This document shows, one piece after another, positions 1-64,000 of a stretch of 64,000 nucleotides of DNA; the stretch's first letter is position 1, and each line of letters starts with the position of its first letter. The stretch is from Mariprofundus sp. (GTDB lineage: Bacteria > Pseudomonadota > Zetaproteobacteria > Mariprofundales > Mariprofundaceae). The translations under genes were made by a program, and so were the position numbers. The notes beneath the pieces were generated by a model. It saw only the letters and a list, made by a program, of their open reading frames with translations, had not been told where the DNA came from and made no database searches. Where the stretch lies: positions 1 through 64,000 of the forward strand of contig JAJFLE010000017.1 in NCBI GenBank assembly GCA_021772835.1. Direction: 5' to 3'.

Positions 1-71
1 AGATCCTCGGGCTTCTTGTAGTCAGCTAACAGACCATCAATTAGGTCTGCTGGTAATTTTGAAACGGTCAT
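1..71 (-). CDS. IS256-family transposase, N-terminal fragment (cut by window edge)
   Basis: Only the first 23 codons are inside the window. They read MTVSKLPADLIDGLLADYKK followed by PED, which matches the characteristic N-terminus of IS256-family (DDE, mutator-type) transposases. The ATG at 69-71 has a good ribosome binding site, AAAGGAGAG, just upstream on the minus strand. The protein would cut and join IS ends; the catalytic residues lie outside the window. Whether the rest is intact cannot be judged here. Confidence 0.8.
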   Translation of the reverse strand, partial: MTVSKLPADLIDGLLADYKKPED

Positions 72-137
72 ACTCTCTCCTTTGAGTAAGACGGAACTAT
101 CCGTCAATTTAACCGTTTACACAAAATTCAGGACACC
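1..137 (-). mobile_element. End of an IS256-family insertion sequence
   Basis: The transposase start is preceded by about 65 bases of leader that reach a sequence reading, on the minus strand, GGTGTCCTGAATTTTGTGTA followed by AACGG. That is typical of IS256-family terminal inverted repeats. The outer boundary probably lies in the run of C residues at about 130-137. The other end and the target duplication are outside the window, so the exact limit is uncertain. Confidence 0.65.
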
Positions 138-400
138 CCCCCCGGTGGACAATCTTGTGATGTGTATGCTTGCATCCGTTGTCAAAATGGCTGAATGATG
201 TACGACATACGGTAACATAATGATGTTCTTCTTGCTCAGGCTGTCTGGATTTCTCTGCGTTCAATGCAGCCAGGTAGGGGGCTATATCGCAGCATGAACA
301 GGCCGGTTCCCCTGACAATCGCATCATCTTCAGGCTGGAAAACTGGTCCGACTTCAGAGGATCAGGTCACCGTCCGCAGCTGGTTGTCAGGCAGCAGTCG
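138..400. other. Intergenic region next to the IS, no supported gene
   Basis: This stretch lies between the IS end and the small coiled-coil gene. Open frames exist on both strands but have no convincing start signal or family resemblance. One minus-strand frame (109-327), rich in Cys and His, runs into the IS end and could be a fragment of a gene interrupted by the insertion. I cannot support a product. Confidence 0.4.
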
Positions 401-658
401 TTATTTTTTAAACTTGGCTGATGCGTCACTGAAAGCAGTTTTCATCGCATCCCACGCATTTTCACTTGCCTCCACGATTTCAGCTAGCTTGGCCTTTCCC
501 TGCTCAATCTTACCTTCCAGAGCTTCGATCTGCTTGTTCAACTCCAGTTGTGTGTTGGCGCTGGCCCCGGAAGCCTTTGCCTTAAGCGTGTTTACATCTG
601 CTTTCCATTCGTCCAACTGAGCCTGTTTCTTTTGCTGATACAGCTCTTTTTTGTTCAT
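401..658 (-). CDS. Small coiled-coil protein, sll1863-type stress family
   Basis: An 85-residue, highly charged, Ala/Lys/Glu-rich protein predicted to be almost wholly helical coiled coil (MNKKELYQQKKQAQLDEW start). Its length and the pattern DEWKADVNTLKAKASGA resemble the small proteins annotated as the sll1863 stress-response family; the molecular role of that family is not known. I chose the ATG at 656-658 over an upstream in-frame start at 700 because AGGAGGAAA lies immediately before it. It follows the DUF2934 gene and the sensor kinase on the same strand, so the three may be co-transcribed. The family assignment is from memory of sequence style, not a search. Confidence 0.7.
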   Translation of the reverse strand: MNKKELYQQKKQAQLDEWKADVNTLKAKASGASANTQLELNKQIEALEGKIEQGKAKLAEIVEASENAWDAMKTAFSDASAKFKK

Positions 659-683
659 TGTTTCCTCCTGTTTAATACTTGTT

Positions 684-866
684 CTACATAGGCTTTCCAT
701 ATATGTGATGGATTTTGGCCTCCGCTTCTAACCAATCATGCAACTGACAGTCTCCTTCAAAGCCGCGATTCTCTGAAAGGAAGTAAGCTGCATTAGAGAT
801 TCTTTCCCTGAGATCTTCGGGACTGTTTTTAGCAGTTTTAATTGCGGCATTCGTGCTCCTAGTCAT
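684..866 (-). CDS. DUF2934 domain protein
   Basis: A 60-residue soluble protein. Residues about 20-55 fit the DUF2934 pattern: RISNAAYFLSENRG, then HDWLEAEAKI. The function of the domain is unknown; such proteins are often found among stress-associated small genes. An ATG at 866 with GGAG six bases upstream is preferred to the ATG at 878. This start overlaps the stop of the upstream sensor kinase by a few bases, which implies translational coupling to it. Intact by length for the family. Confidence 0.75.
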   Translation of the reverse strand: MTRSTNAAIKTAKNSPEDLRERISNAAYFLSENRGFEGDCQLHDWLEAEAKIHHIYGKPM

Positions 867-2622
867 TTGTGACTCCATTTTGATTCATAATATTACTTAT
901 AGCTTTACCAAGCGCTTCGACGCTATAAGGTTTCGTCAGCACCATATCGGATATACTTACTATGTGTTCATCGGTTGCTTTCAGTTGGTCATATCCAGTA
1001 ACGAAAATTATACCTACATCGGGATTGTCTTTCCTGATATGTGCAGCAGCTTCGACACCTCCGCATTTGGGCATAACAACATCCATAAGGATGGCCTTTA
1101 TCTCACGTTTATGTTCGGTGAATACATCTATCGCTTCCAATCCATTGTGAGCAATGAGTACATGATACCCCATCATCTCCAGTAACTGAGATGAAATATC
1201 GATAAGCGCCTTTTCATCATCAACGATTAGAATAGTCTCACCATTGCCTTGGTGAGAATATGTCTTTTCTTCCGGTGTAATCACCTTAGCTTCAGTCACA
1301 GGTAAGTAGATCTCAAATACAGAGCCAATTCCTTTATTACTCCTGACCTCAATAAACCCATGGTGATTTTCAACAGCTCCAAAGACCATAGATAATCCCA
1401 GTCCGGTTCCTTTGCCTGCTTCCTTGGTTGTGAAGAAAGGCTCGAACAAATGCTGGATCTGATCTTCCGGAATTCCACCGCCATTATCTTCTACCCTTAT
1501 CCGTGCATATTGCCCTTCTTTGCATATCGGGTGTTTTACCAGCAAGGCTGAATCAACTTCGATCACATCAATCGCAACAGTGATAGCTGGCTCTTTCCCG
1601 TTCTCGACAGCATCATGGGCATTGTTAATCAGATTCATCAGAATTTGATGAATCTGTGTAATATCCCCATTCACCGTGATCGCCTCATCAGTGTACTCAA
1701 TGCTAATATGAATATTCTCTGGAACTCCGGATCGAATCAATTTGCAGGCTTCTTTAATGAGAGGGGTCAACTCCAAAGGTTGCATATCAAGCCTGTCTCG
1801 CCTGGAAAATGTTAGTAATTGTTTGATGAGATTAGCTGACCTGAAAGAAAGGGCTTCAATGGTCTCCAGCCTTTCCAGTAGTCGTTCCGGATGATCTCGA
1901 ATTTCAGTTTTGGCGAGATATATGTTGCCTGTAATGCCTGCCAATACATTATTGAAATCATGAGCGATACCACCAACCAGAACACCAATAGCCTCCATCT
2001 TTTGTGCTTGATTCAACAGCTCCCGGGTTTCGACTAATTTCTCTTCTGCGGCTTTTCTTTCGCTTATATCTCGGATATTGCATTGAATAACATGTTGGGA
2101 GCCATCCATGTAGGAATTGCTAATAAACTCTACTTCGTGTGTTGCTCCATCAGGCGAATGAAGTGGTAAGTCCTCATAACGAACATAACCATCTTTCTTC
2201 AAATTCTGGAATGCAGATTTACTGGCTTCGATGTCACTAAATATTCCGATTTCCCATAACTCTTTACCAATAGCCTCTTCGATACTGCTACCGAGCAGAT
2301 TAAGAATGTATGGGTTGGCATCTATGATTTTTCCGAATTTGAAATCAAGAATGAGAATGCCATCATGGGCTGTCTCAAACAGTCGCCGGTATCTCATCTC
2401 CGATTTATTAAATGCCTTCTGCGCAACCAGATTTGCCAGTGCAATTAAATCGTGCTCTGCAAGCGAATCCAACTCCAGTTTGTTAGATGTAAGCTGAGCT
2501 TCCTGAAGTTCCTTGAGGGCTTTTCTAATCGAATCTTTTTTTGAGGTTGAATCTTCTTCCACAGGAAGCTCCCTGGCAATAACATCAATGATGTCTGAAA
2601 TTATAGTTGCTCTGTCCATCAT
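859..2622 (-). CDS. Hybrid sensor histidine kinase with PAS and receiver domains
   Basis: 587 residues, no membrane segment, so probably cytoplasmic. Order: helical N-terminus; PAS domain about 77-190 (RRLFETAHDGILILDF); HisKA with phospho-acceptor His221 in GGIAHDFNNVLAGI; HATPase with N box NLINNAHDAV (about 331), EDNGGGIP (about 378) and GKGTGLGLSMVFG (about 403); C-terminal receiver about 463-580 with ILIVDDE, phospho-acceptor Asp514 in ILMDVVMP and Lys564 in LTKPYS. It would autophosphorylate on sensing a cytoplasmic signal and pass phosphate to its own receiver. No partner output regulator is adjacent; the nearest candidate is the Crp/Fnr protein 3.4 kb away. A direct-repeat element lies just upstream of the start. 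Confidence 0.95.
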   Translation of the reverse strand: MMDRATIISDIIDVIARELPVEEDSTSKKDSIRKALKELQEAQLTSNKLELDSLAEHDLIALANLVAQKAFNKSEMRYRRLFETAHDGILILDFKFGKIIDANPYILNLLGSSIEEAIGKELWEIGIFSDIEASKSAFQNLKKDGYVRYEDLPLHSPDGATHEVEFISNSYMDGSQHVIQCNIRDISERKAAEEKLVETRELLNQAQKMEAIGVLVGGIAHDFNNVLAGITGNIYLAKTEIRDHPERLLERLETIEALSFRSANLIKQLLTFSRRDRLDMQPLELTPLIKEACKLIRSGVPENIHISIEYTDEAITVNGDITQIHQILMNLINNAHDAVENGKEPAITVAIDVIEVDSALLVKHPICKEGQYARIRVEDNGGGIPEDQIQHLFEPFFTTKEAGKGTGLGLSMVFGAVENHHGFIEVRSNKGIGSVFEIYLPVTEAKVITPEEKTYSHQGNGETILIVDDEKALIDISSQLLEMMGYHVLIAHNGLEAIDVFTEHKREIKAILMDVVMPKCGGVEAAAHIRKDNPDVGIIFVTGYDQLKATDEHIVSISDMVLTKPYSVEALGKAISNIMNQNGVTND

Positions 2623-2644
2623 ATACGGCAGTAATGGGTCGGCT

Positions 2645-2720
2645 TCCCTTACTCATGAATCAAGTTTAGTGACTACATAAATACCGTCTGTGCGATAACG
2701 AACGTAAGGGCAGAGCCCCC
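2645..2720 (+). repeat. Intergenic direct repeat, copy A
   Basis: About 75 bases closely related to 5851-5925 in the same orientation. Shared blocks include TCAAGTTTAG, GTCTGTGCG and CGAACGTAAGGGCAGA followed by a run of C. Copy A sits upstream of the sensor kinase and downstream of the DsbA-like gene. It may be a mobile-element end, a REP-like element or a shared regulatory region; the sequence does not decide. Confidence 0.75.
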
Positions 2721-2740
2721 CCCACTGTGGCATTCGTTCG

Positions 2741-2766
2741 CTCGGAGAGGGTCATTCTCTTCCGAG
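2741..2766 (-). terminator. Hairpin abutting the stop of the DsbA-like gene
   Basis: CTCGGAGAG and CTCTTCCGAG form an imperfect stem around a short loop. The stem ends at the base next to the minus-strand stop codon at 2767-2769. No clear T run follows, so it may stabilise the mRNA end rather than act as a strong intrinsic terminator. Confidence 0.4.
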
Positions 2767-3426
2767 CTAACACCAACTCGCCGCACCGGCAGCTGGCGAA
2801 TGCAGCAACTCCTTGATGTTTGCTTCGATGACACCAAAGCCAACGTTTCCGTAAAGCTTTTGGCGTCCCTCATTAAGAACGAAGGTTGGACTGCCTTGAA
2901 CCAGCAGTATCTGCTGGTCACGGCGGTCCGCTTCCAGGTCGGCATGGGCCACCCCGCTATCGATCGCCACTTCAACGTCATTGACAGCTACACCAACAGC
3001 CTCCAGGCACGCATTCAGGACTGATCGATTGCTGATATCAAGGCATCGTTCAAAGAAAGCCAGCCGAATCTCCTGCAGAACGGCCCTACAGTTACCCTTA
3101 TCAACGCGTTGTACCGCCTTTAACAAAATGTGCGCTGGAGTGGACGATATGGGCCGGTTACGTAGCCAGATTTCGGGATGGAGTTTGATATGGCTAAACT
3201 CCGAGACAGTTTCCCGGAGGTGGTCTCCAAATCCCGCATAACTGCCGCGCTCGGCCCACCCTGTCCCGATTTTATACGCAGTATCGCCGAATACCGAACA
3301 TAATCGGTAGTCGATGGACACCTCATCGGAGAATTGCGCTGCAACTTCATCGACGCGCGCTTGTGATATATATGCCCACACGCATAGGGCATCGGAGTAG
3401 TAGGTCAGTGAGAGCTTTTTGGTCAT
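2767..3426 (-). CDS. DsbA-family (FrnE-like) thioredoxin-fold protein with an altered active site
   Basis: A 219-residue protein with no signal peptide, so cytoplasmic. The N-terminus SLTYYSDALCVWAY matches the beta-strand plus active-site region of FrnE/2-hydroxychromene-2-carboxylate isomerase-like DsbA-fold proteins, where a CPWC-type motif is usual. Here only Cys15 is present (CVWA). The cis-proline loop is kept (QGSPTF, Pro180), as is the large helical insertion between. It could act on glutathione or low-molecular thiols, like one-Cys members of the superfamily, rather than as a dithiol oxidase. It is a single gene between other minus-strand stress-type genes. Family call is firm; substrate unknown. 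Confidence 0.8.
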   Translation of the reverse strand: MTKKLSLTYYSDALCVWAYISQARVDEVAAQFSDEVSIDYRLCSVFGDTAYKIGTGWAERGSYAGFGDHLRETVSEFSHIKLHPEIWLRNRPISSTPAHILLKAVQRVDKGNCRAVLQEIRLAFFERCLDISNRSVLNACLEAVGVAVNDVEVAIDSGVAHADLEADRRDQQILLVQGSPTFVLNEGRQKLYGNVGFGVIEANIKELLHSPAAGAASWC

Positions 3427-3529
3427 CGTCCTCTCCTAATGAAGGTGTAATCCGTTGTGCCACATAATGCCGTGCATCTCGGCCCAGATGGAGTGACGCG
3501 GATTATGCGCCCGAGTTCATGCAATGGAT

Positions 3530-3781
3530 TCATGTCTTCTTGGCTATATTGATGATATATAAAAAAATAACAGCGCCGATCGTAGCCATAATGATAGCAC
3601 CCAATAATCCGCCTGTTGTTATACCGAACAAGCCGAATACGAAGCCACCCAATACAGCGCCAACAATTCCCACAATCATATTGCCTGTGACACCAAATCC
3701 GCTTCCCTTCGTTATGTTGCCAGCAAGCCAGCCAGCCAGCGCGCCAACTGCTAAAAATATGATTAAGCTAATGATGTCCAT
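3530..3781 (-). CDS. GlsB/YeaQ/YmgE family membrane protein
   Basis: 83 residues with three hydrophobic helices and Gly-rich packing motifs (GALAGWLAGNITKGSGFG, GIVGAVLGGFVFGLFG). This is the hallmark of the GlsB/YeaQ/YmgE (transglycosylase-associated) family of small inner-membrane proteins often induced by stress; biochemical role unsettled. Length is normal. It follows the DUF3185 gene by 13 bases on the same strand, so both are likely co-transcribed. Confidence 0.9.
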   Translation of the reverse strand: MDIISLIIFLAVGALAGWLAGNITKGSGFGVTGNMIVGIVGAVLGGFVFGLFGITTGGLLGAIIMATIGAVIFLYIINIAKKT

Positions 3782-3794
3782 GTGGCCTCCAGTT

Positions 3795-4007
3795 TTACTT
3801 GTTTACGGAATAGAGACCAATAGCAAAACTGATTGCGCCAGCAATGTAGAAGGTCATTACTCTGCCCGTATCCGATCCTGTAACCGCTTGTGTTATTTGT
3901 GATTCGACAGAACCGGATAGTTGATAACCCCATATTGCAAGACCAATGCCTAAAACCATCAGGGCGATACCAATATTTTTTGTTGTAACTACTGAACTCT
4001 GTGCCAT
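3795..4007 (-). CDS. DUF3185 family small membrane protein
   Basis: 70 residues with two predicted membrane helices: GIALMVLGIGLAIWGYQLSG near the N-terminus and MTFYIAGAISFAIGLYSV near the C-terminus. Between them is a short polar stretch (VESQITQAVTGSD). This layout and the GYQLSGS motif match the DUF3185 family. Function unknown. An AGGAG-type site lies upstream of the ATG at 4005-4007 on the minus strand. Its position just before the GlsB-like gene suggests a small stress-induced membrane operon. Confidence 0.8.
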   Translation of the reverse strand: MAQSSVVTTKNIGIALMVLGIGLAIWGYQLSGSVESQITQAVTGSDTGRVMTFYIAGAISFAIGLYSVNK

Positions 4008-4050
4008 ATGTTCAACTCCTATCGTTGAAATGTTTTTACACTGCTAACAT

Positions 4051-5040
4051 TTAAAACGGACTGTTTATTTTTTTGCGGATTGCAGCCTCTGTTTCCCGGT
4101 AAACCAGCGCCTCACCATCAATCTCTATAGCCTGTTGAATCGCATCCCGTGCTTCAAACAGACGGTGTTGTTCCAGATAGACCTGTGCCAGATTATTAAA
4201 TGCCGCTGCCGCATCCGGGTGCTCGGTCGTAGCTAGATAAAAGGCTTGTTCGGCTTTGTCTAACTGCCTCAGGGCGTAATAGCTGTTGCCTATGCCCATA
4301 CGGGCGGCAAGGCTGTCAGGCCAGCTTATCAGTGCTGTTTCATATGCCGTAATGGCGGCCTGTGGCTGTCGCGCATTTTCTAGAATTGCTACGGCTTTTA
4401 TGAAGCGGGTTTCTTCAGCCGTTGCTGGCAGCTTGCCTGGAGGCAAGACCAGCATGGCCCAGAAGCCAGCACGTGCCCATGTGTGCTCGAATGTCGAAAG
4501 GGGGATACGGTGTTCGGCCTCAAGTCCGGAATGCAGGGTGATGGTTTCGTTTTGCAGGTCATATCCGATCACGACGGCATAATGCCATTGCGGATGCTAG
4601 CTCAGGGCGAGATTCTGGAAAACCAGTACAGGGTGCCCGGCACTGACTTCGTGCAGAAGATCGGCAAGCTGCGGCGCAAGCGCATAAGCCAGAATGCCGT
4701 ACTGGCGTGGCACGGCCATCATTTCGACCTGCAAACTGCCTTTTTTATCCGGAAGGAAGAGCCCGGGCGTCAATTGTTCAGGGACCACGGGAACCCTGGC
4801 CCAGCTTGTTACCATGGCCAGAGCGGCGGGACCACATTGATATTCCGTTTGGGCAAAGAAGGGGACGTTTTCCACCCTCGCCGTGATACTCAGGTTTTCA
4901 GGCTTGTGCTGCAGCAGCAATTGAGATTGTCTGGCAGCACAGCCGCTGAGCAGAAATCCCAGGAGGCAAGCGCCTGCCACCAGACGAACATATGCTGGCG
5001 ACTTCAGGAGCAGTCTTGTTTTATCGAACCGGATGAACAA
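4051..5040 (-). pseudogene. PA2778-type C39-like cysteine peptidase with TPR tail, interrupted by an in-frame amber codon
   Basis: One reading frame runs from a TTG at 5040 to 4051 and is broken only by TAG at 4597-4599. The upstream part (147 codons) has a lipoprotein signal (FLLSGC, Cys34) and the catalytic Cys69 in YQCGPAALAMV. Directly after the amber codon come HPQWHYAVVIGYD, with the catalytic His153 and Asp161, then two or three TPR-like repeats. Family members (PA2778-type, paired with PA2779-type) are single lipoproteins of about this total length, and a Trp would be plausible at the TAG position. Possible readings are a recent nonsense mutation, a sequencing error, or suppression. 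A truncated product would lack His and TPR. The gene overlaps the PA2779-like gene by 20 bases. Confidence 0.8.
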
Positions 5041-5440
5041 ACGAGAAAACGTCAGTCAGCCCTAGAATATCGGTAATTAGCAATATCACAAAAATAGTGA
5101 CCGCCGCTCCGATAATGGCACCAGCTGGCCCGGCGCCAGCTGGCAACTGATCAATTTTTCCGGATAACATTTGTGCCTCTGCATCACTCAGGTTTGCTAC
5201 CCTGGCCCTGGCATCTTGCAGAGCCACACCATGATCCTGTAACTGCTGCTGGACTTCTGCCCTGTCCAGAAAGGCAATGATCTTTTCGCGTTCCATGCCC
5301 TGGGACTGTTGTTGAATGATCTGATCGGTACCAATCATCGCAGCCTGAGCCACCGGCATTTGAATATTCAGACCCAACATGATCATAATCATCATGCATA
5401 CACAGACTTTATTGAAAAGTTTTTTCATAGTCACAAACAT
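5021..5440 (-). CDS. PA2779 family protein
   Basis: 139 residues. An N-terminal signal-like helix ends near PVAQAAM. The middle is a charged helical region with the family motif REKIIAFLDRAEVQQQL and VALQDARARVANLSDAEA. A membrane helix lies at about 107-128 (IIGAAVTIFVILLITDILG). Known as the partner of the PA2778-type peptidase; it is presumed to be its substrate or companion, but the function has not been shown to my knowledge. Start at 5440 is supported by AAAGGAG seven bases upstream. It reads into the peptidase gene with a 20-base overlap, so the two form one unit. Confidence 0.85.
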   Translation of the reverse strand: MFVTMKKLFNKVCVCMMIMIMLGLNIQMPVAQAAMIGTDQIIQQQSQGMEREKIIAFLDRAEVQQQLQDHGVALQDARARVANLSDAEAQMLSGKIDQLPAGAGPAGAIIGAAVTIFVILLITDILGLTDVFSFVHPVR

Positions 5441-5471
5441 AGCTGTACTCCTTTATATAGTGTTCGCTGCA

Positions 5472-5642
5472 TCAGTCGTGGTGCTTGCGTTCTTTCTTAT
5501 GTTCTCTGTTGCCGCGGTCATGGCTATTGTTGTCGTGGCCGGAGCGATAACCGCGATCAAACGGATCGTAAATGACCTCGCAGCCTGTCATCACAAAGCT
5601 CAGCATGAGCAGTGATGTGATCATAAAAATTTTGCTACGCAT
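5472..5642 (-). CDS. Very small lipoprotein, His/Asp/Lys-rich
   Basis: A 56-residue protein: MRSKIFMITSLLMLSFVMTG then Cys21, a clear type II signal peptide with lipobox VMTGC. The mature part (EVIYDPFDRGYRSGHD) is strongly polar and rich in His, Asp, Arg and Lys. AGAGGT lies upstream of the ATG at 5642. It starts the minus-strand run that continues with the PA2779/PA2778 pair. A hydrophobic plus-strand frame over the same bases is a shadow. No family recognised; an outer-membrane-anchored, possibly metal-binding peptide is a guess from composition only. Confidence 0.7.
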   Translation of the reverse strand: MRSKIFMITSLLMLSFVMTGCEVIYDPFDRGYRSGHDNNSHDRGNREHKKERKHHD

Positions 5643-6023
5643 TTTCTGTACCTCTCGTCTATAGACACCCGGGCAATTGCTGGCCGAAATTCACACGAGT
5701 TGCCTGCTTGAACTTCGAACTTCCACGCGACGATCAGGTGCCATCTTCAACTACCTGACTCTGTAAGCATCAGCAGTTATGTCTGCCATGTCCCTGATAC
5801 CTATGCTTGCCAACACTTGATCAGGCATGGAGTGGCAGTCATGCGGTTGATTCCCCTCACCGAGTCAAGTTTAGGGGGTAAATAAATACTGTCTGTGCGG
5901 CAGCGAACGTAAGGGCAGAACCCCCGATTGCCGGGTGCGCAGTTCACGGCTATATTTGCTTGTACATGTGTGATGCAACTGGCGATGGTCAGATTATGCA
6001 TTTATTAATGTTCAGAGGCTCAG
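5643..6023. other. Divergent intergenic region
   Basis: This 381-base region separates the minus-strand lipoprotein gene from the plus-strand Crp/Fnr gene, so it must hold promoters in both directions. Repeat copy B occupies 5851-5925. I see no further gene in it. Confidence 0.6.
5851..5925 (+). repeat. Intergenic direct repeat, copy B
   Basis: Related to 2645-2720 in the same orientation, sharing TCAAGTTTAG, AATAAATAC, GTCTGTGCG and CGAACGTAAGGGCAGA followed by CCCCC. It lies about 100 bases upstream of the Crp/Fnr start codon. Together the two copies bracket the DsbA-like to lipoprotein block. Confidence 0.75.
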
Positions 6024-6743
6024 ATGACTGATTACCGTTCTCCGCTTGAAAACCATCTGCTTGATGCGCTGCCTGCTGACGTATATGAGCGTATGCAGCG
6101 CAATCTTGAGTCCATTGAAATGCCGCTTGGCAAGGTGCTTTACGAGTCCGGTGAAGCCTTGCGCTATGTCTATTTTCCTACCGATTGCATCGTATCATTG
6201 CTGTATGTCATGGAGAATGGTTCGCAGGCCGAGATTGCCGTGATCGGCAACGAGGGCATCGTGGGTCTCGCCCTGTTCATGGGCGGAGAAACCACACCGA
6301 ATCGGGCGGTTGTGCAGAGTGCGGGACACGCTTACCGTCTGAGCTCAGCCCGGGTAAAGCTGGAGTTCGGTCTGAACGGGCCGCTGCTGCGCCTGTTGCT
6401 GCGCTACACACAGGCGCTGATCACCCAGATGTCGCAGACGGCTGTGTGCAACCGACATCATTCACTGGATCAGCAACTGTGCCGCTGGCTGCTGCTGAGT
6501 CTGGATCGGCTCGATAGCAATCATCTGGTGATGACTCAGGAGTTGATCGCCAATATGCTGGGCGTGCGCCGTGAAGGTGTCACCGTAGCCGCAGGACATT
6601 TGCAGCAGGCCGGACTGATCGATTACCATCGCGGCCATATCACGGTGCTGAACCGGCCAGGTCTGGAGAAACGGGTGTGCGAGTGCTATCAGGTCGTCAA
6701 GAAGGAATTCGATTGCCTGCTCCCATATCCCCACCTGAAGTGA
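6024..6743 (+). CDS. Crp/Fnr family transcriptional regulator
   Basis: 239 residues. The N-terminal cyclic-nucleotide-binding-type beta-roll spans about 20-130 (FPTDCIVSLLYVMENGSQAE, IAVIGNEGIVGLALFMGG). After a dimerisation helix comes a winged helix-turn-helix at about 170-205 (MTQELIANMLGVRREGVTVA). No Cys cluster of the Fnr [4Fe-4S] type is seen, and the cAMP-binding Arg/Glu pattern is not obvious, so the ligand is unknown. It resembles the subgroup found near small stress and membrane genes. It is likely the local regulator of the accessory block and is followed by a DUF3096 gene. A decayed paralogue lies at 7209-7314. Confidence 0.92.
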   Translation: MTDYRSPLENHLLDALPADVYERMQRNLESIEMPLGKVLYESGEALRYVYFPTDCIVSLLYVMENGSQAEIAVIGNEGIVGLALFMGGETTPNRAVVQSAGHAYRLSSARVKLEFGLNGPLLRLLLRYTQALITQMSQTAVCNRHHSLDQQLCRWLLLSLDRLDSNHLVMTQELIANMLGVRREGVTVAAGHLQQAGLIDYHRGHITVLNRPGLEKRVCECYQVVKKEFDCLLPYPHLK

Positions 6744-6784
6744 TCAGACAGATTTCAACCTCAACCATTCAAGCTCTGACCTGA

Positions 6785-6892
6785 TCAGCGGCTGCGCACA
6801 CCGGTGAGCATCGGCTCATCCACCAGCAGCTGATTCAGCTCAGGAATCAGCTTACGTACGACACCGCACAGACAATCTGAGCCTGGCATCAT
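6785..6892 (-). CDS. Possible 35-residue ORF
   Basis: An ATG-ATG start at 6892 opens a frame beginning MMPGSDCLCGVVRKLIPELN and ending in GVRSR. A GGGGCG stretch lies upstream. It has two Cys close together and no family resemblance. It sits between the Crp/Fnr gene and the DUF3096 gene and opposite to both. It may be chance or a remnant; listed because nothing else explains the gap. Confidence 0.25.
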   Translation of the reverse strand: MMPGSDCLCGVVRKLIPELNQLLVDEPMLTGVRSR

Positions 6893-6962
6893 AAATTATC
6901 GCCCCGATGAAAGTGCTTCTTGTTTTGGGGGCCAGCAATGATGCACATATGAGGAGACCGTC

Positions 6963-7097
6963 ATGAATCTACACATAACTTTGGAACCGCTGCTGTCACT
7001 GCTTGCTGGCGTGCTTATTCTGGTGATGCCCAAGCTGCTGAACTATATCGTCGCGGCATATTTGATCATCGTCGGAGTATCCGGACTGTTAAGGTGA
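6963..7097 (+). CDS. DUF3096 small membrane protein
   Basis: A 44-residue protein made of two hydrophobic stretches: LEPLLSLLAGVLILVMPKLL and NYIVAAYLIIVGVSGLL. This arrangement, with the central PKLLNYIVAAYLI, matches the DUF3096 family of tiny inner-membrane proteins. GAGGAG lies seven bases before the ATG at 6963. Function unknown. It follows the Crp/Fnr regulator by about 220 bases on the same strand and fits the stress-membrane character of the region. Confidence 0.8.
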   Translation: MNLHITLEPLLSLLAGVLILVMPKLLNYIVAAYLIIVGVSGLLR

Positions 7098-7208
7098 AAG
7101 TTTGTCAGGCTTGAAAATGGTCACAGGAGTTTCAAATCATCCGAACTGCACGAAGAATTTGATTTCATTACCACCGGACATGGATATTGTTGATGTTTTT
7201 TTTCACAT

Positions 7209-7314
7209 CGCTGCTGAGTCATGACAGGCTCACCGGTAATCATCCGGTCATGAGCCAGGAACTGATCACCAACATGCTCGACGTGCGAGTGCTACCGGGT
7301 TGTCACACAGGGAA
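7209..7314 (+). pseudogene. Fragment of a second Crp/Fnr-type gene
   Basis: The bases translate in part to VMSQELITNMLDVR, clearly the recognition-helix region of a paralogue of the 6024-6743 regulator (VMTQELIANMLGVR). Immediately after the shared GTGCG at 7283-7287 the sequence jumps to the equivalent of the C-terminal end (GAGTGCTACC versus GAGTGCTATC at 6681-6690). Relative to the intact gene about 113 bases are missing between two GTGCG repeats. Nothing upstream encodes the sensor domain. Confidence 0.7.
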
Positions 7315-7350
7315 TGAGTGGGCCAGTCTAAATGGGCTTGTCTGGGGTGA

Positions 7351-8001
7351 TTAAATCGCGCTGGATTTTTCGGGCCACTGGCATTCGGCTGATACAGCGC
7401 AGGTAGGGCACTTGGGCTTGCGGGCAATGCAGGTATAACGCCCGTGCAGGATCAGCCAGTGGTGAGCGTGTAACATGAACTTTTTCGGGATCACCTTGAG
7501 TAATCCTTTTTCTACATCCAGAGGCGTCTTTCCCGGAGCGAGCCCCGTGCGGTTACCAACGCGAAAGATATGCGTGTCCACGGCCATCGTAGGCTCACCA
7601 AACAGTACATTGAGCACCACATTGGCGGTTTTTCTACCTACGCCGGGCAGGGCTTCCAGCTCTTTGCGGGTGCGGGGAATCTCACCACCATGTTTGGATA
7701 CCAGTATTTCACATGTGCCAATCAGATGTTTGGCCTTGCTGTTATACAGACCGAGGGTGGATATATATTTTTTTAGCTTTGCCTCTCCAAGCTCAAGGAC
7801 GGCAGCAGGCGTATTGGCAACAGGGTACAGTTTCGCCGTGGCTTTATTGACACCGACATCGGTGGACTGGGCTGAAAGCATGACAGAAGCCAGTAACTCA
7901 AACTGATTGCTGTAGTTCAATTCAGTAACCGGCTCGGGGTCTATGGATTGCAGATGTTCAAAAAACCGCCGGATTTGGGCGGCATTCATTTGTTTAGGCA
8001 T
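7351..8001 (-). CDS. nth: Endonuclease III
   Basis: 216 residues, the usual length. A DNA glycosylase/AP lyase of base excision repair that removes oxidised pyrimidines. The helix-hairpin-helix LPGVGRKTANVVL carries catalytic Lys124; catalytic Asp142 is in AVDTHIFRV. The four Cys of the [4Fe-4S] cluster are 191, 198, 201 and 207 in the standard C-X6-C-X2-C-X5-C spacing. It lies downstream of pilP by 20 bases on the same strand. Nothing odd. Confidence 0.97.
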   Translation of the reverse strand: MPKQMNAAQIRRFFEHLQSIDPEPVTELNYSNQFELLASVMLSAQSTDVGVNKATAKLYPVANTPAAVLELGEAKLKKYISTLGLYNSKAKHLIGTCEILVSKHGGEIPRTRKELEALPGVGRKTANVVLNVLFGEPTMAVDTHIFRVGNRTGLAPGKTPLDVEKGLLKVIPKKFMLHAHHWLILHGRYTCIARKPKCPTCAVSAECQWPEKSSAI

Positions 8002-8021
8002 ATTTATTTAAACATTCTGGC

Positions 8022-8516
8022 TTAGTCGTTTACTTCTTTCATGGTCAGGCTGACCTGACGATCCGTGATTTCTCCGGCTGGATTTAAAACCTGTTCAACA
8101 AGGAATACGGTGTCATCGGTGATCTTCCCAATCTTACCGTTGTTTTTACCGATAAAATTACCACGGCGTACGATAAATCCCTTGGCCGTGCTATCCTGAA
8201 CCATGGCGACGCGCTCGCCACCCATGCTGAAAATAGCAACCAGACTCAGCGTGGAGAGGTCATAATCCTCTAACGTTTCACGCTTGCGGTTGGTGAGTTG
8301 TAGCTGATTATCCATGAGGGCTGAGCGGCCACGTGATGCCACCGTTTCCAGATATGACGCAAACGGGTCACGCAGGTTGGCAAAATCGATTGTAGGTGCA
8401 GTGACCATATGTTGCATGGCATCAGGCATTTCATCGGCACTATTTGAAACGGGAGCAGCACAAAGCAGGGGAACTCCGACCATCATCGTCGAAACCAGCC
8501 ATATCAGATGTTTCAT
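8022..8516 (-). CDS. pilP: Type IV pilus assembly protein PilP
   Basis: 164 residues with an N-terminal signal/anchor helix (MKHLIWLVSTMMVGVPLLCA). The PilP fold follows: FANLRDPFASY, LEDYDLSTLSLVAIFSMGG, then a beta domain (GFIVRRGNFIGKNNGKI). PilP links the PilMNO inner-membrane complex to the PilQ secretin. I chose the ATG at 8516, preceded by AAGGAGGAAA, rather than an upstream frame start at 8576. The lipobox Cys seen in many PilP proteins is not clear here. It is unusual in standing alone between nth and dut, without pilMNOQ beside it. Confidence 0.85.
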   Translation of the reverse strand: MKHLIWLVSTMMVGVPLLCAAPVSNSADEMPDAMQHMVTAPTIDFANLRDPFASYLETVASRGRSALMDNQLQLTNRKRETLEDYDLSTLSLVAIFSMGGERVAMVQDSTAKGFIVRRGNFIGKNNGKIGKITDDTVFLVEQVLNPAGEITDRQVSLTMKEVND

Positions 8517-8602
8517 GATTTCCTCCTTGCGCCACACAAAGTCATTACAGCAGAACAGATGGCTTCTGCAAAGCACAACACATGCCAGATGTTTGATGCT
8601 AC

Positions 8603-9058
8603 TTACTTTTTACCGGAACTTCCGAAGCCGCCCGTGCCGCGATCGGTTTCTGACAGCTCACTTACTTCACTGAAGTTTGCCTGCACAAACGGGGCGATAA
8701 TCATCTGGGCGATGCGGTCACCGCGACTGACAGTGAATGCTTCCTTGCCGTGATTGATCAGGATAACACCCACCTCACCACGATAGTCGGCATCAATCGT
8801 ACCGGGCGTGTTGAGCACGGTGATATTGTTTTTCAGGGCCAGTCCCGAGCGAGGGCGAACCTGCGCTTCATAGTTGTCCGGCAGGGCCATGGCAAAACCG
8901 GTTTTAATCAGTCGGGTTTGACCCGGTTCGATGACCACATCGGTATCCACTGCTGCACGCAGATCAGCACCCGCAGCATGTGTTGTAGCATAAAAGGGAA
9001 GATCAATGCCTTCACCATGTGGCAGTTTTTGAATGTGAACGACTGGATTGCTACTCAT
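8603..9058 (-). CDS. dut: Deoxyuridine triphosphatase (dUTPase)
   Basis: 151 residues, the normal size of the trimeric enzyme that hydrolyses dUTP to dUMP and so keeps uracil out of DNA. All five motifs are visible: [28 protein letters not shown] (catalytic Asp), [10 protein letters not shown] and the C-terminal [10 protein letters not shown] that closes over the substrate. The gene abuts coaBC directly (coaBC stop at 9059), an arrangement common in proteobacteria, and they are likely co-transcribed. Confidence 0.97.
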
Positions 9059-10237
9059 CTATTTCTCCATAATGTGCTTGATAATACTCTGGGCGAAATC
9101 GAATTTACTGTCGCTGTCTATGACAATCGCGCCTTCATCGCTCACCCACCAGCCACCAGCTTTATCGCTGCCCATATTGCTTATGTCATTGGCTATAATA
9201 GCATCAACACCTTTTCTGGTCAGTTTGATCCGGGCATGTTCAATGTGATCTTCGGCTTCTGCAGCAAAGGCGATGACCCGCCCCGGGCGATTCTCCATGG
9301 CGGCGATCTCGGCCACAATATCCGGATTTGCGATCATGTTCACACTCAGACTGGCGGTATCGCTACGTTTGAGTTTGCCCTGAAATATCTCATCAAAACG
9401 AAAGTCAGATACGGCTGCTGTAGCGATGAAGATATCTGATCCATCGGCTTCAGCTTTACATGCCTCAAGCATTTGAACCGCGGATTCGACATCAAAACGT
9501 TTGACCTCGGGATGTGTGTCCGGCGTTCCGGGCCCGGCAATCAGGGAGACTTCTGCCCCTTTGATCACCGCCAGATCAGCCAGCATGGCACCGAGCATAC
9601 CACTAGCACGATTGCTCAACAGACGTACGTTGTCCCAGGCTTCAAGCGTGGGGCCTGCATTGATGACCCAGTGCTGACCTTTCAGATTCTGCGTTGTCAG
9701 TAGTGGCAGCAGGGCAGAGATGATCGCGTGCGGTTCGCTCAGGCGACCGCAGCCGGATTCACCGCAGGCCAGTTCACCGGCTTCTGGTCCGACAACAAAC
9801 ATGCCGCGATGCTCAAGCACGCCGATATTGTGTTGCGTGGCAGCGGCCTCCCACATGGAGCTGTTCATGGCAGGTGCGAGCAATACAGGCTTGTCACACA
9901 CCTGCATGATGGTGGTGAGCAGATCATCGGCAATACCATGGGCAAAGCGGGCAATCAGGTTGGATGTGGCAGGTGCAATAATGACAACATCGGCCCAGCG
10001 TGCCAGCTGTATATGTCCCATCGATCTTTCAGAAGTCAGGTCAAACAGTTCTGTGTGTACCTCTTCACCGGTCAGGGCTTCAAAGGTGAGGGGGGAGACA
10101 AACTCACAGGCTGATTTTGTCATCACACAGCGCACCTGCATGCCGGACTTTTTCAGCAAACGGGCCAGCTCGGCGACACGGTAAACGGCAATGCCGCCAC
10201 CGATGCCGATGAGTATGCGTTTGCCGAGCAGGTTCAT
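9059..10237 (-). CDS. coaBC: Bifunctional phosphopantothenoylcysteine decarboxylase / phosphopantothenate-cysteine ligase
   Basis: 392 residues, normal length. It performs two steps of coenzyme A synthesis: CTP-dependent coupling of cysteine to 4'-phosphopantothenate (C-terminal CoaB) and FMN-dependent decarboxylation (N-terminal CoaC). CoaC features: GIGGGIAVYRVAEL, PAMNSSMW and the flexible flap with Cys in ACGESGCGRL. CoaB features: INAGPTLEAWDNVRLLSN and AAVSDFR. It starts 4 bases inside the end of bcp (ATGA-type overlap) and is followed directly by dut. Confidence 0.97.
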   Translation of the reverse strand: MNLLGKRILIGIGGGIAVYRVAELARLLKKSGMQVRCVMTKSACEFVSPLTFEALTGEEVHTELFDLTSERSMGHIQLARWADVVIIAPATSNLIARFAHGIADDLLTTIMQVCDKPVLLAPAMNSSMWEAAATQHNIGVLEHRGMFVVGPEAGELACGESGCGRLSEPHAIISALLPLLTTQNLKGQHWVINAGPTLEAWDNVRLLSNRASGMLGAMLADLAVIKGAEVSLIAGPGTPDTHPEVKRFDVESAVQMLEACKAEADGSDIFIATAAVSDFRFDEIFQGKLKRSDTASLSVNMIANPDIVAEIAAMENRPGRVIAFAAEAEDHIEHARIKLTRKGVDAIIANDISNMGSDKAGGWWVSDEGAIVIDSDSKFDFAQSIIKHIMEK

Positions 10238-10719
10238 GCGCTCTGCAGTTCCTGCAGCGTATTCAGAACTTCTTCAACATGGCCGGGTACTTTCACTTTG
10301 CGCCAGGCATAAGCGATATCACCTTCAGGGTTGATAATGAAGGTAGAGCGTTCTATGCCCAGATATTCCTTGCCATAGTTCATTTTGAGTTGCATGACAT
10401 CGAAGGCTTTGCACAGTGTTTCATCCGGGTCGGATATTAACGGGAAGTTTAGCGACTGCTTTTCAGTGAAGTTAGCATGGGATTTTACCGAGTCGCGGCT
10501 CACACCAACGATGGCTGCATTGGCAGCAGAGAAATCGGGCAGGGCATCACGGAATTCACATGATTCTGTGGTGCAGCCTGATGTGCTGTCTTTCGGGTAA
10601 AAGTAGAGGATGATCCATTGCCCATTCAAATCATTCAGTTTCAAAGTACCTTCCGGCCAGACTTGCAGCTCAATATCACCTGGTGCTGCATCTGTCGGAT
10701 TAATCTTGTATTCGGACAT
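10234..10719 (-). CDS. bcp: Thiol peroxidase, Bcp/PrxQ type
   Basis: 161 residues. A peroxiredoxin that reduces peroxides with thioredoxin as donor. The peroxidatic Cys is in KDSTSGCTTESCEFRD; the second Cys five residues later is the resolving Cys of the alpha2-type PrxQ subgroup. A typical FYPKDSTSGCT motif and a conserved Arg late in the sequence (ERSTFII) complete the active site. First gene of the minus-strand bcp-coaBC-dut unit. Confidence 0.95.
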   Translation of the reverse strand: MSEYKINPTDAAPGDIELQVWPEGTLKLNDLNGQWIILYFYPKDSTSGCTTESCEFRDALPDFSAANAAIVGVSRDSVKSHANFTEKQSLNFPLISDPDETLCKAFDVMQLKMNYGKEYLGIERSTFIINPEGDIAYAWRKVKVPGHVEEVLNTLQELQSA

Positions 10720-10939
10720 GCGTGTGACTCCTTGATTCCCATTTTACGTTTACGGATGCGCAAGCATAGGGAACGATGCTAGCCTTCGCTATAGTTGAGA
10801 GGTGTGGATAAGCGCTCCCATGCACTTGTGCACAGGCAAAGGCAAAACCGTTGTTTTTCCTTTGTATAAAAAATCATATGTATAAACAGATGATTATGGT
10901 GGCCGCTACACGGGTCACGGATAGTTTGAGGAGAGTCCA

Positions 10940-11869
10940 TTGAATCAGGTGTTGTTGGCTGAGCCGAGAGGTTTTTGTGCAGGTGTTGATCGTGCTATCG
11001 AAATCGTTGAAAAGGCACTGGAAGTGTACGGTGCTCCGGTTTATGTGCGTCATGAAATCGTGCACAACCGTTTTGTGGTGGAATCCCTGAAAGCCAAAGG
11101 TGCTGTCTTTATCGATGAAGTGGATGATGCGCCGGATAACTCACTGCTGATTTTCTCTGCCCATGGGGTGAGCAAAGCAGTTCGTGCACAGGGCAAGGCA
11201 CGCGGCTTGCGCGTGATTGATGCCACCTGCCCACTGGTAACAAAAGTGCATCTGGAGTTGCTCAGGCATTATAAAAATGGCGATCAGGTGATACTGATCG
11301 GTCATGCCGGACACCCGGAAGTAGAGGGTACGATGGGGCAGGCACCGGACGGTACCGTACTGTTGATTTCCACGCCGGAAGATGTGGCAACGTTAACGGT
11401 GGATGATCCTGAAAAGATTGCTTATGTCACGCAGACCACGCTTAGTGTGGATGATACAAAGGATGTGATTGAGGCGTTGCAGGCCCGTTTCCCCAATGTT
11501 CAGGGACCAAAACGTGAAGATATATGTTATGCCACCAGTAACCGGCAGGCAGCAGTCAAAGCATTGGCGTCGAGAAGCGATGTTGTGCTGGTGCTTGGCT
11601 CGAAGAACTCTTCCAACTCCAACCGCTTACGCGAAGTGGCCGAACGCTGTGGGGCAAAATCTTATCTGATTGACGGGGCTGAAGATGTTAAATCGGAGTG
11701 GTTCACCGATGGCGACCGCATTGGCATTACCGCTGGCGCATCGGCACCGGAAGTGCTGGTGGATCAGGTGGCTGACTGGCTCAGGGGGCACGGTTACCCT
11801 GCTCCGGAACTGGTTTCAGTGGGCCAGGAGAATGTCGTTTTCATCCTGCCTGAAGAGCTGCGCGCATAA
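10940..11869 (+). CDS. ispH: 4-hydroxy-3-methylbut-2-enyl diphosphate reductase
   Basis: 309 residues. Last enzyme of the MEP isoprenoid pathway; reduces HMBPP to IPP and DMAPP using an iron-sulfur cluster. The three cluster Cys are 13 (PRGFCAGV), 97 (DATCPLV) and 196 (DICYATSNR). [10 protein letters not shown] holds the conserved acid. The start is a TTG at 10940 preceded by GAGGAGAG at six bases, which begins exactly at the family N-terminus. Single gene with its own terminator. Confidence 0.97.
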
Positions 11870-11876
11870 AAAAAGA

Positions 11877-11900
11877 GGCTGACGATTGCCCGTCAGCCTT
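11877..11900 (+). terminator. Hairpin terminator after ispH
   Basis: GGCTGACG and CGTCAGCC form a perfect 8-base stem around ATTGCC, seven bases after the ispH stop. The run of A before the stem pairs partly with the T residues after it, and would give a terminator in the reverse direction as well. Confidence 0.75.
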
Positions 11901-12034
11901 CAATCGGGTTAATAAATAAGTATTCACCGCAGAAGACGCAGAGTAGAGCCATGGGTAGTGACCGGTGCTGCCCAAATCTCTGCATATCACCATTTACAAT
12001 ACGTAACTATTCAGCGTTGTTACGAAAAAACAAA

Positions 12035-12123
12035 TCGAACCACGAATTAACACGAATAAGGGTGTGGTAGTGCTGGTTGGGTAGCTTTAGGTTCGTGTTT
12101 ATTTATGTTTGCTCGTGGCTCGA
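12035..12123. repeat. Imperfect inverted repeat of CCACGAA/ACACGAA type
   Basis: The left arm TCGAACCACGAATTAACACG (12035 on) matches the complement of the right arm, which ends TTGCTCGTGGCTCGA at 12123. Arms of about 25-30 bases flank about 33 bases. It could fold as an RNA hairpin between two converging genes or be an old element remnant. Confidence 0.5.
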
Positions 12124-12126
12124 ATG

Positions 12127-12180
12127 CATGCCCCTCACCCTGCGGGCGGGCGTTCAGCACATCCAAACGGCAATCCTGCG
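12127..12180 (+). repeat. TCCT-loop hairpin repeat, partial copy
   Basis: CACCCTGCGGGC, then a decayed palindrome (GGGCGTTCAGCACA), then TCCAAA and AATCCTGCGG. The order of constant linkers is the same as in the array at 63.3-63.6 kb (CACCCTGCGGGC, palindrome, GTCCAAAT, TCCT loop). The stems have lost pairing, so this looks like an old copy. Confidence 0.55.
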
Positions 12181-12196
12181 GTGAAATAGTTTTTGC

Positions 12197-13663
<1,467 letters not shown>

Positions 13664-13792
13664 TTAGATTTTAATGAGGCAGTTCTTGATTTCAGTTTGG
13701 TCGATGGCATCATTCGCCTCCGTTTTACGAGGGGTGAGGCATAGTCTTGCTCCTTTTTAATTTAGGCAATCCATAGTTGGGTTGCCACATAT

Positions 13793-13876
<84 letters not shown>

Positions 13877-13909
13877 TATCCTCATAGCTAATTCCCGATG
13901 GAGAAATAA

Positions 13910-15238
13910 ATGATTCATACTGAAGTGAAAGCCCTTGGAAGCAATGAACATCAGGTGCATGTGACTGTGCCACAAGGTGAATACGATAGAATTTACGCAG
14001 TACAGATGAATAAGTTGGTTACGCAGGCTAAACTGCCTGGTTTCCGTCCGGGTAAAACGCCGACACACGTAATTAAAAAACAGTTTGGTGCCAAGTTACA
14101 TGAAGACACAGTATCTGAACTGATCCAGTCTCACTATGTCACGGCCATTGAATCTTCAGGCCTGAGCCCTGCACTGCAACCGATTCTTGATATTCCTGCG
14201 ACTCAGCCTGCTGAAGGTTTTGAGTTTACCATGAAGGTAACGACCTTGCCGGAAGTGAAAATAAATGCGCTTTCCAAGCTGGCATTTGATGAAACGACCG
14301 TGAATGTAGAAGAAGCTGATATTGATCAGGTTATCGATCGTCTGATGAAATCACAGGTGAAGTTTGAAGCTGAAGCCGAACGTGCTGCAGAAACAGGTGA
14401 TCAGCTGCATATTGATTTTGTTGGCTCCATCGACGGTGAAGAGTTCGATGGTGGTAAAGGCGAGGACGTGCCTCTGGTGTTGGGCGAAGGCCGTTTTATT
14501 CCCGGTTTTGAAGAACAGTTGATCGGCAAAAAAGCAGGCGATGATGTGACTGTAGAGGTCACCTTCCCTGAAGACTATCAGGCTGCGCATCTGGCAGGCA
14601 AAGCGGCAAGCTTTGTAAGCAATGTGAAATCTGTCGGGAAGCCGGTTACCGCTGAAGATGAAGATGGTCTGGCGAAAATGGTTGGTTTTGAAGACGGAGC
14701 TTCGCTGCGTGCAGATGCACAGGCCCGCCTGAACGAAGAAGCTGAGCAGGCATCATTTTCAAGCACACGTGACGCAGCACTTGATGCACTGATTGCGGCA
14801 AATGATATTGAACTGCCTGAAACACTGGTTCAGCAGGATATGCAGGAAACCACCAAGCGTGTGATGCAGAATATGAAACAGCAGGGCGTCGAAGTTCCTG
14901 CTGAAATGCTTCAGGATGAAGGTTTCAATAAGGAAATCCGTAGCCGTGCTGAGCGCGGTCTGAAATTGTCGCTGTTGCTGCAACAGGTGCGTGAACTGTC
15001 TGATCTGAACGTTGATGATCTCGAGCTCGATGCAGAGATTGATCGTCAGTCACAGCAGTATCCTGAAGAACAGCGGGATCAGTTTAAAGTCTGGATCAAG
15101 TCGCAGCAGGAACAGATTGCATCCATGAAAGACGGTCTTCTGGAGCGCAAATGTGTGCAGTATGTTGTTGATCAGGCAAAGACGAAGTCTGTCAGTAAAC
15201 CGTTGTCAGAGTGGCAGGCCGAGCAGGAGCAAGCTTAA
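13910..15238 (+). CDS. tig: Trigger factor, ribosome-associated chaperone
   Basis: 442 residues. It binds near the ribosome exit tunnel and shields nascent chains. The ribosome-binding domain occupies about 1-110 with a signature close to the family GFRxGKxP motif (GFRPGKTPTHVIKK). The peptidyl-prolyl isomerase domain is about 150-240 (GDQLHIDFVGSIDGEEFDGG, VTFPEDY). The C-terminal helical arms follow. The start ATG has TGGAGA upstream. It heads the classic order tig-clpP-clpX-lon-hup, with a strong hairpin directly after it. Confidence 0.97.
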   Translation: MIHTEVKALGSNEHQVHVTVPQGEYDRIYAVQMNKLVTQAKLPGFRPGKTPTHVIKKQFGAKLHEDTVSELIQSHYVTAIESSGLSPALQPILDIPATQPAEGFEFTMKVTTLPEVKINALSKLAFDETTVNVEEADIDQVIDRLMKSQVKFEAEAERAAETGDQLHIDFVGSIDGEEFDGGKGEDVPLVLGEGRFIPGFEEQLIGKKAGDDVTVEVTFPEDYQAAHLAGKAASFVSNVKSVGKPVTAEDEDGLAKMVGFEDGASLRADAQARLNEEAEQASFSSTRDAALDALIAANDIELPETLVQQDMQETTKRVMQNMKQQGVEVPAEMLQDEGFNKEIRSRAERGLKLSLLLQQVRELSDLNVDDLELDAEIDRQSQQYPEEQRDQFKVWIKSQQEQIASMKDGLLERKCVQYVVDQAKTKSVSKPLSEWQAEQEQA

Positions 15239-15268
15239 ACAAAGCCACGGGTGTGGCTTTGTTTAAGC
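15233..15268 (+). terminator. Hairpin terminator after tig
   Basis: GCTTAAACAAAGCCAC and GTGGCTTTGTTTAAGC form a perfect 16-base stem with loop GGGT. It includes the tig stop codon. The T-rich 3' arm makes it a likely bidirectional or partial terminator between tig and clpP. A direct copy of its left arm plus loop, ACAAAGCCACGGGTGT, recurs at 15290-15305 without the right arm. Confidence 0.75.
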
Positions 15269-15414
15269 GCGATAGTTGATGGTTAAGATACAAAGCCACG
15301 GGTGTATGCGTGCAGATTAAGCAGTTCGGCAATAGTCTTGGTATGACTTTTGCGTAATAAGTCTTTATGGTGGGCCGCAAAAGAGTTAAAGCTGAACGGC
15401 AAAAAGGAGAGTAC

Positions 15415-16035
15415 ATGAATCTGGTTCCTATGGTAGTAGAGCAAACTGCACGCGGTGAACGCTCCTACGACATCTTTTCCCGACTGCTAAAGGAGCGCAT
15501 TATTTTCCTTAATGGTCAGGTCGAAGATCATATGGCTAACCTGATTATTGCTCAGTTGCTGTTTCTTGAGTCGGAAGGCCCGGATAAGGACATCTATATC
15601 TATATCAATAGTCCCGGTGGTCTGGTGACCGCTGGCATGGCAATTTATGATACCATGCAGTATATCCGCTGTGATGTGTCGACGTTATGCGTTGGACAGG
15701 CTGCCAGTATGGGCGCACATCTGCTTGCTGCCGGTACCAAGGGCAAACGTTATGCGCTGCCGAATGCGCGTGTGATGATCCATCAGCCGCTGGGCGGTTT
15801 TCAGGGTCAGGCAACTGACATCGAAATCCATGCGCGTGAAATTATCAAGCTGAAAGATCGTTTGAATGAGATGATGGCTGAAAATACTGGCCAGCCATTG
15901 GAGAAGCTCGCCGATGATGTGGAAAGGGATTATTTCTTAACTGCTCAGGAAGCAGAAGACTACGGTTTGATTGATAAAGTGCTCACTTCCCGTGCTGAAG
16001 TGGTTGCTGGAGGTCCTGATGGCAACGCTGACTAA
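15415..16035 (+). CDS. clpP: ATP-dependent Clp protease proteolytic subunit
   Basis: 206 residues. A serine peptidase that forms the double-heptamer chamber used with ClpX. The catalytic triad is Ser98 (GQAASMGA), His123 ([10 protein letters not shown]) and Asp172 (VERDYFL). The start at 15415 has AAAGGAGAG upstream and gives the standard N-terminus [20 protein letters not shown]; an upstream in-frame start at 15367 is not favoured. Its end overlaps clpX by 17 bases. Confidence 0.97.
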
Positions 16036-17308
16036 CGGAGGTGGGGATAGTACTTTATACTGCTCATTCTGCGGCAAATCTCAGCATGACGTTAAGAAGC
16101 TGATTGCTGGCCCTACTGTATTTATCTGTGATGAATGCATCGAACTGTGCAACGAAATCATAGTTGAAGAGCTTTCTGCCATTGATCAGAAAGAGGATGT
16201 CAAAGAAGAGGGCGGTCTGCCAAAACCTGCCGAGATCAAAGCATTTCTTGATGAGTATGTGATCGGTCAGGAGCCTTCAAAACGCCTGCTTTCTGTTGCA
16301 GTTTATAATCATTACAAGCGCATAGCTCACAATGAGAAATCCGATGTGGAAATTTCCAAATCCAATGTGCTGTTGCTTGGTCCTACAGGTTGCGGTAAAA
16401 CGCTGCTTGCCCAAACCCTGGCACGCGTATTCGATGTTCCATTCGTGATGGCCGATGCCACCACGCTTACAGAAGCGGGTTATGTGGGTGAAGATGTTGA
16501 AAACATCATTCTGAAATTGCTACAGGCTGCCGATTTCGATGTGGAAAAGGCCCAGCGTGGCATCATCTATATTGATGAAGTAGATAAACTTTCACGCAAG
16601 GCCGAAGGTCCGTCAATTACACGTGATGTGAGCGGTGAAGGTGTGCAGCAGGCACTGCTCAAATTGATTGAAGGTACGATTGCCAACGTGCCGCCTCAAG
16701 GTGGACGCAAACACCCTCAGCAAGAGTTCATGCCGGTAGATACCACCAAGATCCTGTTTATTCTCGGTGGTGCATTTGCAGGTCTTGAGAAGATCATCGA
16801 GGTCAAAGGTAAACCGCGCTCCATCGGTTTCGGTGCCGAGGTGGTCAGTGATGACGAGAAAGATATCGGTGCGATCCTGAGTCTGGTGGAGCCGGAAGAC
16901 CTGATTAAATTCGGGTTGATTCCGGAGCTGGTAGGCCGCTTGCCTGCAGTAGCTACGTTGAGCCAGCTCGATAAGGATGCATTCCTGCGTATTCTGACTG
17001 AGCCGAAAAATGCGCTGGTGAAGCAGTATGGCGCTTTGATGAAGTACGATGGTGTGGATCTGTCCTTTACCGATGATGCACTGGAAGCCATTGCCGAAAA
17101 AGCGATTTTGCGCAAAACCGGTGCTCGCGGCCTGCGCGCCATTATGGAATCAGTGATGCTGGATGTGATGTACGATATCCCGACCATGAGCAACGTTGAG
17201 AAATGTGTGGTCAATCGCGAAGCCGTTGAAGGATCGAGTAAACCTGTGCTGGTGTTGACCGGTGATCAGAGCGATCAGGGGCCGCAGGCAGAAGCAGCAG
17301 CTTCCTGA
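16019..17308 (+). CDS. clpX: ATP-dependent Clp protease ATP-binding subunit ClpX
   Basis: 429 residues. An AAA+ unfoldase that recognises tagged substrates and feeds them to ClpP. The N-terminal zinc domain has four Cys (YCSFCGKSQ and [10 protein letters not shown]). Walker A is [12 protein letters not shown]; Walker B is [11 protein letters not shown]. The C-terminal domain begins around [13 protein letters not shown]. The ATG at 16019, inside the end of clpP with GGAGGT upstream, gives the usual N-terminus; earlier in-frame starts are shadows within clpP. Translationally coupled to clpP. Confidence 0.97.
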
Positions 17309-17339
17309 TTGTTGTTGAAAATACTGATAACCTGAACTG

Positions 17340-17354
17340 GCGCAGTTACTGCGC
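17340..17354 (+). terminator. Short hairpin between clpX and lon
   Basis: GCGCAG-TTA-CTGCGC is a perfect 6-base stem with a three-base loop. A T-rich stretch follows (TCTGTTTGTTTTGT). It may attenuate transcription from clpX into lon. Confidence 0.45.
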
Positions 17355-17387
17355 TATCTGTTTGTTTTGTAGTTGAAGGAGAATTTG

Positions 17388-19826
17388 GTGGCAGAGCTGA
17401 CCAAAAAAGAAGCTGGAAAAATTAGCGAAGACGATAAAGTGGATACACTGCTTCCTGTCTTGCCGCTCAGGGATATTGTTGTTTTCCCGCATATGATTGT
17501 GCCGCTGTTTGTCGGGCGCGAAAAGTCTGTGAAGGCGCTTGAAGAGGTGATGGCATCCGGCAAGAAGGTTCTTCTTGTGGCGCAAAAAGATGCTGCTAAT
17601 GATGATCCCGTTGCTGAAGACCTCTATCAGGTAGGCACCATAGGCAATATCCTGCAGCTGCTGAAGTTGCCTGACGGCACGATTAAAGTGTTGGTCGAAG
17701 GTGGTGATCGCATCAGGGTCGATGAGATGCTGGTTGGCGAAGATTATCTGCGTGCACACTTCTCGATTATGGTGGCTCAGGATGAAGACGAGAAGGAGCT
17801 GGATGTTGTGGCCCGCTCACTGATCCAGAAGTTTGAATCCTATGTGAAACTGAATAAAAAGCTGCCGCCTGAGGTGATGGTTTCTGTTTCTGCCGTGGAT
17901 GAGGCGGATAAGCTGGCCGATACTATTGCTGCCCACCTGAATCTGAAAGTGGAAGACAAGCAGGAGCTGCTCGAACTGCCTGAGGTGGTTGGACGTCTTG
18001 AATGCCTGTATGCCCATATGGACGATGAAATGGAGCTGTTGCAGGTAGATAAACGTATTCGCGGGCGCGTGAAGCGCCAGATGGAAAAGAGTCAGCGCGA
18101 GTATTATCTCTCCGAGCAGATGAAAGCGATTCAGAAAGAGCTGGGTGATGAAGATACCGAGTCCGATCTGCAGAAGCTGGAAGAGAAGATTGAGAGTGTT
18201 GGTTTGAGCAAGGAAGCCAAAGAAAAGGCGGATGCTGAATTCAAACGACTGAAGATGATGCCAGCGATGAGTGCCGAAGCCACTGTTGTGCGTAACTATC
18301 TGGACTGGCTGATTGAAGTGCCATGGAAAAAACGCTCCAAGGTCAGTAAGGATATTACAGCCGCCGAGAAAATTCTCGATGAGGATCATTACGGTCTGGA
18401 AAAAGTTAAAGAGCGTGTGCTTGAGTACCTGGCTGTATTGCGTCTGGTTCGTAAGATGAAAGGGCCGATTCTCTGTTTTGTAGGCCCACCTGGTGTGGGT
18501 AAAACCTCGTTGGCCAAATCCATTGCCCGTGCGACCAAACGTAAATATGTGCGCATGAGTCTCGGTGGTGTGCGTGATGAAGCGGAAATCCGCGGTCATC
18601 GCCGCACATATATCGGCTCCATGCCGGGTAAAGTAATCCAGTCGATGAAGAAAGCAGGCACAAAAAATCCGATGATTCTGCTTGATGAGATTGACAAGCT
18701 GGGTGCAGATTTCAGAGGTGACCCGTCTGCAGCGCTGCTTGAGGTGCTTGATCCCGAACAGAATCACACCTTTAATGATCATTATATGGAAGTGGATTAT
18801 GACCTTTCCGATGTGATGTTTATTACTACGGCTAACAGTCTGAATATCCCGGGGCCATTGCTGGATCGTATGGAGATTATCTCAATATCCGGTTATACCG
18901 AATTGGAGAAGCTGGAGATTGCACGTCGCTATCTGCTGGATAAACAGCTCAAGAACCACGGTCTGAAAGCTTCTCACTTGAAAGTGGAAGATGAAGTGCT
19001 GCTGGAGCTTATCCGTTATTACACTCGAGAAGCAGGTGTGCGCGGACTTTCCCGTGAGCTGGCCAAGCTGTGCAGAAAGGTAGCGCGCAAGATTGTGCAG
19101 TCCGATAGCACCGAGGTGATTGAGCTGTCCGCCGGTGATGTCGAATCCTATCTCGGTGTGCGCAAATATCGTTTTGGTCTGGCTGAAGAGGAAGATCAGG
19201 TCGGTGTTGTGACCGGGCTTGCCTGGACAGAAGTCGGCGGTGAATTGTTGCAGATTGAAACAGCGCTTATGCCGGGTAAAGGCAAGCTTACCGTAACTGG
19301 TCAGCTCGGTGATGTGATGCAGGAATCGATTCAGGCAGCGCTGACCTATGTTCGTTCACGCGCATCACAGCTGGGTCTGAAGCCGGACTTCCACCAGAAG
19401 GTGGATATTCATGTGCACGTGCCTGAAGGCGCGATACCAAAAGATGGCCCTTCAGCGGGTCTTGCCATGGCGACATCTATCGTATCGGCATTGACGGGTA
19501 TTCCGGTGAAAAAAGATGTCTGTATGACCGGTGAGATCACCCTGCGCGGCAAAGCACTACCGATTGGTGGATTGAAAGAAAAGCTGTTGGCGGCACATCG
19601 TGGCGGTCTGACCGAAGCCTTGATTCCTGAGGAAAATGCCAAGGATCTGAAAGATATCCATGCCGACGTTCTTCAGGGTGTAAAAGTACATATTGTCTCT
19701 CACATGGATGAAGTGTTAGAACATGCCTTGACTAGGCTTCCAACTGGTATGAGTATGTCTGGAAGTTTTGTGCCGGGGAGCGTTGGCGACATTTATCTTG
19801 ATGATAGCTCAACGGTGGCGCATTAA
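17388..19826 (+). CDS. lon: Lon protease
   Basis: 812 residues from the chosen start. A homohexameric ATP-dependent serine protease. The N-terminal substrate-binding domain begins at about residue 23 ([20 protein letters not shown]). The AAA+ domain has [13 protein letters not shown] and [11 protein letters not shown]. The C-terminal protease domain has catalytic Ser689 in [10 protein letters not shown] and the Lys motif [15 protein letters not shown] prefer the GTG at 17388, six bases after GAAGGAG; a TTG at 17385 or 17373 is possible. The C-terminal tail (residues about 790-812) is Ser/Gly-rich. Confidence 0.97.
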
Positions 19827-19851
19827 AGTTACAAAAAATCAAAAATATCAG

Positions 19852-19882
19852 TTGACAGGATATGGGGTTCATTGCTTATAGT
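19852..19882 (+). promoter_or_regulatory. Candidate sigma-70 promoter of hup
   Basis: A consensus TTGACA at 19852-19857 is followed after 19 bases by TATAGT at 19877-19882. It lies about 30 bases before the HU start codon, which would give a short leader. The spacing is slightly long but the hexamers are strong. Confidence 0.6.
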
Positions 19883-19914
19883 TCGCAACCCATTGAATTC
19901 ATCGGGAGGAATTA

Positions 19915-20187
19915 ATGAATAAAGCAGATTTGGTAAACCACGTAGCCGCATCAGCGGACCTCAGTAAAGCTGCAGCAGGTGAAGCTGTTGAAGCAGTACT
20001 GAGCGGTATCTCCGGAGCATTGGCTGGCGGTGATTCAGTGAGCTTGGTAGGTTTCGGTACATTCTCAGTAGCGGCACGCGCAGCTCGTACAGCTCGCAAC
20101 CCACGTACTGGTGAGAGTATCGATGTTGCTGCATCTAAGGCACCTAAGTTCAAAGCCGGTAAAGCGCTTAAAGACGCAGTTAAATAA
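19915..20187 (+). CDS. hup: DNA-binding protein HU
   Basis: 90 residues, standard length. A histone-like dimer that bends and compacts DNA. The N-terminal helices begin [20 protein letters not shown]. The beta arm carries [20 protein letters not shown] with the DNA-intercalating Pro. GGGAGGAA precedes the ATG. It follows lon, as in many proteobacteria, but has its own promoter and a strong terminator. Confidence 0.97.
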
Positions 20188-20210
20188 TACCTGAGAGTAG
20201 TACAGATTTG

Positions 20211-20241
20211 AAAACAAGGGCTTTTTAGCCCTTGTTTTTTT
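20211..20241 (+). terminator. Intrinsic terminator after hup
   Basis: AACAAGGGCT and AGCCCTTGTT pair around a short T loop and are followed by seven T residues. A textbook intrinsic terminator, just before tRNA-Val. Confidence 0.9.
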
Positions 20242-20242
20242 C

Positions 20243-20318
20243 GGGCGCTTAGCTCAGCTGGGAGAGCAACGGCCTTACAAGCCGTAGGTCGCAGGTTCGA
20301 GCCCTGCAGCGCCCACCA
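20243..20318 (+). tRNA. tRNA-Val (anticodon TAC), copy 1
   Basis: 76 bases with encoded CCA. The acceptor stem GGGCGCT pairs with AGCGCCC. The anticodon loop CTTACAA gives TAC. The T arm is GCAGG-TTCGAGC-CCTGC. Identical to copy 2 at 20563. Confidence 0.97.
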
Positions 20319-20415
20319 TATTAAAGGTTCTGCAGACAAGATGCAGAGCCTTTTTCCGATCAGCGTATTAAGTAGTTGATTTTTGGGGAGCAAGTTATTA
20401 CTTTGCGCCCCGCTT

Positions 20416-20492
20416 GGAGCGGTAGTTCAGTTGGTTAGAATGCTGGCCTGTCACGCCGGAGGTCGCGGGTTCGAGTCCCGTCCGCTCCGCCA
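20416..20492 (+). tRNA. tRNA-Asp (anticodon GTC), copy 1
   Basis: 77 bases with encoded CCA. The acceptor stem GGAGCGG pairs with CCGCTCC. The anticodon loop CTGTCAC gives GTC. It differs from copy 2 in one anticodon-stem base (GCTGGCC here, GCCGGCC in copy 2). Confidence 0.97.
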
Positions 20493-20497
20493 CATCA

Positions 20498-20525
20498 AGG
20501 CCCCCGCTTTGCGGGGGCTTTTTTT
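20498..20525 (+). terminator. Intrinsic terminator after tRNA-Asp copy 1
   Basis: GCCCCCGC-TTT-GCGGGGGC stem followed by a run of seven T. It separates the two tRNA-Val/tRNA-Asp pairs, so each pair may be its own transcript. Confidence 0.9.
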
Positions 20526-20562
20526 AATATTGTAAGGTCTATCCAGCAGGCCTTACTGCAAT

Positions 20563-20638
20563 GGGCGCTTAGCTCAGCTGGGAGAGCAACGGCCTTACAA
20601 GCCGTAGGTCGCAGGTTCGAGCCCTGCAGCGCCCACCA
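20563..20638 (+). tRNA. tRNA-Val (anticodon TAC), copy 2
   Basis: The same 76-base sequence as at 20243-20318, with encoded CCA and anticodon TAC. Part of a tandem duplication of the Val-Asp pair; the spacers between genes have diverged. Confidence 0.97.
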
Positions 20639-20689
20639 TTTTAAAGTGAAAGATGCCCTGTAAAGATCAGGCTCTTGCTAAAACCGCTT

Positions 20690-20766
20690 GGAGCGGTAGT
20701 TCAGTTGGTTAGAATGCCGGCCTGTCACGCCGGAGGTCGCGGGTTCGAGTCCCGTCCGCTCCGCCA
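20690..20766 (+). tRNA. tRNA-Asp (anticodon GTC), copy 2
   Basis: 77 bases, anticodon GTC, encoded CCA. One base in the anticodon stem differs from copy 1 and restores a full G-C pair. The last 19 bases, with downstream sequence, recur at 20946 onward. Confidence 0.97.
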
Positions 20767-20770
20767 CACC

Positions 20771-20806
20771 AAAGCCCCTGATGGAAACATCGGGGGCTTT
20801 TTCTTT
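20771..20806 (+). terminator. Intrinsic terminator after tRNA-Asp copy 2
   Basis: AAAGCCCC-TGATG and CATCGGGGGCTTT pair around GAAA, followed by a T-rich tract. A standard end for the second tRNA pair. Confidence 0.85.
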
Positions 20807-20865
20807 GCGGTTTGCGTTATACGATCTTAATCTGGAGTGGATGGGTGCGAGAACACGCATTCGGG

Positions 20866-20945
20866 TTCGATAAAATCGCAGGAGCGATTTTAAACGTCGG
20901 AGGAACGACGACGGCCCGTAGGGCGAAGGGCAGGAAGCCCTGAGT
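20866..20945 (-). repeat. TCCT-loop hairpin repeat, copy between tRNA-Asp repeats
   Basis: Read on the minus strand: AGGGCT-TCCTG-CCCT, then CGCCCTACGGGC, then GTCG-TTCCTCC-GACG, then TAAAATCGC-TCCT-GCGATTTTA. These are three short perfect or near-perfect stems, each with a TCCT-containing loop, joined by a CCCTACGGGC linker. This is the same design as the array after priA. Confidence 0.7.
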
Positions 20946-20994
20946 AGTCCCGTCCGCTCCGCCACACCAAACCCTACGATGGAAACTACGTTTA

Positions 20995-21771
20995 TTATTT
21001 GTCAGTTTGATGTTTGATATGGGCATCCAGTCCACGTTGAATCAGATTGGCTCGTTCATTCTGTCCGAGCGCGCGCAGAGTTATAACAAGCTGCTGTCGG
21101 GTTTTGTCATCCGGATCAATGGCAAGACTGCGCTGGTAGGCGACTAATGCATCGTCATCCTTTTTGGCCCGGTGCAGAATATCTCCATATGTGCGCCAGC
21201 AGGGGGCACAGGTGGATAATAGTCTTGATGCTCTATCACCATATTTCAGGCCGAAACCTTTCATGTGATGACGCGACTGATAATCGGCATAATGCAGGTA
21301 GGCAAAACCATTGAGAGGGTCGGCTTTGAGCGCGTTCTGAAGCAGCTGGATAGCCTCGATATTGTTGCCGCGTTTTTCAGCCAACCGGGCCAGCAGATAC
21401 CACGGTGTTGCCTCATGTTTGAATTGCTCGGTTGCGGATTCAAGCAGCCGAACCGCTTCATTCAACTGGCCCTTATCCTGAAGCAGAGCGGCAAGATTAA
21501 TCATGCTGGGCAGGTGTCGACCTGTGCTGATATTTGTTTCATACAGTGTTTGAGCCTCGCTGCTGTGGTTGATCTGCTCAAGTAGAATAGCAAGGTTATA
21601 GCGGGCTTCGAGATTGTCCGGGCGCAACCTTAATTCGGACGCAAGCGCACGACGAGCCTCTGTGATCTGATCTGACTCAATATATTTCTGGGCAGCCTGA
21701 AACGGCGTTTCAGCTATAGCGGTGCTGGCAGAGCAGGCAATTACTGTCAGCAAGATGAATATTCTCGCCAT
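20995..21771 (-). CDS. Periplasmic TPR-repeat protein
   Basis: 258 residues. A signal peptide (MARIFILLTVIACSASTAIA) is followed by about five tetratricopeptide repeats (for example LEARYNLAILLEQINHSSEA and PWYLLARLAEKRGNNIEA). A Cys pair, CAPC, lies near residue 195. TPRs mediate protein contacts; no enzyme domain is seen. I chose the ATG at 21771, 31 bases after mlaD, over a TTG frame start at 21822 that would put residues before the signal peptide. As last gene of the alr-mlaEFD run it may assist the lipid transporter, which is inference from position. Confidence 0.8.
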   Translation of the reverse strand: MARIFILLTVIACSASTAIAETPFQAAQKYIESDQITEARRALASELRLRPDNLEARYNLAILLEQINHSSEAQTLYETNISTGRHLPSMINLAALLQDKGQLNEAVRLLESATEQFKHEATPWYLLARLAEKRGNNIEAIQLLQNALKADPLNGFAYLHYADYQSRHHMKGFGLKYGDRASRLLSTCAPCWRTYGDILHRAKKDDDALVAYQRSLAIDPDDKTRQQLVITLRALGQNERANLIQRGLDAHIKHQTDK

Positions 21772-21802
21772 GCTTTGCCTGGCAGAGGCCCTGGAAAGGG
21801 GG

Positions 21803-22840
21803 TTATTTGGTCGCAGGAGCAATACCCATCCTGCCAGTAGTCATCAGCATCTCTTCCATCTTTTCCTGTCGGGCGCGTTTATTGGCCTTTATTTCAGGTT
21901 TTTCCTTCATCAGCTTCCAGGGGTTGCGTCGGATATCGTCAGAGAATGCTTCAAGATTTTCTGATGCCAGGCGCAGTTCAAACAGGGTTCTGTAGAGGTT
22001 TTCCCGGTTATCTGTCAGCGAGGCATTGAGGGTTTGTGTTGCCTGCTTGCCCTCATCGAAGAATTCACGACCGGAACGTGTGATCAGAGGCAGATCTTTT
22101 TCCAGTTGCTGCGTGATTTTTTGCAGTGAAGTGGTGATCTCGCCGATTTGTATTCGACTCTCTTTGACCATCATTCTGCCTTCATCAAAGAATTCACGGC
22201 CGGAACGTGTGATCCGAGGCAGCTCTTGTTCCAGCTTTTGTGATATGCGTTGTAGTGAGGCGGTAGCTTCCCTGATTTGAGTTCGGTTCTCTTTGACCAT
22301 CATCGATAGTTCCAGTGTGGCACTGTTGATGTTGGCAATGACTTGCTGAAACGATTCGCTGCCTTCTCCACCTTCAGTGCCCGACAGAGACTGTGTCAGC
22401 GCTTTGACGTCATCAGTGATACCCGAAGCTTTGGTGATGAAGGTATTGATGTCACCCGCCGGGTCGGAAGGGATGACTGTGCCATCCTGTAACCATTCTG
22501 TGTCCCCGGCGATTGCGGTTAGAGCAAGGTTCTTTTCCCCAACCAGACCGCGGCCAATGATAGTTGCGCGTGTTGAGGCGGGAAGTTTAACATCCGGATT
22601 CAGTGCGATTCGCACCACTGCCAAATTATTTCTGAGTAGAATTTCTTGCACGACGCCGATCTTTACGCCAGCCATGCGTACGGGTGACTGCACATCAAGC
22701 CCCAGCAGGTCTTCAAATTCGGCTTCGACAATATTATTTTCCTGTTTGGGCCAGGCGATATCGCCAACCTTGCCGGTAGCAAAGGTGAGCAATAAGAGTG
22801 CGGCAAGGACAAAGGCTCCCAGGCGTGCATGTGGATTCAT
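21803..22840 (-). CDS. mlaD: MlaD-like MCE domain protein
   Basis: 345 residues. One N-terminal membrane helix (LGAFVLAALLLLTFATG), then the MCE domain at about 35-115 (VRMAGVKIGVVQEI, GRGLVGEKNLALT), which forms the periplasmic ring of Mla-type phospholipid transporters. The long C-terminal helical region contains a 42-residue unit repeated in tandem: KENRTQIREATASLQRIS and KESRIQIGEITTSLQKIT, each ending ITRSGREFFDEG. Such helices may form a tube or needle as in longer MCE proteins. It overlaps mlaF by 4 bases. MlaB and MlaC are not beside it. Confidence 0.9.
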   Translation of the reverse strand: MNPHARLGAFVLAALLLLTFATGKVGDIAWPKQENNIVEAEFEDLLGLDVQSPVRMAGVKIGVVQEILLRNNLAVVRIALNPDVKLPASTRATIIGRGLVGEKNLALTAIAGDTEWLQDGTVIPSDPAGDINTFITKASGITDDVKALTQSLSGTEGGEGSESFQQVIANINSATLELSMMVKENRTQIREATASLQRISQKLEQELPRITRSGREFFDEGRMMVKESRIQIGEITTSLQKITQQLEKDLPLITRSGREFFDEGKQATQTLNASLTDNRENLYRTLFELRLASENLEAFSDDIRRNPWKLMKEKPEIKANKRARQEKMEEMLMTTGRMGIAPATK

Positions 22841-23634
22841 CGTTGGATAGCCTCCTCTATCTGTTTACCCCAGATGCTGCAGTTGATTGGACCTTCGGCT
22901 TTTCCCTCAACAAACTGTCTGAGCATAGGATCCTGATTAGAGTCTAGTTCATTGGCCGGGATTTGCATATGAATGCGCCCGTGGCAGAGCAGAGCGATGT
23001 GGTCACTGATCATGGAAGCACTCTTCATGTCATGGGTGATGCTGAGGATGGTGGTGCCTGAATCCTTGTGCAGGCGCACGATCAGCTTGTTGATGACATC
23101 GGACATGATCGGATCAAGGCCGGTGGTGGGCTCATCGAAAAATACGATATCCGGCTTGTGGCATATGGTACGTGCCAGCCCCACACGTTTGGCCATACCA
23201 CCGGAAAGCTCGGCAGGCATTTTGTCTTCGATATCGTACAGGCCGACCCATTCCAGGACTTCAATGGCACGCTCTTTTGCCTTGGTCTTACTCAGACCCC
23301 GGCGCAGCAGCGCAAAAGAGACATTTTCCCACACACTTAACGAATCAAACAGGGCCCCGCCCTGAAACAGCATGCCAACACGTTGCATGCGTTGCAGTTG
23401 TTCATGTTCTTTCAGTTCAAGCCAGTTCTCTCCATCAATCAGGATTTCACCACTATCCGGCTTGAGCAGGCCCAATACACATTTGATCAATACACTTTTG
23501 CCGGTGCCGGACATGCCGATGACCGTGGTTGATTTGCCCGGCATGATGTCCAGATCGGCACCATCGAGAATGATTTTGTCGTCGAAGCGTTTGCTTAAAC
23601 CTCTGATGCTGATGCGTGGGATCTCGCTGCTCAT
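22837..23634 (-). CDS. mlaF: MlaF-like ABC transporter ATP-binding protein
   Basis: 265 residues from the ATG at 23634, which overlaps the mlaE stop (ATGA). Walker A is GMSGTGKSVLIK; signature LSGGMAKRVGLAR; Walker B IVFFDEPTTGLDP; H-loop SITHDM. The LSGGMAKR form with TGLDPI is typical of the Mla/Ttg2A/Mkl subfamily. It powers phospholipid movement between inner and outer membranes together with MlaE and MlaD. A GTG at 23646 is a weaker alternative start. Confidence 0.95.
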   Translation of the reverse strand: MSSEIPRISIRGLSKRFDDKIILDGADLDIMPGKSTTVIGMSGTGKSVLIKCVLGLLKPDSGEILIDGENWLELKEHEQLQRMQRVGMLFQGGALFDSLSVWENVSFALLRRGLSKTKAKERAIEVLEWVGLYDIEDKMPAELSGGMAKRVGLARTICHKPDIVFFDEPTTGLDPIMSDVINKLIVRLHKDSGTTILSITHDMKSASMISDHIALLCHGRIHMQIPANELDSNQDPMLRQFVEGKAEGPINCSIWGKQIEEAIQR

Positions 23635-24395
23635 CCGAACATCCACGCTGTGAGAAAATAATCTGAAATCAAAATGCTCATGCAGGAGACAACGACTGCC
23701 CTTGTTGTGGCTGTACCCACACCTTCAGCACCGCCCTTGCAGTTAAAGCCTTCCGTGCAGCCGATCAGGCCGATCAACATGCCGAAGAAGGCTGCTTTCA
23801 CAAGGCCTGAGTAGAAGTCAGACAGCTCCATATAGATGGTAGTGTTTTCGATATATACAGCCGGATTCTGGTCGAGAACATGTACGCTGATGGCATAACC
23901 GCCATAGATGCCGATGAAATCTGCAACGACTACCAGTAGCGGCATCATCAGGGTAACCGCAATCAGGCGGGGAAGAATCAGATAGCGAACGGGATCGGTT
24001 GAGAGTGTCCATAAGGCGTCGATCTGTTCGGTCACGCGCATGGTGCCAAGCTCTGCGGCAAAGGATGCGCCGACCCGACCTGCTACCATCAGGCCAACCA
24101 GCACGGGTCCGAGTTCACGCACCACAGACATGGAAACCACGAGGCCTGTCAAACTTTCAGCGGCAAAGCGGTGAAAGACGATATACGACTGCAGCGCCAG
24201 CACCATGCCGGTGAACAAGGCGGTGAGCATAACCACGGGAAGAGATTGTACGCCGACCTCTTCGGCCTGCTGCAAAAGCATTCGAAAGTGCCATGGTCTG
24301 GAGGTTAAACGTTTAAGCGCACCGGCAAAGGTTGCAGCATATAGCCCCAGCTGAATGCAGAAGCTCTCTACGAGTTTGCCGGTGGCGGTCAGCAC
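23631..24395 (-). CDS. mlaE: MlaE-like ABC transporter permease
   Basis: 254 residues with five or six membrane helices. Family motifs: FTGMVLALQSY, LGPVLVGLMVAGRVGASFAA with the conserved ELGTMRVTEQIDAL, and FGMLIGLIGCTEGFNCKGGA. This is the membrane part of the Mla-type transporter. It starts with a GTG at 24395 inside the end of alr (7-base overlap), so the lipid transport genes are coupled to alr. Confidence 0.95.
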   Translation of the reverse strand: MLTATGKLVESFCIQLGLYAATFAGALKRLTSRPWHFRMLLQQAEEVGVQSLPVVMLTALFTGMVLALQSYIVFHRFAAESLTGLVVSMSVVRELGPVLVGLMVAGRVGASFAAELGTMRVTEQIDALWTLSTDPVRYLILPRLIAVTLMMPLLVVVADFIGIYGGYAISVHVLDQNPAVYIENTTIYMELSDFYSGLVKAAFFGMLIGLIGCTEGFNCKGGAEGVGTATTRAVVVSCMSILISDYFLTAWMFG

Positions 24396-25459
24396 ACCGC
24401 TTTTCTTCTCACGCGTTCACCCACACCGGTGAACAGCGTGTAACTGATGGTATCCAGCGAGCTGGCCACATCATTGGCAAGTATATTCTCTCCCCAGAAC
24501 TCCACAGCATCTCCCGGTTTGGCGTCGGTGCCTGTTACATCAATCATAGTATAGTCCATGCAGACGCGTCCGACGATAGCTTGCTTGCACCCATTCAGAA
24601 AAACCTGCCCATGATTGGATAGGGCGCGTGGCACGCCATCGGCATAACCAAGCCCGACCACTGCGATTTTCATGGCTTGTTTGGCCAGGAATGTGGCGCC
24701 ATAGGAGACCGGAGCACCGGCAGAAATATCGCGTATCTGCATGATCTCTCCAGTCAAAGTCATGACCGGCTTCAGGCCGATGGGGCGCTCAACAACCGGT
24801 TCGGCACCGTAGAGGGCAATGCCCGGACGCACGACATCAAAAGCATATTCAGGCATGGAGATTATACCACCGCTGTTTAGCAGGGATCTAGGCAGCTCCG
24901 GAGCAATTTGATCACAGAGCTTGTTGAACCTTTCAGCCTGTTGCCGGTTCATCGGGTGATCCGGTTCATCCGCACAGGCAAGATGGGACATCAAACCACA
25001 CACGTTGATTTCAGCCTGATGACAGGCTTCAAAAAGTTTTTTGGGTTTGTCCGCCCCCAGACGGTTCATACCCGAGTCAATTTTGATCCAGACATCACCT
25101 TTAAAACCTGCTTCCTGTAGTAGTTTGATCTGCCTCAGTTCTGTGACGTTTGGCGTGAGTTGGTGCTGGCAGGCCAGCTCAGCATCCTCTGCATCGAAGA
25201 TGCCCGAGAGCAGTACAATTTGAATCTTTTTGTAAAAGCCGAGAATAGAACGAAGCTCTGTTCCTTCGGAAGCATCGGTCACCGCAAAGCTGTTACACCC
25301 TTCTTCAAGCAGGGCAGGAGCCACCAGGAACATTTCATGCCCGTAGGCATTAGCCTTGATCACGGCCATGACCTTTGCCTTGGCACTCCTGCTTTTGAGC
25401 AGGCGATAGTTATGGCGAAGGTGATCCAGATGGATGCGGGCTATGGCAGGGCGTGACAT
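24389..25459 (-). CDS. alr: Alanine racemase
   Basis: 356 residues. A PLP enzyme giving D-alanine for peptidoglycan. PLP-binding Lys35 is in MAVIKANAYGHE; the second active-site base Tyr is in APVSYGATF. Other blocks: KIDSGMNRLGA and GRVCMDYTMIDVT. Length and order are standard. First gene of the alr-mlaE-mlaF-mlaD-TPR run, on the strand opposite to the polysaccharide locus that follows. Confidence 0.95.
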   Translation of the reverse strand: MSRPAIARIHLDHLRHNYRLLKSRSAKAKVMAVIKANAYGHEMFLVAPALLEEGCNSFAVTDASEGTELRSILGFYKKIQIVLLSGIFDAEDAELACQHQLTPNVTELRQIKLLQEAGFKGDVWIKIDSGMNRLGADKPKKLFEACHQAEINVCGLMSHLACADEPDHPMNRQQAERFNKLCDQIAPELPRSLLNSGGIISMPEYAFDVVRPGIALYGAEPVVERPIGLKPVMTLTGEIMQIRDISAGAPVSYGATFLAKQAMKIAVVGLGYADGVPRALSNHGQVFLNGCKQAIVGRVCMDYTMIDVTGTDAKPGDAVEFWGENILANDVASSLDTISYTLFTGVGERVRRKAVC

Positions 25460-25755
25460 ATTTGAATGATGTAGGAAATTCTTGTCGCGTCAAAGACATT
25501 GTTGAATTATTCTTTGGGCGCACTCGATTGTGTTGTGTCCTCCAAATGGTGGACAAGACGATCCTTCGGTGGTGCTGTAGGCTGCGCCAGGTTTTTGTTG
25601 GTGGGCTTTTTTCCGCTGATGTTTTGTGAACAGCTGAATAGAGGTTGTTGCTATATTCTGGAGATATTATTCGTTTGATGGATGCGCTACCGGTTCGGGC
25701 GAGTTTGGGTTAATTCCAAAATAGTCTATAATATACATTTTATAAACAAGGTGGG
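25460..25755. other. Divergent intergenic region before the polysaccharide locus
   Basis: 296 bases between alr (minus) and the polysaccharide genes (plus). It holds an imperfect palindrome (GTCCTCCAAATGGTGGAC at about 25538) and the promoter listed at 25704-25732. No gene seen. Confidence 0.5.
25704..25732 (+). promoter_or_regulatory. Candidate promoter of the polysaccharide locus
   Basis: A perfect TATAAT at 25727-25732 is preceded after 16-17 bases by TTTGGG/TTGGGT. It lies in a clearly AT-rich stretch about 25 bases before the first coding remnant. It probably drives the rfbA-rfbB run. Confidence 0.6.
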
Positions 25756-25852
25756 ATGTTTTTGAAAGGAATAATATTGGCAGGCGGTTCCGGCACACGT
25801 CTGCATCCATTAACGCTTTCGGTTAGTAAACGGCTGATGCCGGTGTACGAAA
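25756..25852 (+). pseudogene. Truncated duplicate of the rfbA 5' end
   Basis: The first 30 or so codons translate to [20 protein letters not shown] and [11 protein letters not shown], nearly identical in protein to the start of the full rfbA at 26007. The DNA has diverged mainly at third positions. Homology stops at about 25852, where a hairpin-repeat unit begins. The frame then continues to 26010 with no sugar nucleotidyltransferase sequence. Confidence 0.85.
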
Positions 25853-25915
25853 AATTGGTATGGACTACCAATTTGGGCGAGCTATGTAGCTCGCCCAGTA
25901 GGGGTGGAGTACAGG
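25845..25915 (-). repeat. TCCT-loop hairpin repeat, copy inside the rfbA remnant
   Basis: On the plus strand: AAATTGGTA-TGGAC-TACCAATTT directly followed by GGGCGAGCTA-TG-TAGCTCGCCC, then AGTAGGGG. On the minus strand this reads CCCTACTGGGCGAGCTA, a stem, then CAAATTGGTA-GTCCA-TACCAATTT. It therefore has the same linker-stem-linker-stem order as the copies after priA. Both stems are perfect, so this copy looks recent. Confidence 0.7.
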
Positions 25916-26006
25916 ATGTGCGACATCACAAAGCGATAATTGATCCATCCGATTATTTGGCACCCATGACTGTGGGGACCGTCATATCAATAGAGCAGGA
26001 GTCACA

Positions 26007-26876
26007 ATGAAAGGTATTATTCTTGCAGGTGGGTCAGGAACACGCCTGCATCCGTTAACTCTCTCAGTCAGCAAGCAGCTGATGCCGGTGTACGATAAAC
26101 CGATGATCTATTATCCACTCACCACTTTGATGCTGGCGGGCATACGTGAAATTCTGATCATCTCCACGCCAACTGATTTACCGAACTTTGAGCGGTTGTT
26201 TGGTGATGGTTCGCAATGGGGGCTGAAGCTCTCTTACGCTGAACAGCCTAGCCCTGATGGTCTTGCACAGGCATTTACCATCGGCCGGGGTTTTATCTGC
26301 GATGATTCTGTTGCGCTGATTTTGGGTGACAATATTTTTTACGGACAAGGCATGGTTGAGCAATTGCAACGTGCTGCAGGGCAATCATCAGGAGCTACGG
26401 TTTTTGCATATCGAGTAAATGACCCAGAACGTTATGGCGTGGTCGAGTTTAAAGATGGATATAAGGCTATCTCGATTGAAGAGAAACCGGAAAATCCGAA
26501 GAGCCACTGGGCTGTTACAGGCCTCTATTTTTATGATAACAACGTCGTGGATGTCGCTGCCGAGCTGAAGCCATCCCCCAGAGGGGAGCTGGAAGTCACC
26601 GATGTGAATAAGGTGTATCTTCAGAAGGGTGAATTGAGGGTGGAAACAATGGGCCGTGGTATTGCCTGGCTGGATACTGGTACACATGATTCATTAATGG
26701 ATGCTGCGCGTTATGTTGAGGTTGTTGAACGAAGACAGGGTTTAAAGATAGGCTGTCCGGAAGAGGTGGCATGGCGCATGGACTACATTGACAGCTCCCA
26801 GTTGCAAGCGTTGTCTGAAGCGTTGGGTAAAAGCGGCTATGGCGAATACCTCAGTTCATTGTTAAAGGACTTTTGA
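26007..26876 (+). CDS. rfbA: Glucose-1-phosphate thymidylyltransferase
   Basis: 289 residues, normal length. It makes dTDP-glucose from dTTP and glucose 1-phosphate, the first step for dTDP-deoxysugars. N-terminal nucleotide loop [31 protein letters not shown], catalytic region [13 protein letters not shown], and [25 protein letters not shown] precedes the ATG. Its stop overlaps the rfbB start. A truncated copy of its 5' end lies just upstream. Confidence 0.97.
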
Positions 26877-27883
26877 TGATATATAAACCTAAAACCATCC
26901 TGGTTACCGGCGGTGCCGGCTTTATCGGCTGTAATTATGTACGTTATATGCTGGGCAATGACCCGGATGTCTGCATTGTTAATCTTGACCTGCTTACCTA
27001 TGCAGGTTCGCTGGAGAACTTGAAAGATCTACCTGATGAGGCGCGGCATAGCTTTGTGCAGGGCGATATCTGTGACCGTGAACTGATCGACCGGTTACTT
27101 CGTGAACATGAGATTGATGCTGTCGTTCACTTTGCCGCTGAATCACATGTCGACAACTCAATATCCGGGCCTGAAATATTCATCAAGACCAATGTGATGG
27201 GCACATTCACCCTGCTGGAGGCTTGCCGCAGCTACTGGTTGCAGGATAATGGGATGGATGGATCACAGTGCCGCTTTCACCATATCTCCACCGACGAGGT
27301 GTACGGCACACTAGCGCAGGATGATCCAGCCTTTACCGAGAGAACAGCCTATGCACCAAACTCCCCCTATTCAGCTTCCAAGGCGGGCTCCGATCATTTG
27401 GTGAGGGCTTATTTCCATACCTATGGCCTGCCTGTAACAACCAGCAACTGTTCCAATAATTATGGTCCTTACCAGCATAATGAAAAATTGATTCCGACGG
27501 TTATTCGTAACTGCAGGAATGGCACTCCGATACCTGTTTATGGAGATGGAACCAATATCCGCGATTGGCTTTACGTTGAAGATCATTGCTCAGGTATTGA
27601 TGCAGTGATTCGTAAGGGTGTGCCTGGTGAGGTGTACAATATCGGCGGCATTAATGAGTGGAATAATATTAATATTGTGAGACGTATCTGTGGGCTTATG
27701 GATGAGGCTAATGAAGAGAGAGCCCCGCATGAGTCGCTGACCACATTTGTTACCGATCGCCTAGGTCACGACTGGCGTTATGCCATAGATGCTTCAAAGA
27801 TGGTGAACGAGTTAGGCTGGAGTCCTGTTGAAACATTCGAGACTGGTATCCAGAAAACAGTTGAATGGTATCTGAATGCCTGA
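26876..27883 (+). CDS. rfbB: dTDP-glucose 4,6-dehydratase
   Basis: 335 residues. An extended short-chain dehydrogenase giving dTDP-4-keto-6-deoxyglucose. The NAD loop is VTGGAGFIGCNYV; the dehydratase Asp/Glu are in HISTDEVYG; the catalytic Tyr and Lys are in YSASKAGSDH. The ATG at 26876 overlaps the rfbA stop by one base and has AAAGGA upstream. No rmlC or rmlD follows, so the product is steered to amino sugars instead of rhamnose. Confidence 0.97.
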   Translation: MIYKPKTILVTGGAGFIGCNYVRYMLGNDPDVCIVNLDLLTYAGSLENLKDLPDEARHSFVQGDICDRELIDRLLREHEIDAVVHFAAESHVDNSISGPEIFIKTNVMGTFTLLEACRSYWLQDNGMDGSQCRFHHISTDEVYGTLAQDDPAFTERTAYAPNSPYSASKAGSDHLVRAYFHTYGLPVTTSNCSNNYGPYQHNEKLIPTVIRNCRNGTPIPVYGDGTNIRDWLYVEDHCSGIDAVIRKGVPGEVYNIGGINEWNNINIVRRICGLMDEANEERAPHESLTTFVTDRLGHDWRYAIDASKMVNELGWSPVETFETGIQKTVEWYLNA

Positions 27884-28448
27884 AATATATCTTCACCCAC
27901 AAGGCTTGCTTGATGAAGGCGCAGTAGTCGGCGCAGGAACGAGAGTATGGGCATTTGCACATGTTGCCTCTGGAGCAACAGTCGGAAGCGGTTGTAATGT
28001 TTGCGATCATACTTTTATCGAAAGTGGAGCATGGGTCGGTAATGATGTTACTGTAAAGTGTGGCGTGTATTTGTGGGATGGTGTTGTAGTTGAAGATAGC
28101 TGTTTCATTGGCCCAAATGCCACATTTACTAATGACCGGGTTCCTAGGAGCAAGGTGCACTCAGGTGAATATGTTAAGACATTTTTACGAACCGGGTGTA
28201 GTATTGGCGCCAATGCAACAATCCTGCCTGGATTGGAAATTGGTGCCTATGCGATGGTTGGCGCAGGTAGTGTGGTGACATCGGATGTCCCGGCACACGC
28301 TCTTGTTTTTGGTAATCCAGCCAGAATGCGCGGATGGGTTTGTGCATGTGGCAAGAAGTTGTTGGTTGATAATGCTGAGGTTGCCACCTGTTGCGGCAAA
28401 ATTTACCATTTAACAAATGGTCTGTTAGGGGTTTCACATGCCGATTGA
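27876..28448 (+). CDS. Hexapeptide-repeat N-acetyltransferase (FdtC/QdtC-like)
   Basis: 190 residues. A left-handed beta-helix made of hexapeptide repeats (VVGAGTRVWAFAHVASGATV, IGANATILPGLEIGAYAMVG). A short C-terminal Cys-rich segment (CACGKKL and TCCGK) looks like a small zinc ribbon. Enzymes of this type put an acetyl group on the amino group of dTDP-3-amino-3,6-dideoxyhexoses. The neighbouring oxoisomerase and aminotransferase support this role. It overlaps rfbB by 8 bases and the next gene by 11. Confidence 0.85.
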   Translation: MPEIYLHPQGLLDEGAVVGAGTRVWAFAHVASGATVGSGCNVCDHTFIESGAWVGNDVTVKCGVYLWDGVVVEDSCFIGPNATFTNDRVPRSKVHSGEYVKTFLRTGCSIGANATILPGLEIGAYAMVGAGSVVTSDVPAHALVFGNPARMRGWVCACGKKLLVDNAEVATCCGKIYHLTNGLLGVSHAD

Positions 28449-28854
28449 TCTGTGTCGAATTATTCAGCTGCCGAAAATCAGTGACCCTCGCGGAAATCTG
28501 ACTTTTGTCGAAGGTGGGAAACACATCTCCTTTGATATCAAGCGGATTTATTATCTCTATGATGTTCCAGGTGGTGCAGAGCGTGGTGCTCATGGGCATA
28601 AGGAACTAAAGCAACTTATTGTTGCCATAAGTGGAAGCTTTGATGTTGAATTGGATGACGGCGTTATGAAAAAACGCTTTCACTTGAATAATCCCAGTCA
28701 GGGGTTGTTGGTATCTCCAATGATGTGGAGGGATATCAAAAACTTTTCTTCTGGCTCTGTCTGCCTAGTGTTGGCTTCGGACTATTATGATGAAATGGAT
28801 TATTATCGGGATTATAATCAATTTGTCGGGGATGCCCGGAGGATACCCAGATGA
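28438..28854 (+). CDS. dTDP-4-keto-6-deoxyglucose 3,4-oxoisomerase (FdtA/QdtA-like cupin)
   Basis: 138 residues, the usual length of the small cupin isomerases. Motifs: SDPRGNLTFVEG, IKRIYYLYDVPGGAERGAHG with the active-site His, HKELKQLIVAISGSFDV, and SPMMWRDIKNFS. It moves the keto group from C4 to C3 of dTDP-4-keto-6-deoxyglucose. FdtA gives the galacto and QdtA the gluco product; sequence by eye does not distinguish them. ATGA overlap with the next gene. Confidence 0.88.
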   Translation: MPIDLCRIIQLPKISDPRGNLTFVEGGKHISFDIKRIYYLYDVPGGAERGAHGHKELKQLIVAISGSFDVELDDGVMKKRFHLNNPSQGLLVSPMMWRDIKNFSSGSVCLVLASDYYDEMDYYRDYNQFVGDARRIPR

Positions 28855-29951
28855 AACCAATACCTTTCCTTGATCTTGGGTGTCTGAATCAATCCATACG
28901 TGAATCACTGGACGCGGCCTGCCGCAGGGTTATGGATTCGGGGTGGTTTATCATGGGGCCAGAACTGGAAGCCTTTGAGGCTGAATTTGCCCAGTATTGT
29001 GATGTTAAGCACTGTATCGGAGTTGGCAACGGACTCGAAGCGTTGCATCTTCTACTGAGAGCTTATGACATTGGGCCCGGCGATGAGGTGATCGTTCCTT
29101 CTAATACTTTTATAGCTACTTGGCTCGCCGTTTCTGAATGCGGGGCGACTCCGATCCCTGTTGAACCAAATGTGGATACGCACAATATTGATCCGGCGCT
29201 GATCGCTAGTGCAGTCACCAGTCGCACACGCGCCATTATTCCAGTGCACTTGTATGGACAGCCAGCAGATATGGATCCGATCAATGCGCTTGCTGCCAAG
29301 CTTGGTCTGATAGTGATTGAAGATGCAGCACAAGCCCAGGGCTCGCGTTACAAAGGGCGGAGTGCAGGTTCATTGGGGCATTCTGCCGCGACAAGTTTTT
29401 ATCCAGGTAAAAATCTGGGTGCACTCGGTGACGGTGGTGCAGTGCTTACTAGCGATGATGCGATTGCCAATAAGGTGAGGCAGCTACGAAATTACGGCTC
29501 AACAGTGAAATACAAGCATGACCTTGCCGGGTATAACAGTCGCCTGGATGAGATGCAGGCGGCATTCCTCCGCGCAAAACTGGTAGTACTGGATGAGTGG
29601 AATGTGAGGCGAAGAGAAATTGCGACTCAGTATTCGGATTTATTGGTTGATGCAGGGATTATTTTGCCTTTTGTGCCCGAATACGTTGACCCCGTTTGGC
29701 ACCTGTACGTTATTCGCAGCAAACGGAGAGATACACTAAAAGCGCATCTGGAGCAACAAGGGATATCAACGGTAATTCACTACCCGATCCCGCCACATAG
29801 ACAAGCCTGTTATCAAGATTTTCAAGGCCATCACTTGCCCATCGCGGAAATGTTAGCGGAAGAGATTTTGAGTTTGCCTATATCGCCAGTAATGAGTGTA
29901 AACGAAGTTGAATTTGTGGCGCGCGCTATGGAGACATCATATGCAAAATAG
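28851..29951 (+). CDS. dTDP-3-amino-3,6-dideoxyhexose transaminase (FdtB/QdtB-like, DegT/DnrJ family)
   Basis: 366 residues. A PLP-dependent sugar aminotransferase. HCIGVGNGLEALHLLLRA and PSNTFIATWLAV are typical. VIEDAAQAQGSRYKGRSAGS holds the cofactor Asp; the PLP Lys is in SFYPGKNLGALGDGG. It aminates the 3-keto sugar made by the preceding oxoisomerase. The GKNLGALGDGG form is that of the FdtB/QdtB/DesV group. The end overlaps the next gene. Confidence 0.92.
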   Translation: MKPIPFLDLGCLNQSIRESLDAACRRVMDSGWFIMGPELEAFEAEFAQYCDVKHCIGVGNGLEALHLLLRAYDIGPGDEVIVPSNTFIATWLAVSECGATPIPVEPNVDTHNIDPALIASAVTSRTRAIIPVHLYGQPADMDPINALAAKLGLIVIEDAAQAQGSRYKGRSAGSLGHSAATSFYPGKNLGALGDGGAVLTSDDAIANKVRQLRNYGSTVKYKHDLAGYNSRLDEMQAAFLRAKLVVLDEWNVRRREIATQYSDLLVDAGIILPFVPEYVDPVWHLYVIRSKRRDTLKAHLEQQGISTVIHYPIPPHRQACYQDFQGHHLPIAEMLAEEILSLPISPVMSVNEVEFVARAMETSYAK

Positions 29952-31323
29952 GTTGCTGCCTATGAGGCATGTTAAGTATGAAGCACTTTGGGTGGGTTGT
30001 GTTTATTTTTTGATTCTTCTAACTATAGCGCTTTGGGTTCGAGATGTGCCCGGGCAACTCGACCCATTTAGTACCATTCAGCAAGTCATCAATCATGTCG
30101 GGTTGGACGATCCTACGTACTTTGGCATGGCTGCAGTTGATATTGTCGAGAATGGGTGGGTCAGTCATGCCAAAGGCACAGCTTTTGTCTTTAACCTCTG
30201 GCCTCCTGGTTTTGTATTGTTGGAAGCTCTGGTGCTAAAAGTACTGGGTTTGGACGCTCCAGTAATTCTGGTGTTGCAAGTATTAGCATCAATTTTATTC
30301 GCTTTTGTGCTGGTGCTGGTTTATGAGATTCTGAGCACGAGTGTGAGAAGCGCGTTTGCATTTATATTGCCGTTGCTGTTATTCGCATTTCCTGTCACAC
30401 GGGTTTTTTTGCTTGAGCCTATTGGCATTAGTTTGGGTGAAAGCTTTGCCATAGGTTTTTTTCTGATCGGTCTTTTGCTGACCTTTCGTTCGATAACGCT
30501 CAGGTCAATTCGTTATGCGGTTTATGCGGGTCTTTGCATTGCGCTAGCCGCTTATTTCCGCTCGCAGTTTGAACTCATTTTACTTGCGCTGACGGGTTGG
30601 GGTATTTTACTGGGGGGGATTATTAAGCTGATGCACTTTCGGGAAAAAATTGATCCGGAGTTGGCAAAATCAGCTATAAAAACAATGGTGGTTTTGCTTT
30701 TGGTTGCTCATGCCGCAACATCGCCATGGAGAGCGTATCATTGGATGAATCAAGGAAAGCCAGCCTGGGTACTAACGAGCGGGCTGGTTTTTCAAAATGC
30801 TATAAAGACCACGGACGACCTCTCAGCTGCAGGAGGATTTGTCGCAGCTGGGGGGGGGAATCTGGTTTGCAGAATAGACCCAACGACTTGCGGCGATACA
30901 GTCAACGCGAAAGCTTCATTTATTAAGGTATTTATGGAACACCCGATTGAATGGTATTCACTTAAGCTTGATATAATAGGAAAATATTGGTTTTCTCCTC
31001 TGAATTACTCGGTGGCTGCTCCTGCCAGTCAATCGACATTGCTGGACTTGTTAACGAACGGAATCTTGCTGCTTGCACTGATTGTTGCAGTTTCATTATT
31101 GTTTGCTCGCAAGGTAAGGTCCCATTCTTCATGGATAACGCTGATGTGGTTTAGTGCTGCATTGCTTTCGGCATACCTGGCGATATTTACACTTGCTCAT
31201 TTCGAAACTCGCTATTTTTATTTCCCGAAGATTGCTGGGGTTGTGATGTTGCTAATACTTGCCTGTCTGTATGTTCGACCGATGGATAAGGCTGAAATAG
31301 TGAGTCCGGAGGTTGAACGATGA
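29941..31323 (+). CDS. Polytopic membrane protein, GT-C/ArnT-like glycosyltransferase
   Basis: 460 residues with about ten membrane helices. The first large loop has VGLDDPTYFGMAAVDIVENG, with acidic residues where GT-C enzymes keep catalytic Asp. FNLWPPGFVLLEALVLKVLG follows. This fits the GT39/ArnT-like or PMT_2 group, which use polyprenyl-phosphate sugars. The ATG at 29941, after GGAGACATCAT, is chosen; an upstream frame start at 29908 lies inside the aminotransferase. The next gene encodes a polyprenyl-phosphate sugar synthase-like protein, a natural partner. Confidence 0.7.
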   Translation: MQNRLLPMRHVKYEALWVGCVYFLILLTIALWVRDVPGQLDPFSTIQQVINHVGLDDPTYFGMAAVDIVENGWVSHAKGTAFVFNLWPPGFVLLEALVLKVLGLDAPVILVLQVLASILFAFVLVLVYEILSTSVRSAFAFILPLLLFAFPVTRVFLLEPIGISLGESFAIGFFLIGLLLTFRSITLRSIRYAVYAGLCIALAAYFRSQFELILLALTGWGILLGGIIKLMHFREKIDPELAKSAIKTMVVLLLVAHAATSPWRAYHWMNQGKPAWVLTSGLVFQNAIKTTDDLSAAGGFVAAGGGNLVCRIDPTTCGDTVNAKASFIKVFMEHPIEWYSLKLDIIGKYWFSPLNYSVAAPASQSTLLDLLTNGILLLALIVAVSLLFARKVRSHSSWITLMWFSAALLSAYLAIFTLAHFETRYFYFPKIAGVVMLLILACLYVRPMDKAEIVSPEVER

Positions 31324-32273
31324 GCCCATCTTGCCCGCATGTTTCCGTTGTTATTCCGGTTTATAAGGCAGAGGAGTGTCTTGATGAGCTATATCAGAGG
31401 CTAAATGCGGCACTTGAAAGCATAACATCGAACTTTGAGATTGTGCTGGTAGAAGATTGCGGTGATGATAACTCGTGGGATGTGATTGAGCGGCTGGCTG
31501 GGGCCGATTCGCGCGTGCGTGGTATCCAGTTCAGTCGGAACTTCGGTCAGCACTACGGGATTACTGCCGGCCTCGATTGCTGTCACGGTGATTGGGTTGT
31601 AGTGATGGATTGCGACCTGCAGGACCGTCCTGAGGAAATCCCGCGACTGTATGCCAAGGCACAGGAGGGGTATGACATCGTTCTGGCGAGGCGCGGCGAG
31701 CGTCAAGATGCTATGTTGAAGCGGATGACCTCATGGCTGTTCTATAAGCTATTTAGCTATTTAGCGGATATTAAATATGATGGAGAAACTGGTAATTTCC
31801 GCATCATGTCGAATAAGGTAGTGAAAAGTTTCCGGCGTATGCAAGAGCAATTGCGCTTCTTCGGTGGTCTGGTACAGTGGTTGGGATTCCCAACAGCCAG
31901 TATTGAAGTGGAGCACTCCAAACGTTTTGTGGGCAACTCCACATACACTTTTGCCAAGCTATGGAAGTTGGCTGCGGAAACCATTATTGCTTATTCTGAT
32001 AAACCATTGCGTATCGGTGTGCGAATTGGTTTTAGTATGGCTGGGCTGGCATTCTGCTATGGAATGTATATTTTACTGCAAGCATGGCTATATGGCTCAT
32101 TGATTCCCGGTTGGAGTAGCTTGATCGTGTCATTATACTTTATTGGAGGCATCATTATCGCCATGCTGGGCATTATTGGCATTTATCTTGGCAAGACTTT
32201 CGACGAAGCCAAGAAACGACCACTTTATATAATCAGGCGGACAACCTTTGATGAATCCAATACCACTGATTAA
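31320..32273 (+). CDS. GT2 glycosyltransferase, polyprenyl-phosphate sugar synthase type (GtrB/ArnC-like)
   Basis: 317 residues. The catalytic GT2 domain has SVVIPVYKAEECLDEL, LVEDCGDDNSWDVIE, VVVMDCDLQDRPEEIP and GNFRIMSNKVV. Two C-terminal membrane helices (IGFSMAGLAFCYGMYILLQA and SLYFIGGIIIAMLGIIGIYL) are diagnostic of the ArnC/GtrB/DPM1 group that loads a sugar onto undecaprenyl phosphate. With the GtrA protein (32959) and the GT-C protein it resembles a Gtr-type modification set. ATGA overlap with the preceding gene. Confidence 0.88.
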   Translation: MSPSCPHVSVVIPVYKAEECLDELYQRLNAALESITSNFEIVLVEDCGDDNSWDVIERLAGADSRVRGIQFSRNFGQHYGITAGLDCCHGDWVVVMDCDLQDRPEEIPRLYAKAQEGYDIVLARRGERQDAMLKRMTSWLFYKLFSYLADIKYDGETGNFRIMSNKVVKSFRRMQEQLRFFGGLVQWLGFPTASIEVEHSKRFVGNSTYTFAKLWKLAAETIIAYSDKPLRIGVRIGFSMAGLAFCYGMYILLQAWLYGSLIPGWSSLIVSLYFIGGIIIAMLGIIGIYLGKTFDEAKKRPLYIIRRTTFDESNTTD

Positions 32274-32925
32274 TTCCACGCCATGGGACTCTGCGGTATT
32301 CGGCATGCCGACTTGGGAGCTCACTGAGTATTCGGAAAAAGCTTTGCAACAAGCAGCACAAATGGTCGGACATTTTACATTAAAAGTTAATTCATTGGCG
32401 GATAAGAGGCAGTTGCACGAATATGGCTACTACTATTGCGATACATTGATTGAGCCATATTGTGACAAGATACAGTTGCGTTCAGTGCAACATCCCGAGG
32501 TAAGTATTTCGAAGGATTTTGATGTTGGGTTGGCTATGGAGATTTGCCATGGTGCTTTCGAACATGGTCGTTTTCATCGAGACTTTAATTTATCAAAGGC
32601 TGCTGCAGATAATCGCTATGATAACTGGCTGAAACAGTTGATCGAGGCAGAGAAGGTTTACGGGTTATATTGGCAGGACGCGCTGGCAGGATTTGTCGGT
32701 TACAATGGCAACAATCTCGTTTTGCACGCTCTGGGGGAGCAGTGTCGCGGCAAGGGGTTGGCGAAATACTGGTGGAGTGCTGTATGTGGCGAACTGTTGG
32801 CAATGGGTTATAATGAAGTCCATAGCTCAATTTCGGCCTCCAACTTACCTGTTTTTAAACTCTACTCTTCGCTGGGATTTTCCTTTCGCAACCCACATGA
32901 TATTTATCATCGGGTGAGTACGTGA
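32251..32925 (+). CDS. GNAT acetyltransferase, WecD-like
   Basis: 224 residues. The N-terminal part (STPWDSAVFGMPTWELTEYS) is like TDP-4-amino-4,6-dideoxygalactose N-acetyltransferase (WecD/RffC), where LxWDSxxFG is a typical opening. The C-terminal GNAT fold has the acetyl-CoA loop LGEQCRGKGLAKYWW and a late VHSSISASNLPVFKLYSSLG. It probably acetylates dTDP-Fuc4N made by the WecE-like enzyme at 34117. The start overlaps the preceding gene by 23 bases. Confidence 0.82.
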   Translation: MNPIPLINSTPWDSAVFGMPTWELTEYSEKALQQAAQMVGHFTLKVNSLADKRQLHEYGYYYCDTLIEPYCDKIQLRSVQHPEVSISKDFDVGLAMEICHGAFEHGRFHRDFNLSKAAADNRYDNWLKQLIEAEKVYGLYWQDALAGFVGYNGNNLVLHALGEQCRGKGLAKYWWSAVCGELLAMGYNEVHSSISASNLPVFKLYSSLGFSFRNPHDIYHRVST

Positions 32926-32958
32926 GTAATTTTCCGTGAAGCAGAATGGGTCAATTTC

Positions 32959-33339
32959 ATGCGGCAACTGATGCGTTACGGGTTGGTTGGGGTAGTGACT
33001 AATTTAACAATTTATTTTGGTTACATAATCATTACCTATCTCGGCATAGGCCCCAAATTAGCAATGACCTTGATGTATATTATTGGAGCATCGATCGGTT
33101 TCATCGGAAATAAGAAATGGACATTCACTTATCGTGGCGGTTCATTCAGCGCAGTTCTGCGCTATGCACTGGCTCATTTGTTTGGATACTTTCTTAATCT
33201 CATGATACTTTTCATCTTTGTAGATATTCATGGGTATGCACATCAATGGGTTCAGGCTATAGCGATAATAATCGTTGCTGGATTTCTCTTTGTCTTATTT
33301 AAATTCTTCGTTTTCGCGAGAAAACATGCGAGGCAATAA
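32959..33339 (+). CDS. GtrA family membrane protein
   Basis: 126 residues with four membrane helices and the GtrA-like pattern: LMRYGLVGVVTNLTIYFGY, SIGFIGNKKWTF, LNLMILFIFVD, and a basic end. GtrA proteins are thought to flip lipid-linked sugars made by GtrB-type enzymes. The GNKKWTF motif is the family hallmark. It fits with the GT2 gene 1.6 kb upstream. Confidence 0.88.
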   Translation: MRQLMRYGLVGVVTNLTIYFGYIIITYLGIGPKLAMTLMYIIGASIGFIGNKKWTFTYRGGSFSAVLRYALAHLFGYFLNLMILFIFVDIHGYAHQWVQAIAIIIVAGFLFVLFKFFVFARKHARQ

Positions 33340-33340
33340 T

Positions 33341-34114
33341 ATGAATGTCGGATTCAAGACCCACTACTTTAAAGAATTGGCTGAATTGGAGGCAGGAAAC
33401 TTTTGGTTCCGCGCCAGGAACAAGGCCATTCTCTGGGCGCTTCAAAAGTATTCTCCGGAGATGAAATCCTTTCTTGAGATTGGTTGTGGGACTGGTTTTG
33501 TGATTACAGCCATTTCAAAGCGCTTTCCCGAGGCAAGGATCTCCGGGAGCGAGTATTTGGAGGAGGGGTTGGTGTATGCCCGGGAGCGATTGCCTGGCGC
33601 AGAATTCACCCAAATGGATGCCAGGTATATTCCTTATGAATCGGAACTGGATGCAATCGGTGCCTTCGATGTGCTAGAGCATATTGAAGAGGATGAGGTG
33701 GTGTTGCAACAAATTTATAAAGCGCTCAAGCCTGGCGGTACCGTTTTCATTACTGTTCCACAACACCGATGGTTGTGGAGCGCAGTTGATGAGTATGCTT
33801 GCCATGTCAGAAGATATAACGCCAGTGAATTACACCAAAAGGTTTGTGGGGCTGGCTTCGAGATTATTCAAAGCACTTCGTTTGTTAGCGCGTTACTGCC
33901 TGCGATGTGTTTGTCTAGATTGTTAAAAGGGAACAATGTGGGTGCAAGCATGGATGGGATGACTGAGCTTCGTATCAACCCAATGCTTAACAAGCTTTTT
34001 GAATGGGTGCTAAATTTTGAGTTGGCACTTATTCGCATAGGTGTTGTCTTGCCCTTGGGTGGGTCAAGGTTGTTGGTCGCCCGAAAGCTGACGATGATTC
34101 AGAGGGATGAATAA
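33341..34114 (+). CDS. Class I SAM-dependent methyltransferase
   Basis: 257 residues. SAM-binding motif I is SFLEIGCGTGFVITAI; motif II/III IGAFDVLEHIEEDEVVLQQI and KPGGTVFITVPQHRWLWSAV are typical of UbiE/COQ5-type (Methyltransf_11/23) enzymes. The C-terminal hydrophobic stretch (FELALIRIGVVLPLGGSRLL) may touch the membrane. The ATG at 33341 follows GAGG; an upstream frame start lies within gtrA. Substrate probably a sugar or lipid-linked glycan. Confidence 0.85.
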   Translation: MNVGFKTHYFKELAELEAGNFWFRARNKAILWALQKYSPEMKSFLEIGCGTGFVITAISKRFPEARISGSEYLEEGLVYARERLPGAEFTQMDARYIPYESELDAIGAFDVLEHIEEDEVVLQQIYKALKPGGTVFITVPQHRWLWSAVDEYACHVRRYNASELHQKVCGAGFEIIQSTSFVSALLPAMCLSRLLKGNNVGASMDGMTELRINPMLNKLFEWVLNFELALIRIGVVLPLGGSRLLVARKLTMIQRDE

Positions 34115-34116
34115 GA

Positions 34117-35244
34117 ATGAATATCCCATTTAACAAGCCTTACATGACAGGCCGGGAGTTATGGTGTATTGCACAGGCCCATACCAATGGTCATCTGGCA
34201 GGTGACGGTATGTTTACGCAAAAATGCCACGTTTGGTTGGAATCGCTAACCGGCTCTCGTAAGGCCTTACTCACTCATTCATGTACTGCGGCACTTGAAA
34301 TGGCGGCAATCCTGGTGGATATCCAATCGGGTGATGAAGTCATCATGCCGTCTTATACCTTTGTCTCAACAGCGAATGCATTTGTTCTGCGAGGTGGGGT
34401 GCCGGTGTTTGTAGATATTCGCCCTGACACATTGAATATTGATGAAACGCTGATTGAAGCTGCTATTACGCCGCGTACCAAGGCGATCATGCCGGTGCAT
34501 TACGCAGGGGTGGCCTGTGAGATGGACACCATCATGGATATCGCGAGCAGGCACAACCTGTGGGTTATTGAAGATGCAGCTCAGGGGATCATGTCTACGT
34601 ATAAAGGTAAGCCTCTGGGCTCCATAGGGCACTTGGGTGCGTATTCATTTCACGAGACTAAGAACATTATTTCTGGAGAAGGTGGGGCACTTCTGATTAA
34701 TGATAAACGCTTTGCCGAACGCGCCGAGGTCATTCGGGAGAAAGGGACCAACCGAAGCCAGTTTTTTCGTGGTCAGGTAGATAAGTACACTTGGGTAGAT
34801 GTCGGCTCTTCGTATTTGCCTGGGGAAGTGATTGCTGCCTTTTTGTGGGCGCAGATGGAAGAGGCGCAGAGTATTACTCAGAGGCGCATGGATATTTGGC
34901 AGCAATACCATGAAGCTTTTAAGTCACTTGATAATGCCGGTATTTTACGCCGTCCCATCGTTCCCGAGGATTGTCAGCATAATGCACACATGTATTACAT
35001 TTTACTCGAATCTCTGGCAAAACGTTCCGAGGTGATAGCAGAGTTGAAAAAACATGGTGTGAATCCTGTTTTCCACTATGTGCCACTTCATAGCTCCCCA
35101 GCTGGGAAAAAATATGGTCGAGCTAGTGGTGAGTTAAGACATACAGATAATTTGGCGGATAGATTGTTACGACTGCCTTTGTGGGTGGGTCTAGGTGAAG
35201 CTCAGGGTCTGGTCATCTCGGAATTACAGAATGCAGTTGTTTAA
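34117..35244 (+). CDS. wecE: dTDP-4-amino-4,6-dideoxygalactose transaminase
   Basis: 375 residues. DegT/DnrJ PLP aminotransferase of the WecE/RffA type: IPFNKPYMTGRELWCIAQA and GDEVIMPSYTFVSTANAFVL. The PLP Lys is in SFHETKNIISGEGGAL, the form diagnostic of WecE. It aminates dTDP-4-keto-6-deoxyglucose at C4 to give dTDP-Fuc4N, which the GNAT protein at 32251 would acetylate. In enterobacteria wecD and wecE are adjacent; here gtrA and a methyltransferase lie between them. Confidence 0.93.
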   Translation: MNIPFNKPYMTGRELWCIAQAHTNGHLAGDGMFTQKCHVWLESLTGSRKALLTHSCTAALEMAAILVDIQSGDEVIMPSYTFVSTANAFVLRGGVPVFVDIRPDTLNIDETLIEAAITPRTKAIMPVHYAGVACEMDTIMDIASRHNLWVIEDAAQGIMSTYKGKPLGSIGHLGAYSFHETKNIISGEGGALLINDKRFAERAEVIREKGTNRSQFFRGQVDKYTWVDVGSSYLPGEVIAAFLWAQMEEAQSITQRRMDIWQQYHEAFKSLDNAGILRRPIVPEDCQHNAHMYYILLESLAKRSEVIAELKKHGVNPVFHYVPLHSSPAGKKYGRASGELRHTDNLADRLLRLPLWVGLGEAQGLVISELQNAVV

Positions 35245-35483
35245 TGTGCCGCTCGCTAGATGATTTTGTTTGAAGATGTGATTGTCACTCTTGGGAGAGT
35301 TGATGGCTTGAGGTTGATGTCGACCCGGCATCCACACCCATACATGATACATCAGTAATAAATGCAACAAGACTACCTGTGAATATTAAGCAATAAATTG
35401 CTATCAGGGTAAGGGTTCTGAAGCGAGGATGTCAGCATGGAAATTGGGCGGAAGAAAAATGGTATGAAGTTTGACATATTCTA
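35245..35483. other. Intergenic region, nothing recognised
   Basis: 239 bases, AT-rich and noncoding by eye. A TTGACA occurs at 35471-35476 without a well-spaced -10 box. No gene remnant recognised. Confidence 0.4.
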
Positions 35484-35759
35484 TTGAATAGGGCCCCTTT
35501 TAATAATCCCCATGGAACTGTAACGATTGTTCCTTCTGTTTGCATTATTAATGCTTTAGAATTCCCAGCCAATTTAGGTAATAAGATTTGGAGGGATGTC
35601 GATTTTTGTTCTGTTATAAGTCGAATTCAGGTGGCTATCGGGTTGTATTCTATGTTAGCTATAGAGAATCTTGCTAATCAGGCGGGAGGGTTGCATTTAG
35701 CTGAATCTCAAACAGACGTGATATGTGAGGAACTGATGAAGAGTATGAGTTATGTATAG
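35484..35759 (+). CDS. Uncertain 91-residue ORF ahead of wzm
   Basis: A frame opened by TTG at 35484 and running into the wzm start (its stop TAG lies inside the first codons of wzm). The translation (NNPHGTVTIVPSVCIINALE onward) has no family resemblance and no clear ribosome binding site. The late part, EELMKSMSYV, recalls the GELIMSYAEL of the small ORF ahead of the sulfotransferase. It may be a fragment or chance. Base composition is more AT-rich than housekeeping genes. Confidence 0.3.
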   Translation: MNRAPFNNPHGTVTIVPSVCIINALEFPANLGNKIWRDVDFCSVISRIQVAIGLYSMLAIENLANQAGGLHLAESQTDVICEELMKSMSYV

Positions 35760-36588
35760 CAAGAGATCTGCGACTTATTTGCCTCACCATAATATTGGTT
35801 ACACCAAAGGGATGGTCGAGGAGCTAAGGTCACTTTGGAAAAGCCGCTTTGTCGGTGCGACTTTATTTCAGGTGAGGTTGTCAGAGCGTTACCAGGGTTC
35901 AGGGTTAGGTGTACTTTGGTCTGTTGTGGCTCCAGTACTGACTATGATTGTGATTGCGATTATTTTTCCGCTGTTAATGCGCATGAAAGTTGAGAATTAT
36001 GTTGTATATTTATTCTCCGGTTTGATTGTCTGGAAATTTATTTCTTCTGCAATCACAGCTGGTGGGGATGCAGCTGTTGGCTATAAGGCATTGATAACAA
36101 AAGTTGCACTACCTTCATTTTTGTATCCCGTAGTGGTTGTTTCTGTTGAGTTTGTGAATTTCGTTCTGATATTAATTGCATTACATGGTATTGCATTATT
36201 GTTCGGGTTTGATATCAATACACATTTATTTTATTTGTTAGTGGCGATGTTTGTAACCTTGTTATTTTGTGTCGGTATAGCCTCTTTCTTTAGTCTTCTA
36301 GTCGCATACTATAGAGATGTCAGGCAGGTGTTGGATGTGATTGTTCAAGCCTGTTTTTATCTCACACCTATTATCTACCCAATAACAATGATTCCAGAAA
36401 AATATCATATGATTATTGAGTTTAATGTGTTCTATCAATTTGTAAGAATTTTTCATCAGGCAATTTATCAGCCAGGTCCTCCTGTGTGGCAGTATATGAT
36501 TGCGCCTGCTGTGCTAGCCATTGTATTCTTTCTGGCTGGGTTGGCGGCACATCATAGATTCGGTCGCCAACTGGTATTCAGGGTATAG
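35752..36588 (+). CDS. wzm: ABC-2 type polysaccharide exporter permease
   Basis: 278 residues with six membrane helices and the ABC-2 polysaccharide export pattern: ERYQGSGLGVLWSVVAPVLT in the first amphipathic/TM region and LTPIIYPITMIPEKY near the end. It forms the membrane channel that exports an undecaprenyl-linked polysaccharide to the periplasm with the following ATPase. Gene spacing to wzt is two bases. Confidence 0.92.
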   Translation: MYSKRSATYLPHHNIGYTKGMVEELRSLWKSRFVGATLFQVRLSERYQGSGLGVLWSVVAPVLTMIVIAIIFPLLMRMKVENYVVYLFSGLIVWKFISSAITAGGDAAVGYKALITKVALPSFLYPVVVVSVEFVNFVLILIALHGIALLFGFDINTHLFYLLVAMFVTLLFCVGIASFFSLLVAYYRDVRQVLDVIVQACFYLTPIIYPITMIPEKYHMIIEFNVFYQFVRIFHQAIYQPGPPVWQYMIAPAVLAIVFFLAGLAAHHRFGRQLVFRV

Positions 36589-36590
36589 CT

Positions 36591-37340
36591 ATGGATAATG
36601 ATTTGGTGAAGATTACTGTTCAAGATTTAAGCATTACCTTCAGGCGTTATGCTGGACTCGCTCCTTCTTTCAGGGAAACAGTTGATCGATGGTTTACGAA
36701 GAAGGAGAAGGCTTCTCATGATTTCCTTGCGGTTAATCGTGTTAATTTTGAAGTGGGCCAAGGTGAGCGTGTCGCAGTCGTCGGTCATAATGGTGCAGGG
36801 AAATCTACCCTGTTAAAGTGTATCGCAGGTGTTTACCCCCCTTCTAAAGGGATGGTTCAAGTCGAGGGTATGTTAATTCCTTTGCTTGAGCTGGGTGCTG
36901 GTTTTTCTATGGCAATGAGTGTTCGAGAGAACATTTATTTGAACGGTGCGATACTTGGCTTGAGCCGGGAGAAAATTAGCGAGCTTGAAGAAGGTATTTT
37001 AGCTTTCGCTGAATTGAAGGAGTTCTCGGATTCACCTATGATTAATTTATCATCAGGCATGCGTAGTCGCTTGGGCTTTAGCATCGCTTCATTTTTAAAA
37101 CCCGAAATATTGCTTCTAGATGAAGTGTTTGCCACGGGTGATATTGCATTTGTAAAAAAAGCTACAGAAAAAATGGAAGAGATGATTGATAGCTGTCAGA
37201 TTGTACTCATGGTTTCACATCAAGAGGCTATTATTCGGGATGTGTGTAACCGAATGATAGTAATGCATCATGGGAAGGTTGTAATGGACGGTTCTGTTGA
37301 TGAATGCTACAAATTCTATCATGAATTACTTAAAGCATAG
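36591..37340 (+). CDS. wzt: ABC-type polysaccharide exporter ATPase
   Basis: 249 residues. Walker A VVGHNGAGKSTLLKCIAG; signature LSSGMRSRLGFSIA; Walker B ILLLDEVFATGD; H-loop MVSHQE. VEGMLIPLLELGAGF is typical of Wzt/TagH/KpsT ATPases. There is no C-terminal carbohydrate-binding domain, which larger Wzt proteins use to check the chain end, so it is of the short kind. It would power export with the permease at 35752. Confidence 0.94.
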   Translation: MDNDLVKITVQDLSITFRRYAGLAPSFRETVDRWFTKKEKASHDFLAVNRVNFEVGQGERVAVVGHNGAGKSTLLKCIAGVYPPSKGMVQVEGMLIPLLELGAGFSMAMSVRENIYLNGAILGLSREKISELEEGILAFAELKEFSDSPMINLSSGMRSRLGFSIASFLKPEILLLDEVFATGDIAFVKKATEKMEEMIDSCQIVLMVSHQEAIIRDVCNRMIVMHHGKVVMDGSVDECYKFYHELLKA

Positions 37341-37427
37341 TGAAGTGGCAGGAATGAAGATATTTTAGATGATCGGAACTCATTTTTCGAGCCGATATCC
37401 AGCTTGTGTAGAGGCTTGATATATATT

Positions 37428-37550
37428 ATGCCGAAACGATCTGACTATATGGTTATGATCAATGAAAGCGTAGGGGAACTGATCATGAGTTATGCAGAGT
37501 TAAAAGAAAAGCTGACGTTGGTAGGAAAGGAAGGGCAGTTAGGCGAATGA
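37428..37550 (+). CDS. Small 40-residue ORF coupled to the sulfotransferase
   Basis: ATG at 37428 opens MPKRSDYMVMINESVGELIM and then SYAELKEKLTLVGKEGQLGE, ending in TGA at 37548-37550. The sulfotransferase ATG sits in the last codon (ATGA overlap), which favours real translation. It is a charged, mostly helical peptide with no known family. It may only serve to couple translation. Confidence 0.4.
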   Translation: MPKRSDYMVMINESVGELIMSYAELKEKLTLVGKEGQLGE

Positions 37551-38359
37551 GTCTGCAAAATTTTATTATTTTAACCAGGGGTCGCACTGGCTCAACTGCA
37601 ATTGTGGATGAGATTAACAGTCATCCTGAAGTGATATGTCATCAGGAGTTGTTTCTTCCTGGTTCAGATGAATTCGGCAACCTCTATGAAAAATATGTGA
37701 ATGGTGAGGATGTTTTTAACGCAGGTACATATGTCCTGTGCCCATTTCCTCTTTTTATCAGGGCCCATTTAAGTATTGAGAATTGGAATATCTTACCCAT
37801 GGAGAAAAGGAGGGGAGCCCTTGATCTATACTGGGACTATATTATCTCATCGCATCATAAGCCGGGAGCTAAGGCTTTAGGGTTTAAGATGATGTGGCAT
37901 CATGATGATGTATTTAATGGCGTTGTTAACTATCTGAATAAAAATAACTTTTCAGTTATTTATTTAAAACGTAATTCGGCGCGAATGGTGATTTCCGGTA
38001 TGGTGGCTAAACAGCGCAATGTATATAACACCCGTCAGAGGAAGGCTATTGATGCACCTTTGCACTTGAGTGTTCGGGATTTTAAACGAGCTGTTGGTAA
38101 TGAAAATATTGAAGTGCGACAGGAACTGGCATTTCTGAGGTTCAGGGAGTTGCCGTTTGTTGAAGTGGATTACGAAACCTACTTGAGCGACCGGAGTTGT
38201 TTCTTCTCAATGGTTTTTAGCTTCCTGGGAGTATCACCATGGGTTCCTGAAGGGACTGACTATCAGGTTCAGATTAACGATCTTCGTAAAACAATCAGTA
38301 ATTTTGATGAATTATCAGAAGTAGCCAATGAAATTGGGTGCCCTATTGATGCTCCATAG
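37547..38359 (+). CDS. Sulfotransferase, Stf0-like
   Basis: 270 residues. The N-terminal PAPS phosphate loop is FIILTRGRTGSTAIVDEI, followed by HPEVICHQELF; the 3'-phosphate region is VIYLKRNSARMVISGMV. This order fits Stf0-type/trehalose-like sulfotransferases, which move sulfate from PAPS to a sugar hydroxyl. In a polysaccharide locus it may sulfate the glycan. No PAPS synthesis genes are seen here. Alternative: a related sulfotransferase-fold enzyme with other donors. Confidence 0.78.
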   Translation: MSLQNFIILTRGRTGSTAIVDEINSHPEVICHQELFLPGSDEFGNLYEKYVNGEDVFNAGTYVLCPFPLFIRAHLSIENWNILPMEKRRGALDLYWDYIISSHHKPGAKALGFKMMWHHDDVFNGVVNYLNKNNFSVIYLKRNSARMVISGMVAKQRNVYNTRQRKAIDAPLHLSVRDFKRAVGNENIEVRQELAFLRFRELPFVEVDYETYLSDRSCFFSMVFSFLGVSPWVPEGTDYQVQINDLRKTISNFDELSEVANEIGCPIDAP

Positions 38360-38410
38360 TTAATCATTACTTTAGTTATATTTTCCTATGAAAAAAAATG
38401 GAGCTCAAAT

Positions 38411-39973
38411 ATGTCTGAAAGCATTAATGTCGTAGGTTTTTTCCATACCTATGCCCAGGATGGTGAACTTGACCCCTATATGGTGCAGGTAGCTGAAGCA
38501 TTTGAGGCTAGCGGTGTTCACTTGCACGTATTGATGGCGAATGATTTGGTGCATGTTCTGTCTGATAATGAGTTTCATTCAGGTGTCTCGGAAGACAGGC
38601 TGATTGATTATATTAATTCACTCGATCCTGCATTTATATTTTCCACAAACCGTGCAGGTATCTCTCAGAGAATAATGAGTGAAACCTCATGTCCGATTCT
38701 TACCAGAATGGTGGACTTGATTCCCTTTTACCATCAGGGAGGAGATGATCAGCCACTGTTTTGTGATCGTGATTATCTATTAACTCCGACTTCCAACAGT
38801 GTTTCCTATTGGGAAAATAAATACCCAGCGTTGAAGGGTAAAGTACACTATGTGCCTTTTGCTACTGACCCATCAGGGTTTACTGCAAAGCCAGAGCAGG
38901 ATATTAATGTCAGTTTTGTAGGAACGAGCTTCTACTGCGATCATATTATTAATATTTTTAATGCATATTCTGAAAATTCACAAGTGATTAGGTCTTTGAA
39001 GGCATTGATTCAAGATGTTGAGGATGATTTTGATTTGGATTTTGATAGTGCCGTTGCTCGACATGAGTTGAGTTTTGTATACAAAGAATTTGGAATCAAT
39101 GCTGATGAGTTTAAAATTTTCATCGCGAACATGATTTCAATGAATTATCGCTTTAAATGTCTGGATGCAGTTGCTGATAAAGGTCTAAAGTTATACGGCA
39201 CTAAAAATTGGGTGGATGTTGCTAAGTACTCGCGTAAATTACTTAATTGTTATCAGTTCGGTGAGTTTATCAAAACGCGGGAACAACTCATCGATGTGTA
39301 TCAGCGCTCAAAAATTGCTCTCAATGTATCGCATCACCAGGCTGTGGATGGTTTGCCGTACCGTGTGTTTGATGTCATGGCATCCAGTGCTTTGTTAATT
39401 ACAGAGTATAATAAAAACTCGGACCTTTTCACCCTGTTTGGCCAGGATATGCCTGTCCCAATGTATAAGGATGAACGTGAGTTAAGAGGGCTGGTGGAAT
39501 ATTATCTGGAAAATGAAGATGAACGTTTGAACGTTGTGAATAAATGTAACTTGCTGATTGCCCATAACCATTCGTTTTGTGATCGGGTGAGGGGTTATTT
39601 TCAGGTGCTTGGAATGCCAGCTCCTGAACCTGATGTTAAAGGTGGCTGCGCTCGTATTGAACGCTCTGAGGTGGCTTCGACTAGGGCAGAAGTGGCAGAG
39701 GTGGTCATTGAGAGGGTCGACCCTTCCAACTATCAGACTAAAATGGGAGTGGCTTTACAAAAAATGCGCAGTGCGCTTCCATTTGTCGCCGGTTCAACTC
39801 GGGTGTTTATGTTGAGCGTATTAGTCATGGCTGCCCGTGTGATGTTGAAATGCCTACCAAATATTGTGTTGCGCAGGGTTAAATTGTTTGTGATGCATTC
39901 ATTTTCAGATGAGTTTCAAAAGGGTGTTAAGAAAAATTTGCATGGATCGCATGACTTAAGCAAGGGGGAATAG
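38411..39973 (+). CDS. CgeB-like glycosyltransferase
   Basis: 520 residues. The middle part has DYLLTPTSNSVSYWENKYP and HYVPFATDPSGF. The later part has ALNVSHHQAVDGLPYRVFDV, then MASSALLITEYNKN, which is the nucleotide-sugar site pattern of the CgeB/DUF3880-type GT-B enzymes. A hydrophobic C-terminal helix (STRVFMLSVLVMAARVMLKC) suggests membrane contact. Donor and acceptor unknown. GGAGCTCAAAT precedes the ATG. Confidence 0.75.
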   Translation: MSESINVVGFFHTYAQDGELDPYMVQVAEAFEASGVHLHVLMANDLVHVLSDNEFHSGVSEDRLIDYINSLDPAFIFSTNRAGISQRIMSETSCPILTRMVDLIPFYHQGGDDQPLFCDRDYLLTPTSNSVSYWENKYPALKGKVHYVPFATDPSGFTAKPEQDINVSFVGTSFYCDHIINIFNAYSENSQVIRSLKALIQDVEDDFDLDFDSAVARHELSFVYKEFGINADEFKIFIANMISMNYRFKCLDAVADKGLKLYGTKNWVDVAKYSRKLLNCYQFGEFIKTREQLIDVYQRSKIALNVSHHQAVDGLPYRVFDVMASSALLITEYNKNSDLFTLFGQDMPVPMYKDERELRGLVEYYLENEDERLNVVNKCNLLIAHNHSFCDRVRGYFQVLGMPAPEPDVKGGCARIERSEVASTRAEVAEVVIERVDPSNYQTKMGVALQKMRSALPFVAGSTRVFMLSVLVMAARVMLKCLPNIVLRRVKLFVMHSFSDEFQKGVKKNLHGSHDLSKGE

Positions 39974-40115
39974 GTAACTTGGAAAATTTATGTTTGTATT
40001 GAAGTTCACCAGGGAGCTCAGATAAATGTAAGGTTGTACCGAATGCATGCTTTGTAAACGTACTTATTTTAATTAGTTTACGGTGAGTTTTTTTTGTTGA
40101 AACCATGTAGGTCCA

Positions 40116-40133
40116 AGTCACATAATTGTGACT
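40116..40133. promoter_or_regulatory. Perfect palindrome upstream of the sugar methyltransferase
   Basis: AGTCACA-TAAT-TGTGACT is a perfect 7-base inverted repeat, 50 bases before the start codon of the next gene. It could be an operator or a small RNA hairpin. A further stem (GTAAAC/GTTTAC, about 40053-40081) followed shortly by eight T residues lies upstream and may end the preceding transcript. Confidence 0.4.
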
Positions 40134-40182
40134 AATGTTGTAGTTTGAAGTTAAGTGAACCAAGCAGGAGTGGGGTGAAAGA

Positions 40183-41415
40183 GTGGGAAATAAAACTATT
40201 CGTCAAGTAAAGTCCAATGATATTCAGGGTGAGAAGGAACTGTTTCTGCAAATAGTAACGGATATGCTGGAATATGCTGGAGTACTTCGGCCTGCTCCGA
40301 ATTGGGATCTTGATCGCGGAGGGCAAGATGGCGGCGAGTATTTTCAAGAGGTTGTGCTGGATGGCGGGGTAGCACAAGTAAATACAGAGTATCAGTTTAA
40401 TGAACACCACTATGAAGAGCATTTTTCATCTCTGAGTAGAATGATGGACCCATGGGTTGGTTGTACAGGAATGGGTACTGTCACTCCAGAAAATGTCAGA
40501 CCGTATATAGATTATTTATATGGTATAGACCATTTAGGTTTAATGAACGAATATTTTGATATTGATGGGAACATGAAAGAAGGTCGCTTGCCACTGATGG
40601 TGACTGATCTAGGCAGTATCATGGATGCGAATTTAATTACTTCCTTACTTGATGGCGAGCAGGAGTTGCTCATTGTTGAAGTAGGCGGTGGTTATGGTCG
40701 CTTAGCAGAAGTATTCATAAATATTTTTGGGCCTGAAAGAATTAAGTATGTGCTGGTTGATGCTGTGCCTGCCAGTTTAATGTACTCAGAATTATATATG
40801 AAAGACCGTTTTCCTGATATGAATGTTGGCTCTTATTACCGTGGTGATGATTTTGATTTAGAGAAGTATTCTTGTTATGTGATTCCAGCTTGGCATTTTG
40901 AGCGTTTGAACAAGTATCAATTTGATGCTTGCATCAACATACAGAGCATGCAGGAGATGTCTCAAAATCACGTTGATTATTATTTAAATCTTTTTGACAA
41001 GGTAGTGAAAAATGAAGGGCTAATATATTTGTCAAATGAGAAGGATTATGTTTTCAGAGGGACGTGGGATTTTCCTCAGCATTGGCAAAAAGTATTTCAG
41101 GATAGAACACCAAGATCATGGACTAGGCACTCACCAACAGAAATGTTTTTGAAAAAGTCGGGTGAAAATTTTGATCGAGAAAATCAATTGATTGAGTTTA
41201 TGTATCAAAAACAACTTCATGGATATGATGTGCTTGCTAAGCTAAAGGAAAAGGTAATTCAATCGGAAGCAGTGATGGGCATGTTGGAGTCCATTAAGCT
41301 GCAAGTTCAAGATGTGAACTCATCGGTTGAAGGTGTGAACGCTTCGGTTGAAGGTGTGAGCGCTTTGGTTGAAGGTGTGAACGCTTCGGTTCTCCTTAAA
41401 TGGAAAAAACATTGA
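40183..41415 (+). CDS. Putative sugar O-methyltransferase with C-terminal heptapeptide repeats
   Basis: 410 residues. The core resembles the putative sugar O-methyltransferase family (TIGR04371-like): FNEHHYEEHFSSLSRMMDPW, then LLIVEVGGGYGRLAEVFI as SAM motif I, and INIQSMQEMSQNHVDYYL. After about residue 377 the chain carries a repeated heptad (VNSSVEG, VNASVEG, VSALVEG, VNASV), encoded by 21-base tandem repeats at 41312-41395. That would make a coiled-coil or amphipathic tail. Start is a GTG at 40183 with AGGAG 12 bases away, so the start is less certain. Confidence 0.72.
   Translation: MGNKTIRQVKSNDIQGEKELFLQIVTDMLEYAGVLRPAPNWDLDRGGQDGGEYFQEVVLDGGVAQVNTEYQFNEHHYEEHFSSLSRMMDPWVGCTGMGTVTPENVRPYIDYLYGIDHLGLMNEYFDIDGNMKEGRLPLMVTDLGSIMDANLITSLLDGEQELLIVEVGGGYGRLAEVFINIFGPERIKYVLVDAVPASLMYSELYMKDRFPDMNVGSYYRGDDFDLEKYSCYVIPAWHFERLNKYQFDACINIQSMQEMSQNHVDYYLNLFDKVVKNEGLIYLSNEKDYVFRGTWDFPQHWQKVFQDRTPRSWTRHSPTEMFLKKSGENFDRENQLIEFMYQKQLHGYDVLAKLKEKVIQSEAVMGMLESIKLQVQDVNSSVEGVNASVEGVSALVEGVNASVLLKWKKH
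41312..41395 (+). repeat. 21-base in-frame tandem repeat, four units
   Basis: Units of the form GTGAACGCTTCGGTTGAAGG are repeated with small changes (GTGAACTCATCG, GTGAACGCTTCG, GTGAGCGCTTTG, GTGAACGCTTCG). Each unit is seven codons, so a change in copy number would keep the frame and only alter tail length. Confidence 0.8.
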
Positions 41416-41457
41416 AAGTAGATGTACTGAGAGAGTGCCCTGTCTTTATATTGCATC

Positions 41458-42525
41458 ATGGAGAATCATCTCTTCCAGAGGATGCGTTCTGAGATGACTG
41501 ACCATTATATGGTAAGCATGATTTTGCTTGCTTACAATCAGGAATCATTCGTTGCTAAAGCGGTGTCAGGCGCTTTGGCGCAGACCTATTCCCCACTTGA
41601 AATTATTATTTCTGATGATTATTCAGTAGACCGAACGTTCGAGGAAATTCAAGAGTGTGTGAAACCTTATAACGGACCTCATAAGGTTACTGTTAGACAA
41701 AACCTGGAAAATATTGGCGTGAATGAACATGTGAATGTTGTAATGCGTGAAGCTCACGGGGATTTGATTATTATTGCTTCCGGGGATGATATTTCCCTGC
41801 CTGACAGAGTATCTGATATTGTGGATGTATGGAAAACTGGAGCATTAGGTGTCTATTCAAACGCAATTATAATAGATGCAGATGGAAATCAGAAAAATAC
41901 AATTGCTCATGAAACTTATGCGGGATTAACCAATTGGAAGGATATGGTGCAATTGGGATCTCATGGATCCTGGGGCTGCGCATATGCCTGGGATAGAAAG
42001 GTATTTGATGTCTTTGGTGATGTTCCCCTTAATGTTGTAGGAGAAGATGCATCTATCCCTTTCCGGTGTGCATTACTTGGCACGGTGAGCTATCTGAAGC
42101 AGCCACTCGTATTATATAGAGACCATGGGAAAAACCTTTCATTCTGGGCGCGCCTAAAGGGTTGCCATAAAAAAGAAATGATGACTTTATCCATTGAAAG
42201 TTTATGGCAGCTATTGATTCATTATGAGAATTGGAAGGACGATGCTCGGGTTGCTTATGAGCATGGATACATCACTAAAGAAGAACTTGATTGGGCGGTT
42301 GTACTTCTTGAAGATCATATCCGGCTTAAAAAAGAGCAGATGAAAATGATGGGTTCAGGTGTTCCTAATCTCTTATTGCGCTTTGGTATTATTGTTTTGA
42401 AGGCTTGTTCTTCCAGGCAACCAGCGTATTGGATTCGACATTCCTTGAGTATTGTTCTGCAATACCGGTTCCCGGAATGTCGACGTATTCTTTTGAAGCT
42501 TAAAGCACGTGGTCAGCATGCATAA
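41458..42525 (+). CDS. GT2-family glycosyltransferase
   Basis: 355 residues. GT-A fold start: MVSMILLAYNQESFVAKAVS and EIIISDDYSVDRTFEEI. Then the DXD-like segment LIIIASGDDISLPDRV, and ALLGTVSYLKQPLVLYRDHG as acceptor region. The start could also be an internal ATG (codon 9 or 13), since the family begins close to MVSMILLAYNQ. It probably adds one sugar of the repeat unit. A decayed GT2 fragment lies directly downstream. Confidence 0.85.
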   Translation: MENHLFQRMRSEMTDHYMVSMILLAYNQESFVAKAVSGALAQTYSPLEIIISDDYSVDRTFEEIQECVKPYNGPHKVTVRQNLENIGVNEHVNVVMREAHGDLIIIASGDDISLPDRVSDIVDVWKTGALGVYSNAIIIDADGNQKNTIAHETYAGLTNWKDMVQLGSHGSWGCAYAWDRKVFDVFGDVPLNVVGEDASIPFRCALLGTVSYLKQPLVLYRDHGKNLSFWARLKGCHKKEMMTLSIESLWQLLIHYENWKDDARVAYEHGYITKEELDWAVVLLEDHIRLKKEQMKMMGSGVPNLLLRFGIIVLKACSSRQPAYWIRHSLSIVLQYRFPECRRILLKLKARGQHA

Positions 42526-42536
42526 GTCATCCACGA

Positions 42537-42840
42537 TGAATCGACTTCCGCTATTTTCAGTTGTGATACCCACATTGACCGCGGCTACATATTTGTAATG
42601 TGCAATTGCTGTTTTTGTAATTATGCATGCTCAAATATGAAGCTTATAGTTTTGGATGAAGGTTCGGTAGATCCATAGGCACTGATTCACTTATGAGCCG
42701 TAGTACGGCGGGTTGGAGCTAGTAAAGGAACTCACTTGTCTTTATCTGGTTCATCGCTGAGCATGCGTTGCATGCTGAATAGATGTGAACTGAATGCTTC
42801 CATTCTGGTGCCTAGAGACAGCCAGCTCCGAGTGGATAAA
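42537..42840 (+). pseudogene. Decayed GT2 glycosyltransferase remnant
   Basis: The region translates to NRLPLFSVVIPTLTAATYL then a stop, and in a shifted frame about 85 bases later to MKLIVLDEGSVDP then a stop. These match in order the first two motifs of GT2 enzymes (SVVIPTYN..YL and EIIVVDDGSTDG). A third frame gives YEPVVRRVGASKG, like the third motif. No intact frame remains. The reading is by eye and short, so moderately sure. Confidence 0.5.
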
Positions 42841-42842
42841 GT

Positions 42843-44177
42843 GTGAGTGACGTGTCGAGGGCGAAAACCCGCAAAGAGAGAATTATCAGGACAGCCTCGG
42901 TCGGAGGTTATGCGAAAGCGGTAAGTCTGCTGGTCTCATTTATGATGGTGCCGATTGCAGTTAACTACCTTGGCATTGAGCAATATGGGATGTGGATCGC
43001 TATATCATCATTGATAGCTCTCTTTTCTTTTGTTGACGGTGGTGCGGCAAACGCCCTAGTTAATATGATATCTCATGCTTCGGGGGGTAACAAGGCGAAC
43101 GCGATGAGGAGTATTGTCTCCAGCGGTTTTTTTATGCTGCTCGCTATCGCATTGGTTGGTTGCCTGCTATACGTTCTGATCTATGATGATATCCCTTGGG
43201 CTTGGGTACTCGGTTTGCCAACAGAGTCTAATCATAGCGAGTTGCTGTTGCTGGCGCTTGTTGTAGGTGTGGCGGCCTTTATTACCATGCCCTGTTCAGT
43301 GGCTGGAAATGTGCAACGCGGGCTACAGGATGGAAATATTGAAGCATTCTGGATGGCGAAAGGCCAATTGCTATCGTTGCTGTTCGTGTTTGTGGCAATT
43401 CAGCTTGATTTGCAACTTGCCGGTTTCGCCTGTGCCATCATTCTAGGCCCGATCGTTGCATCAATTCTTAACAGCGTGATCTACTTTGCTTTTCGTCGTC
43501 GCGATATTGCGCCACATATCTCGAGCGTTCGCGGAGATGAGGTGCGGACGATGCTGGGGACAGGAGGGTTGTTTCTTGTTCTACAGATTACGGCCGTGAT
43601 CCAGGCAAAGGCTGACAATGTGATTATTGCAAATATGCTTGGCCCATCTTCAGTAACCCAGTATGCCATCTGTCTGCAACTCTTTCTCTTTATTCCAACG
43701 CTGATGGGATTGATTCTGGCACCGCTGTGGCCTGCATATAGGGAAGCTTTGTCCAGTGGGGACCTGCTCTGGATCCAGCGCGTTTTCTACAGAAGTATGA
43801 AGCTTACCTTCTTCATCGCTGCTCCGGCTGCGTTAATTCTGGCACTGTTCGGTCGACAGATTATCGCCCTCTGGGTCGGAGAGGAGGTTATGCCTTCAGG
43901 ATTATTGCTGGGTGGAGCTGCTGTCTGGGGCCTGATGCTGGTTGCCGGCAGTGCCATGGCAATGCTGCTTAACGGTTTGCAAATTATTAAAACTCAGATT
44001 GTTGTGGCACTATCCGCTGCAGTATTAAATATTGGCTTGTCGATCTGGTTTATCTCCCTGATCGGCGTTGAAGGTGCAGTTTATGGTTCAGTTATCTCCT
44101 ATCTGGTATGCGCGATGATCCCATACTACTTTATCATACCCCGACTATTGCGGGATCGTTGTGAAGGGATTGCATAG
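42843..44177 (+). CDS. wzx: Wzx-like lipid-linked oligosaccharide flippase
   Basis: 444 residues with about twelve membrane helices. The family start is visible: RTASVGGYAKAVSLLVSFMM and YLGIEQYGMWIAISSLIALF, typical of polysaccharide transporters (MOP/PST group). It would turn undecaprenyl-PP-linked repeat units to the periplasmic face. GTG start at 42843. It begins a run of genes with a less AT-rich, more uniform composition (to about 48.5 kb) and coexists with an ABC exporter in the same locus. Confidence 0.9.
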   Translation: MSDVSRAKTRKERIIRTASVGGYAKAVSLLVSFMMVPIAVNYLGIEQYGMWIAISSLIALFSFVDGGAANALVNMISHASGGNKANAMRSIVSSGFFMLLAIALVGCLLYVLIYDDIPWAWVLGLPTESNHSELLLLALVVGVAAFITMPCSVAGNVQRGLQDGNIEAFWMAKGQLLSLLFVFVAIQLDLQLAGFACAIILGPIVASILNSVIYFAFRRRDIAPHISSVRGDEVRTMLGTGGLFLVLQITAVIQAKADNVIIANMLGPSSVTQYAICLQLFLFIPTLMGLILAPLWPAYREALSSGDLLWIQRVFYRSMKLTFFIAAPAALILALFGRQIIALWVGEEVMPSGLLLGGAAVWGLMLVAGSAMAMLLNGLQIIKTQIVVALSAAVLNIGLSIWFISLIGVEGAVYGSVISYLVCAMIPYYFIIPRLLRDRCEGIA

Positions 44178-44179
44178 GA

Positions 44180-44755
44180 GTGCGTTTGTTAAAAAGGCTC
44201 TGGAGAGCATTTGTTCCCGCCAAACCATGTTGCCTGGTTGGCGAGGGAGGCAAGGTCTATTCTGAGGCAAACATCGTAAATATGCAGGGAGATAAAAACC
44301 TGATCTCAATAGGGAGATCAAGTCATGTGCAGGCAGAGCTTCTTACCTTTGCTCACGGTGGATGTATTGAAGTCGGTGATGAGTGTTTTATTGGTGTGGA
44401 CACCAGGATCTGGTCGGCATCTTCGATTCACATAGGTGACAGGGTGCTGATTTCGCATCAGGTGAACATCTTCGATAATCAGACGCACCCGGTTCTGGCA
44501 AGCAAGCGGCATGCGCACTTTAAAACGATATTTTCAAGCGGTCACCCGGGATCGATAGATTTGGGAGAGCGCCCTGTAATCATTGAAGATGATGTATGGG
44601 TGGGATGCGGAGCCATCATTTTGCGCGGTGTTCATATTGGTCGGGGAGCTATAGTGGGAGCTGGTAGTGTAGTCACAAAGAATGTGGCGCCATGGACGGT
44701 TGTCGCAGGAAACCCTGCGGAGTTGATACGGGAAATTCCTGAGGGCGAACGTTGA
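44180..44755 (+). CDS. Hexapeptide acyltransferase (WbbJ/CysE-like LbH)
   Basis: 191 residues. Left-handed beta-helix repeats: CIEVGDECFIGVDTRIWSAS, VLISHQVNIFDNQTHPVLAS and DDVWVGCGAIILRGVHIGRG, then VAGNPAEL at the end. The HQVNIFDNQTH motif with catalytic His is that of maltose/galactoside O-acetyltransferase-like enzymes. It probably O-acetylates a sugar of the glycan. Two bases after wzx, GTG start. Confidence 0.85.
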   Translation: MRLLKRLWRAFVPAKPCCLVGEGGKVYSEANIVNMQGDKNLISIGRSSHVQAELLTFAHGGCIEVGDECFIGVDTRIWSASSIHIGDRVLISHQVNIFDNQTHPVLASKRHAHFKTIFSSGHPGSIDLGERPVIIEDDVWVGCGAIILRGVHIGRGAIVGAGSVVTKNVAPWTVVAGNPAELIREIPEGER

Positions 44756-44788
44756 TATGTACAGGTATGATTTTGAGGGTATAAACGC

Positions 44789-45706
44789 ATGAATATTACA
44801 GGCAAACTGAAAAAGTATTTGTTGCTCTTGATTGAGATGAATGAACGGATGAAAGCTCTTCAGGAGGCAACCGGAAGAGTAGAGGCTAGACAGATGAATT
44901 CGGCTGGAACCGCTGATATTCAGGGACATGAATTCAAGGTTTATTCTCAGTGGGGAGAGGACGGTATCATCCAGTATCTCCTCGACCGGGTTCCTGTCGA
45001 GAGAGCAATTTTTGTGGAGTTTGGCGTGGAGACTTATCGCGAGTCGAACACACGATTTCTGCTGACCAATAACAACTGGTCAGGGTTGGTTCTTGACGGG
45101 TTGCAGGAGAATATTGATTACATCAGGAAAGATGATATTTACTGGAAGCATAACCTGAAAGCAGAGCGCGCCTTTATCGACAGGGAGAATATCAATTCGT
45201 TGATCGATACTAACGGTATTAGTGGTGACATTGGTCTTCTATCAGTGGATATCGACGGTAATGACTACTGGGTCTGGAAGAGCATTGATGTCATCAACCC
45301 TCGCATTGTAATTTGCGAGTATAATAGTATTTTTGGTTATGAAAAAGAGGTAGTTATTCCCTATGCGCCTGACTTCATTCGATCTGAAGCGCACTACTCA
45401 AATCTCTACTGGGGTGCTTCAATCGCGGCTTTCACTAGGCTGGGCAGAGAGAAGGGATACGCGCTTGTGGGTTCAAACTCTGCCGGTAATAACCTTTTCT
45501 TTGTACGAAATAACTTGATGGGAAATTTGACGGAGCTGACACCTGAACAGGCGCACATGGTGTCGCAGTTTCGTGAATCAAGAGATGAAAAGGGTAATCT
45601 GACGCTGCTTCCATTCGAACAACGTCTGTCAGTAATTGCAGATATGCCACTAATCGATCTCTCGGATAACAGCGCTCATAGTGTGAAGGCGTTATATGGG
45701 CATTGA
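44789..45706 (+). CDS. FkbM-like methyltransferase-fold protein
   Basis: 305 residues. The core begins YSQWGEDGIIQYLLDRV, FVEFGVETYRESNTRFLL and NWSGLVLDGLQENIDYI. This resembles FkbM-type SAM methyltransferases, where FVEFG-x-E is motif I. LLSVDIDGNDYWVWKSID and RIVICEYNSIFG follow. A closely similar set of proteins is usually left as hypothetical in polysaccharide loci. The N-terminal 40 residues are helical and charged. Likely methylates a sugar, but methyl transfer is inferred only from the fold. Confidence 0.65.
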   Translation: MNITGKLKKYLLLLIEMNERMKALQEATGRVEARQMNSAGTADIQGHEFKVYSQWGEDGIIQYLLDRVPVERAIFVEFGVETYRESNTRFLLTNNNWSGLVLDGLQENIDYIRKDDIYWKHNLKAERAFIDRENINSLIDTNGISGDIGLLSVDIDGNDYWVWKSIDVINPRIVICEYNSIFGYEKEVVIPYAPDFIRSEAHYSNLYWGASIAAFTRLGREKGYALVGSNSAGNNLFFVRNNLMGNLTELTPEQAHMVSQFRESRDEKGNLTLLPFEQRLSVIADMPLIDLSDNSAHSVKALYGH

Positions 45707-46514
45707 GGAAGGGCTGCAAACCTGGGAGGAGGCCGTAGTGTGGTTGCGTGATCAACCAGATAAGCAGGAGTTGGTGAGGGCGGCATTTTTTGATGATCCG
45801 TTGATCGAGGCGGCAGAGCGCTATGCAAAATCGACTGAGTGGTGTGCTGTCAGATCACTGCTACCTCAGACTAAAGGAGATGTGCTTGATGTTGGTGCCG
45901 GACGAGGTATTGCATCCTATGCACTGGCGAAGGATGGCTGGCGGGTGACAGCTCTGGAGCCCGATGGCAGTGACCTTGTTGGTGCCGGGGCGATTAGGGC
46001 TCTGACAGTGCAGGCCGGGCTGGATGTGAGTGTCGTTGAAACCCAGGGAGAGTCGCTTCCATTTCCAGACAAGTGTTTCGATGTTATTCACTGCAGGCAG
46101 GTGTTGCACCACGCTGATGATCTAATCCGCCTTTGTAGCGAGCTTGCCCGCGTTCTCAGGCCGGGTGGGGTTATGGTGGCGACCAGAGAGCATGTACTTA
46201 GTCGAGAAGAAGATTTGAATGCATTTCTGGGGTCACATCCGTTGCAGGCACTTTATGGGGGAGAACATGCTTATCTGCTGGCAGAGTATAAGCAGGCTAT
46301 AGAGTCGGCTGGTCTCAAGCTTTCGCACGCCTATAATCCGTACGAGAGTGACATTAATCTCTATCCTTTGACGCAAAAAGAGCTGAAGAGATCAATAGCT
46401 GCGCGTCTGCATTTACCCGAATGGATGGTACCGGATCTGCTGCTCACGATTATGGGGAGACTGAACCGAACGCCCGGAAGACTATATAGTTTTGTAGCGA
46501 GGAAACCTGAATGA
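45696..46514 (+). CDS. Class I SAM-dependent methyltransferase
   Basis: 272 residues. Motif I is GDVLDVGAGRGIASYALAKD with VTALEPDGSD as acidic motif II. The Methyltransf_11 signature is LPFPDKCFDVIHCRQVLHHA, then ARVLRPGGVMVATREHVLS. An N-terminal helical extension of about 60 residues is present. It overlaps the FkbM-like gene by 11 bases and the epimerase by 4, so it belongs to the same unit. Substrate unknown, probably a sugar or sugar-lipid. Confidence 0.85.
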   Translation: MGIEEGLQTWEEAVVWLRDQPDKQELVRAAFFDDPLIEAAERYAKSTEWCAVRSLLPQTKGDVLDVGAGRGIASYALAKDGWRVTALEPDGSDLVGAGAIRALTVQAGLDVSVVETQGESLPFPDKCFDVIHCRQVLHHADDLIRLCSELARVLRPGGVMVATREHVLSREEDLNAFLGSHPLQALYGGEHAYLLAEYKQAIESAGLKLSHAYNPYESDINLYPLTQKELKRSIAARLHLPEWMVPDLLLTIMGRLNRTPGRLYSFVARKPE

Positions 46515-47413
46515 ATAGTGTACTGGTAACCGGAGCTTGTGGATTTATCGGACGGCATGTGGCACGTTATTTTTCGAATAACGGTTATGAGGTGGCTGGG
46601 CTGGGCTGGGGTAAGTTTCCCGATCATGCGCAGTGGGGTGTTACGCGCTGGTATGAGGCGCAGGTTTCTCTGGAAACGCTTTGTGAGTTTGCAGGAAAAC
46701 CTGATGTGATCGTGCACTGTGCAGGAGGGTCTTCGGTCGGAGACTCTATCGAGCATCCGCGCCATGACTTCGGCCTGACTGTCGATGCCACTTCAAATTT
46801 GCTGGAGTTTGTACGCTTGTACACTCCTGAAAGCCGGGTGGTTTACCCATCGTCAGCGGCGGTATATGGACAGGTGCAAAAAGTGCCGATCTGCGAAAGT
46901 GATTCTCTAAATCCTGTTTCTCCCTACGGGGTGCACAAGCGGATGGCCGAATCGCTTTGTCAGATGTATTCGATGAGGTTTGGTGTGCATGTGGCAATTG
47001 TACGCCTGTTTTCGATCTACGGGGCAGGCTTGAGGAAGCAACTTCTTTGGGATGCCTGCAATAAGTTTTCCAGTGGCAACTCCGAGTTCTTTGGCACAGG
47101 GAATGAGGTGCGTGACTGGCTACATGTTGAAGATGTTGCTGAGTTACTGTTCCTGGCCGCTAGATATGCTGATGACTCTCCGGTTTTAAACGGGGGTGCA
47201 GGAGCAGGGGTAGCTATCAAGGATATCCTTAGTTGTGTAGGCCACTGTTTCGAGCCGAATATGGTGCCGCACTTCTCTTCCAGGCAAAAGGAGGGTGATC
47301 CGGATACCTATATCGCTGATATTTCAAAAGCTTCAGGCTGGAAATGGGCGCCTTCAATCGACTGGCATGAGGGGATCACATCTTATGTTGAATGGTATAA
47401 ACAGTGTCGATAG
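46511..47413 (+). CDS. NAD-dependent epimerase/dehydratase
   Basis: 300 residues. Extended SDR with VTGACGFIGRHVARYFSNNG as NAD loop, catalytic YGVHKRMAESL (YxxxK), PSSAAVYGQVQK and VRDWLHVEDVAELL. A GalE/RmlB-like enzyme acting on a nucleotide sugar; 4-epimerase or 4-reductase are both possible. ATGA overlap with the preceding methyltransferase, 10-base overlap with the next gene. Confidence 0.85.
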   Translation: MNSVLVTGACGFIGRHVARYFSNNGYEVAGLGWGKFPDHAQWGVTRWYEAQVSLETLCEFAGKPDVIVHCAGGSSVGDSIEHPRHDFGLTVDATSNLLEFVRLYTPESRVVYPSSAAVYGQVQKVPICESDSLNPVSPYGVHKRMAESLCQMYSMRFGVHVAIVRLFSIYGAGLRKQLLWDACNKFSSGNSEFFGTGNEVRDWLHVEDVAELLFLAARYADDSPVLNGGAGAGVAIKDILSCVGHCFEPNMVPHFSSRQKEGDPDTYIADISKASGWKWAPSIDWHEGITSYVEWYKQCR

Positions 47414-48564
47414 TGCGTGTGGGGTTTGTGCTTGGCCAGGTGGGATGGACCGGAGGTGTAAACTACTACCGAAATCTTTTCACCGCGATTCACCTGCTGC
47501 CTGACTCGAAGCTGGAGATTGTCATTTTCACCGGGAACAAGTCGGATGTGAGTCACTTTGAAGGTCTTGTTGAAATCGTTCGAACGCCTTTGCTGGATAG
47601 GGGAAGTGTTTCGTGGTGGATCAACAAGCTCACTGGACGGGTGCTGTTCGGGCGTGAATATCTGTTGTATCTGTTGCTTCGCAGGTGTGGAATAAAACTG
47701 TTATCGCACGTCCCTCTGTTATGGAGAGGCGCGCCCATACCATCCTTGGGCTGGATTCCTGACTTTCAGCATGTAAAACTGCCGGATTATTTTGGTGAAA
47801 AGGCGCTCAGGGAACACAATGATCAGATCAAGAGAATTATCCACAATTCTGATGCGCTTCTTTTAAGCAGTCGGGATGCGATGAGTGATTTGCATCGTCA
47901 TTTTCCGGAAGACCCGTTGCCTACCTCTGTCCTGCGTTTTGTCTCCTGTCTCGCGGCTCAGTCGGGTGATTTGCCGAGCCAAACGGTTCTGGCCCAGGGT
48001 TATGGTCTGTCGCGCCCCTGGTTTCATGTTCCCAATCAGTTCTGGGCGCATAAAAACCACGGTATTATTGTTGAGGTACTTGCTCTGTTGAAGAAGTCTG
48101 GAGCGTGCCCTCTGGTGGTTTCGACAGGGGATACTCATGACTACCGTCATCCTGGGTACTTTCCAGGTTTGATGGAAGAGGTTCGCAAGCATGGTTTGGA
48201 GAAAGATTTTCTTGCGCTAGGCATGGTGCCATACGCGGATGTTGTGGCTTTGATGCGGGATTCGGTTGCGGTGATCAATCCTTCTCTCTTTGAGGGTTGG
48301 AGCACTTCGGTTGAAGAGGCTAAGGCAATGGGAAAAACTGTGATTCTTTCTGATATAGCAGTGCATCGGGAGCAGAAGCCTGAGCGAGGTGTCTACTTCG
48401 ATACGGAGGAACCTGAACAGCTAGCAAAAATTATGATGGATCAGCTTTCCAGTTTTGATGAAAGTAATGAAGCTTATCACCAGGACAGAGCTAAACAGGT
48501 GTTGATGGAAACAAGAGAGACATTTGCGAAGCAGTACGAAGAGATAGTTCTTTCTGTGATTTGA
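47404..48564 (+). CDS. GT4-family glycosyltransferase
   Basis: 386 residues. GT-B fold. The N-terminal domain starts VRVGFVLGQVGWTGGVNYYR; WIPDFQHVKLPDYF resembles GT4 proteins seen in similar loci. C-terminal donor site: PWFHVPNQFWAHKNHGIIVE, GMVPYADVVALMRDSVAVIN and PSLFEGWSTSVEEAKAMGKT, with the EX7E-type glutamates. It probably adds a hexose. GTG start overlapping the epimerase gene. Confidence 0.88.
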   Translation: MSIVRVGFVLGQVGWTGGVNYYRNLFTAIHLLPDSKLEIVIFTGNKSDVSHFEGLVEIVRTPLLDRGSVSWWINKLTGRVLFGREYLLYLLLRRCGIKLLSHVPLLWRGAPIPSLGWIPDFQHVKLPDYFGEKALREHNDQIKRIIHNSDALLLSSRDAMSDLHRHFPEDPLPTSVLRFVSCLAAQSGDLPSQTVLAQGYGLSRPWFHVPNQFWAHKNHGIIVEVLALLKKSGACPLVVSTGDTHDYRHPGYFPGLMEEVRKHGLEKDFLALGMVPYADVVALMRDSVAVINPSLFEGWSTSVEEAKAMGKTVILSDIAVHREQKPERGVYFDTEEPEQLAKIMMDQLSSFDESNEAYHQDRAKQVLMETRETFAKQYEEIVLSVI

Positions 48565-48597
48565 ATTCATGAATATGAGTAGCAGAGCATCCAGCTG

Positions 48598-48681
48598 ATG
48601 TATGATGTAGAGAAAGAAGTGGAAACAGAGAATCATTTGATTACTACTGAAAAACGATTGTTAGAAATGAGGATGAAATAG
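48598..48681 (+). CDS. Possible 27-residue ORF ahead of a GT2 gene
   Basis: MYDVEKEVETENHLITTEKR then LLEMRMK, ending one base before the TTG start of the next gene. Charged and helical, no recognised family. It may only bring ribosomes to the weak TTG start downstream. Weak evidence. Confidence 0.25.
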   Translation: MYDVEKEVETENHLITTEKRLLEMRMK

Positions 48682-48682
48682 A

Positions 48683-49504
48683 TTGGTTGAAGCGGTCGGA
48701 AATAGGACGGACCCATCATTACTGTCCGGGAACCCCCCTCTCATTACGGTTATAACGATCTGTTATCAGAGCGTAGAGTACCTAGAACATTGCATTCAGA
48801 GTGTGGTTAATCAGACATCTGATAATTTCGAGTACCTTATTATTGATGGGGGATCGACTGATGGTAGCGTGGATATCATAAAAAAGTATGAGGATCACCT
48901 GGCATATTGGCACAGTAAACCGGATCGTGGGTTATCCCATGCATTTAATCAGGGGCTGGAGCATGCAACAGGGCAGTGGGTCATTTTTCTAAACTCTGAT
49001 GATTATTTTTCCAGCTCGACGGTGCTGAGTAAGCTGTCAGCTGTCCTAAATGAAAATGAAGATAAAGATGTTGTGTTTGGACAGGTTCAAAGAGTCTCTC
49101 GTGAACATGAGCCTGTGAGTCTTGAGGTTCCAATGGGGCAACCTTTTGACTGGAGTGAATTTTTAAAACGGGATACCATCCCTCATCCTTCTTCCTTTAC
49201 AAATATGAATTTTATCAGGCGTGTGGGCCCGTTTGATGAAAGTTATCGGATTGCCATTGACTACGAGTTTTATCTTCGTGGAGGGCGTGGATTAAAAGTG
49301 TTATTTTGGCCTGAACTTGTCTCACATATGCGCGAAGGCGGTATAAGCCGAATTCATCGTCGGGCATGCCTTGATGAGTGGATCAGAGCATTGAACCATC
49401 ACCATGCCAGCTCAGCGCTGTTTATCGCAATCTATGGGAATTATCTCAGGCTTCGTCTTATTGTTCGTGATTATCTGGCCTCTTTGAGGGGGAAGGGAGA
49501 ATGA
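48683..49504 (+). CDS. GT2-family glycosyltransferase
   Basis: 273 residues. GT-A fold: ITVITICYQSVEYLEHCIQS, YLIIDGGSTDGSVDIIKKY, WHSKPDRGLSHAFNQGLEHA, VIFLNSDDYFSSSTVL. The IDGGSTDG and SKPDRGLSHAFNQG motifs are typical of the WcaA/WfgS-like GT2 group. The TTG at 48683 is the only fitting start, in a GAGGATGAAATAGA context. It probably adds one residue of the repeat unit. Confidence 0.88.
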   Translation: MVEAVGNRTDPSLLSGNPPLITVITICYQSVEYLEHCIQSVVNQTSDNFEYLIIDGGSTDGSVDIIKKYEDHLAYWHSKPDRGLSHAFNQGLEHATGQWVIFLNSDDYFSSSTVLSKLSAVLNENEDKDVVFGQVQRVSREHEPVSLEVPMGQPFDWSEFLKRDTIPHPSSFTNMNFIRRVGPFDESYRIAIDYEFYLRGGRGLKVLFWPELVSHMREGGISRIHRRACLDEWIRALNHHHASSALFIAIYGNYLRLRLIVRDYLASLRGKGE

Positions 49505-49605
49505 GAATGGATGCTGTCATCTGTGACACAAATAGAATAGTCCGGCGGATTGTTATTCGGGAGAACTGGCAGGCGAGGCCTCGGTTTTACTATCTTTATG
49601 AGTAA
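49501..49605 (+). CDS. Possible 34-residue ORF
   Basis: ATG overlaps the stop of the GT2 gene (ATGA) and opens MRMDAVICDTNRIVRRIVIR, ending RPRFYYLYE and TAA. No family recognised. The overlap with the preceding stop is its only support. May be a remnant of a lost gene. Confidence 0.25.
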   Translation: MRMDAVICDTNRIVRRIVIRENWQARPRFYYLYE

Positions 49606-49653
49606 AATAATGCTCTTGCCAATTATCAGTGTTATGCTTTTTCACATGATAAT

Positions 49654-50385
49654 ATGTTCATTTCCCAGCTGGGTTTGGTTAACCAGATGTCTCTGACAGA
49701 ACAGAGATATCAGAACTCCGATTACCTGGAGCATAACCCAACTTGGGATATTGAAGACAGTCCGTGGAAGGCATCTCATGTGGTTCGTATATTGAATGGT
49801 ATGGAGCCAGGGCGGGTTTGCGAAGTTGGTTGTGGAGCTGGCGGCGTTCTGGCTTCATTACGGCAACATTATCCGCTTAACCCTCTCGATGGATATGATA
49901 TATCACCCCATGCCGAGTCGTTTTGGTCGCAGCACGATGGTTTAAATATCAACTTTTATGTTGGTGATTTTCTGCAGGGCAGAGACAACTTTGATACGAT
50001 TCTGCTGTTGGATGTACTAGAGCATGTTGCCGACCCGCATGCATTTTTAAACGCACTCAAGGGGCGGGCAGATCAGTTTATCATCCATTTCCCGCTGGAT
50101 CTCTCAGCTGCCAGCGTATTGAGGGAGTCACCGCTGTTGTATGTGCGCAGGAAGGTTGGTCATATTCATTACTTTACCCGGGGACTAGCCCTGGAGCTGC
50201 TTGAAGAAAACGGTTTCGAGGTAATAAATAGCGTTTATACCGGTGCCGCCTTCAATGCTCCACAAGCGGCGTTACGAACCCGTCTGGCTCAGCTTCCCCG
50301 GCGTTTTGTATATGCTATGAATAAAGATGTCGGTGTTAGACTTCTGGGAGGAGAGACGTTGATGGTGCTGGCCAGACCAAGGTGA
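49654..50385 (+). CDS. Class I SAM-dependent methyltransferase
   Basis: 243 residues as drawn. The start could be the ATG at 49687 (MSLTEQRYQNSDYLEHNPTW), which agrees better with relatives; neither has a strong ribosome site. Motifs: RVCEVGCGAGGVLASLRQHY, FDTILLLDVLEHVADPHAFL, RQ-type lipid region absent, and LDLSAASVLRESPLLYVRRK. It fits the Methyltransf_23 group common in glycan loci. Overlap of 4 bases with the next gene. Confidence 0.82.
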   Translation: MFISQLGLVNQMSLTEQRYQNSDYLEHNPTWDIEDSPWKASHVVRILNGMEPGRVCEVGCGAGGVLASLRQHYPLNPLDGYDISPHAESFWSQHDGLNINFYVGDFLQGRDNFDTILLLDVLEHVADPHAFLNALKGRADQFIIHFPLDLSAASVLRESPLLYVRRKVGHIHYFTRGLALELLEENGFEVINSVYTGAAFNAPQAALRTRLAQLPRRFVYAMNKDVGVRLLGGETLMVLARPR

Positions 50386-51422
50386 GCTTTAAGCGTTTGT
50401 TATATGCCCCCAATATCCATCAAGGGGGAGGTAGATCTCTACTATTACCAATATTGCTGGCACTGGAAAACGAAGTGGATATTGCTTTGGTGCTGGATGA
50501 ACGCATGCGTCTGCCAGAAGGATTTAAATTTACAGGGACAATATTTCGGGTACATGCCACGCTTTTTTCAAGGTTGAAGTTTGAGTGGCAGCTTCGAAAA
50601 CTCATAGTGTCTGACTCATTGCTATTATGCATGGGGAATTTACCCCCTCTCTTCGCTCATGCAGGTCGCCAGATTGTTTTTGTGCAGAACCGATATCTTA
50701 TTGAATCATTGCCGCTTGCGGATTTCCCGTTGTCCGTTCGTTTGCGTATTCAGCTTGAACGCTGGTGGCTTCGTTCACGCATTCGGTATGTGCAACAGTT
50801 TATTGTTCAGACCAGAACCATGAAGAAGCTTCTTGATTCGGCACTGGGTGCCAATGCGACTGTATTGCCTTTTAGCGCGCTTACGGAAACAGATGCGGAT
50901 TTGAGTGACAGAGAAGTTCAATATGATTTTCTCTATGTGGCTACAGGCGAGCCGCATAAAAATCACCGTGTGTTGATTGAGGCCTGGATTAAGTTAGCGG
51001 ATAAAGGCGAATTTCCATCACTATGCCTGACACTGGATGTGCAACGCTTCCCAGAACTCTGTAACTGGATTGAACAAGCAATTAAATGCTATGAATTGAA
51101 AGTTGTAATGCGTGGCGAATGTTCACATGAAGTGATACTTGGTCTTTATCGGTCATCAAGAGCGATGATTTATCCCTCTTTGCTGGAATCCTTTGGGTTG
51201 CCGCTGATCGAAGCGGTTCTACAAGGATTACCGATTCTTGCAGCAGATGCAGATTATGTCTCAGATATTATCAACATTGAAGCATGCTTCGATGCGGAGT
51301 CTCCACAGTCTGTCGCGGATGCCGTTTCTAAATTTTCATTCCAGAAGGCGTCACTTAAGGTCAACTTACTGAGTGCTGATGAGTTTTTAAGTAATACACT
51401 ATGCCGGGAAACGAACTTATGA
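50382..51422 (+). CDS. GT4-family glycosyltransferase
   Basis: 346 residues. GT-B fold. LLYAPNIHQGGGRSLLLPIL begins the acceptor domain. Donor domain: FLYVATGEPHKNHRVLIEAW, GECSHEVILGLYRSSRAMIY and PSLLESFGLPLIEAVLQGLP, with the EX7E motif. The start is a GTG overlapping the previous stop (GTGA). It ends in an ATGA overlap with the next glycosyltransferase. Confidence 0.88.
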   Translation: MSFKRLLYAPNIHQGGGRSLLLPILLALENEVDIALVLDERMRLPEGFKFTGTIFRVHATLFSRLKFEWQLRKLIVSDSLLLCMGNLPPLFAHAGRQIVFVQNRYLIESLPLADFPLSVRLRIQLERWWLRSRIRYVQQFIVQTRTMKKLLDSALGANATVLPFSALTETDADLSDREVQYDFLYVATGEPHKNHRVLIEAWIKLADKGEFPSLCLTLDVQRFPELCNWIEQAIKCYELKVVMRGECSHEVILGLYRSSRAMIYPSLLESFGLPLIEAVLQGLPILAADADYVSDIINIEACFDAESPQSVADAVSKFSFQKASLKVNLLSADEFLSNTLCRETNL

Positions 51423-52651
51423 AAATTCTGATCGTCTCTCACTACTTCTGGCCTGAACAGTTTCGCATTAATGATTTGGCGCAGGCGTTGAAGCAGCGCG
51501 GCCATGATGTTTCTGTACTAACCGGCATGCCCAATTATCCGGGTGGCAAGTTGTTCGAAGGATACAGTTGGTGGAAGAAACGCCATGACGATATGGACGG
51601 AATTCCCGTTTGTCGCACACCCATGTTCCTGAGAAGGGAGGGGCGGGGCTGGCAGCTGGCACTGAATTACCTCTCATTTGTGATCTTTGGTTCTCTGCTG
51701 GCACCGTGGTATTTCAGGAAGCAGAATTTTGATGTTATTTTTGTTTATGAACCATCTCCATTTACGGTTGCTATTCCGGGCATGCTAATGCGCCGGTTGA
51801 AAAAGGTGCCCATGTTGTTCTGGGTGCAGGACCTCTGGCCGGAAAGTCTTACTGCTGCCGGTGCGGTTAATTCGCCAGCAATATTGAATGCTATTGGTCG
51901 AATGGTGCGCTGGATATACCGCCATTGCGATAGGGTACTGGTGCAGTCACAAGCCTTTGTGAAGCCAGCGGTGCGGGCAGGTGCAGTAATGAAGGATACG
52001 CTATACTACCCTAACTGGGCAGAATCGTTTTACCGGCCATTATCAACCTCTGAGATAGAGCTGCAGGACATCACTATTCCGGATGGATTTCGAGTGATGT
52101 TTGCCGGTAACCTCGGTGAAGCGCAAGCATTGGAAACCATCATCGCGGCTGCTGAGAGATTGAAGCATGTGCCTGCTATTCAATGGGTTATAATTGGTGA
52201 TGGGCGTCGGGCGGGGTGGATGCGTCAGGAGGTTAATCGATTGAACCTTACTGGCACGGTTAGTTTTTTCGGTTCACATCGATCCGAACTTATGCCACAT
52301 TTTTTTGCCGTGGCTGATGCGCTTTTGGTTACATTGAAGGCTAATGAAGTGTTTGCCCAGACCATTCCGAGCAAGGTGCAGACATACATGGCGTGTGCCA
52401 AGCCAGTTGTTGCGGCATTAAATGGCGAGGGAGCCAGAGTTATTAGTGAGGCGGGGGCAGGCCTTGCGGTTCCAGCAGGAGACGACGAGGCTTTGGCTGA
52501 GGCAGTACTAACGCTATACCGGATGCCGGTAAGTGAGCGTGAGGATATGGGGCTCTCTGCTAGGGCATATTATGAACGCGAATTCGAGCGTGATATGTTG
52601 GTTGGACGCCTTGAGGAGTGGATGAAGCAGTTGGCAGAGGAGCATAAGTGA
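51419..52651 (+). CDS. GT4 glycosyltransferase, WbuB-like
   Basis: 410 residues from the ATG at 51419 (ATGA overlap with the preceding stop). LIVSHYFWPEQFRINDLAQA and VSVLTGMPNYPGGKLFEGY are the signature opening of WbuB-type enzymes, described as L-fucosamine or related amino-sugar transferases. Later: FWVQDLWPESL, VMFAGNLGEAQALETIIAAA and IPSKVQTYMACAKPVVAALN. The following three genes make a UDP-L-amino sugar, which suits such a donor. Confidence 0.87.
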   Translation: MKILIVSHYFWPEQFRINDLAQALKQRGHDVSVLTGMPNYPGGKLFEGYSWWKKRHDDMDGIPVCRTPMFLRREGRGWQLALNYLSFVIFGSLLAPWYFRKQNFDVIFVYEPSPFTVAIPGMLMRRLKKVPMLFWVQDLWPESLTAAGAVNSPAILNAIGRMVRWIYRHCDRVLVQSQAFVKPAVRAGAVMKDTLYYPNWAESFYRPLSTSEIELQDITIPDGFRVMFAGNLGEAQALETIIAAAERLKHVPAIQWVIIGDGRRAGWMRQEVNRLNLTGTVSFFGSHRSELMPHFFAVADALLVTLKANEVFAQTIPSKVQTYMACAKPVVAALNGEGARVISEAGAGLAVPAGDDEALAEAVLTLYRMPVSEREDMGLSARAYYEREFERDMLVGRLEEWMKQLAEEHK

Positions 52652-53523
52652 AAATATTGATACTTGGTGGTGATGGTATGTTGGGCCATCAACTGTTGAC
52701 ATCATGGTCAGACAAGCACGATGTGCGGGTGACACTCAGAGCAGATCAAGCCCGCTATGCTCACTATGGTCTGTTTGATAAAGCTAATGCTTTTTATGGT
52801 ATTGATGTTCGAGCCTTTGAGGTCATTGAATCAGTGGCCAGAAACTTTCAGCCTGAAGCTATTGTCAATGCGGTTGGTATCGTTAAACAACGTTCAGAAG
52901 CACACGATGCGATTCTGAGCCTTGAGGTTAATGCTCTACTGCCTCATCGTCTAAGTCAGCTTTGTGGAGAGATAGGTGCGCGTCTGATTCATATGAGTAC
53001 AGACTGTGTGTTCTCCGGCTCAAAAGGCATGTACACTGAAAATGATTTGGAAGATGCCACTGACCTGTACGGGCGTAGCAAGCTACTCGGTGAGGTTCAT
53101 GACAAGCAGGCTGTTACACTACGTACTTCAATTATTGGTTTGGAGCTTGCACGTAATAAAAATAAAAGCCTGATTGAATGGTTTCTGGCACAGAAAGGGT
53201 CGATTAATGGGTTTACCGACGCGATATACAGCGGTTTCACCACACTGGAAATGGCGAGAATTATCGAATCGATATTGATTGATCACAGGGACATTTCGGG
53301 CCTGTGGCATGTGGCCAGTGATCCGATCAGTAAGTTTGAGTTGTTGTCGAAGCTGTCTGAATTCATGGGCAGACAGGACATTTCACTGTCACCGGACAGC
53401 GACTTTTGTTGCGAACGAAGTCTTGATTCATCAAGGTTTAATAAGAGAACAGGCTACCGGCCACCTTCATGGGATGAAATGTTATCAGAGCAGGCAGTGC
53501 AGATAGGAGAAAGAATAGAATGA
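52648..53523 (+). CDS. RmlD-like nucleotide-sugar reductase (WbvR/FnlB-like)
   Basis: 291 residues. SDR with NAD(P) loop ILILGGDGMLGHQLL, AIVNAVGIVKQRSEAHDAIL, MSTDCVFSGSKGMY and catalytic YGRSKLLGEV. It is most like RmlD-type 4-reductases that act after an UDP-GlcNAc 4,6-dehydratase/epimerase. The length without a C-terminal cupin favours the WbvR type (UDP-L-RhaNAc to L-QuiNAc route) over FnlB/WbjC (L-FucNAc route). This is inference from size. Confidence 0.78.
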   Translation: MKILILGGDGMLGHQLLTSWSDKHDVRVTLRADQARYAHYGLFDKANAFYGIDVRAFEVIESVARNFQPEAIVNAVGIVKQRSEAHDAILSLEVNALLPHRLSQLCGEIGARLIHMSTDCVFSGSKGMYTENDLEDATDLYGRSKLLGEVHDKQAVTLRTSIIGLELARNKNKSLIEWFLAQKGSINGFTDAIYSGFTTLEMARIIESILIDHRDISGLWHVASDPISKFELLSKLSEFMGRQDISLSPDSDFCCERSLDSSRFNKRTGYRPPSWDEMLSEQAVQIGERIE

Positions 53524-54581
53524 ATTTGCAGAATAAAAGCGTACTGGTGACTGGCGGCACAGGTTCTCTGGGTAAGGTGTTAGTTAGACGCTTACTCTCA
53601 GGAGAGATGGGGACGCCGAAGAAAGTGATTGTGATGAGCCGTGATGAAGGTAAACAGCATGACATGCGCATGGCCTATCTGCACAAAACGGTGACAACCG
53701 ATGAAGTGATATTCAATAATTTTAAACAGGCCTTGGAGTTTCGCATTGGCGATGTCCGTGATTTCGGCGATGTTTGTTCTGCTGTCAAAAGCGCCGATGT
53801 GGTGATCAATGCCGCAGCATTGAAACAGGTGCCGACTTGCGAATACTTTCCAGATCAGGCTGTACTGACCAACTGTATCGGTGCAATGAACATTGTGCGG
53901 GCTATTCGTGAGAATGATTACCCTGTTGATACCGTCGTTGGTATCAGTACGGATAAAGCAGCCAAACCTGTGAATGTCATGGGAATGACCAAAGCAATTC
54001 AGGAGCGGGTGTTTACCTCTGCCAATGTGTTGAATCCGGACACACGCTTTATCTGCGTGCGCTACGGTAATGTGCTGGCATCGCGTGGGTCGGTGATTCC
54101 TCTGTTTCACGACCAGATCGCGCATGGCGGGCCAGTGACAATAACCGTCCCGGACATGACCCGGTTCCTGCTCAGTCTCGATCAGGCTGTTGATACGGTG
54201 TTTGCCGCACTGGCGACAGCAAAAGCTGGTGAAACACTGGTTCCTGATGCACCTGCGGCCACCGTCATCAATATTGCAAAGGCATTGATCGGAGATCGTG
54301 ATATTGAGATCAAGGTAACCGGTATTCGACCGGGCGAAAAGATGCACGAAATCATGGTGTCCGAGGAGGAGTGCTACCATACCTCCCGTCGTGGTGATTA
54401 TTATGCTATTCGACCAATGCTTCCGGAGCTAACTCAGGATGATGAGCCCAGTGTATTGAAAAAAGAGTTTAGTTCTGAGGATACTGTACTTGATTTCGAT
54501 GGGACGCTGGCTTTGCTCAATAAATACAACCTGCTTCCAGGCTCAGTGAAGTTGGCAGAGGGCGGAGAATTACTGGCATGA
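53520..54581 (+). CDS. UDP-GlcNAc 4,6-dehydratase/5-epimerase (FnlA/WbjB/WbvB-like)
   Basis: 353 residues. CapD/PglF-type SDR without membrane part: VTGGTGSLGKVLVRRLLSGE, MSRDEGKQHDMRMAY, VVINAAALKQVPTCEYFPDQ, GISTDKAAKPVNVMGMTKA with the active-site Lys, and GIRPGEKMHEIMVSEEE. The MTK triad version and the soluble form are those of FnlA/WbjB, which start UDP-L-FucNAc and L-QuiNAc synthesis from UDP-GlcNAc. The C-terminal tail (about 300-353) is longer than needed for catalysis. ATGA overlaps on both sides. Confidence 0.88.
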   Translation: MNLQNKSVLVTGGTGSLGKVLVRRLLSGEMGTPKKVIVMSRDEGKQHDMRMAYLHKTVTTDEVIFNNFKQALEFRIGDVRDFGDVCSAVKSADVVINAAALKQVPTCEYFPDQAVLTNCIGAMNIVRAIRENDYPVDTVVGISTDKAAKPVNVMGMTKAIQERVFTSANVLNPDTRFICVRYGNVLASRGSVIPLFHDQIAHGGPVTITVPDMTRFLLSLDQAVDTVFAALATAKAGETLVPDAPAATVINIAKALIGDRDIEIKVTGIRPGEKMHEIMVSEEECYHTSRRGDYYAIRPMLPELTQDDEPSVLKKEFSSEDTVLDFDGTLALLNKYNLLPGSVKLAEGGELLA

Positions 54582-55702
54582 TGAAGGTGATGACGATAGT
54601 TGGCACGCGGCCCGAGTTGATCAAACTGTCGCGAGTAATGGCAGAGTTGGATCGCTGTTTTAACCACTGTCTCGTCCACACAGGACAGAATTATGATGAT
54701 GAGTTGAATCGGGTGTTTTTTGAAGAGCTTGAAATCAGGAAACCCGATCACTACCTGGATGCGGCCGCTGAAACGGCTGCAGGGACGATTGCACAGGTGA
54801 TAGAAAAATCAGATCGGGTTATCGCTCTTGAAAAACCTGATGCGATTTTACTCTATGGTGATACCAATAGCTGTATGGCTGCTATTGTGGCAAAGCGCAG
54901 AAGAGTGCCTGTTTTCCATATGGAAGCTGGTAATCGTTGTTTTGATGACCGTGTTCCCGAAGAGATTAACCGCCGGATTGTGGATCATATCAGTGATATC
55001 AATATGCCACTAACCGAGCATGCTCGAAACTACCTGATAGCTGAAGGTATTCGTCCTGAAACGATCATTAAAACCGGTTCCTGCATGCAAGAGGTGCTGG
55101 AATATTACACGCCGAAGATAGATAGCTCTGGTGTCCTCGAAAGACTGGAATTGAAAACGGGTGAATATTTTCTTGTCAGTGCCCACAGGGAAGAGAATGT
55201 CGATACGCCTGAACGGTTGGCAGGGCTTCTTGAATCACTGAATGCACTGGCCGGTTCCTATGATGTGCCGATTATCTTTTCAGTCCACCCGCGAACGCGC
55301 AAACGTTTGGATGCGTTGGCTCATGGCAATATTGATAGACGTATCCGCTTTATGAAAGCTATGGGGTTCCTCGACTATATCTACCTGCAGAAAAAGGCAA
55401 AATGCGTAGTTTCCGACAGTGGAACCATAGCTGAAGAGAGTTCATTGCTGAACTTTCCGGCAGTCACCATTCGCCAGGCTCACGAGCGTCCTGAAGGTAT
55501 GGATCAGGGGACGCTGGTAATGTCTGATGTTGTGCCTGCTCGCCTGCTGGATTCGGTCGCACTTGTGTTAGGCCAATATGAGCGAGGTCAGATGATATCT
55601 GTTGTGCCGGACTACCAGGGTGGCAATGTTTCCATTCAGGTGGCCAGAGTGATCCAGAGTTACACCGATTATATCCGGCGGACCGTTTGGCGAGAGTCCT
55701 GA
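54578..55702 (+). CDS. UDP-GlcNAc 2-epimerase-like enzyme (FnlC/WbjD/WbvD-like)
   Basis: 374 residues. GT-B-like fold of the nonhydrolysing 2-epimerases: VMTIVGTRPELIKLSRVMAE, HTGQNYDDELNRVFFEELEI, LLYGDTNSCMAAIVAKRRRV, HMEAGNRCFDDRVPEEINRR and VSDSGTIAEESSLL. In this gene order it would be the C2 epimerase that ends UDP-L-FucNAc or L-QuiNAc synthesis, as WbjD or WbvD do. Two bases separate it from the next gene. Confidence 0.9.
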   Translation: MMKVMTIVGTRPELIKLSRVMAELDRCFNHCLVHTGQNYDDELNRVFFEELEIRKPDHYLDAAAETAAGTIAQVIEKSDRVIALEKPDAILLYGDTNSCMAAIVAKRRRVPVFHMEAGNRCFDDRVPEEINRRIVDHISDINMPLTEHARNYLIAEGIRPETIIKTGSCMQEVLEYYTPKIDSSGVLERLELKTGEYFLVSAHREENVDTPERLAGLLESLNALAGSYDVPIIFSVHPRTRKRLDALAHGNIDRRIRFMKAMGFLDYIYLQKKAKCVVSDSGTIAEESSLLNFPAVTIRQAHERPEGMDQGTLVMSDVVPARLLDSVALVLGQYERGQMISVVPDYQGGNVSIQVARVIQSYTDYIRRTVWRES

Positions 55703-55703
55703 T

Positions 55704-56663
55704 TTGAAATCGGTGCTGGTAACCGGCGCGACGGGGTTTATCGGGCAGAGTCTTTGCAAAGCATTAGCCAGTAAAGGGGTGGATTTGCATGTGCTGGGGA
55801 GGAGTCGCCCCGATTTTGATGCCAAGTTTCATAAATGGGATATGACTGATGGCATTGACGCAGAGGCTCTGGCTGGTATCGATACGGTCTTTCATCTTGC
55901 AGGAAAAGCACATGCTTTGGCTGAGACCTCACAGGATTCGGCTGAATATTTTCGCATCAACACCGAGGCTACAGAGAAGCTTCTGCAGGCGTGCAAAAAG
56001 CAGGGCGTTAAAACATTTGTCTACTTCAGCAGTGTGAAGGCCGCAGGTGATGGCGTTGGTTTGATGGATGAATCGGTTTTAGACGAATCCGATACACCTT
56101 ATGGCCAATCGAAACGAGCGTCTGAGAAGCTAGTTCTCGAAGGTGGATATGTTTCGCACCCAACAGTAATTCGGCCTTCGATGGTTTATGGGAATACGGG
56201 AAAGGGCAACCTTCCAAAAATGATTCAGGCAGTTCGTAGTGGAAGGTTTCCTCCGCTGCCTGAGGTGAATAACAGGCGTTCCATGGTGCATGTAGATGAT
56301 GTGGTAAGAGCGGCTATCCTTGTTGCCGAACATGCGGCATCCGCTGGCCAGGTTTATATTGTCACCGATGGTAATGCGTATTCGACACGCCAGATGTATG
56401 AGTGGATCTGCAATGCCCTGAATAAGCCTGTGCCGAATTGGAGTCTGCCTCTCTTTGTGCTGAAGCTTTTAGCCAGCGTGGGGGATCTTATTGGTACAGT
56501 GCGAGGTCACAGATTTATCTTCGATAGCGACGCATTGGAAAAATTAACCGGTTCTGCGCACTGCTCATCGGCTAAAATTGAGCAGCAGCTGGGTTTTAAA
56601 GCGCGCAGGAATTTACGAGAGGCGCTGCCGGACATTGTTCAATATCTTGGAGCCTCCGGGTGA
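55704..56663 (+). CDS. NAD-dependent epimerase/dehydratase (WbpV-like)
   Basis: 319 residues. SDR with VTGATGFIGQSLCKAL, HLAGKAHALAETSQDSAEYF, VYFSSVKAAGDGVG and catalytic YGQSKRASEKL. HLAGKAH followed directly by a WecA/WbpL-type gene is the pattern of WbpV/WbcP-type UDP-4-keto-QuiNAc reductases or UDP-GalNAc 4-epimerases. It may supply the first sugar for the WbpL-like enzyme. TTG start, GTGA overlap with the next gene. Confidence 0.82.
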   Translation: MKSVLVTGATGFIGQSLCKALASKGVDLHVLGRSRPDFDAKFHKWDMTDGIDAEALAGIDTVFHLAGKAHALAETSQDSAEYFRINTEATEKLLQACKKQGVKTFVYFSSVKAAGDGVGLMDESVLDESDTPYGQSKRASEKLVLEGGYVSHPTVIRPSMVYGNTGKGNLPKMIQAVRSGRFPPLPEVNNRRSMVHVDDVVRAAILVAEHAASAGQVYIVTDGNAYSTRQMYEWICNALNKPVPNWSLPLFVLKLLASVGDLIGTVRGHRFIFDSDALEKLTGSAHCSSAKIEQQLGFKARRNLREALPDIVQYLGASG

Positions 56664-57637
56664 TCTTGGTTCTCGCATTTGGTGTATCACTGCTGTTTTG
56701 CTTGTTGCTGCTGTCACGCTTTTCGCCGTTGAAAATTCTTGATGCGCCAAATGAGCGCTCTCTGCATGAAGTGCCGACGCCACGCACTGGTGGAGTCGCT
56801 ATCATGCTGGCGATTCTCATCGCTTGGGCACTGCAGTCCTGGTTGTATGGCATGCCTGAAGCGATGGTTTGGATCGCGGCTTCGGCGATGCTTGTGGCTG
56901 GCATCTCTTTTGTCGATGACTTGAGGGAACTATCCCCACTGGTTCGGATTATTGTGCATGCACTTGCCGCTATAGTTTTGATTGTTGGCGGCATGGTGAT
57001 GTTCGATGGCGTGATCGGGATAGTGTTTACCTGGTTTGCGATTGTCTGGATGCTCAACCTGTATAATTTCATGGATGGTATGGACGGCTTTGCCGGAGGC
57101 ATGACGCTGTTTGGTTTTGGCTTCCTTGCCTGCGCCGGGTGGCTGACCGGGGCAAACGCGTATGCAATATTTGCAATGCTCGTTGCAGCCGCAGCGCTTG
57201 GTTTTCTCTGTGTGAACTTTCCACCTGCAAAAATATTTATGGGTGATGTGGGATCCGCATCACTGGGCTTGATTTCAGCCGGATTTAGTTTGTGGGGTAT
57301 CCGCGACGGTCTTTTCGACTGGTGGTTTCCGTTGCTTGTTTTTTCCCCGTTTGTTGTTGATGCGACGGTGACATTGATTCAACGCATGTTGAATCGTGAG
57401 CGAATATGGGAAGCGCACCGATCCCACTATTACCAGCGGTTGGTTCAATTGGGCTGGGGCCATAAAAAGACGATTCTGACAGAATATCTACTCATGCTGC
57501 TGGCAGGCTGTTCAGCGTTGGTGACACAGCAGATCAACTCGCCTGTTGTGGCTGGGGTTGTTCTGGCTGGCTGGAGCTGTATCTATCTGGTGATCGCTAT
57601 TCTTGTCCAGCGCTTTGAGTCAGGTTGCCTCAAATGA
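56660..57637 (+). CDS. Undecaprenyl-phosphate HexNAc-1-phosphate transferase (WecA/WbpL-like)
   Basis: 325 residues with about ten membrane helices. MraY/WecA family: LDAPNERSLHEVPTPRTGGV (start of the cytoplasmic site), the Asp pair in SFVDDLRELSPL, LYNFMDGMDGFAGG and NFPPAKIFMGDVGS. RIWEAHRSHYYQRLVQLGWG is the loop that sets sugar specificity in the WbpL group. It would start the repeat unit by moving a HexNAc-1-P to undecaprenyl phosphate. The RPA motif is the short type. Confidence 0.93.
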   Translation: MILVLAFGVSLLFCLLLLSRFSPLKILDAPNERSLHEVPTPRTGGVAIMLAILIAWALQSWLYGMPEAMVWIAASAMLVAGISFVDDLRELSPLVRIIVHALAAIVLIVGGMVMFDGVIGIVFTWFAIVWMLNLYNFMDGMDGFAGGMTLFGFGFLACAGWLTGANAYAIFAMLVAAAALGFLCVNFPPAKIFMGDVGSASLGLISAGFSLWGIRDGLFDWWFPLLVFSPFVVDATVTLIQRMLNRERIWEAHRSHYYQRLVQLGWGHKKTILTEYLLMLLAGCSALVTQQINSPVVAGVVLAGWSCIYLVIAILVQRFESGCLK

Positions 57638-58869
57638 GGTTGTTAGCTGCTACTAATCTGCTTTTCTGTGTTGCTGCAATAGCATTTCCCTTCTCGGTAG
57701 CTGCGACAAATATTGCTCTTGGAGGGGCGTTGGCAATAGGGATTGTATCTGGCCTCTGGTGGCTGGGGGCTAAAGTATGCTGGAGTGAATTTCGCCAGCT
57801 GAGCATCGTTTTTTTTGCCTATTTTTTACTGCTTCTTTTGGGACTGATCTGGAGTCATGATGTTCAGTGGGGTGTTCATATTCTCGGACGTCAATGGTTC
57901 TGGTTGTTAGTTCCAATTCTTGTTGCTTCGTTGGCGGAAGAAAGGTGGCGTAGATATTTTCTATTTTCCCTGTCGACCGGACTTACGCTGCATCTTCTAT
58001 ACTGTGTATTGCAGTCATACGGCTATGTTCATTCGAGCACGGATGGTTCAAATGCGGATAATGCTACCGGCCACATCGGCCATATCGGCTTTGGTGTTGT
58101 TTACGGAATATGGGCTGCTTGGTTAGTCTTTTTAGGTTGGGATTCGAATGGATGGCAACGCTGGATCTTCTGGTCTCTGGCTGGTTGGGCCTATGTGATG
58201 ATTTTTGCGGCTCAGGGGCGAAGTGGCTATATAGTGGCTTTTGTGCTTGTGCTTGCCGTTGCTGCGAAATGCTTTAAAGGTCGAGGGCGCTGGAAACGCA
58301 TAGGGCTTTTTTTTGCTGGCTCTCTTATTGTTTTTAGTTTGGCAATGGCCCTGGGGCCAGCTAAAGAGCGCCTTCAGGGGACCTGGATGGCGATGATGGG
58401 CGAACAGCATGATACAGCTAATCATTGGCAGGATTATGCAGCGAAAGCTTCAACTGATCGTGTTGAAATGTGGAAAACCAGCCTTGATATCTATATGGAA
58501 AATCCAGTATTCGGTGTTGGAACGGGAGGTTTCCCAAAAGCGGTTGATAAAATGATAGCGCAGGGGAATTCGGCATCGAAGCCCACTTCGCATCCGCATA
58601 ACCAGTATCTGTTGGCTCTGGCTCGGTGGGGGCCTCTTGGTCTGATTCTCCTGTGTACATTGCTCTATGTCTGGATGCGAGAGGGATGGCGTATGGATTG
58701 GCATAAGTCACCCGTAGCTCCCCTTGTTTTTTTGCCCCCACTAGCCCTTGCAATTCATGCACTGAGTTCAACTTCTGTGGAGGAACATTTTTCTGCTATA
58801 CTAGCTGTACTATTGCTTGGAACAGGATTGTCCGGCAACAGAGATCATAATAAAGCAGGAGGAGAATGA
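57634..58869 (+). CDS. O-antigen ligase/polymerase (WaaL/Wzy_C type)
   Basis: 411 residues from the ATG at 57634 (ATGA overlap with the preceding stop). About eleven membrane helices. The large periplasmic loop has TSLDIYMENPVFGVGTGGFP and, after it, TSHPHNQYLLALARWGPLGL, the Wzy_C/WaaL signature with its conserved His. It either joins O antigen to lipid A core or polymerises repeat units; sequence alone cannot separate these. AGGAGGAG for comEA lies in its end. Confidence 0.88.
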   Translation: MRLLAATNLLFCVAAIAFPFSVAATNIALGGALAIGIVSGLWWLGAKVCWSEFRQLSIVFFAYFLLLLLGLIWSHDVQWGVHILGRQWFWLLVPILVASLAEERWRRYFLFSLSTGLTLHLLYCVLQSYGYVHSSTDGSNADNATGHIGHIGFGVVYGIWAAWLVFLGWDSNGWQRWIFWSLAGWAYVMIFAAQGRSGYIVAFVLVLAVAAKCFKGRGRWKRIGLFFAGSLIVFSLAMALGPAKERLQGTWMAMMGEQHDTANHWQDYAAKASTDRVEMWKTSLDIYMENPVFGVGTGGFPKAVDKMIAQGNSASKPTSHPHNQYLLALARWGPLGLILLCTLLYVWMREGWRMDWHKSPVAPLVFLPPLALAIHALSSTSVEEHFSAILAVLLLGTGLSGNRDHNKAGGE

Positions 58870-59147
58870 TGAAAATAAGACAACTTCTTGTGGCTCTGTT
58901 TGTTGCGTTTTTTATGGTGGCTGGCCCGATATGGGCAGGAGACATGGTCAACCTTAATACAGCAACTGTTGTGGAGCTACAGGCTGTAAAAGGGATTGGT
59001 GAAAAGACCGCATCGGCAATCGTTGCATATCGGAATGAATTTGGAGCATTCCATAAAGTGGATGATTTACTTGATGTCAAAGGTATCGGTGAGAAAAGTC
59101 TGGCTAAATTCAGAGATTCACTGACGGTTGAGAATAAGCACGAATAA
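58869..59147 (+). CDS. ComEA-like helix-hairpin-helix protein
   Basis: 92 residues. A signal peptide (LLVALFVAFFMVAGPIWA) then two helix-hairpin-helix motifs: VELQAVKGIGEKTASAIVAY and VDDLLDVKGIGEKSLAKFRD. ComEA-type proteins bind DNA in the periplasm during natural uptake. VNLNTATVVELQ is the family opening. An ATG at 58866 is equally possible. It follows the ligase gene within an overlap, an odd place for a competence gene. A terminator follows. Confidence 0.93.
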   Translation: MKIRQLLVALFVAFFMVAGPIWAGDMVNLNTATVVELQAVKGIGEKTASAIVAYRNEFGAFHKVDDLLDVKGIGEKSLAKFRDSLTVENKHE

Positions 59148-59162
59148 ACAAAAAGATAAAAC

Positions 59163-59206
59163 GGCGTGGTAATTATCAGGATAGAGATTGCCGCGCCTTC
59201 TTTTTT
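59163..59206 (+). terminator. Intrinsic terminator after comEA-like gene
   Basis: GGCGTGGTAAT and ATTGCCGCGCC pair over 11 bases (with G-U pairs), followed by TTCTTTTTT. It separates the polysaccharide run from the dehydratase gene at 59214. Confidence 0.75.
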
Positions 59207-59213
59207 GTGAAGC

Positions 59214-61109
59214 ATGGCTGGCATGAGTAAACTCATGTCACTTAAAAATCGCTGGCTGGTTTTTCTCCATGATGCGTTATGGGTACCTGTTGCACTGTTT
59301 CTGGCCTTCTGGTTACGATTTAATCTCGGTGAAATCCCACCTCTTTATGTCGATGCATTAGAGGTGTTGCTGCTGGTTGCCCTGCCTGTTCAGGCAGCCA
59401 CGTTCTATTTTTTAGGCCTGTACCGCGGTATTTGGCGGTTTGCCTCTATTCCTGACCTACTACTCATTATTAAAACGGTAGCTGCAGGCATGGTGGTAAC
59501 ATTTATTCTGGCGTTTATATGGCAGCGGCTAGTTGATGTGCCGCGTTCTGTGTTCATCCTGTACCCTGTTATTCTTGCACTTGGACTTTCTGCCCCCCGC
59601 TTACTCTACCGATGGCTAAAAGACCATCACCTGAGTTTGGCCGCATTTGAAAAAAAACGTGCATTAGTTATTGGCGCAGGCAGGGCCGGTGAACTTTTGG
59701 TACGTGATCTGCTGAAGTCAGGCCCATATGTGCCCATTGGATTTCTGGATGATGCAGAAAGGCGACAGGGTCAGGAAATTCACGGTGTTCGGGTGCTTGG
59801 CAGTCTGTCTGACATAGAAAAAATAATGCAGAGCTTTGATGTAGAAGTCGTGTTGCTGGCAATGCCCACCGCACCGCATCAGGTTATTCAGTCAGTAGTG
59901 AAACAGTGCCAGAAGCGAGAAGTCCCGTGTAGAACACTGCCATCGGTTGCTGATCTGGCGGACGGTAAGGTTGAGGTATCGCGTTTGCGGCAGGTTCAGA
60001 TCGAAGACTTGCTCGGGCGTGATGCGGTTGAGCTGGACCAGTCCGGTATTCATGAACTGTTGGCCGACCGGGTGGTGCTGGTGACGGGAGCAGGTGGTTC
60101 GATCGGCTCAGAGCTATGCCGACAGGTGTTGCGTTACAATCCAACTGATCTGATTCTGCTTGATCATGGTGAGTTCAATTTGTACACCATCGACAAGGAA
60201 CTCGCTGCGATTGATTTGAACAATAAGGCAAGGCTGCATGCTGTGCTTGGTGATATAAGAGACGAGCCTAGAATGCGCTGGCTATTCGATCATTTCAGGC
60301 CGGATGTAGTGTTTAATGCAGCAGCTTATAAACATGTACCACTGGTTGAGGACAACCCGGCCGAGGGTGTCAAAACCAATGTGCTAGGCACATGCCAGAT
60401 CGCCGATCTGGCCGTTGAATTTGCAGTGAAGAAATTCTTGCAGATTTCCACCGACAAAGCGGTGAATCCGACCAATGTGATGGGTACAAGCAAACGGACC
60501 GCTGAAATTTATTGCCAGAATCTGAATCTGCGCAGCGAAACTACAGCCTTTGTGACGACCCGTTTTGGTAATGTGCTGGGCTCTGCCGGTTCCGTAGTGC
60601 CGCTGTTTCGCAGTCAGATTGAAGCCGGTGGGCCGATTACAGTCACACATCCTGATATCACACGGTATTTTATGACCATCCCCGAAGCGGTTAGCCTGAT
60701 TTTGCAGGCGGCTACGATGGGCCACGGTGGTGAGATCTTTGTGCTCGATATGGGCGAACCGGTGAAGATTGTTGATCTGGCCGAGCAGATGATTCGCCTC
60801 ACTGGCCTGGAGCCGGGTAAAGATATCGAGATTAAGTTCACAGGCCTGCGTCCGGGCGAGAAACTGTACGAGGAGCTGTTCCACGAGTCCGAAGTACTGC
60901 AACCGACATCACACCCGAAAATCCTGCTCTCAGGCAGTCGCGAAGTGGAGTGGAGGCAGATTCAGCAGGTGTTGAGTAATCTGCGTCAGGCGTGTGGATC
61001 TCGTGATGTGCAGAGTCTGTATCAGGAACTGAGAGTGTTGGTGCCGGAGTTTGTTTCAACCCCGGCTGAACAATCTCGCGAGAAAGTCGTTTCCGATATT
61101 ACCAACTAA
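59214..61109 (+). CDS. Membrane UDP-GlcNAc 4,6-dehydratase (WbpM/PglF/CapD-like)
   Basis: 631 residues. Four membrane helices in the first 130 residues. A first Rossmann domain at about 150 (ALVIGAGRAGELLVRDLL) and the catalytic SDR domain from about 289 (VTGAGGSIGSELCRQ). VFNAAAYKHVPLVEDNPAEG, STDKAVNPTNVMGTSKR at about 412 and TGLRPGEKLYEEL complete the pattern. The WbpM/PglF group turns UDP-GlcNAc into UDP-4-keto-6-deoxy-GlcNAc, a route to QuiNAc, FucNAc or bacillosamine. This would supply the WbpV-like enzyme at 55704. Start may also be codon 4 or 8. Confidence 0.93.
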   Translation: MAGMSKLMSLKNRWLVFLHDALWVPVALFLAFWLRFNLGEIPPLYVDALEVLLLVALPVQAATFYFLGLYRGIWRFASIPDLLLIIKTVAAGMVVTFILAFIWQRLVDVPRSVFILYPVILALGLSAPRLLYRWLKDHHLSLAAFEKKRALVIGAGRAGELLVRDLLKSGPYVPIGFLDDAERRQGQEIHGVRVLGSLSDIEKIMQSFDVEVVLLAMPTAPHQVIQSVVKQCQKREVPCRTLPSVADLADGKVEVSRLRQVQIEDLLGRDAVELDQSGIHELLADRVVLVTGAGGSIGSELCRQVLRYNPTDLILLDHGEFNLYTIDKELAAIDLNNKARLHAVLGDIRDEPRMRWLFDHFRPDVVFNAAAYKHVPLVEDNPAEGVKTNVLGTCQIADLAVEFAVKKFLQISTDKAVNPTNVMGTSKRTAEIYCQNLNLRSETTAFVTTRFGNVLGSAGSVVPLFRSQIEAGGPITVTHPDITRYFMTIPEAVSLILQAATMGHGGEIFVLDMGEPVKIVDLAEQMIRLTGLEPGKDIEIKFTGLRPGEKLYEELFHESEVLQPTSHPKILLSGSREVEWRQIQQVLSNLRQACGSRDVQSLYQELRVLVPEFVSTPAEQSREKVVSDITN

Positions 61110-61118
61110 CCCCACGGG

Positions 61119-63272
61119 ATGCCAACAGCAGACGTGCAAAAAATCTATGTGGAAGTGGCAGTGTTTTCACCGCTTCCGGGAACATTCACCTATCAATGGC
61201 CTGAAAGCCTTGGTTCGCCTGTAACCGGTATCCGTGTTCAGGTGCCCTTTGGCAGGAGCAGGCGCTTTGGCATGCTGATGTCTACGGCTGTAGCTGTTGA
61301 TCCCGCTATCGATTATAAACTGGTGCTGGACAGGCTCGATGAACAACCACTCTTTGATGATAAGCGACTGCAGTGGCTGGAGCGTGTGCGCCGCTACTAC
61401 CTGACTCAACCGGGCGATCTGTGGAGCAGTGCGCTGGGCTGGGCATCGCAGGACGATATTCGCCGTTTCCGTTGTAAGGACTGCGAAGTGCTTGGCCAGT
61501 CGGAACCTGCGTTGGCTGGCCTGTTCCGTACGCGCGCAGCGATTGCATTGAAAACCATGATTGAACGCGCTACTCAGGTGACTGGCATTCGTCATGCAGT
61601 GAACTGCGCCCGTGCAGATGGCTTGATTGAAGAGCTTAGTTCCGAACCGATGTGGGTATCGCAGGGTGTCGGGTTTGATAAATCCGCAGGACTCACGCCC
61701 AACAAGGCTCAGCAGCAGGCCATTGCTGCAATCACGGATGCCCTGCAAAAGTTTCAGCCGTTTCTTCTGTTCGGGCGCACAGGCTCGGGTAAAACCGAGG
61801 TCTATCTGAGAGCTTCCGAATCCGTGGTTCAGAACGGTGGTCAGGTACTGGTACTGGTGCCGGAAATCGGCCTTACACCCATGTGGCTGGCACGCTTAAA
61901 ACAACGCTTTGAAAACGTGGCTCTGTGGCATTCGGCCATGACAGCCAAAGAACGGCTGGTTGTGCGCCAGCACCTTGATCAAACCGAAATTCTCATTGGC
62001 ACACGCTCGGCTCTGTTTTTGCCTCTACCAAGGCTGGCTCTGATTGTGGTGGATGAAGAGCATGATGCCAGTTTCAAGCAGCAGGAGGGCATGAGTTATT
62101 CCGCCCGCGATATGGCTGTGTTACTGGCACAGGAGCTGCACCTGCCCATTGTGCTGGGTTCAGCTACACCGAGTCTGGAGAGTTGGAGACAGGTGCAAAC
62201 GAGTCTGTACCAACGGCTTGATTTGCCGGATCGAATCAACCCGGAAAATATGCAGACTGCCGCGCAAGTGATTGATATGCGCAGTGTGGAATCACCTGTA
62301 TCCGATGCTCTGTTGGCAGCATTGCGACAAACGCTGGCCGACGGGGATCAGTCGATCCTGTTTCTCAATCGCCGTGGTTATGCACCGGCGTTGCAATGCA
62401 CGGCTTGTGGTGACGTGCCTGAGTGCCCGTCCTGTTCCATGCGGCTTACCCTGCACCGCCGGGCGGCTTCATTACGATGCCACACCTGCGGCTACCGGCG
62501 CAGGGTTCCCAAAACCTGTGAATCCTGTGGTGAGGCAGCATTTCTGCCTTTGGGTGAGGGAACTGAGAAGCTAGAGGAATGGTTGACTGAGATGTTGCCA
62601 ACACTGCGTTTTGCCCGCTTCGACCGCGATGTCTTTACCAGTCATGCCCGTCTGGAAAACACACTGGAACAATTTGAAGAAGGGGCGCTGGATTGTCTGA
62701 TCGGAACCCAGATGCTGGTCAAGGGGCATGACTTTCCCAATGTCACACTGGTGGGTGTGATCAATGCCGACCTGGGTGTCAGCCTGCCTGATTTTCGTGC
62801 CTCCGAGCGCTGGTGGCAGCAGATGACACAGGTGACAGGGCGTGCAGGCCGTGGTGATAAACCCGGGCGGGTTATGATTCAGACACGCATGCCCGAGGCC
62901 GGCTGGTTTAGTCGTATCTCCGAGACAGAGGCGGAGGCTACGTTGACTGATGAACTGCAGTTAAGAGCGATGCTGAGCTTCCCGCCTTTTGCGCGCTGGG
63001 TGCGCATCGTTTGCTCATCGACAAAGGTGGAGCGCGCAACGCAGGTCGCGACGTCCATTGTCGGGCAATGTAAAAAAATTGAAGGCCTTCAGATTGCCGG
63101 GCCTATGCCGTGCCCGATGGAACGCGTGGCAGGTAAATATCGCATAGAAGTGGTTCTGCGTGATGCCTCGCGCAAACTTCTGCCATGGAAGCTGGAACCT
63201 GTGATGATGGCCATGAAAGCACCTTCTGATGTACGGGTGAAAGTGGATGTTGATCCGCAGGATATGATGTAG
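61119..63272 (+). CDS. priA: Primosomal protein N' (replication restart helicase)
   Basis: 717 residues. It reloads the replisome at stalled forks. The N-terminal 3'-DNA-binding domain begins VEVAVFSPLPGTFTYQWPES. Helicase motif I is LLFGRTGSGKTEVYL (about 216); motif II is VVDEEHDASFKQQEG (about 310). Two zinc-binding sites use Cys at about 426-470 (CTACGDVPECPSC, CHTCGYRRR, CESCGEAAF). IGTQMLVKGHDFPNV and TQVTGRAGRGDKPG are motifs V and VI. Its stop lies within the first palindrome of the following repeat array. Confidence 0.97.
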   Translation: MPTADVQKIYVEVAVFSPLPGTFTYQWPESLGSPVTGIRVQVPFGRSRRFGMLMSTAVAVDPAIDYKLVLDRLDEQPLFDDKRLQWLERVRRYYLTQPGDLWSSALGWASQDDIRRFRCKDCEVLGQSEPALAGLFRTRAAIALKTMIERATQVTGIRHAVNCARADGLIEELSSEPMWVSQGVGFDKSAGLTPNKAQQQAIAAITDALQKFQPFLLFGRTGSGKTEVYLRASESVVQNGGQVLVLVPEIGLTPMWLARLKQRFENVALWHSAMTAKERLVVRQHLDQTEILIGTRSALFLPLPRLALIVVDEEHDASFKQQEGMSYSARDMAVLLAQELHLPIVLGSATPSLESWRQVQTSLYQRLDLPDRINPENMQTAAQVIDMRSVESPVSDALLAALRQTLADGDQSILFLNRRGYAPALQCTACGDVPECPSCSMRLTLHRRAASLRCHTCGYRRRVPKTCESCGEAAFLPLGEGTEKLEEWLTEMLPTLRFARFDRDVFTSHARLENTLEQFEEGALDCLIGTQMLVKGHDFPNVTLVGVINADLGVSLPDFRASERWWQQMTQVTGRAGRGDKPGRVMIQTRMPEAGWFSRISETEAEATLTDELQLRAMLSFPPFARWVRIVCSSTKVERATQVATSIVGQCKKIEGLQIAGPMPCPMERVAGKYRIEVVLRDASRKLLPWKLEPVMMAMKAPSDVRVKVDVDPQDMM

Positions 63273-63570
63273 CCCCGTCGTGGGGCTACACCCTTCGGGC
63301 AGCTATGCAGCTGTCCAATCCGGCTGTCCTGCCGGATTGTGATGTGAGCCCATCCTGGGCTCACACCCTGCGGGCTCGCTAAAGCGAGTCCAAATCTACT
63401 ATCCTGTAGATTTGTGATGTGATTCGACCTTTCCTGGGTCTCACCTTTCAGGCGGGCTAACGCGCGTCCAAATGGCGTCCTGCCTTTTTGTAGGCCCCTA
63501 TCCTGGGTTCACACCCTGCGGGCGTGCTAAAGCACGTCCACAATTGTACAGGATCGTACAATTGCACGCG
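63269..63570 (+). repeat. Array of TCCT-loop mosaic palindromes
   Basis: A chain of short inverted repeats, each with its own stem: GTAGCCCC/GGGGCTAC, AATCCGGC-TGTCCT-GCCGGATT, GTGAGCCCA-TCC-TGGGCTCAC, AAATCTAC-TATCCT-GTAGATTT, TGGCG-TCCT-GCC, AGGCCCC-TATCCT-GGG, ACAATTGTAC-AGGATC-GTACAATT. Between them recur CACCCTGCGGGC, then small palindromes such as TCGCTAAAGCGA and GTGCTAAAGCAC, then GTCCAAAT. Loops keep TCCT (or AGGA) while stems change. No open frame explains it. The first stem may act as the priA terminator. Confidence 0.8.
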
Positions 63571-63662
63571 TAAGCGCCTTGGAAAGGTGGCGCACATGGA
63601 CGTGCGCCATGATTATTTTTCAGGAAGCAGAATAACACGCATAAGCGCCCTGAAAGGGTGAA
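63564..63662 (+). repeat. Direct repeats and hairpin upstream of uvrA
   Basis: GCACGCGTAAGCGCCTTGGA (63564 on) and ACACGCATAAGCGCCCTGAA (about 63636 on) are direct repeats. Between them GGCGCAC-ATGGAC-GTGCGCC is a perfect 7-base hairpin. They continue the palindrome array but with a different unit. Confidence 0.6.
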
Positions 63663-63841
63663 AGATTTTGGCAGTAGTCAGTTTTCCGCTGGCACAAGGG
63701 AATTATCAACTGCAGAAGCCGGGGAAACACCTTTCTATTCATACCTGTATATTGATTTTCCTCTGCGTAACTTTGCGTACTCTGCGGGGAATGATTATGT
63801 TTTGAATCGTAGTGGTGGCCGAATAACTTTCCGGAGTAATA
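63663..63841. other. Intergenic region upstream of uvrA
   Basis: No gene supported. It carries CTCTGCGTAACTTTGCGTAC at about 63761, a common intergenic type related to the sequence at about 11924. A short open frame (63658-63852) has no ribosome site or family likeness. CGGAGTAATA is the likely ribosome site for uvrA. Confidence 0.45.
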
Positions 63842-64000
63842 ATGGACAATAATATCATTCGCGTCGAAGGGGCGCGGGTACATAATCTGAAGAACATCAG
63901 TCTGGAAATTCCGCGTGATAAGCTGGTGGTGATCACCGGTGTATCCGGCTCCGGCAAATCGTCGCTTGCTTTTGATACACTCTATGCCGAAGGACAACGC
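63842..64000 (+). CDS. uvrA: Excinuclease ABC subunit A, N-terminal part (cut by window edge)
   Basis: The first 53 codons are present: [20 protein letters not shown], then the first Walker A motif [20 protein letters not shown] and EGQR. This is the exact opening of UvrA, the damage-recognition ATPase of nucleotide excision repair. ATG at 63842 preceded by CGGAG. The rest lies beyond the window. Confidence 0.97.

Follow-up and report, generated by a model that had tools for sequence, protein, structure and literature searches.

A four-hairpin repeat unit of about 74 nt with conserved loops and freely varying stems, arrayed between priA and uvrA of Mariprofundus and found across Pseudomonadota

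In the accessible text of PMC3733652, REPs are single hairpins of 20-40 bp with an unpaired tag, and their families are defined by these tags. GTAG and CGTC REPs and BIMEs appear there as small dispersed intergenic palindromes, in tandem or inverted groups and mostly located 3' of or between genes, with no dedicated transposase for the CGTC REPs. The same portion presents the TIRYTs of Di Nocera and colleagues, Y1 genes bracketed by TIRs that share GGGGWSAS. ERIC, according to the available sections of PMC2759123, PMC2229807, PMC2267715 and PMC10969869, is ~127 bp long, has terminal inverted repeats and makes a TA target duplication. The ends of IS200/IS605 and the TnpA-REP substrates are asymmetric hairpins with meaningful loops (PMC8266576, accessible part), and the repetitive hairpin-forming elements of sponge mitochondria, some of which lie in gene regions and which insert in tandem, have conserved stems and variable loops (PMC2800124, accessible part).

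The unit described here comes from a window of 64,000 nucleotides of a Mariprofundus genome, the window being the whole stretch of DNA that was analysed. Like the GTAG and CGTC REPs and BIMEs it is a small dispersed intergenic palindromic repeat, found in tandem and inverted groups and mostly 3' of or between genes, and as with CGTC REPs it comes without a dedicated transposase. Unlike REPs, it has 74 nt, four hairpins (H1-H4), free stems, kept loops and no such tag; an unpaired GTAG is absent from alignments A1 and A2, the motif being found only inside some H4 arms. CGTC REPs are recognized by an unpaired CGTC tag, an 8-9 bp stem starting with A-T pairs, a loop of 4-5 and a CCA tail; in many units CGTCC precedes H4, which has 8 bp, but the CG is part of the H3 stem, the loop generally has 6 nt and there is no CCA tail. 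As an intergenic repeat with no known enzyme the unit also resembles ERIC, an enterobacterial repeat that hosts it as well; however, it is nested inside ERIC at two sites rather than being part of it, and is present without ERIC in Mariprofundus. Its asymmetric hairpin ends recall those of IS200/IS605, but no Y1 gene is linked to it, no guide sequences were identified in it and its stem freedom is far greater. Compared with the sponge mitochondrial repeats, the conservation of stem and loop is reversed.

We found no description of the unit in the accessible parts of the literature on Mariprofundus and Zetaproteobacteria repeats, RAYT/REP, ERIC and hairpin elements, the available sections of the four ERIC papers included, and a literature text search with six unit sequence strings returned no paper containing any of them. 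No Rfam family reached its gathering score over the window units or 12 other loci; at E up to 1 there were just two matches, far below gathering. Work by De Gregorio from 2005 and by Wilson and Sharp from 2006 is said possibly to describe ~70-bp ERIC insertions, and inserts of this size may already be in print.

Between priA and uvrA, positions 63265-63680 contain five clear units and one weak one (Table 1). An earlier, sequence-only reading of this DNA had placed an array of hairpins at 63269-63570; the array starts within the priA stop codon (63270-63272), reaches ~63610 and has a weak copy extending to 63680. The hairpins, kept loops and shared linkers of that reading are present in the sequence, and folding of 63260-63620 as DNA gave -95.4 kcal/mol, compared to a mean of -54.1 (sd 4.1) for 100 dinucleotide shuffles (z -10.2); as RNA, z was -9.2. 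The loops of H1 and H4 are kept (GTCGT, ATCCT, TTCCT and ATCCT for H1 in the array; TGTCCT, TATCCT and GTCCT for H4, plus AGGATC where the inverted copy shares its hairpin), whereas H3 does not have the constant TCCT loop proposed in that reading, and the AGGA loop it noted arose because unit 4 and inverted unit 5 share one H4. The linkers that recur in the array are CACCCTTCGGGC, CACCCTGCGGGC (twice) and CACCTTTCAGGC, together with GTCCAAT, GTCCAAAT (twice) and GTCCACAAT. A second linker type, that of unit 5 (CACCTTTCCAAGGCGCTTACGCGTGC), has a pattern present in 9 of 23 genus genomes.

Table 1. Positions of the array units, neighboring genes and single units in the 64,000-nt window.
Feature	Positions	Strand	Evidence and remarks
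priA	61119..63272	+	TIGR00595, 554 bits
priA stop codon TAG	63270..63272	+	pairs with CTA 63286-63288; covaries in nine species
Unit 1	63265..63339	+	R1 match 55.0 bits, sequence; priA stop codon within H1 left arm
Unit 1 H4	63317-63338		loop TGTCCT
Unit 2	63340..63414	+	R1 match 72.4 bits, sequence; H1 63344-63364, H3 63375-63388
Unit 2 H4	63392-63413		loop TATCCT
Unit 3	63420..63490	+	R1 match 51.0 bits; stems less perfect; H4 loop GTCCT
Unit 4	63504..63564	+	R1 match 37.0 bits; H1 shortened in model match; H4 common with unit 5
Unit 5, inverted	63541..63609	-	R1 match 43.7 bits; second linker type CACCTTTCCAAGGCGCTTACGCGTGC
Degenerate inverted unit, weak	63613..63680	-	R1 match 12.3 bits, E 0.03
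uvrA start, truncated at window end	63842..64000	+	NF001503, positions 3-52 of 943
Single degenerate unit	12116..12183	+	R1 match 22.3 bits
Intact tRNA-Asp (GTC)	20690..20766	+	3' end repeated downstream, surrounding unit
Single unit in T-loop of tRNA-Asp 3' fragment (GGGTTCGA ... GTCCCGTCCGCTCCGCCACACCAAA)	20871..20947	-	R1 match 28.9 bits, sequence
Single unit	25851..25928	-	R1 match 31.8 bits

A typical H1 reads TGATTC-GGGCC-ATCCNT-GGCCC-TCA and is followed by H2 (CCC-NNN-GGG), H3 (for example CGAGC-TNAA-GCTCG), TCC and H4, which has an 8 bp stem and the loop TNTCCT. The linkers and the loops of H1 and H4 (ATCC, TNTCCT) are the conserved parts; the two ends of the unit, GATTCGG... and ...TTTGT, do not form an inverted repeat. 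A covariance model of 74 positions was built from 21 units and used to search the genome and its relatives. The family proved genome-wide and genus-wide. The outcomes that would have refuted the sequence-only reading were not observed: the array is not unique, its linkers are shared and its stems, as described below, covary. The genome itself has 18 matches to the core pattern (none to a reversed-pattern control) and at least 89 to the covariance model, which also finds matches in 22 of the 23 genus genomes, including Mariprofundus ferrooxydans PV-1, M. micogutta ET2 and Mariprofundus sp. KV among the carriers. In a sample of Pseudomonadota, 88 of 398 genomes and 39 of 212 genera have matches (E 1e-5), and about 20 families of sampled genomes, by a hand count, are joined by this one model. 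Copy numbers are lower bounds, since 150 of about 600-1470 candidates per genome were scored in the genus search and 12 in the phylum search. In G000, the end of contig C52 and the start of C76 (L009, L010) carry the same unit array; arrays therefore probably break assemblies and are undercounted. Genome G048, from another family, has ~115 copies (115 left-half and 114 right-half matches), and its unit had no match among plasmids and phages. Presence is patchy: of 5426 complete E. coli genomes, 674 have a match to the unit version of G333, which also matches 173 plasmid records, 171 of them from Salmonella; three E. coli loci and one plasmid were inspected closely.

The stems vary, as the sequence-only reading had noted, but they do not differ completely: H4 left arms mostly fit the loose pattern (A/C)A(A/T)(T/C)NNNC. 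In alignment A2, 96.2% of the structure is paired (82.7% when shuffled), and change on both sides is seen in 11 of 25 pairs (7.8 in shuffles; 6 of 500 shuffles reach 11). Because A2 was selected for good H4 stems, the test was repeated on units found by the H2-H3 core alone. These 107 distinct units have a mean of 6.10 of 8 Watson-Crick pairs in H4, compared to 4.10 with arms permuted between units (highest mean of 200 permutations, 4.36), which upholds the claim that stems covary. Sixty-three of them have at least 7 of 8 H4 pairs, comprising 28 distinct left arms and, in 43 cases, the TNTCCT loop; the 44 with fewer than 7 include a common imperfect type, AAACGGC/GCCTTTTT, and composites with inverted loops. 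Two-sided change reaches 24 of 25 pairs in a model-fitted alignment of 99 distinct rows, drawn from G048, from 20 genomes of other families and from a few stretches of E. coli and Salmonella. Some H4s combine the left arm of one type with the right arm of another, such as AAATCTTC-TGTCCT-GCCGGATT, seen in G002; recombination at the shared loop would give such hybrids, in line with the recombination between modules that had been suggested.

The hairpin at priA can be compared across species. The unit is fused to the priA stop codon in 10 of the 20 genus genomes with a PriA match and is absent there in ten. In nine species, a set that leaves out the degenerate G020, the stop codon (TAG or TGA) lies inside the left arm of H1 and the right arm matches it as CTA or TCA. 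This H1 is 97.2% paired vs. 81.3% when shuffled, with no G-T and 2 cells unpaired. Two-sided change occurs in 4 of 8 pairs, a number reached by 50 of 500 shuffles; none of the 500 reaches its 11 cells or its covariation score. With a stop codon as the left arm and a right arm that covaries with it in nine species, this hairpin preserves, in nature, a clean record of how a stem changes in pairs.

Insertion sites could be read where the unit interrupts another repeat. It fills site 1 of the E. coli ERIC (GTT^CG) in L178 and L179, site 2 (GGGGATT^CAC) in L180, and both in L175 and L176; at the argP-rpiA locus of a K-12 derivative (L181) the whole ERIC is missing. The duplication is at most one base at both sites, different ERIC copies being compared rather than one locus before and after. 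In the window and elsewhere, an intact tRNA gene is followed downstream by a second copy of its 3' part, and the unit sits in the T-loop of this fragment; the flanks of the window copy match tRNA-Asp at 24 of 28 positions. The surrounding stretch, 20243-20960, has tRNA-Val and tRNA-Asp genes as two alternating pairs, the 3' end of the last tRNA-Asp being repeated around the unit. A tRNA is found within 350 nt of the unit in 31 of 260 rows, which make 30 distinct places because L104 and L254 coincide. Inspection by eye showed the T-loop core (TTCGA, TCGAA or a variant differing at one base) at the junction in 20 of these 30, where a rough expectation for random sites is ~1%, in a non-random sample consisting mostly of best-scoring matches. 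Such junctions occur in Mariprofundus and in other families. In L172, the sequence around the unit at ~1501-1575 matches a tRNA-Leu located nearby, on its D-arm side and not in its T-loop. Both kinds of host, tRNA T-loop fragments and ERIC repeats, have sites of the form RTT^CR; elsewhere the consensus of the target is weak. Insertion at hairpin tips, which targeting of single strands might predict, was rejected as a general rule: flank complementarity was 3.65 vs. 3.37 permuted (highest permuted mean 3.76), and one site scored at least 8 where 0.76 were expected (75 deduplicated sites of 106).

On balance, with slightly better than even confidence, we read the array as a tandem, partly inverted pile-up of a ~74-nt non-autonomous element that we infer to be mobile and to be recognized by its fold, loops and linkers. 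Many Pseudomonadota families share the fold, the linkers and the loops of H1 and H4, and the stems are mainly constrained to pair; this combination of constant loops and joints with stems that pair well but are otherwise free points to a folded strand as what is recognized. H1 and H4 occupy the two ends of the unit and have similar loops, and the ERIC junctions, compared between paralogous copies, are clean. A MITE would have terminal inverted repeats, which the unit lacks. IS200/IS605 elements insert without target duplication, and the asymmetric ends and duplication-free sites of the unit would fit single-strand transfer of that type better than a classical MITE. A trans-acting strand-transfer enzyme, for which an HUH enzyme of the IS200/IS605 sort is the nearest model rather than an identified mobilizer, would recognize the folded strand through its loops and linkers and move it without duplicating the target. 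In Mariprofundus, edge-to-edge insertion of units and unequal recombination at identical linkers and loops could then produce arrays with shuffled stems.

The search for an enzyme bears on two alternatives. A REP/BIME family with unusually free stems, moved by a host RAYT (Y1 HUH) transposase, would explain the dispersed palindromes, their inverted and tandem groups and their 3' location, and Y1_Tnp matches do occur in 21 of 23 genus genomes (66 in all). We nonetheless consider this origin unlikely. Besides the absence of a GTAG tag, a unit match lies within ~1.5 kb of 3 of the 30 Y1 loci examined (one of the three weak), unit and Y1 numbers in 23 genomes are uncorrelated (Spearman 0.06, p 0.80), and Y1_Tnp matches are missing from 10 of the 22 genomes that carry units. 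Of four Mariprofundus Y1 loci inspected, three (L059, L063, L065) are bracketed by GGGGTCAG inverted repeats that are unrelated to the unit and resemble the TIRYT genes in the accessible text of PMC3733652. The REP-type transposase suggested by the sequence-only reading is not supported by any of these lines: Y1 genes in the genomes, units in their flanks, correlation of copy numbers, or the terminal repeats of the Y1 loci. A fourth Y1-adjacent unit (L035, G006 C20), which does favor a RAYT, is at a locus sampled for its unit and not for its Y1 gene. The Y1 frame there starts directly beside a unit without clear H1 and H4 and may be broken at its start. Neither a mobilizing enzyme nor the element-borne nuclease proposed earlier was found; a search of G048 for an autonomous form, with a gene between two unit halves, gave 115 left-half and 114 right-half matches (100 of each listed), among which a split copy may still exist. 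That the units are by-products of another mobile element, either integrase attachment-site remnants at tRNA genes or IS110-family remnants, seems very improbable, even though the T-loop fragments resemble attachment remnants and inverted units in G048 (L306-L310, L282), ~1.6 kb apart (range ~1.3-1.7 kb), enclose a repeated stretch that in L282, the one copy read, holds an IS110-family gene (PF01548, PF02371). Units fill the two ERIC sites without a tRNA or IS, and those of G048 are found within flanking repeats, without the appearance of IS ends.

Two further alternatives concern what keeps the stems paired. Units could be RNA modules, 3' hairpins that protect or end transcripts, selected for transcript folding and spread mainly by recombination. 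Of 43 sites surveyed, 23 lie between codirectional genes, 10 between convergent and 2 between divergent ones, 6 inside an ORF call, and 2 were not judged; orientation is sense at 19 of the 23 codirectional sites (p 0.003), or 15 of 19 with priA counted once (p 0.02), although ORF calls are crude and some sites orthologous. This bias suggests that transcripts may matter too, and the RNA fold is in keeping with this reading. Alignments fitted to the model contain more G-T than A-C (77 to 51 and 58 to 28), which would also fit, but such alignments favor G-T (A3 and A4 were fitted to the model, A3 retaining 150 of 195 matches). Selection on RNA should tolerate wobble, yet among 592 H4 cells (from 74 units in which 6 or more of the 8 positions pair) the 37 mismatches include only 3 G-T and 1 A-C, a scarcity that argues that both strands, and hence DNA, matter; H1 mismatches include 5 G-T and 8 A-C (in the 80 of 108 units where 5 or more of 6 positions pair). 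Copies at fixed sites within other repeats would moreover require a mobility step, and as a full account we regard the RNA reading as rather doubtful. Still less probable, in our judgment, are neutral palindromes kept perfect by arm copying through fork template switching, with no selection on pairing. Arm copying could produce paired changes with few intermediates, as at one H4 position of G048 (C-G 56, T-A 38, C-A 5, T-G 1, a hand count over 100 of 114 places), where the T-A form may, however, go back to one ancient change that later multiplied. Conservation is highest in the loops and linkers, to which arm copying gives no protection, and, hard as it is to separate selection on pairing from template switching, the kept loops favor selection. 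For the mobile element that we prefer, a role at mRNA 3' ends may be added, many copies being 3' of genes and in sense; we take it as secondary.

Dispersed palindromes are usually classed by sequence, and if a family keeps its loops and joints but lets its stems drift, its members would be filed as many separate repeats that look unrelated. More tentatively than for the array itself, we suggest that the units may belong to a class of mobile DNA across Pseudomonadota that is inherited and recognized by shape, with four hairpins, fixed loops and joints, nearly letter-free stems, insertion at RTT^CR in tRNA T-loop fragments and other repeats, and movement by an enzyme yet to be named. It can now be tested which enzyme reads the folded strand without reading the stem, and what makes hot spots of ERICs and tRNA T-loop fragments. 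If such a class exists, the ERIC inserts, the tRNA-side repeats and the Mariprofundus arrays would be one family.
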